Of a DNA stretch of 42,345 bases, positions 1-42,345 are shown piece after piece (the stretch's first letter is position 1; every line of letters starts with the position of its first letter). A program made the position numbers and the translations under genes. The DNA is from Cycloclasticus sp. symbiont of Poecilosclerida sp. M (GTDB lineage Bacteria > Pseudomonadota > Gammaproteobacteria > Methylococcales > Cycloclasticaceae), in contig LWTN01000234.1 of NCBI GenBank assembly GCA_002101225.1, positions 1 to 42,345 on the forward strand, read 5' to 3'. Below the pieces are notes generated by a model. The model did not search any database, was not told the origin of the DNA, and saw only the letters and a program-made list of their open reading frames with translations.

Positions 1-37
1 ATCTTTGTTCGCAGGTCAATTGGGTATATTTTTTCAT
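1..37 (-). CDS. IS30-family transposase, N-terminal fragment cut by window edge
   Basis: An ATG at 37 on the minus strand follows a good ribosome binding site (AGGAGTG) and opens a frame that runs off the window. The twelve visible residues, MKKYTQLTCEQR, match the characteristic start of IS30-family transposases (a Y-T-x-L-T-x-x-x-R core at the N-terminal helix-turn-helix). Only the first codons are visible, so the family call rests on this motif and on the terminal-repeat-like sequence at about 60-111. The rest of the element lies left of the window. Confidence 0.55.
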   Translation of the reverse strand, partial: MKKYTQLTCEQR

Positions 38-59
38 GTTTCACTCCTTTTTCTTGTCG

Positions 60-111
60 GATTAAAGAGTGGTTAATATACCCTTTTGACCAACTAACGA
101 GTGTTGCACTT
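60..111. repeat. Probable terminal end of the IS30-like element
   Basis: Between the transposase start and the PmoC-like gene lies a short untranslated stretch ending in GTGTTGCACTT (101-111). Ends of this kind are typical of IS30-family terminal repeats from memory. The other end of the element is outside the window, so neither the repeat pair nor a target duplication can be verified. The boundary falls inside the stop codon of the neighbouring PmoC-like gene. Confidence 0.4.
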
Positions 112-655
112 ATGATGTGAATTCAAGCAATGATACGATCCACATCAGCATCATTAGCCAATAAGCAGCTCTAAAAACGATGTTTAATAAGTCAGTGCTG
201 AATGTCATCATCTCTGGGTCTTGACTGGGCAAGAACATAAAAGGCGCCAGCGAATTACACACTAGAGCTATTTTAAATCGCCCATCAAACTCCCCATTGG
301 TGAGACGTGTTTTGGCGTAAAAAGCGATACTCCCCCCTATGACTAAATACGCGGGGTAAAAGATATTGTAGATAATCAAGCGTGTTGGGATACGCTCATC
401 ATCAGCTCTCGGCGCTATTTGATGCCAAGCCGTATCTTGGTGCGCCAAAAACCCACCGGACACGGACGCAAAAATAGCAAATACGAATAAAGCCATCAAG
501 AGGACCATATACCTTTTTATTTTGACTGAAGACACATCTATACAGCGTGACGTATCCAGATCTAGTGGCTGCTTTAACTTCCAATAAATAAGAAGGCATA
601 GCACGCCATAGAACGCTGCGATATAAACAATATTAAAATCATCTGTAGTAGGCAT
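110..655 (-). CDS. PmoC/AmoC-like copper membrane monooxygenase subunit C, short and truncated
   Basis: This 181-residue membrane protein resembles PmoC/AmoC, the copper-binding subunit of particulate methane/ammonia/hydrocarbon monooxygenases. The best match is residues 68-118: G-G-F, then Q-D-T-A-W-H-Q (73-79), a Y-P pair (100-101) and Y-A-K-T-R-L (113-118), in the order and spacing of PmoC. The family is usually about 250-260 residues. Here the first transmembrane segment and periplasmic part are missing and the C-terminus stops about 35 residues early, at an IS end. Against PmoC recalled from memory, ligand equivalents D74 and H78 remain. The third His of that site aligns with R92, and the Asn-His-His site aligns with E148, F152 and W166. 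It starts 11 bp after the dehydrogenase stop, last in the operon. The canonical C-A-B order would put subunits A and B further left. Homology is fairly secure; enzymatic function is doubtful. Confidence 0.7.
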   Translation of the reverse strand: MPTTDDFNIVYIAAFYGVLCLLIYWKLKQPLDLDTSRCIDVSSVKIKRYMVLLMALFVFAIFASVSGGFLAHQDTAWHQIAPRADDERIPTRLIIYNIFYPAYLVIGGSIAFYAKTRLTNGEFDGRFKIALVCNSLAPFMFLPSQDPEMMTFSTDLLNIVFRAAYWLMMLMWIVSLLEFTS

Positions 656-666
656 GTAAAACGTCT

Positions 667-1467
667 CTAGCCAATCATGCTATAGCCACCACTAACGCTT
701 AAAATCTGGCCTGTCACATGACCAGAAGCAGCATTAGATGACATGAATAAAACAGCTTTAGCCAAATCGTCAGGGCGCCCTACTTTCTTTAAAGGCAACG
801 CTTTTGCAATCATTTCAAACTGTTCTTCAGTAAACATTGCATCTTTTACTGACCACATACTATTTGAACCCACATCATCGTCTTCTTCAGGAATAGTAAC
901 GCCTGGGCATACTGCATTACAGCGAATACCAAAGCGCCCGTTTTCTTTCGCTATAGATTTCATCAAGCTGTTAATACCTGCTTTTAGCGCGCCATAAACA
1001 GCCTCTCTCGCTTCACCTTGGCGACTTGCATCCGAGCTTAAAGAAACAATAGAGCCCTTGGTTTTATTTCGCAGCATCACTTCAAGCACGGAGTGAGTAC
1101 AATTTAAATTACTCATAAAGTTGATTGCTATCAACTTTTGCCATAATTCAGGTGTTGTTTGAGTAAAGAACATTAAATCGTCCCACCCCACATTGTTAAC
1201 CAGCACATCAACACCGCCAAAGCTAGATTCAGCCTTCGCAACCATTGCCTTTACCTGTTCTAAATCCGTAACGTCTGTTTTAACCACTTGAACATCTGAA
1301 GCGCCCTTCTTTAGAGCCAACTCCGCGACTAGCCCTGCTTGCGTTTCATCAATGTCTGCCAACGTTATATTTGCGCCCTCTTCTGCAAAAGCCAATACAA
1401 TGCCGCGACCAATATTAGACGCTCCACCGGTGATGATGACTGATTTTTTTGCTAACTCAAGATTCAT
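667..1467 (-). CDS. SDR dehydrogenase, BadH-like (2-hydroxycyclohexanecarboxyl-CoA dehydrogenase family)
   Basis: This 266-residue classical short-chain dehydrogenase/reductase has the Rossmann motif TGGASNIG (residues 13-20), a cofactor-strand N-N-V-G (91-94), N115, S145 and the Y158-x-x-x-K162 catalytic pair. The segment NVGWDDLMFFTQTTPELW and the ending SVSGGYSMIG resemble BadH, which oxidises 2-hydroxycyclohexanecarboxyl-CoA to the 2-keto thioester in alicyclic acid degradation. The substrate here is not proven. A 3-hydroxyacyl-CoA or other alicyclic hydroxyacyl-CoA would fit the CoA lyase, MaoC, FadH and thiolase neighbours. All catalytic residues are present and the length is normal, unlike the adjacent broken genes. 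It lies fourth in the leftward operon. Confidence 0.8.
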   Translation of the reverse strand: MNLELAKKSVIITGGASNIGRGIVLAFAEEGANITLADIDETQAGLVAELALKKGASDVQVVKTDVTDLEQVKAMVAKAESSFGGVDVLVNNVGWDDLMFFTQTTPELWQKLIAINFMSNLNCTHSVLEVMLRNKTKGSIVSLSSDASRQGEAREAVYGALKAGINSLMKSIAKENGRFGIRCNAVCPGVTIPEEDDDVGSNSMWSVKDAMFTEEQFEMIAKALPLKKVGRPDDLAKAVLFMSSNAASGHVTGQILSVSGGYSMIG

Positions 1468-1476
1468 ACCTTTCTC

Positions 1477-2249
1477 CTAATTAAATTTATTTACTCGTTT
1501 AATAAGCCTGCACACCGACTCGATTGTTTCTTTTCTTGCCTGGTGATGCGGCATGTGTCTAATATTTTCTAGCACCTGCAACTCTAACGGTGCCGACAAA
1601 TTATTAATTAAGACTTTCATACTGAGCTGGTAGCCATAATCATCCGCCTGACCAAAAATCAAATGCACAGGACACCTAATATCTTGCAATTCTTTTTCAC
1701 ACGACCAATCATCAAACTCTTTTGATATCCACGCTTTAGCCCACCCATAAAAAAGCGTATCCGTTGCCTCGCTGTGAAACACCTTTAGTTTTTTAGCTAA
1801 ATCGTCACCTTCGTAGTCTTTTATTGCATCAACAATCCCTTCACGCACTTTCTTTTCTGGCACTAGAGGGGGTGCTTTTGCGCACACACCTAACACGCCA
1901 TCGTGCAGTGTCGCCGCAGCCATCAACGCTATAGCCGCACCAAAATAACGTTTGATAGCCCTAATTTTTCCATCACAGCAGGCAACACAACATTTGATTC
2001 AATATGCCGATAATTCGCCTCTCTAATTCTCGTTAAACAACCCGATTCGCCGTGCCCAAAACGCTCGTAAGCAACGACGGGTAAACCTGTGCTTTGCGCC
2101 AAGTCAGCCGGGTATCCCTTCCATGTTTCTAAACAATCTAAACCACCGTGCAGTAAGACAACACAGAGTTTATTTTTGTCCGGCTCGCCAACAATCAATA
2201 CCTTTAAGCGCATCTGATTAATGTCTAAAAAATGTTGCTGTTGATTCAT
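1477..2249 (-). pseudogene. Alpha/beta hydrolase, frameshifted by loss of the nucleophile elbow
   Basis: Two frames together make one alpha/beta hydrolase of about 260 residues. The first (from ATG at 2249 to a stop at 1929) carries the oxyanion region V-V-L-L-H-G-G-L and the family G-H-G-E-S segment. The second (read from about 1940 to 1477) carries the helix after the nucleophile, the acid strand H-L-I-F-G-Q-A-D and the catalytic-His region N-I-R-H-M-P-H-H. At the junction the expected V-G-H-S-x-G-G elbow is missing: the text goes from N-V-I-L-V directly to A-A-I-A-L-M in another frame. The shift fits a deletion of 1 mod 3 bases, for example 16. The catalytic serine is therefore absent and the gene cannot make an active hydrolase. 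An in-frame ATG at 1926 could only yield a C-terminal fragment. Confidence 0.8.
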
Positions 2250-2261
2250 AAAAATTACACT

Positions 2262-3287
2262 TTAAGCCATCAACGCGACGACAACCCAATCAAGAACTTG
2301 GGTGTTTTTAGCCGACTCAGGTGCCGTTTTAGCACGCTCTGCAAACACCTTAATATGTAAATCAACAAGCCCGCCACCCGTCGAGAGTGGCGTCTTATTA
2401 ATGATTTCGACTTCGCTGCGTAAAATATCATTTTCAAAAACTGGAGCAGGGTGGTCACAGTGCCGCCAAGCAAGTAGCGTCACTATGTCGGGCAAGGCCC
2501 TCAACATTTGTGCGGCAGCAATCGAGATTGTATGTCCCCCATACACTAAACGTTGGCCATAAGCACTAGCGCCCGCATCGGTATGGGTCATCGCCAAATT
2601 CAATGTCAATCGTGTAAGCTCAGGTGCTGAGGTAACCGTATCTCGCGCCTTTACAATGAACTTTACACCTTGTTCAACGCCCACAAAATGCGCACCTTTG
2701 ATTTTTTCTTTGAATCGATCTAGATGCCATGCGACTGGCACAGCCTCAACTAGCACCGCATGGCTAATATCTGATGGAATACTATCGAGCACATCGGCGT
2801 GACCCGTTTCTACGCCTGAATCGCGGCAAAGCACCATTGGGCAACGCCAGAAGTGTAAAATTTCATCGTGGTGTTGGTTTGTAACGCGCATTTCAAGCAC
2901 CACCAAACCCGATGTTGGACGGCCTTCTTTTTTTCTATTTTGGCGCAAACACGCCACTTGAGTTGTCGTCGTGAGCGTATCTCCAATAAAGACTGGTTTT
3001 TTTAACACCAAACCACGATAAAACAAATTACCCACCACATTTTGAGTAGCATAGGTTGTTTGTCCTATTGCCACTCCAATCACCATGGAGGGGTTAGCTA
3101 AAGGGTGTGTTGAGCCTGTAATTATTTCGCTTAACATATAATCAAGCGGCAACCTAAGGCGATCACCAAATAGCATTTGATGAACTGTTGCGTGTCCTTC
3201 GGTTAATGTTACCGACGGTGCCGGTGGCAAAAAATCACTCACCGAAAAATCCTCAAAGTAAGGCCCTTCGATTATCAACTCTTTCAT
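2262..3287 (-). CDS. MaoC-family acyl-CoA hydratase/dehydratase (double hotdog)
   Basis: A 341-residue protein with an N-terminal MaoC-like half (residues about 10-155; motifs TLTEGHATVHQMLFGDR, G-N-L-F-Y-R-G, G-D-T-L-T-T-T-T) and a second hotdog-like half (about 185-335) with H-T-D and a Y-G-G-H-T-I-S-I-A-A segment. The size and the G-D-T-L pattern recall the beta-methylmalyl-CoA dehydratase/mesaconyl-CoA hydratase group and (R)-specific enoyl-CoA hydratases. It overlaps the CoA lyase stop by four bases (ATGA), implying translational coupling; pairing of a MaoC hydratase with a CitE-type lyase is typical of beta-methylmalyl-CoA or citramalyl-CoA chemistry. The substrate is not determined from sequence. 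No damage is visible. Confidence 0.75.
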   Translation of the reverse strand: MKELIIEGPYFEDFSVSDFLPPAPSVTLTEGHATVHQMLFGDRLRLPLDYMLSEIITGSTHPLANPSMVIGVAIGQTTYATQNVVGNLFYRGLVLKKPVFIGDTLTTTTQVACLRQNRKKEGRPTSGLVVLEMRVTNQHHDEILHFWRCPMVLCRDSGVETGHADVLDSIPSDISHAVLVEAVPVAWHLDRFKEKIKGAHFVGVEQGVKFIVKARDTVTSAPELTRLTLNLAMTHTDAGASAYGQRLVYGGHTISIAAAQMLRALPDIVTLLAWRHCDHPAPVFENDILRSEVEIINKTPLSTGGGLVDLHIKVFAERAKTAPESAKNTQVLDWVVVALMA

Positions 3288-4156
3288 TCTCCACCGTCTT
3301 GTTTTAATGCGAGCTCATATCGCTGAACGATTCGTTGCTGTGATTGAATCACGGGTAAATCCACCATTTTATTTTCAAAACTAAACACGCCCTGCCCTTC
3401 AGCTTGCGCTTCATCCCATGCGGCTAAAATCGCATTGGCCTTTACAAGCTGTTCCTGCGTCGGGGTGTACACCTCGTTTACAATGCCGACTTGATTAGGG
3501 TGTATACACAATTTTCCCGTGTAGCCTAAATCCATACCCTGCTGTGCATCATGTCGAACTTGTTTTGCGTTTTTAACGTCCACACACACATTATCAATTG
3601 CCGATAAATTGTAGGCACGCGCTGCTAATGCAACCTGGCAACGTGCATGATGAATCCCACCGCGTGATGCGTCTGCATCTGTTAACCCTATGTCCGCTGC
3701 AAAATCAACGTGACCGAAGCATAAAGCATCAAATTCAGATAAAGCATTCGCAATTTCTTTAACCGCTAGTACACCCATCGCCGTTTCTATTAATGCAAAA
3801 ATATTATTTCCAGATGTCTCGCTAAATTCTTTAACTCGTAATACATCTTGTGGCGACTCACATTTAGGTAGCATTATTGAGCAATTATTCGTTTTGGAAA
3901 TAGCTTCCATATCGTCTTCAAACCAACCCGATGCAATACCATTTACACGTACAATTAATTGCCGACCTGTAAACTTTGATGACGTTATAGCCTGTACAAC
4001 CGCCCCACGTGCAGCTAACTTTTCACTCGGCGCAACCGCGTCTTCTAAATCAAATACCAATGCATCTGCTGGAATACCCACAGCCTTATCTAGGTGCTTT
4101 TGTTCTGATCCTGGTACAAACAAAATAGAGCGTAACAAGGTATTATTTAAATTCAT
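3284..4156 (-). CDS. HpcH/HpaI (CitE-like) CoA ester lyase
   Basis: A 290-residue CoA ester lyase of the citrate lyase beta/malyl-CoA lyase fold. Seen in the sequence: R-S-I-L-F-V-P-G (9-16), D-L-E-D-A-V (36-41), the substrate-binding I-V-R-V-N-G, the metal-binding Glu in F-A-L-I-E-T-A and Asp in C-F-G-H-V-D-F-A-A-D-I-G, and the terminal C-I-H-P-N-Q segment. Such enzymes reversibly cleave 3-hydroxy-dicarboxyl-CoA thioesters (malyl-, beta-methylmalyl-, citramalyl-CoA) to an acyl-CoA and glyoxylate or pyruvate. It is the first gene of the leftward operon, directly behind the divergent promoter region with the 4200-4217 palindrome, and is coupled to the MaoC gene. Which thioester it uses is unknown. 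Confidence 0.8.
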   Translation of the reverse strand: MNLNNTLLRSILFVPGSEQKHLDKAVGIPADALVFDLEDAVAPSEKLAARGAVVQAITSSKFTGRQLIVRVNGIASGWFEDDMEAISKTNNCSIMLPKCESPQDVLRVKEFSETSGNNIFALIETAMGVLAVKEIANALSEFDALCFGHVDFAADIGLTDADASRGGIHHARCQVALAARAYNLSAIDNVCVDVKNAKQVRHDAQQGMDLGYTGKLCIHPNQVGIVNEVYTPTQEQLVKANAILAAWDEAQAEGQGVFSFENKMVDLPVIQSQQRIVQRYELALKQDGGE

Positions 4157-4199
4157 GAATAGGGTTTATTTTAAAAATCAGAAATAAGCAAATATAATT

Positions 4200-4217
4200 A
4201 TCTAACAACTGTTAGAT
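4200..4217. promoter_or_regulatory. Perfect 18-bp palindrome, likely operator of the divergent catabolic operons
   Basis: In the 110-bp AT-rich gap between the lyase operon (leftward) and fadH (rightward) stands ATCTAACA-AC-TGTTAGAT, with two perfect 8-base arms around a 2-base centre. Its size and symmetry suit a dimeric TetR- or MarR-type repressor. It is placed so that one protein could control both operons. No regulator gene is in the window. Operator function is inference from symmetry and position. Confidence 0.55.
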
Positions 4218-4266
4218 TATAGCCTTACAAGATAGATTAAACAATACTCCGTACGCTAGTTAAATT

Positions 4267-6291
4267 ATGACTCATATATTATTTAAAGAAATTAAAGTTG
4301 GCACATTGACCTTACCTAATCGCGTCATTATGGGCTCAATGCACACGGGATTAGATCATACTGATGACCCTTTTAACCGTATGGCCGCCTTTTACAAAGA
4401 ACGCGCTGAAGGCGGCGTTGGACTCATTGTAACGGGTGGTGTATCACCAAATGAGCAGGGATTAATAAGTCCTGGGGCGACAATTCTTAATAAGCCTGAA
4501 CAAGTTGATTCCTACCGCATCATCACCGAGGCGGCACATCGTGCGGGCAGTAAAATTATCATGCAGATATTACACGCGGGTCGCTATGCAAAGCAGCATA
4601 AACTTGTAGCACCCAGCGCTATACGCTCACCCATTAATAAATTTGAGCCACAAGAAATTACGCACGATAACATCCTACAAACTATTAAAGACTTTGCTAA
4701 TAGTGCTGAACTTGCCCAACAAGCGGGATTTGATGGCATTGAAATCCTAGGGTCTGAAGGCTATTTTTTAAATGAATTTACTGCGCCCCGTACTAATAAA
4801 CGCAATGACCAATGGGGTGGAAGCTTAGAAAATAGGATTCGTTTCCCACTCGACGTCGTCCGCGCCATTCGCCAAAAACTGGGGACAAACTTTCTTATTC
4901 AATACCGTATGTCTGTTCTTGAGTTAGTGGATGAGGGTTGGAATATAGACGACGCAAAACAATTTGCTCAAGCGCTCGAAGCCGTTGGAATCGACATTAT
5001 TAATACCGGTATCGGCTGGCACGAAGCGACCATCCCAACCATTGCTATGCAAGTGCCTAGAGCCGCATTTAGCTGGGCGACGGCGAAAATTAAATCTGCT
5101 GTTAACATCCCCGTAGCCGCCGCTAATCGAATAAACACGGTAGATACTGCAGAAGCTATCTTGCAGCGCGGTGATGCTGATTTGGTGTATATGGCTAGGC
5201 CTTTTCTTGCCGACGCTAACTTCGTAGTAAAAGCACAGCAAGGGCGAGCTGATGAAATAAACACGTGTATCGCTTGTAACCAATCGTGTTTGGATAAAAT
5301 ATTTGTGGGGCAAACTGCCAGCTGTTTAGTCAACCCACGGGCTTGCCATGAAACACTTCTACCCATTTTATCGACGACATCTAACGTTAAAAAAATAGCT
5401 GTTATAGGTGCGGGTGCTGCGGGTTTATCTTTCTCCGTTGAGGCCGCGAAGAATGGACATAACGTGACGCTGTTTGAATCCAAGTCTGAAATTGGTGGGC
5501 AAATGCTCTACGCCCATTTAGTACCCGGCAAAGAAGAATTTGACGAATTGTTGCGTTATTTCACCGTGATGCTAGAAAAATATTCGGTAACATTAAAAAC
5601 CAATCACACCGTCGAGGCTGAACAACTTAAGCAAGAAGGCTTTGATTTGATTGCTCTAGCTTCTGGCATTAAACCCAGACCACTAGACATCCCCGGCATT
5701 AATCATCCGAGCGTTATGAGCTATGAAGAAGCCTTTACACAACCCGATAAAATTGGAGCAACCGTCGTTATTATTGGCGCCGGCGGTATCGGTTTTGATA
5801 TGGCTGAATTTATATCGCACGAAGCTAGCGAACAAGATCCTATACAGGCCTACAACGAAAGCTGGGGTATTGACCCCGAGGGTCTTCAAGCTGGTTCTCT
5901 TACGAGTCCAGTGCCTCACAAGCCCATTCGTAATATAAGCCTTTTACAACGAAAAGCCGGTAAATTTGGTCGCACGCTTGGTAAATCAACGGGTTGGATT
6001 CACATGATTGAGCTACAAAAACGTGGCGTTCAGATGATAGGCGACCTCAGCTATACAAAGATAGATGATCAAGGCTTACACATTGAGCGTGAAGGCGAGG
6101 CACAAATACTAACAGCCGACACCATCATCATCTGTGCCGGGCAAGAATCCCATGATCAAATCGCTGAGTCATTAAACGGTGCCGCTAAGCAAGTCGTACG
6201 AATTGGCGGCGTAAAACAAGTTAAAGAACTGGATGCTGCGCAAGCCATTAGCGACGGTATCGAACTTGCTTATCAACTAGAACAGGGATAA
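4267..6291 (+). CDS. fadH: 2,4-dienoyl-CoA reductase (NADPH), FadH
   Basis: A 674-residue flavo-iron-sulfur reductase, nearly collinear with E. coli FadH (672 residues). It reduces 2,4-dienoyl-CoA intermediates of unsaturated fatty acid or ring-cleavage beta-oxidation. The N-terminal TIM barrel (old yellow enzyme type) carries the active-site Y166 (G-S-E-G-Y) and H252 (G-I-G-W-H-E). The 4Fe-4S cysteines are C334, C337, C341 and C353 (C-I-A-C-N-Q-S-C). The C-terminal part has the FAD motif G-A-G-A-A-G (about 379) and the NADPH motif G-A-G-G-I-G (about 503). All are intact. It is the first gene of the rightward operon, two bases from the thiolase gene, under the shared palindrome. It could serve general fatty acid oxidation or a specific pathway of the island. 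Confidence 0.93.
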   Translation: MTHILFKEIKVGTLTLPNRVIMGSMHTGLDHTDDPFNRMAAFYKERAEGGVGLIVTGGVSPNEQGLISPGATILNKPEQVDSYRIITEAAHRAGSKIIMQILHAGRYAKQHKLVAPSAIRSPINKFEPQEITHDNILQTIKDFANSAELAQQAGFDGIEILGSEGYFLNEFTAPRTNKRNDQWGGSLENRIRFPLDVVRAIRQKLGTNFLIQYRMSVLELVDEGWNIDDAKQFAQALEAVGIDIINTGIGWHEATIPTIAMQVPRAAFSWATAKIKSAVNIPVAAANRINTVDTAEAILQRGDADLVYMARPFLADANFVVKAQQGRADEINTCIACNQSCLDKIFVGQTASCLVNPRACHETLLPILSTTSNVKKIAVIGAGAAGLSFSVEAAKNGHNVTLFESKSEIGGQMLYAHLVPGKEEFDELLRYFTVMLEKYSVTLKTNHTVEAEQLKQEGFDLIALASGIKPRPLDIPGINHPSVMSYEEAFTQPDKIGATVVIIGAGGIGFDMAEFISHEASEQDPIQAYNESWGIDPEGLQAGSLTSPVPHKPIRNISLLQRKAGKFGRTLGKSTGWIHMIELQKRGVQMIGDLSYTKIDDQGLHIEREGEAQILTADTIIICAGQESHDQIAESLNGAAKQVVRIGGVKQVKELDAAQAISDGIELAYQLEQG

Positions 6292-6293
6292 CC

Positions 6294-7156
6294 ATGTTAA
6301 ACGCATACATTTATGACGGCATAAGAACCCCTTTTGGGAAGTACTGTAGTTCACTTTCTCATGTGCGCCCTGATGATTTAGCTGCTAGCGTCATTAAGGC
6401 GCTCGTTGAGCGCAATAAATTCGACCCTCTGCTCATCGATGATGTAATCCTTGGCTGCGCCTGCCAATCGGGCGAGGACAGTCGAAATATAGCACGCTAC
6501 GCCACCTTGCTTGCGGGGCTTCCTGTTGAGGTCAGCGGCCAGACTATTAACCGTTTATGTGGTAGCAGTCTTGCGGCCATTATCGATTCTGCCCGCGCCA
6601 TTAGCTGTGGAGAAGGCGATGTGTTTATTGCCGGTGGTGTAGAAAGTATGACGCGAGCGCCACTTACCTTTAATAAAAGCAATACGGCTTACAGCAAAGA
6701 TATCACCATCTACGACAGTGCTATCGGTGTTCGTTTCCCCAACCCTATTATTGGCAAGCAATATGGTCATGACGCAATGCCTATTACCGCCGATAATATT
6801 GCAAAAGCTGACAATATCAGCCGTGAAAGTTGCGATGCTCTTGCTTACAACTCGCAACAAAAATGGTCTGCTGCAACTGCAAGCGGCTTCTTCGACGATG
6901 AGATTATTGCCGTCAGCATCCCGCAAAAAAGGGGCAAGCCCGACATTATTGTCGATAAAGATGAGCACCCACGGGCTGGCGCGACCTTAGATAAAATGGC
7001 GGTGCCATTGCAGTCGGCCACCCACTTGGCGCATCTGGCGCGCGTATCGCTTTAACGGCCGCTAGACAGTTGCAGCAAACAGGTGGGCGCTATGCACTGA
7101 TTTCGATGTGTATCGGGGTAGGCCAAGGTATTGCGATGATCATCGAACTTACTTAA
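6294..7156 (+). pseudogene. Acetyl-CoA acyltransferase (thiolase) with large internal deletion
   Basis: The frame from 6294 gives the thiolase N-terminal domain with I-R-T-P-F-G-K (10-16), the nucleophile Cys in N-R-L-C-G-S-S (about residue 89), G-G-V-E-S-M-T-R-A-P and an E-H-P-R-A-G segment. At about 6998 it jumps, out of frame, to the C-terminal part. Reading from 6998 gives [14 protein letters not shown], then M-C-I-G-V-G-Q-G and the normal end at TAA 7154-7156. About 110-130 residues, including the usual N-A-S-G-x-N-D-G-A region, are gone, so the 253-codon product ends in unrelated residues. All three catalytic residues exist in the DNA but in two frames. The breakpoint reads AATGGCGG, and a repeat of AATGGCG between D-K-M-A and the usual N-G-G-A codons would explain the deletion. 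It directly follows fadH. Confidence 0.88.
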
Positions 7157-7163
7157 AAAACAG

Positions 7164-7869
7164 GGGGCTGCCACCTACCATATCAAATGTTAGGGTTGGT
7201 AAATGTATATAAAGCATTGTAAATCAAGAAGAAATAAGCAGTTTGAGTTAATGAAATACTTTGTTGCCGGTACGACAGCAAGAACAGCAGCAAGTTTAGT
7301 CGGTATACATCGCAATACAGCAATAAGGTTTTTCCGTAAACTACGAGAGAAAGTTGCTCAAGTTCAACTAAGTCGTAGCGAGCCATTTAATGGCATTGTG
7401 AATTAGATGAAAGTTATTTTGGTGGCGTACGCAAAGGTAAACGCGGTAGAGGTGCCGCAGGAAAAGTTGCGGTTTTTGGTATTCTTAAAAGAGGTGGTAA
7501 GGTTTATACACAAATAGTTTTAGATGCTAAGGCAAACACTTCAATGCCGATCATACGGCACAAGGTAGAGCCTGACAGCATTGTTTATACTGATTGTTGG
7601 AAGTCATATAATGCACTGGATGTATCCGAGTTTAAGCATTACCGAATCAACCACAGTCGACTATTTGCTAAAAAACAAAACCATATAAATGGTATTGAAA
7701 ACTTCTGGAATCAGGCGAAAAGGCATATGCGAAAGTTTAACGGTATCCCCACAGAGCACTTCCATTTATTCTTAAAAGAATGTGAATGGCGGTTCAACAC
7801 AGGCGCACCAGACGAGCTTTTAATAGACTTGAAAAAACTATTAAAAGAGAATTATTAGGTGTCAGCCCC
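7164..7869 (+). mobile_element. IS1595-family (IS1016-like) insertion sequence, 706 bp
   Basis: The terminal inverted repeats are GGGGCTGCCACCTA at 7164-7177 and its near-perfect complement at 7856-7869, with 13 of 14 positions matching. They enclose a single transposase gene that reads left to right and whose stop lies in the right repeat. Length, repeat sequence and transposase match the IS1016 group. The family normally makes 8-bp target duplications, but the flanks AAAAACAG (7156-7163) and AAAATGAA (7870-7877) do not match. The element begins 7 bp after the broken thiolase stop. Confidence 0.88.
7203..7858 (+). pseudogene. IS1016-like DDE transposase, one frameshift
   Basis: The N-terminal part (from ATG 7203) has the A-G-T-T-A-R-T-A-A-S-L-V helix-turn-helix typical of IS1016. 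Near 7400 the frame runs into a stop. Restoring one base in GTGAATTAG (to GTGGAATTAG) gives E-L-D-E-S-Y-F-G-G, then G-K-R-G-R-G-A-A-G-K-V and the rest to 7858, including V-Y-T-D-C-W-K-S-Y, H-I-N-G-I-E-N-F-W-N-Q-A-K-R-H and E-C-E-W-R-F-N. About 218 residues result, the full family length. A single-base deletion therefore inactivates an otherwise complete transposase. Programmed frameshifting is not expected in this group and no slippery run is obvious at the site. Confidence 0.85.
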
Positions 7870-7940
7870 AAAATGAATTATAGAGCGATACAAATATTTA
7901 GCAAAATGAACTTTCTCTGAAAGAAAGCGTCCTATGTTTG

Positions 7941-8052
7941 TGTCTTTATGGGCACAACTTGCTCTCTTTCCCCTCCCCTTGAGCAGGTTACCTCAGCATC
8001 TATATGCTGGGATTTATGTGCCCTAGTTCATTATTTGAGCTAGGGTTTTTTT
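7941..8052 (+). ncRNA. Putative structured small RNA in the Spot 42/ErsA position
   Basis: The stretch between the IS and the 3' end of engB folds convincingly. GGGCACA (7951-7957) pairs with TGTGCCC (8017-8023). Inside it, ACTTGCTC (7958-7965) pairs with GAGCAGGT (7981-7988, one G-U) around a pyrimidine-rich loop containing CCCCTCCCC. CAGCA/TGCTG (about 7994-8009) forms a second hairpin. An intrinsic terminator follows at 8021-8052. A loop with CCUCCC could bind Shine-Dalgarno sequences. In other gammaproteobacteria Spot 42 or ErsA sRNAs lie at this place, convergent with engB. The promoter is not clear (TATGTT at about 7934 is a possible -10). Sequence identity to either sRNA was not established. 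Confidence 0.55.
8021..8052 (+). terminator. Intrinsic terminator of the putative sRNA
   Basis: CCCTAGTTCA and TGAGCTAGGG form a 10-bp stem (one G-U pair) with a 5-base loop, followed by seven T. It points rightward, toward the end of engB. Its first bases overlap the closing stem of the upstream RNA fold, so the two structures compete for CCC at 8021-8023. Confidence 0.85.
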
Positions 8053-8061
8053 ATATAGCTA

Positions 8062-8664
8062 TTAAGTTAAAACATTTAGCTGTTGGTCAAGCCAGTGATG
8101 AACGGGGTCCACGCCCTCTTTTTTAAGCGAAGAAAAAAGTTCGACTTGGATATGTTCAGATATATTGCTGACTTCTTTTTGTACTGAAAAGAAGGCTTTT
8201 TTGGCTTCGTTTTTACTTAATTTATCTGATTTTGTTAGGACAAGGCAAACCTCAAGATTGAGGTGCTCAGCGTACTCAAGTAACTGAATATCGTGTGGCC
8301 CTAATAGACGTCTTATGTCTACAAGCAAGACAAGGCCATTTAAGGATTGGCGATTTTTTAGATAGTATTCGAGTTCTTTTTGCCATTTTTGCTGAACTTT
8401 CATAGGCACTTTTGCGAATCCATAACCGGGTAAATCAACTATCCTGCGTTGTTCATCTAAGTCGAAGAAGACGAGCTGTTGTGTGCGCCCAGGCAATTTG
8501 CTGATACGAGCAAGGCTTTTTTGATTAGTGATGGTGTTGATAGCGCTAGATTTGCCCGCATTTGAGCGCCCAGCAAAGGCGACCTCGTAGCCATTATCTT
8601 CTGGGCAGGTTTGAAGATTGGGTGCGCTCAATATGAATTTTGCGCGGTGGTATAAGGGGTTCAT
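8062..8664 (-). CDS. engB: Ribosome biogenesis GTPase EngB/YsxC (YihA)
   Basis: A 200-residue GTPase needed for large ribosomal subunit assembly. G motifs are in order: G1 G-R-S-N-A-G-K-S-S (about 32-40), the switch region with S-K-L-P-G-R-T-Q, G3 D-L-P-G-Y-G-F-A, and G4 T-K-S-D. Length is normal for the family. It is transcribed leftward, divergent from the cytochrome genes at 8854 and convergent with the putative sRNA. The engB, cytochrome c4, dsbA neighbourhood is shared with Pseudomonas and Azotobacter, where polA stands on the other side; here the island takes that place. Confidence 0.95.
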   Translation of the reverse strand: MNPLYHRAKFILSAPNLQTCPEDNGYEVAFAGRSNAGKSSAINTITNQKSLARISKLPGRTQQLVFFDLDEQRRIVDLPGYGFAKVPMKVQQKWQKELEYYLKNRQSLNGLVLLVDIRRLLGPHDIQLLEYAEHLNLEVCLVLTKSDKLSKNEAKKAFFSVQKEVSNISEHIQVELFSSLKKEGVDPVHHWLDQQLNVLT

Positions 8665-8853
8665 AAAGTATTTAGATTAAGGGTTGTGTCAGCTTGTGAA
8701 AGTAAAGTATACGTGTTCCGCTGTTTAGATGCCTTGATAAAGGGATAAGGTATAGGCTGGAGAACTTGATCTTGAAACAAAAAAAAACGCTACAGCTGTT
8801 TTTATTGTAAAATCTACCTGCTCTTCCGTTACACCTTACGCGAGTGATATTTT

Positions 8854-9156
8854 ATGAAAAAATTGATGTTAATTACAGCGGTTCTGATGATGATTTTTTC
8901 TGCCAACGCGCTGTCTGCTGATGCAGTCGCGGGTGAGGCTAAAGCTGCGTCTTGTACGGCTTGTCATGGGCAAAAGGGCATCAGTTCAATGGGGCTTTAT
9001 CCGAATTTAGCGGGACAAAAAGAACAGTATTTAGCAAAACAAATAAATGACTTTCGTTCGGGTGCACGTAAAGACCCAACGATGAAGCAAATGGTTTCGC
9101 CATTGTCAGATGACGATGTAGCAAATATTGCCGCGTATTACGCTGGCCTTGAATAA
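8854..9156 (+). CDS. Periplasmic monoheme cytochrome c (class I, c553/c4-half type)
   Basis: A 100-residue exported cytochrome. A signal peptide (K-K near the start, a hydrophobic core, cleavage near A-L-S-A/D) precedes one heme-binding C-T-A-C-H motif. The axial Met is probably in the M-K-Q-M segment in the second half, and the ending I-A-A-Y-Y-A-G-L matches a single domain of cytochrome c4. It lies 20 bp before the diheme c4 gene with the same orientation and probably the same transcript. It is likely a soluble electron carrier to the terminal oxidase. Confidence 0.85.
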   Translation: MKKLMLITAVLMMIFSANALSADAVAGEAKAASCTACHGQKGISSMGLYPNLAGQKEQYLAKQINDFRSGARKDPTMKQMVSPLSDDDVANIAAYYAGLE

Positions 9157-9176
9157 TTTATACAGTGGGGAAATAA

Positions 9177-9782
9177 ATGAAGTTGATTTTAGTTTTAGTG
9201 GTTTTTGTGGGTGTGTTCCATTCTGTTAATGCAATTGCAGAGGGAGATATTGATGCTGGGCGTGGAAAGGCAGCTGTGTGCGCGGGTTGTCATGGCCCAC
9301 AAGGAAATAGCACAAATCCAATTTGGCCTAAACTTGCAGCGCAACACGCGTTTTATATCATAAAAGAATTGCAGGACTTTAAGGATAAAAAGCGTGCCGA
9401 TTCTACGATGCAACAAATGGCTAAGGGCTTATCCGACAAAGATATGGAAGATATAGCGGCTTATTTTGCTGAGGGCTTGCCAACAGTTGAAGTGGCGAGT
9501 GCCGATAAAGTTAAATTAGGCGAGCAGTTGTACCGTGGTGGAAATAGCGAAAAGGGCGTGCCTGCGTGTATTGCCTGTCACGGCCCAAGTGGTGCAGGCA
9601 GCGCGCCAGCAAAATTCCCTCGAATTGGTGGGCAGCATGCCAAGTATTTGGTTAAAGCGTTGAAAGACTTCAAAATTGAAAAACGTGATAACGACCATCA
9701 GGCGATGATGCGTGATATTGCTGGGCGTATGTCAAATAAAGAAATCGAAGCTGTTTCATCATATATATCTGGTCTACATTAA
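9177..9782 (+). CDS. Cytochrome c4, diheme
   Basis: A 201-residue periplasmic diheme cytochrome with two tandem domains. A signal peptide (about residues 1-20, ending at A-I-A) is followed by heme motifs C-A-G-C-H (about 37) and C-I-A-C-H (about 129). Each domain has a Met-containing C-terminal part (M-Q-Q-M, A-M-M-R). Cytochrome c4 shuttles electrons from the bc1 complex toward cytochrome oxidases. The position after engB and before the cytochrome c assembly genes and dsbA is conserved in several gammaproteobacteria. A terminator follows at 9807. Confidence 0.92.
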   Translation: MKLILVLVVFVGVFHSVNAIAEGDIDAGRGKAAVCAGCHGPQGNSTNPIWPKLAAQHAFYIIKELQDFKDKKRADSTMQQMAKGLSDKDMEDIAAYFAEGLPTVEVASADKVKLGEQLYRGGNSEKGVPACIACHGPSGAGSAPAKFPRIGGQHAKYLVKALKDFKIEKRDNDHQAMMRDIAGRMSNKEIEAVSSYISGLH

Positions 9783-9806
9783 TCTTTATTAATACGCTCC
9801 AGAAGA

Positions 9807-9829
9807 GGGCGACGTTGGTTGCCCTTTTT
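9807..9829 (+). terminator. Intrinsic terminator after the cytochrome pair
   Basis: GGGCGAC and GTTGCCC form a 7-bp stem (one G-U pair) around GTTG, followed by TTTTT. It ends the two-gene cytochrome transcript before the resB gene at 9868. Confidence 0.8.
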
Positions 9830-9867
9830 CGTTTAAAACCTGGTGGTTTTCTCTATAAAGTTAGGGT

Positions 9868-11844
9868 ATGAAAAAAAACGCCTCTCAAACATCTGACTCA
9901 TTATTAAAGTTTTTAGGTTCAATGAACCTAGCAATCACCTTATTGGTAGCGCTTTCTGTCGCGGCAATTATTGGTACTGTTTTACAGCAAAATCAGGCTT
10001 ATACCGATTACATCATAAAGTTCGGGCCTTTCTGGTTTGAAGTGTTTAAACAGCTTGGTTTGTATGATGTTTATTCGGCTTTGTGGTTTTTGCTGATTCT
10101 CTTTTTTCTTGTTCTCTCAACCAGTGTTTGTATCTATAAGAACGCGCCTAAGATGTTGCGAGACATGCGTGAATATCGGGAAGGAATTCAACTTAAAACA
10201 CTCGAAAGTTATTCAACAAGTCATACCTGGGAAACGCTGCATCAAGTAGAAGAGTTACAGGATGCGGCACAAAAAATTCTTCGTTACCACGGCTTTAGCG
10301 CACGACTTAAAGAAGGCGATGGGTATCAGCTAGTAGCGGGGATGAGAGGCGCTGGGAGTCGTTTGGGTTATGTCTTAACGCATCTCGCCATCGTGTTGAT
10401 TTGCATTGGCGGATTGATAGATGGCAACGCGATTCTAAAACTTAAAGAAATGACGGGGCAGATTTCACCTGAAACCCAAAATATTCCAGCCGACGAGGTG
10501 TCAGCAATCAGCCGATTAGGAATGGATAACCACTCTTTTCGCGGTAGCGTATCGGTGCCAGAGGGAAGCCGTTCGGAGGTGTTATTTATTAATTATAGGG
10601 ATGGTTATCTAGTTCAAGACTTGCCCTTTACGATTGAAGTCAAAGACTTTCGTATCGAGCACTACAATACGGGACAGCCTAAATCATTTGAGAGTGACTT
10701 GATTATCCATGACCCGCGTGAAGAAGAAACATTGCAACAAACGATTTCTGTTAATCATCCGTTAATCTACGATGGGTATTCTATCTATCAGGCAAGTTTT
10801 TCCGATGGGGGCTCAAAGTTAGGGCTCAAGGCGTGGCCGTTAGTTGGAGCGAGATACTCGCCTAAGGCAATAAAAACGAGCGTGGGTGAGGATATAAAGA
10901 TGAATTTATTTAATCAAAATTGGCAGCTAGAAGTGTCTGATTTTAGATTATTTAATATAAACCCAGCAGAAGAGCCGGGTAAGAAGTTTAAGAATGTCGG
11001 GCCCAGCTTTCAATTTAAGATGCGTGATAAAACGGGCGCGGCTAAAGAATATTTGAATTATATGCTGCCAATAAAAAAAGAAGGCCAGTTTTACTTTTTA
11101 AGCGGGGTTAGAGGTTCGCCGGCAGAAAACTTCCGTTATTTATATGTGCCCATGGATGATGCGGGTGGTATTAATCGGTTTATGCAGTTTTTAATGGCGT
11201 TACACGATGATGCGAAAATAAAAGAGCTCGCGTTAAAACAAGGCAACGGTGCTCAAAAATTGCCATCCGAGAGCACAGAGCAGTTTTCTGAAGCGATGTT
11301 GAGGCTGGTCAAACTTTTTAGAGAAGACGGCTTTGACGCGATGGTAAAACAGGTGGAAACTACGGTGCCGAGTGAGAAAAGGAAAGACGTGGTCGATATC
11401 TATGTGCGTATGCTACAGCAAATATTAGGCGAGGTTTACTTAGGCGTATTGAAGGCTGAAGGCATAGATTTAAGCCAAGGCGTCGATGAAAGTAAAGCAC
11501 AGTTCTTTGACGCCGCAAGTACAGCGATAGGCGCGATAGGACGCTATGGTTCGCCCGTCTTTTTTCAGTTGGAGGACTTTGAACACCGGCAGGCGAGCGG
11601 CTTGCAAATTGCCAGAGCCCCAGGTAAAAATTTGGTTTACCCCGGTTGTGCAATGTTAATCTTGGGTGTGTTTCTAATGTTTTACGCGCCACAACAGCGT
11701 TTGTGGGTGTGGTTGCAACCAGTTGACCGACAAGAGAAGAAGATTAAGTTGGTGTTGGCGGGTAATGCGGTGAGAAATAAAATTGATTTTAAAAAGAAAT
11801 TTGATGAAGTTCAGGCGCAGTTTGAAAGCGCCTTAAATAGTTGA
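9868..11844 (+). CDS. resB: Cytochrome c biogenesis protein ResB/Ccs1 (System II)
   Basis: A 658-residue membrane protein of the ResB/Ccs1 family. It works with CcsA to carry heme to the periplasm and attach it to apocytochrome c. Hydrophobic helices lie near residues 18-40, 66-90 and 168-190, followed by a long periplasmic domain (about 200-570) and a last helix at about 590-610. The N-terminal S-M-N-L-A-I-T-L-L and the region ending Y-Q-A-S-F-S-D-G-G-S are family hallmarks. It lies 9 bp upstream of ccsA. Two-protein System II assembly fits the many c-type cytochromes around it. Confidence 0.93.
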   Translation: MKKNASQTSDSLLKFLGSMNLAITLLVALSVAAIIGTVLQQNQAYTDYIIKFGPFWFEVFKQLGLYDVYSALWFLLILFFLVLSTSVCIYKNAPKMLRDMREYREGIQLKTLESYSTSHTWETLHQVEELQDAAQKILRYHGFSARLKEGDGYQLVAGMRGAGSRLGYVLTHLAIVLICIGGLIDGNAILKLKEMTGQISPETQNIPADEVSAISRLGMDNHSFRGSVSVPEGSRSEVLFINYRDGYLVQDLPFTIEVKDFRIEHYNTGQPKSFESDLIIHDPREEETLQQTISVNHPLIYDGYSIYQASFSDGGSKLGLKAWPLVGARYSPKAIKTSVGEDIKMNLFNQNWQLEVSDFRLFNINPAEEPGKKFKNVGPSFQFKMRDKTGAAKEYLNYMLPIKKEGQFYFLSGVRGSPAENFRYLYVPMDDAGGINRFMQFLMALHDDAKIKELALKQGNGAQKLPSESTEQFSEAMLRLVKLFREDGFDAMVKQVETTVPSEKRKDVVDIYVRMLQQILGEVYLGVLKAEGIDLSQGVDESKAQFFDAASTAIGAIGRYGSPVFFQLEDFEHRQASGLQIARAPGKNLVYPGCAMLILGVFLMFYAPQQRLWVWLQPVDRQEKKIKLVLAGNAVRNKIDFKKKFDEVQAQFESALNS

Positions 11845-11853
11845 GGCACGAAA

Positions 11854-13020
11854 ATGAATACCATGAATCTCGAGTTAGACCAACAATCGTTTTTTAAAAA
11901 ATTAAGCTTATTTGATTGGCTTTGGGCAGGGCTCGTGCTCGTAGGCACAGTATTTGCGTATCAAAAATATGCCTCTTTAATGGATGCTTACGAAAAAGGT
12001 ATTCTGGTATCGGCGGGTATTACGCTCATCTTTTTCGGCTGGAACTGGAAGACGATTAGAGGGCTTTCAATAGCGGTATTTTTGTTGAGTATTTTTGGAA
12101 TTAGCCGTTACATTACAGGGCTTGAAGATGCAGATGCAGATTTCTTTTTGAGGTTTTTAGTCTCCAGCCAATCTTCTATTATGTGGATGAGTGCGTTATA
12201 TGTTTTAGCAACAGTCACTTATTTTATTGCCTTAATCAGCCGTTCTGAATTTGCAGGAAAAGTGGCCTCCGCGATGACGTGGTCTGCCACCACGATGGGC
12301 TTGGTCGGTTTGATGGTGCGGTGGAGAGAGTCGTATCTGGTCGGGTTGGATGTCGGTCATATCCCGGTGAGCAATTTGTATGAGGTTTTTATCCTGTTTT
12401 CAATTATTACCGCGCTCATCTACCTATTTTATGAGAACAAATATAAAACGCGGGCGTTAGGTGGCTTCGTGATGCTCATTATTGCTGCCGCTGTTGCCTT
12501 TCTACTTTGGTACGCATTTGAACGGCAAGCAGACGAAATACAGCCGCTGGTTCCCGCGCTTAAAAGTTATTGGATGAAAATTCATGTGCCTGCTAATTTC
12601 ATCGGTTATGGTGCCTTTGCTCTAGCTGCGATGGTGGCGGTGGCCTATTTAATGCGAGAGAAAGCGAAGCAAAAAAAAAGGACTAATGGAATAATGGCGA
12701 CGCTTCCGCCTTTAGAGATTTTAGATGACTTAATGTACAAGTCGATTGCATTGGGTTTTTCCTTCTTCACTTTGGCTACTATTTTGGGCGCGCTGTGGGC
12801 CGCAGAAGCGTGGGGTGGATACTGGTCTTGGGACCCTAAAGAAACGTGGGCTTTGATTGTATGGCTTAACTATGCCGCTTGGCTACATATGCGCTTAACC
12901 AAAGGGTGGCGTGGTAAACCGATGGCGGTGTGGGCTATTATTGGGTTATTCGTTACGCTGTTTGCATTTTTAGGGGTCAACATGTTTTTGTCTGGCTTGC
13001 ATTCATACGGTGAGCTATAA
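11854..13020 (+). CDS. ccsA: Cytochrome c biogenesis protein CcsA/ResC
   Basis: A 388-residue polytopic membrane protein. The heme-handling signature W-G-G-Y-W-S-W-D-P-K-E-T-W (about 326-338) is intact, and further conserved His residues occur in the H-V-P-A-N-F segment (about 245) and in L-H-M-R and G-L-H-S near the end. With ResB it forms the System II cytochrome c synthetase. It follows resB at 9 bp and precedes dsbA at 22 bp, so the operon couples heme attachment with periplasmic thiol chemistry. Confidence 0.94.
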   Translation: MNTMNLELDQQSFFKKLSLFDWLWAGLVLVGTVFAYQKYASLMDAYEKGILVSAGITLIFFGWNWKTIRGLSIAVFLLSIFGISRYITGLEDADADFFLRFLVSSQSSIMWMSALYVLATVTYFIALISRSEFAGKVASAMTWSATTMGLVGLMVRWRESYLVGLDVGHIPVSNLYEVFILFSIITALIYLFYENKYKTRALGGFVMLIIAAAVAFLLWYAFERQADEIQPLVPALKSYWMKIHVPANFIGYGAFALAAMVAVAYLMREKAKQKKRTNGIMATLPPLEILDDLMYKSIALGFSFFTLATILGALWAAEAWGGYWSWDPKETWALIVWLNYAAWLHMRLTKGWRGKPMAVWAIIGLFVTLFAFLGVNMFLSGLHSYGEL

Positions 13021-13042
13021 CGTGATTTTTAAGGAGGTGAAT

Positions 13043-13672
13043 ATGAAACGATTTGCGATTTTAATAACTGTGTTTTTAATGCTGTTGTTGAGCGTAACCG
13101 CCCATGCAGTTAATTACGACGAGGGAATTGACTATAAAGCAATCCACCCAGCCCAATCAACAGATGACCCAAGCCGTGTTGAAGTGGTTGAGGTGTTTTG
13201 GTATGGGTGCCCCCATTGCTACCGGTTTGAACCCGTTCTTGGACCTTGGGTTAAAGCGCTTCCTAAAGATGTAGATTTTAAACGACGGCCCGCGGTTTTT
13301 AGACCTGTATGGGAGCTGCACGCGCGCGCGTATTTTACGGCATCTATATTAGATGAAGTTGAGAATACCCACGCATCGTTTTTCCACAAAATGCACGTGG
13401 AAAATAAAACGCTGAATACGCTGGATAAACTAACGACGTTTTATGCTAGCAAGGGTATCGATAAAGATTTATTCAAAAAAACATTTAACTCGTTTGTTGT
13501 AAATACTAAGGTTGCTCGGGCTAAAAGTGTTATTGGTAAATACGGTATTACAGGCGTGCCCAGCGTTGTAGTTGAAGGCAAATACCTAGTGACAGGCGGA
13601 ATGGCCGGTAGCCACGAAAATATGCTGAGTATTATTGACTTTTTAATCGCAAAGGAGCGCGCGAAGAAATAG
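13043..13672 (+). CDS. dsbA: Thiol:disulfide interchange protein DsbA
   Basis: A 209-residue periplasmic oxidoreductase. A signal peptide (M-K-R-F, hydrophobic core, T-A-H-A cleavage) precedes the thioredoxin-fold active site C56-P57-H58-C59 and a cis-Pro loop G-V-P-S. It introduces disulfides into exported proteins and may handle apocytochrome cysteines here. The start at ATG 13043 is preferred over an upstream in-frame alternative at 13010, because AAGGAGGTGA lies at 13031-13040 and the signal peptide begins properly at M-K-R-F. It is last in the resB-ccsA-dsbA unit. Confidence 0.94.
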   Translation: MKRFAILITVFLMLLLSVTAHAVNYDEGIDYKAIHPAQSTDDPSRVEVVEVFWYGCPHCYRFEPVLGPWVKALPKDVDFKRRPAVFRPVWELHARAYFTASILDEVENTHASFFHKMHVENKTLNTLDKLTTFYASKGIDKDLFKKTFNSFVVNTKVARAKSVIGKYGITGVPSVVVEGKYLVTGGMAGSHENMLSIIDFLIAKERAKK

Positions 13673-13680
13673 CAAAGAAT

Positions 13681-13757
13681 TGGCGCGCTCGGCGGGAGTC
13701 GAACCCACGACCTTCGGCTTCGGAGGCCGATACTCTATCCAACTGAGCTACGAGCGC
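13681..13757 (-). tRNA. tRNA-Arg (anticodon CCG)
   Basis: Reading the minus strand gives a 77-base cloverleaf. The acceptor is GCGCTCG/CGAGCGC with discriminator G and an encoded CCA. The D arm (AGCTCAGTTGG-AGAGT) is typical, the anticodon stem TCGGC/GCCGA holds the loop CTCCGAA (anticodon CCG), and the T arm contains GGTTCGACTCC. It decodes CGG arginine codons and stands alone between dsbA and the c5 gene. Confidence 0.96.
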
Positions 13758-13891
13758 TTTTTGTCGTTAAAACAGCGTCGCACATTATAACGCGATAACA
13801 AGTAGGCTTATTTTTTTTCGAACGAGTTAGTTTTCGTTTGGATTGAGTTATAATTGCCGCCAAGTAAATACCCTATTCAGGAGTTAAGTTA

Positions 13892-14380
13892 GTGAGTGAA
13901 GATAAGAAAGTTTTAAATAGCCTTGCGCTAGTGATGATGGTATTAGCTTTTATTGCCATAGTTATTTCGGTCATAGCGGTGGGTTTGATTGATGATGATA
14001 ATTCGGTGCAAAAAAAGTGGGAAGACGAGAGAATTATTAAGCGCATCAAGCCCATTGGGCAGGTGGCTACAACGGAAATGGAGGCGGCTTTGGACAACCC
14101 TGTTCCAGATGAGCCTGAAGTTTCTGTAGCATCGGGCCCGATGACGGGGGAGCAAGTTTATAACAATGCTTGTATGGCGTGTCATGCAACGGGAGCTGCA
14201 GGAGCACCAAAAGTGGGTGATATACCTGCGTGGGCGCCACGTATCGTACAAGGCGACAGCGTATTACTTAGTCATGCGATTAAAGGCTTTAAAGGCATGC
14301 CTCCGCGAGGTGGTGCGGCTCAATTATCAGACGAGAATGTTAAAAGTGCTGTCGAATTTATGGTTTCAAACAGCCAATAG
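13892..14380 (+). CDS. Membrane-anchored cytochrome c5 family protein
   Basis: A 162-residue protein with one N-terminal transmembrane anchor (about residues 9-34), a Pro/Glu-rich linker, and a C-terminal cytochrome c5-type domain with C-M-A-C-H, the A-G-A-P-K-V-G-D motif and the Met ligand region G-M-P-P-R-G-G. The start is GTG at 13892, with CAGGAG seven bases upstream. Cytochrome c5 proteins deliver electrons to oxidases and are often anchored as here. It ends two bases from the convergent rep gene. Confidence 0.9.
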   Translation: MSEDKKVLNSLALVMMVLAFIAIVISVIAVGLIDDDNSVQKKWEDERIIKRIKPIGQVATTEMEAALDNPVPDEPEVSVASGPMTGEQVYNNACMACHATGAAGAPKVGDIPAWAPRIVQGDSVLLSHAIKGFKGMPPRGGAAQLSDENVKSAVEFMVSNSQ

Positions 14381-14430
14381 CTTAATCAAATAAGCTTTTT
14401 AAAAGGGCTAGGTTTTCCTGGCCCTTTTTC
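14378..14430. terminator. Hairpins at the convergent c5/rep junction
   Basis: AGCTTA-ATCAAA-TAAGCT followed by TTTTT (about 14379-14400) makes a rightward terminator for the c5 gene. A second stem, AAAAGGGC-TAGG pairing with CCTG-GCCCTTTT (about 14400-14428), lies within the last codons of rep and is followed by TT. The pair probably ends transcription from the c5 side; use from the rep side is possible. Confidence 0.65.
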
Positions 14431-16400
14431 AATTGTTCTTCAGGGTTTCTTTTGTTTACAGCAGGCCAATCGAGCTCATTTTGGGGGAGTTCGCTTAGGA
14501 AGCGGCTAGGCTCGGTTGCGCTAACCTCACCAAACTTCTTCCGCCTGGAACAGTAGCTAAAGGTAAGTTGTTTTTTAGCGCGGGTAATGCCGACGTAGGC
14601 TAGACGGCGCTCTTCTTCGATTTGTTCGTCATCAATGCTGTTTTGATGGGGTAAGATGTTTTCCTCCATGCCAATAAGGTAGACATAAGGGAACTCAAGC
14701 CCTTTTGCCGCATGCAAGGTCATGAGCTTTATTTGATCATTGTTCTCGTCGTCCTCATTTTTTTCTAGCGTGTCGAGCAGCATCATAAAGGCAATAATTT
14801 CGGGCAATGAACGGCTTTCTTGAGATTTTTTTGCGCTATTGTCTATCCACTGAACGAGTTCAAGAACGTTTTCGTATTTTCGTTCGGCCTGCTTGTCGTC
14901 ATGACAATCAGCTTTTAACCAGTCTCGGTAATTAATATCACGGAGTAACTCGTGTAGCGCTTCAATGGGGTCGTTTTCTTCTGCTTGTACGGATAGCTTA
15001 ATAAGCCAGTCACAAAATTGCTTTAGTTTGAATGTGGCGCGTTGATTTAAAACTTGCTCTAAGCCAATTTCATCGCAGGCTTCAAAGAGGCTAATACGTC
15101 GTTCGTTTGCGTATAGCGCTAGTTTTTCTATGGTATGAGTGCCAATTTCTCGTCGTGGGGTGTTAATGATGCGTAAAAAGGCACTGTTATCGTCTGGATT
15201 AATAAGAAGTTTTATGTAGCCTAAAAAGTCTTTAATTTCGGTCGATGCGAAAAAAGATTTGCCACCACTGATGGTGTAGGGGAGAGAAAGCTCTCGCAAA
15301 CTTTTTTCCAATAAGCGTGCCTGATGGTTGCTGCGGTATAAAATCGCGTAATCTGCATTATGTGATCGGTTCTTGAATTTATGACGAGATATTTCAGCTG
15401 CTACTTGTTGTGCTTCACTAAACTCATCTTTGCACTTAATAACGTTGAGTGGCTGAGAGTCTTTAATGTTGCTCCATAAGTTTTTTTCGTAGAGATGAGG
15501 GTTGTTTTTTATCAGTTCATTTGCCACTTTTAGAATGCGTTGGTTTGAACGGTAATTTTGTTCAAGTTTGATAATCTCTAAGCGCGGAAAGTCTTTTTTT
15601 AATTGAAATAAATTTTCTGGGTTGGCGCCACGCCACGCGTAAATAGACTGGTCGTCGTCGCCGACAACGGTAAAGTTTCCTGCAGGGCCGACCAGTGCTT
15701 TAAATAAAGCGTATTGAGCGGTGTTTGTGTCTTGGTATTCATCTAGAAGCAGATGGTGTATTTGGTTTTGCCACTTTTCTAAAATGACAGGCTGTTGGTC
15801 GAACAATTTTAGCGGTGACAATATTAAATCGTCGAAATCAACGGCATTACAGGTTTGAATATATCGCTGGTACTGGGAGTAAAGTACCGCTGCAAACTGT
15901 TGTTGAGCGCCTTCCGCAATTAGCAAAGTGTCTTCCGCTAATAAAGTTTGGTTTTTCCAGCTAGATATTTGCCACCCTATGGCGCTCACTTCTTTTTTAT
16001 CCAACACGACTTTCTTGGATGATTCGCTGGCAGTATTTAGGATGTCTTGGATAACTTTGGTTTTATCTTGTTCGTCGAGAATGCTGATGTTCTTTTTTAG
16101 GCCAAGAGCTCGATGCTCCTTACGAATAATTTCTAGACCAAGGGAATGGAAAGTTGATATGCGAATACCGTCAAGCTTTGAGCTTTTGCTGAGCTTATCA
16201 ACGCGGGCTCGCATTTCTCTTGCGGCCTTATTTGTGAAAGTGACAGCGGTAATATGTTTTGGTGTCGTGCCTTTGCTAACCAAGTGCGCAATTTTTTCGG
16301 TAATAACGCGCGTTTTGCCGCTCCCAGCGCCAGCAATAACCAGCATTGGGGACTGCGTTGTAATAACGGCGCGGTGTTGTTCGGGGTTAAGTTTAGACAC
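14382..16400 (-). CDS. rep: ATP-dependent DNA helicase Rep (UvrD superfamily)
   Basis: A 672-residue SF1A helicase, the same length as E. coli Rep (673). It unwinds 3'-5' and clears replication forks. Motifs in order: Q-motif near L-N-P-E-Q-H-R-A-V; Walker A G-A-G-S-G-K-T (24-30); T-F-T-N-K-A-A-R-E-M; L-L-D-E-Y-Q-D-T-N; V-G-D-D-D-Q-S-I-Y-A-W-R-G; Q-N-Y-R-S; T-L-H-A-A-K-G-L-E-F; and V-G-I-T-R-A-K. The start is GTG at 16400, the only position that gives the normal N-terminus; its ribosome site is weak. UvrD is less likely given the length and N-terminus. Confidence 0.94.
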   Translation of the reverse strand: MSKLNPEQHRAVITTQSPMLVIAGAGSGKTRVITEKIAHLVSKGTTPKHITAVTFTNKAAREMRARVDKLSKSSKLDGIRISTFHSLGLEIIRKEHRALGLKKNISILDEQDKTKVIQDILNTASESSKKVVLDKKEVSAIGWQISSWKNQTLLAEDTLLIAEGAQQQFAAVLYSQYQRYIQTCNAVDFDDLILSPLKLFDQQPVILEKWQNQIHHLLLDEYQDTNTAQYALFKALVGPAGNFTVVGDDDQSIYAWRGANPENLFQLKKDFPRLEIIKLEQNYRSNQRILKVANELIKNNPHLYEKNLWSNIKDSQPLNVIKCKDEFSEAQQVAAEISRHKFKNRSHNADYAILYRSNHQARLLEKSLRELSLPYTISGGKSFFASTEIKDFLGYIKLLINPDDNSAFLRIINTPRREIGTHTIEKLALYANERRISLFEACDEIGLEQVLNQRATFKLKQFCDWLIKLSVQAEENDPIEALHELLRDINYRDWLKADCHDDKQAERKYENVLELVQWIDNSAKKSQESRSLPEIIAFMMLLDTLEKNEDDENNDQIKLMTLHAAKGLEFPYVYLIGMEENILPHQNSIDDEQIEEERRLAYVGITRAKKQLTFSYCSRRKKFGEVSATEPSRFLSELPQNELDWPAVNKRNPEEQLKKGQENLALLKSLFD

Positions 16401-16476
16401 TAGATATGCAGGCTTGTACAGGGGTTGTAAATTTTAACAACATTAGAAACGTTGACGGGAGAAACCTATTGTCAAT

Positions 16477-17991
16477 TTAGTCAATAGGTCTATCCATGCG
16501 CCGGTAAGCTAGCGCTTCAGTAATATGCGCGCGTTTGATGTTGCTGCTATTGGCTAAGTCAGCAATGGTTCGTGCAACGCGTAAGATGCGGTGATAGGCG
16601 CGGTGAGAGAGGCTTAATTTCTCGATAGCACTTTCTAATAATAAGTGATCGTTATCTGTTAGGGCGCAGTGCTTTTTAATTAACGATGGAGAAAGCTTGC
16701 TATTAAGACAGTCTTGCCGGCCTTTAGAAATTTCTTGTGCGGTTAGAACGCGCTGTGCAATAAGGTGGCTTTTTTCTTCTTTTGTGGTTGTGTTTTGGCG
16801 CAATGTAGCGACCCCGACGCGCCCAACTTCTACGTGCATATCTATTCTATCTATTAGTGGCCCAGATATTTTGTTGCGATAGCGGTTGATTTGGTCGGGC
16901 GTGCAGCGACATCGATTTGTTAGGTCTCCAAGGTAGCCACAAGGGCAAGGGTTCATAGCGGTGATTAATTGAAAAGAAGATGGAAAAGTTGTTTGGTGGT
17001 TAGCGCGTGATATGGAAACCGCCCCGTTTTCAAGTGGCTCACGCAGCACCTCGAGAACTTGCCGACCAAATTCTGGTAGCTCGTCCAAAAATAGAACACC
17101 ATTGTGGGCAAGTGAGACCTCGCCCGGTTTCGGTTGAGATCCCCCGCCCACCATAGCAACCGAAGAGGCGGTATGGTGGGGTGATCTGAAGGGGGCTATT
17201 TGCCAACTATCAATATTGATAGGGGCTTGGCTCGCAGAATGTATTGAAGCGGTATCAATAGCCTGTTTTTCACTGAGCGCAGGTAAAATGCTGGGCAGCC
17301 TTGCAGCGAGCATCGATTTCCCTGTGCCTGGGGGGCCAACCATTAATAAGCTATGTTGGCCAGCCGCTGCAATTTCTAGTGCTCGTTTCGCAAAGTGTTG
17401 CCCTTGTACATCCACATAGTCAGGTAGGTTTTGTGAAGAGGGCTCAGCGCCTATTTGTGGTGTGGAGAATGGGATGTCCTTTTGTCCCGACAGATGAGCG
17501 CAGATTTGCAGTAAATGGTCCGCAGAAATAACAGATGCCTCTTTTATTAATAAAGCTTCATCAGCGTTTTCGCTAGGTAGTAGCAAGGAGAGATTCGCTT
17601 GATGGCAAGCTATAGCCGTAGGGAGAATGTTTTTAACTTTACGTAATTCACCGCCTAAAGAAAGCTCACCTATAAACTCAATATTGCTTAGCAAGGTGTC
17701 AGGGATTTGCCCTGACGCGGCTAAAATACTTAAGGCAATGGGTAAATCAAAGCGTGAGCCATCTTTTGGAACGTCGGCTGGGGCGAGGTTAATGGTGATG
17801 CGTTTAGCAGGGAACTCGAAGTGGCAGTTTTTAATAGCGCTACGAACACGGTCTTTACTTTCTTTAACGGCAACTTCAGGTAGCCCAACGATAGAAAAGC
17901 TAGGTAAGCCATTTGAAAGATGCGCTTCGATGGTTACCGGTGGCGCATAAATTCCCGTAGAGCTTCTAGAGTGGATGGTCGATAGTGACAT
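16477..17991 (-). CDS. comM: YifB/ComM family AAA+ (Mg-chelatase-like) protein
   Basis: A 504-residue protein. The N-terminal ChlI-like domain (about 20-145) is followed by the AAA+ module with Walker A G-P-P-G-T-G-K-S (about 219) and Walker B L-F-L-D-E-L-P-E-F (about 301), then a cysteine cluster (C-P-C-G-Y-L-G...C-R-C) and the C-terminal Mg-chelatase domain with S-H-R-A-Y-H-R-I-L-R-V-A-R-T-I-A-D-L. ComM/YifB is a branch-migration helicase that aids integration of incoming DNA in naturally competent bacteria. The neighbour ubiK is the usual partner in gene order. Intact and of family length. Confidence 0.93.
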   Translation of the reverse strand: MSLSTIHSRSSTGIYAPPVTIEAHLSNGLPSFSIVGLPEVAVKESKDRVRSAIKNCHFEFPAKRITINLAPADVPKDGSRFDLPIALSILAASGQIPDTLLSNIEFIGELSLGGELRKVKNILPTAIACHQANLSLLLPSENADEALLIKEASVISADHLLQICAHLSGQKDIPFSTPQIGAEPSSQNLPDYVDVQGQHFAKRALEIAAAGQHSLLMVGPPGTGKSMLAARLPSILPALSEKQAIDTASIHSASQAPINIDSWQIAPFRSPHHTASSVAMVGGGSQPKPGEVSLAHNGVLFLDELPEFGRQVLEVLREPLENGAVSISRANHQTTFPSSFQLITAMNPCPCGYLGDLTNRCRCTPDQINRYRNKISGPLIDRIDMHVEVGRVGVATLRQNTTTKEEKSHLIAQRVLTAQEISKGRQDCLNSKLSPSLIKKHCALTDNDHLLLESAIEKLSLSHRAYHRILRVARTIADLANSSNIKRAHITEALAYRRMDRPID

Positions 17992-18024
17992 GGAATCCTT
18001 TCCTCGTCGTGTACAGTTTACAGT

Positions 18025-18285
18025 TTAGTTAAGATTGGTTTGACCGAGTGTTTTCTCAAGTTCGGTTAACGTCCTTTCAAGCGCCTCAAGTTTGTGTCGT
18101 GTGCGCATGAGTACAGCGTTCTGTGCGTCAAATTCTTCTCTACTCACTAAATTAAGCTGTGAAAACTTTTGTTGTAGAAGTGTTTTAAAGTTACTCTCGA
18201 CGTCACTCTTTACATTAGCTAATCCCGAGGGCAGCGATTCGCTAAGCGCTTTAGCAAGTTGTTCAATGTTTTTTATAGCAATCAT
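18025..18285 (-). CDS. ubiK: Ubiquinone biosynthesis accessory factor UbiK (YqiC, BMFP domain)
   Basis: An 86-residue protein with an amphipathic N-terminal helix and a C-terminal coiled coil (about 50-82: F-D-A-Q-N-A-V-L-M-R-T-R-H-K-L-E-A-L-E). This is the membrane-fusogenic BMFP family. UbiK binds UbiJ and promotes aerobic ubiquinone synthesis. It sits just upstream of yifB in the same direction, as in many gammaproteobacteria. Confidence 0.88.
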   Translation of the reverse strand: MIAIKNIEQLAKALSESLPSGLANVKSDVESNFKTLLQQKFSQLNLVSREEFDAQNAVLMRTRHKLEALERTLTELEKTLGQTNLN

Positions 18286-18530
18286 GATAATAAAGGTAAA
18301 GCTTTGTTGTTACTTTAGCAAGCAGAAGAGAAAAGATAGTGATCGCACCAAAATAGGGCGTCAGTTCAACGCAAATGAGCGAAATGAGTGCGCAAGTGTT
18401 GTTTTTTTGTAAAAATAAAGCTTGCTAATGTTGTATAAAATGATAATATCAGTGCATGAATGCTGTTTGATGGTGTTGTTACCACTGGGAAATAGCCATA
18501 CATATAAATTAAAAATATTAGGAGTTTAAA

Positions 18531-19277
18531 ATGAAATTATTAAAAACAACAGCGGCGGCGGCTTTACTTGCAGCAGCTGGCGCAGCGAGTGCAGACAGTA
18601 TCGTAGGCTCTTTCGGTGATTCTTCTTTGCGTCTTACAGCAACAGCTAACGTAACATTAACAACTGACTATGTTTTTCGTGGTGTTTCTTTCTCAAATAA
18701 CAAACCTGCAATTCAAGGTGGTTTCGATTTAGACCTTGGCAACGGTGTTTACTTAGGCACTTGGGGCTCAAGCATTAACTTAGATGCGTCTGATGATGAT
18801 GGCGGAGACGCAGGTTTAGAATTAGATATCTATGGTGGTTGGACAGGTACATATAACAGCTTTGGTGTTGATATTGGTTTCATCCATTACCATTTCTCAG
18901 GCGCAGAAAAACTAAATACTAATGAAGTATACGTAGGTATCTCACAAGGCCCTTTCACTGTTACTCAGTATATGGGTGTTGCGGGTAATAGCGATACCAC
19001 AGGTGGTCGAGATTTTGGTAACTATACGCACGGGTCAGTTGATTTAGGTAGCTTGGCGCGATGGATTCCTTCTGCAGGGCCTATCGGTGTTGTAGCAAAT
19101 TTAGGTTGGACTAATGGCTACGAGGGCATTGATGACTACTACGACTGGAAGCTGGCTTTTACAAGAAGTTTGTTAGGTTTAGATGTTGAGTTGGCTTATA
19201 CAGGCACAGATCAAAAAGAACAAGGCTTCAAAAATGATGATGACAAGCTCGTATTGTCTGTTTCAAAAAGTCTATAA
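18531..19277 (+). CDS. TorF-family putative outer membrane porin/channel (Gcw_chp)
   Basis: A 248-residue secreted beta-barrel protein. A signal peptide rich in Ala (cleavage near A-S-A/D-S, residue 22) precedes T-T-D-Y-V-F-R-G-V-S-F-S, the signature of the Gcw_chp/TorF family. Many short alternating strands with aromatic ends follow, and the last residues are L-S-V-S-K-S-L. AGGAG lies ahead of the ATG. The family often precedes glnK-amtB in gammaproteobacteria and is thought to aid nitrogen compound uptake across the outer membrane; the exact substrate is unknown. Confidence 0.82.
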   Translation: MKLLKTTAAAALLAAAGAASADSIVGSFGDSSLRLTATANVTLTTDYVFRGVSFSNNKPAIQGGFDLDLGNGVYLGTWGSSINLDASDDDGGDAGLELDIYGGWTGTYNSFGVDIGFIHYHFSGAEKLNTNEVYVGISQGPFTVTQYMGVAGNSDTTGGRDFGNYTHGSVDLGSLARWIPSAGPIGVVANLGWTNGYEGIDDYYDWKLAFTRSLLGLDVELAYTGTDQKEQGFKNDDDKLVLSVSKSL

Positions 19278-19300
19278 GTTAAGTACTTAGCAGATTTTAA

Positions 19301-19327
19301 AAGTCCCTCAATGAGGGGCTTTTTTTT
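19301..19327 (+). terminator. Intrinsic terminator after the porin gene
   Basis: GTCCCTC and GAGGGGC (one G-U pair) form a stem around a 3-4 base loop, followed by at least seven T. It separates the porin transcript from glnK. Confidence 0.88.
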
Positions 19328-19399
19328 CGCCTTAAATTTAATGCTTATGCTTTAAGTGAGAAATGTTAATAAACATACTTTAGGGGTAACTAAAAATAG

Positions 19400-19417
19400 T
19401 TGGCATAAATAATGCAT
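19400..19417 (+). promoter_or_regulatory. Sigma-54-type promoter for glnK-amtB
   Basis: TTGGCATAAATAATGCAT has the -24 GG (19402-19403) and -12 GC (19414-19415) separated by exactly ten bases, as RpoN requires. Consensus is TGGCAC-N5-TTGC. A transcription start would fall near 19427, leaving a 36-base leader to the glnK ATG. Nitrogen-limitation control through NtrC is established for glnK-amtB in other proteobacteria. A clear NtrC enhancer was not found upstream. Confidence 0.72.
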
Positions 19418-19447
19418 AATAATGTGAGTGTCAATTTAGACAAATAG

Positions 19448-19801
<354 letters not shown>

Positions 19802-19803
19802 TT

Positions 19804-21081
19804 ATGGAGGCTCTACACGTGGATCAAATATTAGAATTGCAATACGCAATGGATACCTTTTACTTTTTGGTATGTGGCGCGTTAGTTATGTGGATGGCGG
19901 CTGGTTTTTCAATGTTAGAAGCTGGCCTAGTTCGTTCAAAGAACACGGCAGAAATTTTAACCAAGAATGTAGCGCTATATGCTATTTCTTGCATCATGTA
20001 TATGGTGTGTGGTTATTACATTATGTACGGTGGCGGTATATTCCTTGATGGAATCGCAGGCGGCGATACATTAGTAGCAGATGCTTTAGCGGCTTCGCAT
20101 GAAGAAGGTTTTAGTGGTGGCTCTGTTTATGCAGATGCATCGGATTTCTTCTTCCAAGTTGTGTTTGTTGCAACGGCGATGTCAATTGTTTCTGGTGCTG
20201 TAGCTGAACGTATGAAGTTATGGGCGTTTTTGGCTTTTGCAGTAGTGATGACAGGTTTCATCTATCCAATGGAAGGCGCTTGGACGTGGAATGGTGATGA
20301 CGTTTTCGGCTTGTATAACTTGGGTGAGCTTGGGTTCTCCGACTTTGCTGGATCAGGTATAGTTCATATGGCGGGTGCAGCAGCAGCGCTAGCAGGGGTA
20401 TTATTGTTAGGAGCTCGTAAGGGTAAATATGCCGCTGATGGCACAATTACACCTATCCCGGGTGCAAACTTACCTTTAGCAACCTTAGGTACATTCATTT
20501 TATGGATGGGTTGGTTTGGGTTTAACGGTGGCTCAGTATTGAAATTAGGTGATATTGCGAGTGCAAACTCAGTAGCCATGGTATTCCTGAACACGAATGC
20601 AGCGGCAGCGGGTGGTGCGATTGCAGCGTTGGTCATTGCGCGTGCAGTGTTTGGTAAAGCTGATTTAACAATGCTCTTGAACGGTGCATTAGCAGGTTTA
20701 GTTGCAATTACAGCTGAGCCTTCAACGCCGACAGCCTTAGAGGCGACATTGTTTGGCGCAGCTGGTGGTGTTTTGGTCGTGTTCTCGATCGTCGCACTGG
20801 ATAAAATGAAAATAGATGATCCAGTGGGTGCGATTTCAGTGCACGGTACCTGTGGTTTGTTAGGCCTTCTATTAGTGCCGTTAACAAATGACGGTGTAAG
20901 CTTCTCTGGTCAATTAATTGGTGCAGGAACAATCTTTGGCTGGGTATTTGTAACCAGCTTTGTTGTATGGTTTGTCATTAAAATGATTATGGGTGTACGC
21001 GTGTCGGAAGAAGAAGAGTACGATGGTGTAGATCTGAGTGAGTGTGGTTTGGAAGCCTACCCAGAGTTTACTAATAAATAG
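19804..21081 (+). CDS. amtB: Ammonium transporter AmtB
   Basis: A 425-residue ammonium channel of eleven transmembrane helices. The twin pore histidines are in S-G-I-V-H-M-A-G-A (about 183) and A-I-S-V-H-G-T-C-G (about 345), and the family segment W-M-A-A-G-F-S-M-L-E-A-G-L-V-R is near the N-terminus. The start is uncertain. ATG at 19804 is used here, but GTG at 19819 (in frame, eight bases after GGAGG at 19806-19810) could be the true start and would shorten the protein by five residues. It is co-transcribed with glnK, which regulates it by binding the cytoplasmic face. Confidence 0.94.
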   Translation: MEALHVDQILELQYAMDTFYFLVCGALVMWMAAGFSMLEAGLVRSKNTAEILTKNVALYAISCIMYMVCGYYIMYGGGIFLDGIAGGDTLVADALAASHEEGFSGGSVYADASDFFFQVVFVATAMSIVSGAVAERMKLWAFLAFAVVMTGFIYPMEGAWTWNGDDVFGLYNLGELGFSDFAGSGIVHMAGAAAALAGVLLLGARKGKYAADGTITPIPGANLPLATLGTFILWMGWFGFNGGSVLKLGDIASANSVAMVFLNTNAAAAGGAIAALVIARAVFGKADLTMLLNGALAGLVAITAEPSTPTALEATLFGAAGGVLVVFSIVALDKMKIDDPVGAISVHGTCGLLGLLLVPLTNDGVSFSGQLIGAGTIFGWVFVTSFVVWFVIKMIMGVRVSEEEEYDGVDLSECGLEAYPEFTNK

Positions 21082-21107
21082 GGTAAACACTTTAGGGTGA
21101 AAAGATG

Positions 21108-21130
21108 GGCGCTTCGGCGCCTATTTTTTT
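21108..21130 (+). terminator. Intrinsic terminator after amtB
   Basis: GGCGC-TTCG-GCGCC is a perfect 5-bp stem with a stable TTCG tetraloop, followed by TATTTTTTT. Confidence 0.88.
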
Positions 21131-21243
21131 GTAAATTAAAAAGGATTTGATGAGATTGTGAAGCTACTTATCAAAAATGTGCTAAATGTAACACTGTATA
21201 AAATCAAATATTCATATCATATGATACTATGTGTATAGGTAGA

Positions 21244-21263
21244 GAGTTGTACATTTACAACTC
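21244..21263. promoter_or_regulatory. Perfect inverted repeat upstream of pilG
   Basis: GAGTTGTA-CATT-TACAACTC has perfect 8-base arms and lies 34 bases before the pilG ATG. A second short palindrome, TATCATATGATA, lies just upstream (about 21216-21227). Either may be a regulator site, or the first may be a leader hairpin. No T run follows, so it is not an intrinsic terminator. The function is unknown. Confidence 0.45.
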
Positions 21264-21296
21264 AATTCGCATAAACAAGTTGTGAGCGGTTAGATT

Positions 21297-21695
21297 ATGA
21301 AAATAAGTAAGATAATGGTGATAGACGATAGTAAAACGATAAGAAAATCTGTCGAATTGTATATGAAGGAATCCGGTTATGAAGTTATTTTAGCGAATGA
21401 TGGCTTTGACGCGCTATCAAAAATATCAGAACACAATCCAGACTTAATTTTTGTAGATGTCACGATGCCTAGGCTCGATGGATATCAAACCTGCGCACTC
21501 ATTAAACAAAGCCACCAGTATAAAAACACCCCTGTGCTTATGTTATCGAGCAAGGGCGGTTTGTTTGATCGCGCAAAAGGCCGCCTAGTTGGAGCAGACG
21601 ATTATTTAATTAAGCCGTTCACAAAAAATAGCTTACTGGCAACGGTTGACAAATATAGCCAACAAGAAGTAGCTGTAAATCAAGGGGGAATTTAG
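21297..21695 (+). CDS. pilG: Twitching motility response regulator PilG
   Basis: A 132-residue single-domain CheY-like receiver. The acidic pocket (D10, D11), the phospho-acceptor D54 (F-V-D-V-T-M-P-R) and the K in L-I-K-P-F are all present. In Pseudomonas PilG acts downstream of ChpA to promote pilus extension, and the order pilG-pilH-pilI-pilJ is preserved here. There is no output domain. It overlies pilH with a 1-base gap. Confidence 0.92.
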   Translation: MKISKIMVIDDSKTIRKSVELYMKESGYEVILANDGFDALSKISEHNPDLIFVDVTMPRLDGYQTCALIKQSHQYKNTPVLMLSSKGGLFDRAKGRLVGADDYLIKPFTKNSLLATVDKYSQQEVAVNQGGI

Positions 21696-21696
21696 T

Positions 21697-22059
21697 ATGA
21701 CACGCATATTAGTTGTAGATGACTCACCGACAGCAATCCACATTATCACAGGGATGTTGAAAAAAAATGGTTATGAATTTATAACAGCTGTAGATGGACA
21801 AGAAGGCGTTGATATGGCAGGGGCTGAAAAGCCAGGTCTTATTTTGATGGATGTTGTTATGCCAAATGTTGATGGATTTAAGGCAACTAGAACGTTAGCG
21901 CGTGATGATGTGACAAAAGATATACCCATCATTATTTTAAGTAATAAATCCCAGCCGACAGATAAGCTCTGGGGTAAAAAACAGGGGGCTAAAGACTATC
22001 TAGTAAAGCCAATAAATGAAGCAGAATTAATAAACGCAATTAAGGCGAATGTAGGCTAA
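21697..22059 (+). CDS. pilH: Twitching motility response regulator PilH
   Basis: A 120-residue CheY-like receiver. D8/D9 form the acidic pocket, D52 in L-M-D-V-V-M-P-N is the phospho-acceptor, and Y-L-V-K-P-I carries the conserved Lys. In the Chp system PilH is thought to drain phosphate and favour pilus retraction. It follows pilG in the same operon. Confidence 0.92.
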   Translation: MTRILVVDDSPTAIHIITGMLKKNGYEFITAVDGQEGVDMAGAEKPGLILMDVVMPNVDGFKATRTLARDDVTKDIPIIILSNKSQPTDKLWGKKQGAKDYLVKPINEAELINAIKANVG

Positions 22060-22068
22060 CTGGTTTAG

Positions 22069-22614
22069 ATGAGCGCAAAAAAGAAAACGCCATTTGAGTG
22101 GATTGAAAAGCTAGATGTGCAATATAGTGAAAAAAGGGACGCGCTTACGCAGGCAATAAGCATATCAACAGGAAAAAATTTAGTAACGTTAACGGTGGGT
22201 CAATTAGAATTTGCTGTGGAAGTGGGTTTAGTTATTGAAACAGTCCGCTATAGTCCACCACATGCATTGCCTAGGTCATTCGATTGGGTACTTGGCGTGA
22301 TAGATTTAAGGGGTGAGGTTATCCCAGTTATAGACTTTTCAGCCTTTAATGGGCAAGGGCAGACAAAAATAAACCACCAGAGCCGCATGATAATTATTAA
22401 GCACGATGATTTTCATTATGCGCTTCTGGTCTCTGGAGTATCACCGGTAAGGTTGGTAGCAGAAGACACGATTTTTAAGCTGAAGAAAGAAAACAAACCC
22501 AAAGGTACAAAAATACCTTTTAAAGAAGCGGTTTTAATCGATAACCAACAAAAGATGTATTTAGATATTAACTCACTTTCAAATGATAAAGAACTTACTC
22601 AACTTACTTTTTAA
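22069..22614 (+). CDS. pilI: CheW-like adaptor PilI
   Basis: A 181-residue protein with one CheW domain (about 38-178). Its core [29 protein letters not shown] (split here for length) is the family signature. It couples the receptor PilJ to the kinase ChpA. It lies between pilH and pilJ with short gaps, as in Pseudomonas. Confidence 0.9.
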
Positions 22615-22637
22615 ATAACCTAGATTCGGATAACATT

Positions 22638-24275
22638 ATGGCTGACAATCAATCAAAAAAAATAGACATGCTAGTCGTTTACGGGATATTGCTTGTGCTG
22701 TTTTTATCGTTAACGGTGACATCGTTCTTATATGTGAACAAACTTAAGCTATATGATGAAGAGTACCTTGATGCGGCATACAATTTAGCTGTGGTATCAC
22801 AATCAGCTATTACATTGTCATCCGAGGCGGTAAAAGGGAACGAATCATCTGCAAAAAAACTGAGTGATATGGGGCAAACGTTGCAGGCTTATGCAGTAAA
22901 AATAGCACGTGGTAATCCGGCTACAGACCTCCCGCCATTTGGTGAAAATCTTCGAGATTTAGCGACAAGAATTTCTTCAAAAGTAAAAAATATTTCGACA
23001 GGCTTGAAAGAAGTAAGAAAAAATTATAAAACGAATGTAGTGAGTGCGGAAAGAGCAGTAAAAGTGATTACTAATGATGGTAAGGCCATACTTCCAGATT
23101 TAGATGAATTAAGTCGCGCGGTCACAACAGAAAAAACACACCCCTTCTTTATCGTTGATCGAGTCAATCATACGATGACAACCGTGTTAGGTCTGGGAAC
23201 GCTACTGTTCTTGATTCTATTAGGCGATCATATTATTCGCCAGACGAGATCTGAGCAAAAACAAGCGAAAAAAAACTTCGAAGATAGCCAAAATGCGATT
23301 TTAAATTTATTGGATGATATTTCCAGTCTAGCTGATGGCGATTTAACCAAAGAGGTGCGGGTGTCAGAAGATATTACCGGTGCCATAGCCGATTCAATCA
23401 ACTACACCGTTGAAGAATTACGGAATTTGGTGTCAACCATTCAAACCTCCGCAAAACAGGTAAACGATACCTCAGCGCGAACACAAGTCTTAGCGAATTC
23501 TTTGGCGGAAACGAATGATAGTAACGAAAAGCTTATTTCAACATCAGCAGGAGCCGTATCAGGGGTAGCGGAAGAGGTGAAAAAAATGTCAGACAGCGCT
23601 CGGGGAGCGGCAACTATGGCGAATGAATCATCTTTAACGGCAAAAGAGGGTGCGCAAACTGTACGGGATTCAATTAGGTCAATGAACAATGTACGGGAAC
23701 AAATACAGGAAACCTCAAAGCGAATTAAAAGGCTGGGTGAGAGTTCGCAAGAAATTGGGGATATTCTTGAAATTATTACAGATATCGCGGATCAAACCAA
23801 CTTACTTGCATTAAATGCAGCTATGCAAGCGGCAACAGCGGGTGAGGCGGGTCGCGGTTTTGCGGTTGTTGCGGATGAGGTGCAGCGATTAGCGGAGCGT
23901 TCGAGTAAGGCGGCTTTGCAGATTGACACTTTAATTAAAACAATTCAAACAGATACCAGTGAAGCAATTCACTCTATGGAGTCGAGTACATCAGAGGTAG
24001 TTACCGGAGCAGACAATATTGAAAAAGCGGGTGACTCGCTGCATAAGATTGAAACAACATCAGGTGAGTTAGCGGCGGTAATTACACAGCTTTCATCGCA
24101 AGCTCAAAGACAAACTGTTAAAACGGACGAGATTAATAAAATTATGGATAAAGTGCACGAAACGACAGATAAAACGACAAAAGAAACCCGCGAGGCAGTT
24201 ACGCTCATTACTCAACTTGCTGGTTTATCAGTTACGTTAGAAGAGTCAGTTGCGGGTTTTAAGTTAGCGGAATAA
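22638..24275 (+). CDS. pilJ: Type IV pilus chemoreceptor PilJ
   Basis: A 545-residue methyl-accepting-type receptor. Two transmembrane helices (about 11-32 and 180-200) enclose a periplasmic four-helix-type sensor (about 33-179). A HAMP-like segment (about 225-270: [10 protein letters not shown]) follows, then the long signalling coiled coil with the hairpin tip [12 protein letters not shown] (about 385). It is shorter than P. aeruginosa PilJ (682 residues). No methyltransferase gene (pilK) follows, so receptor adaptation by methylation may be lacking or encoded elsewhere. The ligand may be pilin or a surface cue, by analogy. Confidence 0.9.
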
Positions 24276-24302
24276 ATTATAATCCTTAAGCTAGAAGGAA
24301 AT

Positions 24303-27300
24303 ATGGTACGCAAAACACAGTTTGACAGTATTAAATGGATTAAGCCTGGCTTACAGTCACTGCTGAAGCAGGCTAATACGCAACTTGCCGAAATAGGAGA
24401 GCCCGGAGAAACAAGAAAGAGTTTAGAGAAATGCGCAATTATATTTAAAACGATTTCCAACAATCTTGAAGTTGCAAACGACGAAATCGGCTCTTTATTA
24501 TGCACCGAAATTGCAAGAGTCTCTGAATATGTGACTGAGAAAAAGCACGCTAAAAAACTCAGTGCGGTTAAAGAAAAAGCTGTTCAGGGGATAGTGATAG
24601 TGGGTGAGCACCTAGATAATCTAACGAGTGGTTTGGCCGTTAATGTAAAGAATATAGGCGAATATATTGATAGCCTACGAGCGTTACAGAGCAAGCCTCC
24701 TGTTGATAAATCGCTGCTATTTTCACCAGACTTATCAAACCTAGAAGGTTTCTTTAGGAGAGATATAAGTAATAAAAAGCTAGAAGAGTTTGCGAGTAAA
24801 AAAAGGGGTTCTTTTCAACGAAATTTGTTGGCTTGGTTTAAAAACACTGGACGTGAAGATGCTCTATTAGAGCTTGTTTATATAACAAAAACACTCAATG
24901 AGTTAGCAACTGTTGGTAATCTGAAATTATATTTCAAAGCCAGTTCAGCGATTATTGACGCCATTTATCAGAATATATTTACAGATGAGTCAGAGATAAA
25001 ACGCCTGGTCGGTCGAATCGATCGGCAAATGAAGTTAATAGCAGCGTTCGGCGAAGCGGCGGCTGCAAAAGCATTGCCTTTAGATGTCATTAGGCAAACT
25101 TTGTATTTTACGGCTCGACTGCCATCAGATGATTCCTATATCACAGAACTACAGAAAACCTATCAATTAAAATCATTGCTGCTGATGCCAGAAGATTCAG
25201 GCAAAAGTGTTCACTCAATAGAAGCATTAAGCTCAATCGCTACGACGGTTAGAGAGGAATTTAGAACGATACGGGCGTGGCTAGAGAATATTGTAGAAAC
25301 AGAGAAACCGACTACAGATGAAATAGACAAATTTATAAAGCAAGCCGAAATATGGACAGAAACGCTTTCGTTTGTTGGAGAAAAAGAGTTATCGAAGGAT
25401 ATTTCAGATTTTGTTAGACAATTAGCATTTTGTATTTATGGTGCTGTCGCTCCAAACGACGAGCAGCTTGTAGATATAGCAGAGGGCTGGATAAAAATAG
25501 ATAAGTCGCTCATAGGTATTGAGGGGTCAGTAGCACAAGAGCGAGCTAAAGGTGAGTTAGACGAGGGGAGAGAATCTGCTGATATTCATGAAAAATCACC
25601 TATAGCCGTAACAGCACAAGCAACGTTGGACGAGATTACGAAAATTAAAGAAATCGTAAGCTCAGATATGGCAACAAATTCAACAATAGAAAGTTGGGAT
25701 GAAATCAAAGGTCTAATTCAACCAATCCAGGCTGCGTGTAACTTTATTAATTTAGAAAAACTGTCTACTTTAGTTGCAAGTTTGGGGGGGTACATAACTG
25801 CGGTTAAGGGTGTTGATAATTACCAAGTTAGAGCAAAAGAAGCCGCTGCTATTGGAGATATTATTTCCACAACGGAATATTTGTTAGAAGATGTTGTTGA
25901 TGGCATGACGGTGGATCATTTGGATATTAGCCTTGCAAAAGAAGCGGCTACATATTTGGAAAACATCGCAGAAAATGGGCAAGAGGCAGAAGAAGAGGCA
26001 GATGAAACCAGTAAGGGTATTGTTGAATCAAACATAGATGTGAAGTTGGATTTTACATTTGATACTGACGAAGAAGACGAAGAGATTCTCGGTATCTTCA
26101 TAGAAGAAGCACGAGGTATATGTGTTGAGGCGGATTTATACTTAGCACGATGGAAAGGTGCTTTAGACAATCAAGAAGCTTTAAGAGATTTTAGGCGTTG
26201 TTTCCATACGTTGAAAGGTAGCGGTCGTTTAGCAAAGGTCGAGTTTTTGTCGGAAACAGCGTGGGCTATTGAAGATATGCTCAACCGTGTGATTGACGCT
26301 ACGATTTTACCAAATTCAGCTTTAATGCAATTGACAAGTCACGTCACTACCTGTTTGCCAGAGTGGGTTGAAAGCATATCTAGCAAGCGCCCATCTCTTA
26401 CAGATATGAGCGATATTATTGGTGCAGCAGAAAAAATAAAAAATGGAGATAAAGCAGATATATCATTTATCCTCGAAACAAGGCAGCAGAGTCAACAAGA
26501 AAACGGATTTGATGCACAATGGTACGAAATATTTTCTAAGGAAACAGAGAGTCATTTACTAACCATACAAAACTTCATATCAGAAAATAAGGCGTCAGAG
26601 AAGATTTATGTAAGTGAAGATTTATATAGAGCGACGCATACGCTCAATGGCTGTTCCGCTATGTCACAAGTATCTGAAATAGAGGAATTAAGTGGCACGG
26701 TGGGTGAATACTTAAGAGAATTGTATGATCTTAACTTACCGGGTGATCAGGATTTATTAATCATTCTTGACGAGTTCTTAAAAACCACAAGGCAACAAGT
26801 AGTCTCGCTAGGCGCAGCATTTGTTCCAATGCCAAACCATGTTGATTTGCATGCTAAGGTTCAACGGTTATCAGCTGAGTTACATCAGTCTGTTATAGAG
26901 TCAGTGCAAGAAGAAGTTGAAGTTGCTGCAGAGGAATTGCTGTCAGAGGATGCGGCATCGTTAAATGTAATTGATGGTGAAATCGATATCGTCGAAGAAG
27001 CATCAGAAATAAGTTTATCCTTGGAGGAACTTGAATCTAAGGAAGAAGAACAGACGGAACCCGCTAATGCAGCACCTGAAAACGTAGCTAATATAGCCGA
27101 AAATGAAATTGAAGAGATTACAGTAGAAGCTGTTAAAGACGTAGAGACAGAAAGCATAAAGGAATATTCAACAGCTATTCATTTGGAGGTTGAAGAGCCG
27201 AAGCTGAAATTAGGCGAGGACGATTTTGCTAGCACATTGAGCAATGACGACGATGAAATGCAAGTTGTGTTCGTTGGAGAAGGCTTGGAGCTATTAGATG

Positions 27301-29618
27301 AACTGACAAGCAATCTACAACAATGGATCTCTGACCTAGATAACTTCAGTTATCAGGAGAGCTGTCTACACATATTACATACACTGAAGGGGAGCTCCCA
27401 AATTGTGGAGCTGGGCGCCTTTAGTGATGTTACGCATGCGATTGAGACACGCCTCGAAAACATTGTGAAGAGCGATGATGATAAAAACTCAGCGCTCTTT
27501 CAGCAAATACAGTTAGTGATAGATGCATTGCTTGTAGGATTGCAATCAGACGATTCGGCAGTAAGGGAAGATGCTTATTTCTATTCGTTACTAGAGCAAC
27601 TAGATGCGATTGATACAAAAAAATTAAATGCGGACGGAGCCGCTAAAGACAGAAAAGTAAAAACTGAAACAACGCAGGAATTACCCGTAACCCCAATTAC
27701 TCCAGCGAAAGAAAACGCAATTGTTTTACCCTTCGAAGTACCCGATAAGACGACTAAGGGAAAAGCGAAAATAGCTGCAAAAGCTAGTGTAACTGACAAA
27801 ACAGTTAAAATTTCAGATGCGTTACTCGATAGGCTGATATCTGATGTGGGTGAGGTTAATGTATTGCTTGGACAAATCACACAAAAGAATAAAGAGCGGC
27901 AAACTCAGCTAAGCGAACTAGATTTAACCATTGACCGTTTACGAAAACAGCTACGAAAGCTTGAAATTGAGACTGAAGCACAAGTGCTGTTCAAGTTAGA
28001 TAAGTCTGAAGAAGAGTCAGGCTTTGATCCGTTAGAACTTGATAGATACTCGGAAATACAACATTTATCACGTTCATTGTTAGAGAGTATTTCTGATTTA
28101 GGGGATATTAAACAAAATTTATTGCAGACTGATGAGGCAATAGAAGAGCTATTGCGCGGTCAAAATTTGTTAACAGATGTGCTAATGGAAGATTTGCTAC
28201 GAACTCGTATGATTTCTTTCTCTAAGTATTCTCCTAGGTTTGAGCGCCTTATTAGGCAGGTAAGCTTGGATCTTGGGAAACCTACAAATTTAGTTGTGGA
28301 AGGCGGTGAGGTTGAAATTGACAGCTCAATTTTGGCTATTCTACAAACATCGATAGAGCATATGCTAAGAAACTCTCTAGCACATGGCATAGAAACAACA
28401 GAAAAGAGGGTTGAACACTCCAAAGATAAAACGGCGAAAATAACCATACATTTGACGAGAGAAGGGTCAGAAATTCACTTGTCCATATCTGATGATGGGC
28501 ATGGGGTAGATTTAGGCAAAGTAAAGAAAAAAGCAAATACATTGGGCTGGATGGATAAGGATAGATCTTATAGCGACGAAGAGTTACTTCAGTTTATTTT
28601 AAGGCCAGGGTTTACCACAGCAACCGATGTGTCAAAGTTATCTGGCAGGGGAATTGGCATGGATGTTGTAAGCGAAGACGTGCATAGTATTGGTGGTGTA
28701 CTTAGCATCGCAAACGATCCAGGTAAGGGCGTTTCATTTCACCTAGTGTTCCCCTATACCATGGCGATTAACCTCGCTTTAATGGTTAAAGCAAAGCAAG
28801 AACTTTATGCTATACCAAACAATTTCATCGCGAATATTATTCGGGTTGAAAAGACTGTGGTTATGGACGTGATGAAACAGAAGATTCCGATCTTACGTTA
28901 CGAAGGGAAAGGCTACCCAATAAGTGACTTAGCCAGTTTGATTGGTCATGAAAAAGGGGATTACTTAGAAAGTAGCAGTAAATTATTTAACGTTATTTTG
29001 GTTGAATCGCGTCAACAACGTTACGCAATATTAGTAGACCAAATTATAGGCAATAAAGAGGTTGTGGTTAAACCACTTGGTGTTCATATGTCGATGATAC
29101 CTTGGCTATCCGGTTCAACTGTAACCAATGATGGTGATATTGTTATGATTTTAGATTTGCCTGCATTAGCTTTACTCGGGGCACCAAATGCTACTGTGAT
29201 AAAAGAGCAGTTGCAAATTAAGAAAGAAGAAATTGAAAAACCGATTGTCATGGTGGTGGATGATTCCATTACCTTTAGAAAGGTGGCAACGAGGTTATTA
29301 GAGCGACAAGGCTATGAAGTTGTAGCTGTGCACGATGGGATAGAAGCCATCGAGAAACTGGGTAGCGTAACGCCAGACTTATTCTTACTCGACGTCGAAA
29401 TGCCACGCATGGATGGTTTTGAGCTGTCTAGACATATTAGAAGTACAGAAGAGATTGCAGATAAACCCATTGTGATGGTGACATCAAGAACGGGGCAAAA
29501 ACATAGAGATTATTCCAAAAAATTGGGCGTGAATGAACACTTTGGTAAGCCGTTCGATAAAAATGAATTATTAAGAAGTATTAATAGGCTAGTTGAGGGT
29601 CAAGATGCCGGAAGTTAA
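24303..29618 (+). CDS. chpA: Chemotaxis-like histidine kinase ChpA, multi-HPt hybrid
   Basis: A 1771-residue CheA-type kinase. The N-terminal 560 residues are mostly helical and FimL/PilL-like, without an HPt motif that I can see. HPt-type domains follow at H635 (H-T-L-K-G-S), H779 (H-T-L-N-G-C) and H1026 (H-T-L-K-G-S). A linker, a dimerisation coil (about 1175-1290), an HATPase with N-S-L-A-H-G-I-E and S-G-R-G-I-G-M-D-V-V, a CheW-like region (about 1480-1620) and a C-terminal receiver with D1697 (L-D-V-E-M-P-R) follow. At H779 the usual Lys is Asn. P. aeruginosa ChpA is much longer with more phosphotransfer domains. Its partners are PilI, PilJ, PilG, PilH and the ChpC-like gene that overlaps its end. 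Confidence 0.9.
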   Translation: MVRKTQFDSIKWIKPGLQSLLKQANTQLAEIGEPGETRKSLEKCAIIFKTISNNLEVANDEIGSLLCTEIARVSEYVTEKKHAKKLSAVKEKAVQGIVIVGEHLDNLTSGLAVNVKNIGEYIDSLRALQSKPPVDKSLLFSPDLSNLEGFFRRDISNKKLEEFASKKRGSFQRNLLAWFKNTGREDALLELVYITKTLNELATVGNLKLYFKASSAIIDAIYQNIFTDESEIKRLVGRIDRQMKLIAAFGEAAAAKALPLDVIRQTLYFTARLPSDDSYITELQKTYQLKSLLLMPEDSGKSVHSIEALSSIATTVREEFRTIRAWLENIVETEKPTTDEIDKFIKQAEIWTETLSFVGEKELSKDISDFVRQLAFCIYGAVAPNDEQLVDIAEGWIKIDKSLIGIEGSVAQERAKGELDEGRESADIHEKSPIAVTAQATLDEITKIKEIVSSDMATNSTIESWDEIKGLIQPIQAACNFINLEKLSTLVASLGGYITAVKGVDNYQVRAKEAAAIGDIISTTEYLLEDVVDGMTVDHLDISLAKEAATYLENIAENGQEAEEEADETSKGIVESNIDVKLDFTFDTDEEDEEILGIFIEEARGICVEADLYLARWKGALDNQEALRDFRRCFHTLKGSGRLAKVEFLSETAWAIEDMLNRVIDATILPNSALMQLTSHVTTCLPEWVESISSKRPSLTDMSDIIGAAEKIKNGDKADISFILETRQQSQQENGFDAQWYEIFSKETESHLLTIQNFISENKASEKIYVSEDLYRATHTLNGCSAMSQVSEIEELSGTVGEYLRELYDLNLPGDQDLLIILDEFLKTTRQQVVSLGAAFVPMPNHVDLHAKVQRLSAELHQSVIESVQEEVEVAAEELLSEDAASLNVIDGEIDIVEEASEISLSLEELESKEEEQTEPANAAPENVANIAENEIEEITVEAVKDVETESIKEYSTAIHLEVEEPKLKLGEDDFASTLSNDDDEMQVVFVGEGLELLDELTSNLQQWISDLDNFSYQESCLHILHTLKGSSQIVELGAFSDVTHAIETRLENIVKSDDDKNSALFQQIQLVIDALLVGLQSDDSAVREDAYFYSLLEQLDAIDTKKLNADGAAKDRKVKTETTQELPVTPITPAKENAIVLPFEVPDKTTKGKAKIAAKASVTDKTVKISDALLDRLISDVGEVNVLLGQITQKNKERQTQLSELDLTIDRLRKQLRKLEIETEAQVLFKLDKSEEESGFDPLELDRYSEIQHLSRSLLESISDLGDIKQNLLQTDEAIEELLRGQNLLTDVLMEDLLRTRMISFSKYSPRFERLIRQVSLDLGKPTNLVVEGGEVEIDSSILAILQTSIEHMLRNSLAHGIETTEKRVEHSKDKTAKITIHLTREGSEIHLSISDDGHGVDLGKVKKKANTLGWMDKDRSYSDEELLQFILRPGFTTATDVSKLSGRGIGMDVVSEDVHSIGGVLSIANDPGKGVSFHLVFPYTMAINLALMVKAKQELYAIPNNFIANIIRVEKTVVMDVMKQKIPILRYEGKGYPISDLASLIGHEKGDYLESSSKLFNVILVESRQQRYAILVDQIIGNKEVVVKPLGVHMSMIPWLSGSTVTNDGDIVMILDLPALALLGAPNATVIKEQLQIKKEEIEKPIVMVVDDSITFRKVATRLLERQGYEVVAVHDGIEAIEKLGSVTPDLFLLDVEMPRMDGFELSRHIRSTEEIADKPIVMVTSRTGQKHRDYSKKLGVNEHFGKPFDKNELLRSINRLVEGQDAGS

Positions 29619-30054
29619 ACAAGTCAGGTCGGTTATGCTTCCTTTAAAGGATGCGACATTGCTTTTGCCTCACTCAGCACTCGCAGAAATTGTTCCTGAA
29701 AGGGAGATAACAGGTTTAAAGAATTCGGCAAAATGGGTCGCTGGCACCGTGAGCTGGAATAATGGAACGATACCTTTAGTGCTAATGGAGCAAGCATTAG
29801 GGCTTGAAAACTCAAAGGTAACGTCAAAGCATAGACTTATTATCGTACGTTGCTTAGGAGAGGCCCATGGATACAGATATTTAGCGATTAGGACTACAGG
29901 CGTACCGAAGTTGATTCAAGCAAGCGATGAGAGTGTAAAGATTGAAAAGAAGAATGAGTTGAAATCGGAGTTCGTCTCATTTAGTTGTGATGTTAATGGA
30001 CAGCTTGCCTTTATCCCCAATATGGAAAAAATTGAAGCGAAAGTTGTAAGTTAA
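29605..30054 (+). CDS. chpC: CheW-like adaptor ChpC
   Basis: A 149-residue CheW-domain protein (V-M-L-P-L-K-D-A-T-L-L-L-P, then G-T-V-S-W-N-N-G-T-I-P-L-V). ATG 29605 overlaps the last 14 bases of chpA; an alternative TTG at 29593 is not preferred. In P. aeruginosa, chpB (methylesterase) stands between chpA and chpC; here it is absent. It may link a second receptor to ChpA. It ends 13 bp before the convergent purC. Confidence 0.82.
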   Translation: MPEVKQVRSVMLPLKDATLLLPHSALAEIVPEREITGLKNSAKWVAGTVSWNNGTIPLVLMEQALGLENSKVTSKHRLIIVRCLGEAHGYRYLAIRTTGVPKLIQASDESVKIEKKNELKSEFVSFSCDVNGQLAFIPNMEKIEAKVVS

Positions 30055-30067
30055 CAAACGATTGTTA

Positions 30068-30961
30068 TCAGGGGCTGGTTAGTCTGTTTTGTACCGCCTT
30101 ATATTTTTCAGCTGTTTTTCGAGCAACATCTGTACTCAAAGTAGGGCCTGGAGAGGTTTTGTCCCAATCGAGAGTTTCTAGGTAATCACGAACAATTTGC
30201 TTGTCAAAACTTGCGGGGCTTGTGCCTACTTGATAAGCACTAGCATCCCAAAAACGTGATGAATCTGGTGTTAAAACCTCATCAATCAGGTGCAGAGTAC
30301 CTTCGTCGTCTAAGCCATACTCAAATTTTGTGTCCGCAATAATAATGCCCCGCTGTAAGGCAAATTCAGCTGCTGTGTTGTAAAGCAATAGGCTTATATC
30401 GCGCACTTGTTCAGCTAAATCTTTCCCTAATAGCCCGACTGTTTCTTCAAACGAAATATTCTCATCGTGGTCACCAACAGCGGCTTTTGTTGAAGGGGTG
30501 TAGATTGCAGCAGGTAACTTTGAAGCCTGTTGGAGATTGGTAGCTAATTCAATGCCGGAAACCTGGCCAGACTTTTGGTAGTCTTTCCAGCCAGAGCCAA
30601 TTAAGTAACCACGTACAATCGCTTCGATAGGCAAAGGTTTAAGTTTTTTAACAACAATACCCCTTTTCTCAAGGCGCTCACAATCTTCCGTGCTATCTAA
30701 AACATCTTGTAGGCCCAAAGTTGATACTTGATTAGGAATTAAATGGGAGAGTTTATTAAACCAAAACTCAGATACTTCATTTAAAACGACACCCTTACCT
30801 GGTATTGGGTCAGGTAATACAACGTCGAAAGCTGACAGTCGATCAGTGGTGACAATCAACATATGCTTATCATCAATATCGTAAATATCACGCACCTTAC
30901 CTTTGTGAAGTAAGGGAAGCGATGAGATGTTAGCATTGAGCAATGAAATAGGAGCAGTCAT
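30068..30961 (-). CDS. purC: Phosphoribosylaminoimidazole-succinocarboxamide synthase PurC
   Basis: A 297-residue SAICAR synthase of the longer (yeast ADE1-like) type, which adds aspartate to CAIR in purine synthesis using ATP. Key motifs are the ATP-binding G-K-V-R-D-I-Y, the T-D-R-L-S-A-F-D segment, E-A-I-V-R-G-Y-L and I-I-A-D-T-K-F-E-Y-G. All are present. It is transcribed leftward, alone, and divergent from djlA. Confidence 0.95.
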   Translation of the reverse strand: MTAPISLLNANISSLPLLHKGKVRDIYDIDDKHMLIVTTDRLSAFDVVLPDPIPGKGVVLNEVSEFWFNKLSHLIPNQVSTLGLQDVLDSTEDCERLEKRGIVVKKLKPLPIEAIVRGYLIGSGWKDYQKSGQVSGIELATNLQQASKLPAAIYTPSTKAAVGDHDENISFEETVGLLGKDLAEQVRDISLLLYNTAAEFALQRGIIIADTKFEYGLDDEGTLHLIDEVLTPDSSRFWDASAYQVGTSPASFDKQIVRDYLETLDWDKTSPGPTLSTDVARKTAEKYKAVQNRLTSP

Positions 30962-31034
30962 TATTTTCTTCTTTATTAAAAAGGGGCAATGATGTAAGTT
31001 TGTCAGCTATTTTGCAAGTAAAAGGTACAAATTG

Positions 31035-31808
31035 ATGGGAATGGCAGGAAAGATTCTAGGTGGCGCGTTTGGTTATATGCTATTCGGATTTTTTGGCGCG
31101 CTAATTGGAATTTATATTGGACATAAATTCGATTCGGGATTAGCGCAAAATCCATTTGACCCAGAGCGACAGCAGCGCGTTAGGAAAGTATTTTTTAGTA
31201 CAACCTTCTCGGTTATGGGACATTTGGCCAAAGCCGATGGCAAAGTTTCTGAAGAAGAAATTAGCATGGCCAAAGCCGTGATGGAGCGTATGGAATTATC
31301 CGCTGATATGCGTAAAGAAGCGATTGCGGAATTCAATAAAGGCAAACAAAAAGGTTTTGATTTAGATGCAGTTCTAACTGAATTTAAACAAGAATGCCAA
31401 AGAAACAAAAACCTAGTCCGCATGTTTATTGAGGTGCAACTCCAAGCCGCCTATGCAGATGGTACGCTGCACCTTGCAGAGGACGAAATTTTATTACACA
31501 TTTGTAATAGATTGGGCATCCCGAATTTTGCGTATGAGCAATTAAAAAGAATGATGGGGGCGGGACAAAGCCGGAGCCAACATCAAAAAACGGGAGCCAC
31601 TCTTCCAGAGGCGTATGGAATACTAGGTGTAAGTGACAGCGTCAGTGATGCGGATGTTAAAAGAGCGTATCGACGTTTAATAAGTCAGCACCACCCAGAT
31701 AAATTGGTCTCAAAGGGCTTACCTGAAGAGATGATGCAGATTGCAAAAGAAAAAACACAACAGATAACAGAAGCTTACGAAACAATCCGTACTGCTAGAA
31801 AAAACTAG
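31035..31808 (+). CDS. djlA: Membrane-anchored DnaJ-like co-chaperone DjlA
   Basis: A 257-residue protein. An N-terminal glycine-rich membrane helix (about 5-30) anchors it, a TerB-like domain (about 50-165, K-A-D-G-K-V-S-E-E-E) occupies the middle, and a J domain with the H-P-D motif (H-H-P-D-K) closes the C-terminus. J domains stimulate DnaK ATPase; DjlA is tied to envelope stress in enterobacteria. ATG 31035 is preferred because AAAGG lies nine bases upstream; a TTG at 31032 is also possible. Confidence 0.93.
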   Translation: MGMAGKILGGAFGYMLFGFFGALIGIYIGHKFDSGLAQNPFDPERQQRVRKVFFSTTFSVMGHLAKADGKVSEEEISMAKAVMERMELSADMRKEAIAEFNKGKQKGFDLDAVLTEFKQECQRNKNLVRMFIEVQLQAAYADGTLHLAEDEILLHICNRLGIPNFAYEQLKRMMGAGQSRSQHQKTGATLPEAYGILGVSDSVSDADVKRAYRRLISQHHPDKLVSKGLPEEMMQIAKEKTQQITEAYETIRTARKN

Positions 31809-31850
31809 TTGTAGTTAGCGCGAAATAATAGAAAACTTATAGGAGTCCGT

Positions 31851-32333
31851 ATGCCATCGTTTGACGTTGTATCAGAAGTAGATAAGCATGAATTGGCCAA
31901 TGCCGTCGATCAAGCCAACCGTGAGGTTGGGACGCGTTTTGATTTTAAAGGCACTGATGCTAGGTATGAGGCGACTGCTACGGAGGTAACCTTGATAGGG
32001 GATTCGACCTTTCAGCTAGGTCAAATGCTCGATATCTTTCGTATCAAACTGTCTAGGCGAGGCGTTGATGTTGATTGCTTAGATGCACAACAGCCGGAGC
32101 GTTCAGGGATGAATGAAACACAGAAAGTCTTAATTAAGGAAGGCTTAGAAGGCGATGCGGCAAAGGAAATTGTTAAACTGATTAAAGACAAAAAGATCAA
32201 GGTTCAGGCTCAAATACAAAATGGGCAGGTTCGTGTAACGGGCAAAAAGAGAGATGAGCTGCAAGCCACTATGGCCGTATTAAAAAGTGAAAAGCTTGGC
32301 GCACCGCTGCAGTTTAAGAATTTCCGAGACTAA
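31851..32333 (+). CDS. yajQ: YajQ-family nucleotide-binding protein
   Basis: A 160-residue protein with the YajQ signature M-P-S-F-D-V-V-S-E-V and the G-T-R-F-D-F-K-G-T segment. It is two ferredoxin-like halves, and the V-T-G-K-K-R-D-E-L-Q segment is near the end. Members bind nucleotides; some bind cyclic di-GMP and act on transcription. AGGAG precedes the ATG. Its stop overlaps the convergent kinase gene by four bases. Confidence 0.94.
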   Translation: MPSFDVVSEVDKHELANAVDQANREVGTRFDFKGTDARYEATATEVTLIGDSTFQLGQMLDIFRIKLSRRGVDVDCLDAQQPERSGMNETQKVLIKEGLEGDAAKEIVKLIKDKKIKVQAQIQNGQVRVTGKKRDELQATMAVLKSEKLGAPLQFKNFRD

Positions 32334-33298
32334 GCCTTTTTAGATTTTAAAATTCTTTTCACTTGATGGTCGAAACCGAGCTCAAAAATTAAATCAGCTC
32401 GCTGTGGCAAATCATCAAGTTGAAAGCGAGTTAGGCGTTCGTAGTGGTCTATAAAGCGCTGTAGCTTCTTGTTTGTGGTCATTAAGTGCCGTTCTTTTTT
32501 ACCTTGTTTAATGAGTTTGTCTTCTTGCAGGCCGCGCCACTTTATAATGCTATCGAAACTCGGAATCTTTAAAAAGAGCAGACAATCAATTAAATCGAAT
32601 AGTTTTTTATAGTCTGCCTTTAAGTATTCGTTAACGGCACTTCGCCAGACGCACTCCCTATCTTCATTTTCTTCAAGCAAATTAACGGCCGTTTTAATGT
32701 CGATGTCTTTTTGTGGGTGGGCACCAACGCACCATCCCTCGAATAATAAGATGTCAATTTTACCTTGGACATTTGGCCAAGCATCTTTGGGCTGGCGTTC
32801 ATCCTTTCCCTTGTCGAATACAGGGTAAGCGAACAACGCACCTTCTTTAAGAGATTTGCACCGCTTAATTATTTGTATGCCTAGTTGTGTATCGTGTGTG
32901 CCTGGTACACCACGGGTTTTAAACAGCGGGTGAAGGTCTATTGCCATTTGCCCGCGCTGTTGCCGTGTTTTATAAATATCATCAATTGAGAGAATGGCCA
33001 CGTTTAAGCCGAATCCTTTTCGAAGGGTATAACTCAATAGCTCAGAGAGAGTAGATTTCCCGCTCCCTTGCGCGCCATTTATACCAACAACAAGCGTATC
33101 GTTTAAATGATGATGTTTGGTGTGTAGCCTGCGAGCGAGTGGGACATAAAGCGAACTTAAATAGGGCGTCAAACCCTCAGCAATAGCAAGCTTTTTGCAA
33201 ATAGTTGTAAATTCAGAGGATAGTTTGTCGGCCAAGTTAAAGTTTTCTTGGATCGTGTCTGCCGTTTGTTTGTAAGGCCAGAGTTGCATTAAACTCAA
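32330..33298 (-). CDS. P-loop kinase of the D-glycerate 3-kinase (GLYK/YggC-like) family
   Basis: A 322-residue kinase. The P-loop G-I-N-G-A-Q-G-S-G-K-S-T (about 73-84) is followed by S-I-D-D-I-Y-K-T-R (about 103) and a second-acid L-L-F-E-G-W-C-V-G (about 188). The pattern F-D-K-G-K-D-E-R and R-G-V-P-G-T-H-D is that of GLYK, which phosphorylates D-glycerate; bacterial relatives include YggC. The substrate is inferred by family. It runs tail to tail with yajQ and adjoins the DUF445 gene upstream without a gap. Confidence 0.8.
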   Translation of the reverse strand: MSLMQLWPYKQTADTIQENFNLADKLSSEFTTICKKLAIAEGLTPYLSSLYVPLARRLHTKHHHLNDTLVVGINGAQGSGKSTLSELLSYTLRKGFGLNVAILSIDDIYKTRQQRGQMAIDLHPLFKTRGVPGTHDTQLGIQIIKRCKSLKEGALFAYPVFDKGKDERQPKDAWPNVQGKIDILLFEGWCVGAHPQKDIDIKTAVNLLEENEDRECVWRSAVNEYLKADYKKLFDLIDCLLFLKIPSFDSIIKWRGLQEDKLIKQGKKERHLMTTNKKLQRFIDHYERLTRFQLDDLPQRADLIFELGFDHQVKRILKSKKA

Positions 33299-34012
33299 CT
33301 AAATTAAGCTGAAGCCTAGTCCAATTAAGCCACCAAATACGCCCCCCCAGATAACAAGCCAGCCTAAGTGTTTTTGAATCATGCCTTGGATAATTTGCTT
33401 AACTAGCTCGGGTGTTAATTCATCTAATCTCTTTGAAACGATATCTTCAATGTTGTTAACTAGGTCACCGCTAATTTGGCGCGCGTTAATGCCTTCGTGG
33501 ATGGCCTCTGTAAAAGCTTTACTGGTTGCCATTTCGGCTAGTGTGCGTCGAATTTTAAGGGAGAACGGTTCCTTTAAAGGTTCAAGTGCATCTGTTCCAC
33601 CGACCAGAGCAAGCATACTGCCAAAAGAGGATTCTGAAATCGCCTCGATCAAGTGTTGAAATAGCGTGTCGTAGTCAATCCGATCAAGTAAGGGCTCAAC
33701 ATTGAAAAGTTGTTGAGCCGAGTCTTCTTCCTGATGGAGGAAGCGTTCGATGTTTTCCTGTGTAAAAAACTGCTCCATAATCAGGCGTTTGATGCTGCGC
33801 TTAAACTCTTCAAAGTGCGCAGGGATAACGCCTGACCCATAGAGGAGCGGGACTTTTTCAAACAACATGTGGATAGCCAGCCAGTTGGTAATGGCGCCAG
33901 AAAGAGAAAACACGCCGATGGTCGTTATGTTTTCGCTATAGATTGGCGAATAGATGCTGCCAATAATAATAAAAATAGCAACTAGGTTAGTGATAGAGCT
34001 TTTGTTAAGCAC
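33299..34012 (-). CDS. DUF445 membrane protein
   Basis: A 237-residue protein with N-terminal hydrophobic segments (about 8-50) that include the family motif S-G-A-I-T-N-W-L-A-I-H-M-L-F-E-K-V-P, then a cytoplasmic helical part and a terminal transmembrane helix (about 218-236: L-V-I-W-G-G-V-F-G-G-L-I). DUF445 has no assigned function. It is likely co-transcribed with the downstream kinase gene, since their coordinates adjoin. Confidence 0.85.
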   Translation of the reverse strand: MLNKSSITNLVAIFIIIGSIYSPIYSENITTIGVFSLSGAITNWLAIHMLFEKVPLLYGSGVIPAHFEEFKRSIKRLIMEQFFTQENIERFLHQEEDSAQQLFNVEPLLDRIDYDTLFQHLIEAISESSFGSMLALVGGTDALEPLKEPFSLKIRRTLAEMATSKAFTEAIHEGINARQISGDLVNNIEDIVSKRLDELTPELVKQIIQGMIQKHLGWLVIWGGVFGGLIGLGFSLI

Positions 34013-34063
34013 GTTAAAGAATCCTTATGGTGAAGATAAAAAGTAAAAGTTTATTGCCCATCT

Positions 34064-34528
34064 TTAGCTAAACAAATAACGCCCACCACTGGCGACAGCG
34101 ATGATAGAAAGCCCTAGCAGTAAATTGACGCCAATGAGTAGCCTGGCTTGCGCCAGAAAATGAGCGGCATTACTCCAGTCCGCTTGTTCTACGGCCGCTG
34201 ATAAACGACGAGCTGGCCAGAAGAAAACGTAAATAAAGATTAGTGTCATGATGATTCCAACGCTAGTCATAATATGAATATGTCCAGCGACGAGCTCGAA
34301 GCCACCAAACTTGTTATAAACGAGCCAAAAGCCAGTTCCCAAGAGCATCACTACGCAGGCCCAAACCCAAGGAAAGAACTTAGAAAATACGTTTGACCAT
34401 AGAGCAAGCCTCTCTGGTGGTTCAAGCTGCATAGCGGCAATGGGCCGCAAAACCATATAAGCGAAGAACATACCGCCGACCCAAATAGCAGCGGAGAGTA
34501 CGTGTAAACTAAAGGCAACTGGAATCAT
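34064..34528 (-). CDS. CopD-like integral membrane protein
   Basis: A 154-residue protein of four transmembrane helices (about 3-25, 52-72, 80-102, 126-148). The first carries L-H-V-L-S-A-A-I-W-V-G-G-M-F-F, a motif of CopD/PcoD domain proteins. A conserved H-I-H lies in the third. Copper handling is suggested by the family but not shown; many small members are of unknown role. It ends 51 bp before the DUF445 gene, same strand. Confidence 0.75.
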   Translation of the reverse strand: MIPVAFSLHVLSAAIWVGGMFFAYMVLRPIAAMQLEPPERLALWSNVFSKFFPWVWACVVMLLGTGFWLVYNKFGGFELVAGHIHIMTSVGIIMTLIFIYVFFWPARRLSAAVEQADWSNAAHFLAQARLLIGVNLLLGLSIIAVASGGRYLFS

Positions 34529-34873
34529 AGTAAAAGTGTGTTTGGTTATTGGTTGAGCATGTAGGCATCATGGTGCATCAGACAAATAAAAAAATCTAGT
34601 TTTCCATTAACTGGGACCTCAGCATAACTACTACGCTTGACAATACAGCGATTAAAAATCGGCTCAAAATGCTCATTTACACATCTAAACTGTACTTTTC
34701 GCCAATTTTTACCTCGCCTAAAGTGCCTACTTTTGGTGTCTTGCCTACGCCCCGCTACGTTATGCAGAGGCCTCAACTAAAGGTTTAACAACGCGCGATG
34801 ACATTGCGATACAAGCAGGTGAAAAAAAGTGCAATTTCGGTTAACCTTTAGCTTTTAAAATCGGCGATTAAAC
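34529..34873. other. 345-bp gap between the CopD-like gene and rpe; no gene identified
   Basis: Both neighbouring genes start outward from this gap. It contains an inverted repeat CTAAAGGTT (34777-34785) / AACCTTTAG (34843-34851) with 57 bases between arms. A 76-codon frame on the minus strand (34546-34776) has no recognisable motif or clear ribosome site and was not called. Promoters of both flanking genes should lie here, but none is clear by eye. Confidence 0.6.
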
Positions 34874-35548
34874 ATGAAAGAACCTTTGATAGCACCCTCC
34901 ATCCTATCGGCAGACTTTGCCCGTTTAGGCGAAGAGGTCGATAACGTATTAAAAGCCGGTGCAGATGTCGTTCACTTTGATGCGATGGACAATCATTACG
35001 TGCCCAATTTAACGATAGGTCCAATGGTCTGCGATGCATTGCGTAATCATGGTGTGACAGCACCAATCGATGTTCATTTAATGGTTGAGCCAGTGGATAG
35101 AGTCATCCCTGATTTTGCCAAGGCCGGTGCGAGCTATATTACTTTTCACCCAGAAGCCTCGGCACACGTTGATCGAAGTCTAGGCTTAATTAAAGAGTCA
35201 GGCTGTAAGTCGGGCTTGGTATTTAACCCTGCAACGCCGTTATGCTTGCTCGAGCATGTAATGGACAAAATCGATATCATTTTATTGATGTCTGTTAACC
35301 CAGGTTTTGGCGGGCAAAGTTTTATACCAGCCAGTCTGAATAAGTTGCGTCAGGCACGCGAGCGAATTGATGCCAGCGGTTACGATATTAGATTAGAGAT
35401 TGATGGTGGAGTGAAAATAGACAATATAGGTGAAATTGCCGCCGCAGGTGCAGATATGTTTGTCGCAGGCTCCGCTATTTTTAATACCGACGATTACGCA
35501 AAAACCATCTCAGCGATGCGCGAGCAGATAGCCGCGGCGACGTCATAA
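34874..35548 (+). CDS. rpe: Ribulose-phosphate 3-epimerase
   Basis: A 224-residue TIM-barrel epimerase interconverting ribulose 5-phosphate and xylulose 5-phosphate. Motifs present: [10 protein letters not shown] (with the active Asp further on in H-F-D-A-M-D), [17 protein letters not shown] and L-E-I-D-G-G-V. It heads the rpe-gph-trp gene order, with gph six bases downstream. Confidence 0.96.
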
Positions 35549-35554
35549 AGTTTG

Positions 35555-36247
35555 GTGGAAGCTCTAGGCAAAAAATGCCAAGTAAAATTATTGGCTTTTG
35601 ATCTCGACGGCACACTCGTCGATAGCGTTCCCGATTTGGCGTGGGCTATTGATGCGATGCTGCAAGAGCTGCACTTGCCTACACACGGTCAGGCGCAAGT
35701 GCGCAAATGGATAGGCAGTGGTGCGCGCGAATTGGTTAAAAGGGCGTTATTAAATGGCGCAAAAGGTGAGCCAGAATCGGCAGTATTCAAACAAGCCTAT
35801 GCGTTATTTTTAAAGCACTACGCGACCCACCTAAGTCATAAGAGCGTGGCGTATAACGGCGTTTTAGAGACGTTGAAAGAACTGAAGGCCTCTGGGCTTG
35901 CGCTGGCCTGTATTACCAATAAGCCAACCCAGTTCACCCAGCCATTATTAGAGCAATTAGAGCTCGCTGAGTTTTTTGATTGTGTGGTGTGTGGGGATAC
36001 CTATCAACATAGAAAGCCACACCCCATGCCTTTACTCGAGGTGGCAAAGTTTTTTAATGTTCAAGCAAATGAATCCATCATGGTTGGGGATTCGTTGAAT
36101 GATATAGAGGCAGCACACGCGGCGGGTTTTTACTCGGTTTGTGTTGATTACGGGTATCATGGCGAGCACAATGTCCACGAGATGGTAGCAGACGTAGTAA
36201 TAAGTGATTTTTCACGATTGAGTAACCTGCTGCAACACGCAGCATAA
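35555..36247 (+). CDS. gph: Phosphoglycolate phosphatase (HAD family)
   Basis: A 230-residue HAD phosphatase. The nucleophile motif F-D-L-D-G-T-L-V-D-S is near residue 15. The C-I-T-N-K-P motif follows, then K-P-H-P-M-P, and G-D-S-L-N-D-I-E-A with the metal-binding Asp pair. Gph salvages 2-phosphoglycolate from DNA repair or other sources. The start is uncertain: GTG 35555 is used, TTG 35552 is also in frame, and no strong ribosome site precedes either. The short gap to rpe implies coupling. Confidence 0.92.
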   Translation: MEALGKKCQVKLLAFDLDGTLVDSVPDLAWAIDAMLQELHLPTHGQAQVRKWIGSGARELVKRALLNGAKGEPESAVFKQAYALFLKHYATHLSHKSVAYNGVLETLKELKASGLALACITNKPTQFTQPLLEQLELAEFFDCVVCGDTYQHRKPHPMPLLEVAKFFNVQANESIMVGDSLNDIEAAHAAGFYSVCVDYGYHGEHNVHEMVADVVISDFSRLSNLLQHAA

Positions 36248-36361
36248 TAAAGTATTAAACAGGTGTTTTTAATGGGAAAGCGATGGCAAAAGTAAGTTTT
36301 GTATAACAGTCAGTATGGCTGTTAAATCATCGCGCCCCATAAGAATAATTAAGAGAAAGAT

Positions 36362-37885
36362 ATGACACCTGAACAATTTCAGCAGTACGCAGACCAGGAC
36401 TATAACAAAATACCCCTGATGAAAACCATCCTCGCCGATATGGAAACGCCGCTTAGCGCGTATACCAAATTGGCCGACGGGCCCTATAGCTATTTATTCG
36501 AGTCCGTACAGGGCGGCGAAAATTGGGGTCGCTACTCAATCATCGGCCTTCCTTGTAGCACGGTTATAAAAGTTAAAGACGGCGAAATAAGCCTCGAACA
36601 AGATGGCGAGTTGATTGAGGCGATAAAGCACGATGACCCACTCGATTGGTTGCGCGATTACGCGACACAATTTAAAACACCCCAAGTAGCTGGAATGCCT
36701 CGTTTTACGGGCGGCTTAGTCGGCTACTTCGGGTATGAAATAATTCATACGATTGAACCTAATGTTCTTTTAGGGCGGCCTAAAGGCAAAAAACCTGACC
36801 CGCTCGGCTCGCCCGATATTTTGATGATGGTGTCAGAGAATGTACTGGTTTTCGATAATGTTAGTAATCAGATGATGATTATTACGCACGTAGATCCCGG
36901 GCAAGCTGATGCGTATCAAAATGGACTGGCTTATATCGATAGCCTAATAAAGCTGTTGGCGGAAACGAGTGCCAGCCAATCTACAAGTAAGTCGAGCGCG
37001 GGCAGTGTACAAGAAAAAGATTTTGTTTCGGGTTTTACCAAAGAGGGTTTTCAGCAAGCGGTCAAAAAAGTGAAAGGCTATATTGTTGAAGGCGATGTGA
37101 TGCAGGTGGTCTTGTCTCAGCGCATGACAATTCCGTACGAAGAACCTGCAATTGATTTATATCGCGCCTTGCGTTGTTTGAACCCATCGCCTTATATGTA
37201 CCATCTCAATATAGGTGATGCGTACGTGGTCGGCTCGTCACCCGAAATTTTAACGCGTTTGGAAGATGGCGAAGTGACTGTGCGACCGATTGCAGGTACA
37301 CGGCCACGCGGTGAAACACGCGCGCAAGACGAAGCACTTGAAAAAGAATTGCTGGCAGACCCCAAAGAATGCGCCGAGCATTTGATGCTCATTGATTTAG
37401 GCCGAAATGACGTTGGCCGGGTGGCAGAAACAGCGAGTGTTGAGCTGACCGATAAAATGATCATTGAGCGTTATTCCCATGTAATGCACATCGTGTCCAA
37501 TGTTACTGGCAAGCTGAAGCCGGGTTTGGATGCAATTGACGTGGTTGAAGCGACGTTTCCAGCGGGCACCGTTAGCGGTGCTCCAAAGATTCGCGCGATG
37601 CAAATTATTGATGAATTAGAACCGGTTAAGCGCGGTATTTATTCCGGCGCGGTGGGGTATATTTCATGGTCTGGAAATCTAGATACCGCCATCGCAATCC
37701 GCACCGCGGTTATTAAAGGCGGCCAGTTAAATATTCAAGCAGGCGCAGGCATCGTCTACGATTCTGTGCCAGAAAATGAATGGGCGGAAACGATGAATAA
37801 AGGCCGTGCAATTTTTAAGGCGGTAGAAATGGTTCAAAACGGGTTTCAGCAGAATCAGCAAGCTGGAGGGCAGACTAATGGATAA
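36362..37885 (+). CDS. trpE: Anthranilate synthase component I
   Basis: A 507-residue chorismate-binding enzyme that makes anthranilate with TrpG. The N-terminal part has the tryptophan-binding L-x-S-type segment ([10 protein letters not shown]). The catalytic part has [30 protein letters not shown] and [11 protein letters not shown]. All are intact. It overlaps trpG by eight bases. No convincing trp attenuator was seen upstream. Confidence 0.97.
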
Positions 37886-38477
37886 GTGCAAATTAGTCAT
37901 GATAGATAACTACGATTCGTTCACCTATAACCTGGTGCAATATTTAGCGGAATTGGGTGCGGATGTGCAGGTGGTGAGAAATGACCAAGCCGGCGTGCAA
38001 GATGTCATCGATATGCAAGCCGATAAAATCGTAATCTCTCCCGGTCCGTGTACGCCAGATCAGGCTGGAATATCGCTCGAGCTGATTGAGAAGCTGGCGG
38101 GGAAAACTCCCATATTGGGTGTATGTCTTGGCCATCAAAGTCTAGCGCAGGTGTTTGGTGGTCGTATAGTGCACGCTAAGAAAATCATGCACGGCAAAAC
38201 ATCGGATATTTATCACAATAAGACAGGTGTTTTTGCGGGGCTAAAAAGCCCGTATAAGGCGACGCGCTACCATTCTCTAGTTGTAGAGCAAGCATCACTG
38301 CCGGACTGCTTAGAGGTTACCGCGTGGACGCAGGCAGAGTCAGGTGAAATTGATGAGATTATGGGCTTGAAGCATAAAGACTTGATGGTAGAGGGCGTTC
38401 AATTTCACCCCGAGTCTATTCTTACTGAACATGGGCACGACTTACTACAAAACTTTTTAAACGGAGAGTCTGCGTGA
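37878..38477 (+). CDS. trpG: Anthranilate synthase component II (glutamine amidotransferase)
   Basis: A 199-residue class I amidotransferase supplying ammonia to TrpE. Motifs: [10 protein letters not shown] (7-16), S-P-G-P-C-T-P, the nucleophile Cys in G-V-C-L-G-H-Q, and the His-Glu pair in Q-F-H-P-E-S-I-L. It overlaps trpE upstream and trpD by four bases downstream. Confidence 0.97.
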
Positions 38478-39502
38478 ATATACAGCAAGCCATTGGTGCG
38501 GCAATTAATCGCCAAGATTTATCGACCGAACAAATGACGGATATCATGCGCCAATTGATGTCGGGTCAGTTAAGCGAAGCTCAAATTGGTGGCTTCTTAG
38601 TCGCTTTAAGAATGAAAGGCGAAGTGCTGGATGAAATAGAAGGGGCTGCCATCGTCATGCGCGAGCTAGCCGCCAAGGTGAATGTCTCAGGTGACTATTT
38701 GGTCGATACCTGTGGCACGGGTGGCGATAGTTCAGACTTATTCAATGTATCAACGGCCAGCGCTTTTGTCGCGGCTGCTGCCGGCGCGCAAGTTGCAAAA
38801 CATGGTAACCGCTCAGTTTCAAGCTCAACGGGAAGCGCGGACGTTCTAGAGGCCGCAGGCATTCGTTTGGACTTATCACCCGAACAAGTGGCTCAATGTG
38901 TGAACAAAACAGGTATTGGCTTTATGTTTGCCCCTGCACACCACAGCGCGATGAAACACGCCATTGGGCCGCGTAAAGAGCTCGCACAGCGCACCCTGTT
39001 CAATATGTTAGGCCCGATGACTAACCCCGCGGGCGTGAAAAAACAGGTGATTGGCGTGTTTGATAAGGCGCTCTGCAAACCCATCGCCGAGGTGTTAGGG
39101 CGTTTGGGCAGTGAGCACGTATTGGTCGTTCATTCAGAAGACGGGCTCGATGAAATTAGCTTGGCGGCACCGACGCATATCACCGAGCTTGAAAAGGGTC
39201 AGGTGACAGAGCGCGTGATAAAGCCAGAAGAGCTTGGGGTTGAAACCCAAAGCTTAAGCGGCTTAACGGTGCAGACGGTTGAGGAGTCATTGGATCTGAT
39301 TTCTGATGCGCTTGGAGAACAAACAACCGGTGAAGGTAAAAAAGCCGCTGATTTGATCGCTCTAAATGCAGGCGCCGCTATTTACGTATCAGGCATCTGT
39401 GCTAGCTTAAAAGAGGGCGTGGCGGTGGCTAAAGAAAACATTAGCTCGGGTGCTGCGGCAGAAAAAATGCAAGCACTCAAAGCGATAAGCCAAGGGTTTT
39501 AA
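38474..39502 (+). CDS. trpD: Anthranilate phosphoribosyltransferase
   Basis: A 342-residue enzyme joining anthranilate to PRPP. The PRPP loop [10 protein letters not shown] (about 79) is intact, as are [15 protein letters not shown] and L-G-P-M-T-N-P-A. It overlaps trpG by ATGA-type coupling (starts GTG at 38474) and precedes trpC by one base. Confidence 0.97.
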
Positions 39503-39503
39503 A

Positions 39504-40298
39504 ATGTCACCACCCGACGTGCTAAAAAAGATTCTCGCTAGAAAGGCCGAAGAAATTGAAGAGCGGATGCAACACGTGCCGCTAGATCAACTCAAATCGC
39601 AAGTGGCGCAGGCCTCACCCGTGCGTGGTTTCGTAAAGGCTATTCAACAGACTGTTGCAAACGGTCAATCGGCGGTTATTGCCGAGGTTAAAAAAGCGTC
39701 GCCAAGTAAAGGCTTGCTTAGGGAGAATTTTATCCCTGCAGATATTGCACAGAGTTATCAAGCGGGCGGCGCGACGTGTTTATCGGTGTTAACGGATAAA
39801 GACTTCTTCCAAGGTTCTGAAGAATATTTGCTGCAAGCCCGAGGCGCGTGCGAGCTGCCCGTATTGCGCAAAGATTTTACAGTTCACCCTTACCAAGTAT
39901 ACGAAGCGCGGTGTTTAGGCGCGGACTGCATTCTACTGATTGTTGCGGCCTTAGGTGATGAACAGCTCTCTAGCCTGCACCAGCTGGCAACTGAACTTGG
40001 CATGGATGTATTGGTAGAAGTGCACAACGCAGATGAGCTAGAAAGAGCCTTGCGCTTGAATTTAACCTTAGTTGGCATCAACAATCGAAACTTACGTACG
40101 TTTGAAACCTCGCTGCAAACAACGACCGATTTGCTAGATAAAATCCCTGAAGGTGTCGTCGTTGTTAGCGAAAGCGGCCTACAAAGCACAGATGATATTG
40201 CCTTTATGCGTCAGCATAATGTGCACGTATTTTTAATTGGAGAAGCGTTTATGCGTCAGGATGACCCAGGTAGCGGCCTAAAGACAATGATGGCTTAA
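39504..40298 (+). CDS. trpC: Indole-3-glycerol-phosphate synthase
   Basis: A 264-residue TIM-barrel enzyme closing the indole ring. It has [11 protein letters not shown] (about 58), [10 protein letters not shown], the G-I-N-N-R-N-L motif and S-E-S-G-L. The monofunctional form (no fused TrpF) is usual in this group. It is last in the trpEGDC unit and overlaps the tail of the convergent crp/vfr pseudogene by four bases. Confidence 0.97.
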
Positions 40299-40971
40299 AG
40301 CTCTGCTTTTATAACAATAGTCTTACCGGAAGCGCTGATTGCGCCTTCCTCATCCATCACTTTTAAAACACGCCCCACCATTTCGCGCGAGCAACCCACC
40401 ATGCGGCCTATATCTTGGCGTGTAACGCAAATTTGCATACCCTCTGAGTGGGTCATCGCTTCGGGTTCTTGGCTCAACTCAATCAGCGTGCGGGCACAAT
40501 CCGCCCTGTTGCATCAAGAAACGCGAGGTGCCCCGCTTTACGGCTGGTTTGCAATAAACGTTTAGATAAATGCTTGCCCAAGGCCATTAAAATTTTTTGG
40601 GTCTCGTTTTTTAATTCATTTGCAAGAAGCTCTTTCAGGCGAGCGTAGCGTATACCCACGAGTTGGCAAAGCATACGCGCTTGTACGTATACAGAGTTTT
40701 TTCTTTTCGACTGACGGGTTCAAAAGAACCAACATCGCCAATAAAATCGCCGCAGCTTAGGTTGGCAAGAATAAATTCATGCCCATCTAGCTCGTCAATG
40801 CGAACATAGGCAGAGCCTTCGATAAAATAATAAAGAATATCGGCGTCATCACCCAGATCAATAATAATTGGCCTTGTTTGGGTATTCGTGTTTTTGACAA
40901 AAACTGATGAAGCGCGTGAACGTTTCATCCGACATGCCAGAGAAATTGGGTAAAGGTCTGTTTCTGCTCAT
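40295..40971 (-). pseudogene. vfr: CRP/Vfr-type cAMP receptor regulator with three frameshifts
   Basis: Joining frames recovers one CRP-family protein of about 225 residues. Start M-S-R-N-R at 40971; F-C-Q-K-H-E-Y-P-N-K-A then shifts near 40865 to I-I-I-D-L-G-D-D-A-D-I-L-Y-Y and G-D-F-I-G-D-V-G-S-F-E-P. A second shift near 40695 leads to Y-V-Q-A-R-M-L-C and the long dimer helix. A third, near 40490, leads to T-L-I-E-L-S-Q-E-P-E-A-M-T-H and the intact helix-turn-helix T-R-Q-D-I-G-R-M-V-G-C-S-R-E. The position next to trpC and osmC is that of vfr in Pseudomonas. Where E. coli CRP has the cAMP contacts Arg82-Ser83, the closest alignment here shows K-E. Each shift fits loss of one or two bases. 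No full-length product is possible. Confidence 0.88.
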
Positions 40972-41081
40972 AATTCATTAAGTCTAGCAGAGATTAAGGG
41001 AAATAATGTGCTGTATAGATTGCCGAAGAAGACGGTGGCTATGTTATTCTTCGGCATCATATTTATGCCTAGGAAAAGAAA

Positions 41082-41504
41082 ATGAAAGTTCGAATAAAGT
41101 GGGTGGAAAACGCCATGTTTTTAGGAATATCGGGCAGTGGTCACAGCGTCATTATGGACGGGCCACCCGAAAGTGGCGGTGAAAACCTAGGTCTTCGCCC
41201 GATGGAAATGTTGCTAACCGGTATGGGCGGCTGTACGGCCTTTGACGTAAAAATGATATTGGACAAAGCGCGTCAAAATGTAACCGACTGCGTAGCCGAA
41301 ATTGAAGCCGAACGCGCCGATGCGGTGCCCGCTGTATTCACTAAAATACACGTGCATTTTATTATCACCGGCAAAGGTTTGTCGGACAAAGCCGTAGCGC
41401 GCGCGGTATCACTCTCGGCCGAAAAGTATTGCTCGGCTTCTATTATGTTGAGCAAATCGGTCGACATCAGCCACGATTACGAAATCATCAATATCGACGA
41501 TTAA
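41082..41504 (+). CDS. OsmC/Ohr-family (YhfA-like) redox protein
   Basis: A 140-residue OsmC-fold protein. C51 in M-G-G-C-T-A-F-D-V and C117 in K-Y-C-S-A-S form the peroxidatic and resolving pair. The family reduces organic hydroperoxides; the YhfA subgroup is less studied. Neighbourhood with vfr and trpC is conserved in Pseudomonas. Its stop overlaps the next start by one base (TAATG). Confidence 0.88.
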   Translation: MKVRIKWVENAMFLGISGSGHSVIMDGPPESGGENLGLRPMEMLLTGMGGCTAFDVKMILDKARQNVTDCVAEIEAERADAVPAVFTKIHVHFIITGKGLSDKAVARAVSLSAEKYCSASIMLSKSVDISHDYEIINIDD

Positions 41505-41905
41505 TGAAAAGACCCCATCCAACTATAGGATTGCGGCACGTTGCGTTAAATGTGCAAAATTTGGCAGCGGCCGAACACTTTTACGTAGAGCTTATGGGCA
41601 TGCAGGTTGAATGGCGGCCAGACGCTGATAATGTATACCTAACCTCAGGCAACGATAATTTAGCGTTGCATGGTGTAAAGGGTGATGAGGCAGGGTTACA
41701 AAAACTAGACCATATCGGTTTTTTTCTTGATAAAGAAGACGATGTGGAAGAGTGGTTTGTATTCTTAAAACATCACGGTATTAAAATGAAAACCCAGCCG
41801 AGAAAGCACCGAGATGGGGCGAAGAGTTTTTATTGTTTAGATCCAGAAGGAGTGGTGGTGCAGGTTATTTTTCATCCGCCGGTTGTGGGGGGTATAGGGG
41901 GCTAA
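41504..41905 (+). CDS. VOC-family (glyoxalase/bleomycin resistance-like) protein
   Basis: A 133-residue vicinal-oxygen-chelate protein with two beta-alpha-beta-beta-beta repeats. Candidate metal ligands are H12 in L-R-H-V-A-L-N-V, His in L-D-H-I-G-F-F, and Glu in L-D-P-E-G-V-V-V-Q-V. The reaction is unknown; members include dioxygenases, glyoxalases and resistance proteins. ATG 41504 overlaps the OsmC stop, so the two are translationally coupled. Confidence 0.85.
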   Translation: MKRPHPTIGLRHVALNVQNLAAAEHFYVELMGMQVEWRPDADNVYLTSGNDNLALHGVKGDEAGLQKLDHIGFFLDKEDDVEEWFVFLKHHGIKMKTQPRKHRDGAKSFYCLDPEGVVVQVIFHPPVVGGIGG

Positions 41906-41912
41906 CGCTAAC

Positions 41913-42345
41913 TCATTTTTCTATGACGCGGACGTCGATTGCTAGCTTACCTTGTGGCCTAACTAGCACTGAATACTCAACTTTAGTTCCGGTTTGCATT
42001 GCAGACACATCCTCTTTTTTGATTTGTGAGCGGTAAACAAGGAGATTCTCCTCCGTCGCATCGCTTATAAATCCGAACTTCTTTTTATCATCGTACCAGA
42101 CGACTTCTCCACTCTGCATGGACGAAATATTTTCTCTGTTAATGTACTCGCGGATGGCCTTTGTTGCCTGAAAAAATGATATTTCAAAAAACTCTCTATC
42201 TTGGCGAATACGATAGCTAGCTAGCACTTGAAAAATATCGGCTTCCGCAGCTGAAGCGTTTCGTACTCGATAAACGGCTCGCGCTGATAAAGGATGTAAT
42301 ATTCCAGTAGCGGAGTTAATCTCCTTAACTCGTTGTGAAACAGAT
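41913..42345 (-). CDS. Cold-shock-domain protein with long N-terminal extension, 5' partial
   Basis: The minus-strand frame is open from 41913 to the window end, at least 143 codons, so the start lies beyond the window; a GTG at 42227 is not needed. The C-terminal 65 residues (G-E-V-V-W-Y-D-D-K-K-K-F-G-F-I-S, then L-L-V-Y-R-S-Q-I) look like a cold-shock fold with a slightly divergent RNP1. The upstream 75 residues (A-V-Y-R-V-R-N-A-S, S-Y-R-I-R-Q-D-R-E-F-F) are not recognised. Nucleic acid binding is plausible. It is convergent with the VOC gene, seven bases apart. Confidence 0.6.
   Translation of the reverse strand, partial: SVSQRVKEINSATGILHPLSARAVYRVRNASAAEADIFQVLASYRIRQDREFFEISFFQATKAIREYINRENISSMQSGEVVWYDDKKKFGFISDATEENLLVYRSQIKKEDVSAMQTGTKVEYSVLVRPQGKLAIDVRVIEK

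Follow-up and report, generated by a model that had tools for sequence, protein, structure and literature searches.

The stretch analysed here (the window) is a 42,345 nt contig, C234, from a Cycloclasticus symbiont genome totaling 2.32 Mb, and it begins with the remains of a short gene for a divergent relative of PmoC. The gene represents a paralogue of PmoC, found in Cycloclasticus and a related genus, that has lost its N-terminal helix along with the third CuC ligand and all of the CuD site. It is under purifying selection and stands alone as the last gene of an acyl-CoA operon. Because related oil-degrading marine bacteria keep it intact beside the same acyl-CoA genes, its product probably has a new, non-standard job. 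Overall, we give an about even chance to an accessory membrane protein that arose from PmoC and has ceased to be a standard copper subunit. Features of the window are listed in Table 1.

Table 1. Coordinates of features in the window.
Feature	Position	Strand	Remarks
End of IS30-like element	1..127	-	Removes 3' end of PmoC-like gene; identical to other genome copies up to 127
PmoC-like short protein, 181 aa	110..655	-	181 codons, start ATG; native residues 1-176, residues 177-181 coded by IS end
E148 to F152	200..214	-	Stand where CuD ligands N227 and H231 align
R92 codon	380..382	-	Stands where third CuC ligand H173 aligns
H72-Q-D74-T-A-W-H78	422..442	-	D74 and H78 = CuC ligands D156/H160; H72 replaces canonical E154
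SDR dehydrogenase	667..1467	-	Upstream of PmoC-like gene and co-oriented, 11 nt away; closest NCBIfam model BadH, below cut-off
Alpha/beta hydrolase, split by frameshift	1477..2249	-	Pieces 1477-1926 and 1929-2249
MaoC-like hydratase, 341 aa	2262..3287	-	Profile match
CitE-like lyase (HpcH/HpaI family)	3284..4156	-	Profile match
OYE-type FMN/FAD reductase, 674 aa	4267..6291	+	Profile match
5' part of thiolase, interrupted	6294..7055	+	Best model 3-oxoadipyl-CoA thiolase
IS1595-family transposase fragment	7544..7858	+	Profile match; thiolase interrupted ahead of fragment

By family profile, the window protein is significantly an AmoC/PmoC homologue, with an E-value of 1.1e-13 to Pfam AmoC (PF04896; 51.6 bits, gathering score 26.7), and its relatives likewise exceed the cut-off. 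It is far below the equivalog level of the NCBIfam models for AmoC (59.4 bits, cut-off 319) and for CH4/NH3 monooxygenase C (49.6 bits, cut-off 280.6). Every match in a PDB sequence search was a PmoC/AmoC chain (best E = 1.1e-10). AF2 predicts helical bundles both for the window protein and for its orthologue in genome G008 (pLDDT 84.8), and the top Foldseek matches of the latter model are again PmoC/AmoC chains, with TMq of 0.58-0.71 among the best. PF04896 matches of the short proteins begin at profile position 58 or later, the N-terminal part being absent. A first-pass annotation, made from the sequence alone, had described a PmoC/AmoC-like protein with a missing N-terminal helix and had proposed a profile search and structure prediction as checks; the profile result and the predicted PmoC fold of the orthologue both bear it out. 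The same genome also encodes a canonical PmoC (263 aa, contig C210), a PmoA (C244), and a divergent lone PmoC-like protein (236 aa, C233) adjoining smpB.

The CuC ligands of PmoC are Asp, His, and His, and the CuD ligands, in bacterial enzymes, Asn, His, and His (PMC12576850). These positions were compared in an alignment of 58 sequences (38 canonical PmoC, 8 of the short type, and 12 of the smpB-adjacent type), numbered after M. capsulatus PmoC, with E154 obtained by counting back from D156. All 38 canonical proteins have E, D, H, H, N, H, and H at E154, D156, H160, H173, N227, H231, and H245, while ligands have been lost in 20 of 20 proteins of the other two families. Among the eight short proteins, the E154 column is always His and the D156 column always Asp; H160 is His in seven and Tyr in one, and H173 is replaced by Arg (six) or Ser (two), leaving an incomplete CuC set of Asp and mostly His, with Arg or Ser as the third residue. 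In the CuD columns they have S/D/E at N227, L/F/I at H231, and a gap at H245. D74 is invariant in both ligand-less families and H72 is found in 19 of the 20 proteins; S153, R162, and W172 are invariant within the short type (n = 8), and the core positions D74, W77, Q79, P101, P138, and W172 are retained.

Most of what the first-pass annotation said about these sites stands. It had matched D74 and H78 to the PmoC core and R92 to the third ligand, and they do align with D156, H160, and H173. Its assignment of E148, F152, and W166 to the Asn-His-His site describes the window protein, where the CuD set is absent (E148, F152, and, in the H245 column, a gap adjoining W166). As residues common to intact short homologues, however, only W166 qualifies (7/8), E148 and F152 being variable among orthologues. 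The annotation would have been refuted by ligands present elsewhere in the alignment; for His this is excluded, since the window protein has exactly two histidines, at 72 and 78.

The smpB-adjacent proteins are related to the short ones, similarly lone and ligand-less and with the same change of E154 to His (His in 11, Tyr in one), and they keep the Asp at D156. They differ in being 227-241 aa in most cases, with the first helix kept, and in having mainly Tyr at H160 (11/12, with Ser in 1/12) and Gln at H173 (12/12); their CuD columns hold variable, mainly hydrophobic residues, then a gap. The genes are mostly beside smpB, as in the window genome (C233:3603-4313, L040) and at L042:7938-8621, with relatives also in L043, L044, L045, L046, and L059; in G011 the gene is present twice in tandem, and one of the copies shows a degraded motif (YQDVTSSQ). 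In a tree, the ligand-less proteins of both types split from 36 canonical PmoC with 100/100 support, and the smpB type forms a clade (100/99). The short group is weakly supported as a single clade (58/25) and could be paraphyletic. No short-type gene was found outside the genus in 369 genomes of the class or 399 of the phylum, and PmoC elsewhere in the class sample is canonical wherever its ligands were checked. Scanning 84,980 species genomes for the motif turned up 14 loci, every one in a gammaproteobacterial record and mostly from Cycloclasticus. Two plasmid matches are annotated as ordinary subunit C.

Intact short homologues, which the first-pass annotation had suggested looking for, are present in several Cycloclasticus and the related genus. 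G004, G005, G008, G014, and G029 have intact orthologues of 190-193 aa that share 47-55% identity with the window protein; in G023, which belongs to another family of the order, the protein is 220 aa long and has Tyr at H78. The short length is thus native, not a truncation product. For G005 and G014, dN is 0.020 and dS 0.351, the resulting dN/dS of 0.057 indicating purifying selection; this value comes from one close pair, dS being near or beyond saturation in the remaining ones. Because intact orthologues share the loss and are under purifying selection, ligand loss in the short type is not decay, and the decayed hydrocarbon monooxygenase that had been offered as an alternative is rejected. 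A family of decaying pseudogenes is very improbable: it would suit the cut window copy with its eroding cluster, the G007 orthologue, which is without the N-terminal helix, and a gene that evolves faster than its neighbours, but it has to contend with intact frames in five other genomes, the longer G023 form, and the low dN/dS. It is largely refuted for the family and holds for the window copy.

In that copy, the last five codons (LEFTS) are IS-derived, since other copies of the element in the genome match the window exactly up to position 127. Roughly 20 native residues have been lost from the C-terminus, and the missing 3' tail was not found elsewhere in the genome. That the ligand loss is older than the IS, as first claimed, is confirmed by orthologues without the IS cut, which show the same loss. 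The acyl-CoA cluster (window 1477-7858) is also eroding in this genome, again more recently than the ligand loss; besides the damaged hydrolase and thiolase, it lacks the acyl-CoA dehydrogenase and enoyl-CoA hydratase found between CitE and OYE in G004, G005, G007, and G008. The IS30-like element has many copies in the window genome, mostly at contig ends, so they probably break the assembly.

At intact loci the operon runs enoyl-CoA hydratase, acyl-CoA dehydrogenase, CitE, MaoC, hydrolase, SDR, and PmoC-like, with the OYE reductase and thiolase pointing away from it. Convergent to it are genes for DUF2889, a transglutaminase-like protein, an acyl-CoA dehydrogenase, further ligases, and a TetR regulator. 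The PmoC-like gene is last in the operon, in keeping with the tie to a CoA pathway first proposed from the window, and usually near DUF2889: immediately adjacent in G004, G007, G008, and G023, separated by a MAPEG gene in G005 and G014, and 5.5 kb away in G029. The window genome has DUF2889 on another contig (C149), whose end has a decayed IS30-like stretch. The pmoA/pmoB-like neighbours that the first-pass annotation had suggested looking for were absent from all short-type loci read, so hidden ones are ruled out there; their absence alone is not decisive, since singleton C genes are known. Other proteobacteria likewise have DUF2889 in acyl-CoA clusters, there without PmoC (among them L033:8864-9415, L120:615-1172, and L134:12001-12579, the last in a region that also holds a transglutaminase-like gene). 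Its Cycloclasticus copies have conserved Cys/His motifs (HDC, GCTH, GCHAW), and no function for it is reported in the literature searched. The best score of the SDR is to 2-hydroxycyclohexanecarboxyl-CoA dehydrogenase, and cyclohexanecarbonyl-CoA types are among the matches of the acyl-CoA dehydrogenases; as all these scores are below cut-off, an alicyclic or aromatic acid route for the cluster is a guess.

All eight genomes bearing the short gene encode PmoA. The cluster MaoC gene occurs in 13 of 20 genomes, seven of which have the short gene, each with PmoA; G001, G003, G015, and G017 have the cluster and neither PmoA nor any PmoC-like gene. The remaining two, G011 and G013, have PmoA and a rearranged or partial cluster with no short gene, and G023 has the short gene with no MaoC cluster; given these exceptions, a strict link between the short gene and the CoA cluster is rejected. 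A hand-calculated one-sided Fisher test yields 36/1716 = 0.02, in few genomes, several of them incomplete, and ignoring both incompleteness and kinship. In a MaoC tree, G001, G017, and G015 group with G008 and G004 while G003 is placed elsewhere, which requires at least two changes. The absence of PmoA from some genomes agrees with a report that phmo genes are missing from the clade of cultivated Cycloclasticus isolates and present in the other Cycloclasticus MAGs it covered (PMC12510462).

The SDR/DUF2889 junction has other occupants where the PmoC-like gene is missing. In G017 it holds a BenAB-like Rieske oxygenase pair (L165:5104-7032), and in G001 such a pair (L164:1210-3133) adjoins DUF2889, with the SDR on another contig. 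In G003 there is a 72-aa hydrophobic ORF (L167:604-822) with no NCBIfam match at the limit used, and in G015 an unrelated insertion. Another BenAB-like pair lies beside a PmoC-like gene at L060:7763-9636. A Rieske oxygenase in the PmoC-like position is suggestive, but fits a permissive junction as well.

An accessory role is favoured by the AmoC homology and fold together with ligand loss in 20/20 proteins against intact sets in 38/38; by the dN/dS of 0.057 and a conserved gene order without pmoA/pmoB; and by the presence of PmoA in every genome with the short gene and the lack of that gene in the four cluster genomes without PmoA. The protein would retain the PmoC helix bundle, with H72, D74, Q79, and, in the short type, S153 and R162 forming a polar rather than a standard copper center. 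It may dock on and modulate the cell's own PmoA/PmoB complex, or it may handle hydrophobic intermediates at the membrane for the adjoining CoA enzymes. The step from the observed losses to an accessory membrane protein, not an oxygen-activating subunit, is tentative when taken by itself, at somewhat under an even chance. Retention of D74, W77, Q79, and mostly H78 would be surprising in a protein that binds no metal; G011, G013, and G023 do not follow the pattern; and the PmoA link comes from few genomes, several of them incomplete.

The main rival, which we consider unlikely, is a stand-alone PmoC-derived membrane oxygenase that supplies an oxygenation step to the CoA pathway from a new metal site at H72, D74, and H78 or Tyr. 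Conservation of these residues would suit such a site, as would the Rieske pairs at the G017 junction and beside the relative in L060. However, H78 is Tyr in G023 and the smpB type, and H72 precedes D74 by two residues within one unbroken predicted helix, so the two should face apart and a single shared site would not be the simplest reading; the junction, which also takes a MAPEG gene, the 72-aa ORF, and unrelated inserts, may simply be permissive. We see still less reason to expect a diverged subunit taking the place of PmoC in the cell's PmoA/PmoB complex and acting as a regulator by giving an alternative or inactive enzyme; the constant company of PmoA and the retained core would allow it, but the missing N-terminal helix, a gene adjoining CoA rather than phmo genes, and the change of E154 to His argue otherwise. 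Rather doubtful, too, is a broader proposal in which both ligand-less families would form a new functional branch of the CuMMO superfamily, a C-type subunit without its own A and B whose rebuilt H-x-D-x-x-W-H/Y center would differ in metal content and perform or gate an acyl-CoA-linked oxygenation.

The identity of the catalytic copper site in PmoC is still disputed, and a selected relative lacking one CuC ligand and all those of CuD amounts to ligand removal carried out by nature; evidently, the PmoC bundle can be retained for another purpose. Annotation of pmoC by PF04896 will label such genes monooxygenase subunit C, although they cannot be standard ones. A lone, ligand-less PmoC family was not described in the literature searched, whose coverage is partial, so that absence is not proof. 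The short protein resembles PmoC/AmoC/XmoC (PF04896) in sequence and predicted fold, and keeps the equivalents of D156, mostly H160, W77, Q79, and the Y-P block. It differs in lacking H173, N227, H231, H245, and the N-terminal helix, in having His for E154, and in its lack of pmoA/pmoB neighbours and scores far below equivalog cut-offs. By comparison, divergent archaeal enzymes have lost the D site but retain a complete C site, and even in them the Asp-His-His set of CuC is described as fully conserved (PMC9038741). Singleton xmoC genes, known in methanotrophs and nitrifiers (PMC6215863), are similar in that a C-subunit gene lies apart from A and B in a genome that also has a full operon; compared by description, they are only extra xmoC copies, whereas the short genes encode ligand-less proteins of about 190 aa and are tied to CoA genes. 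The phmo system of Cycloclasticus (PMC12510462) is from the same genus, and the window genome has a canonical PmoC and PmoA of its own; phmo has subunits A to D, while the window gene encodes a lone, divergent C-like protein.
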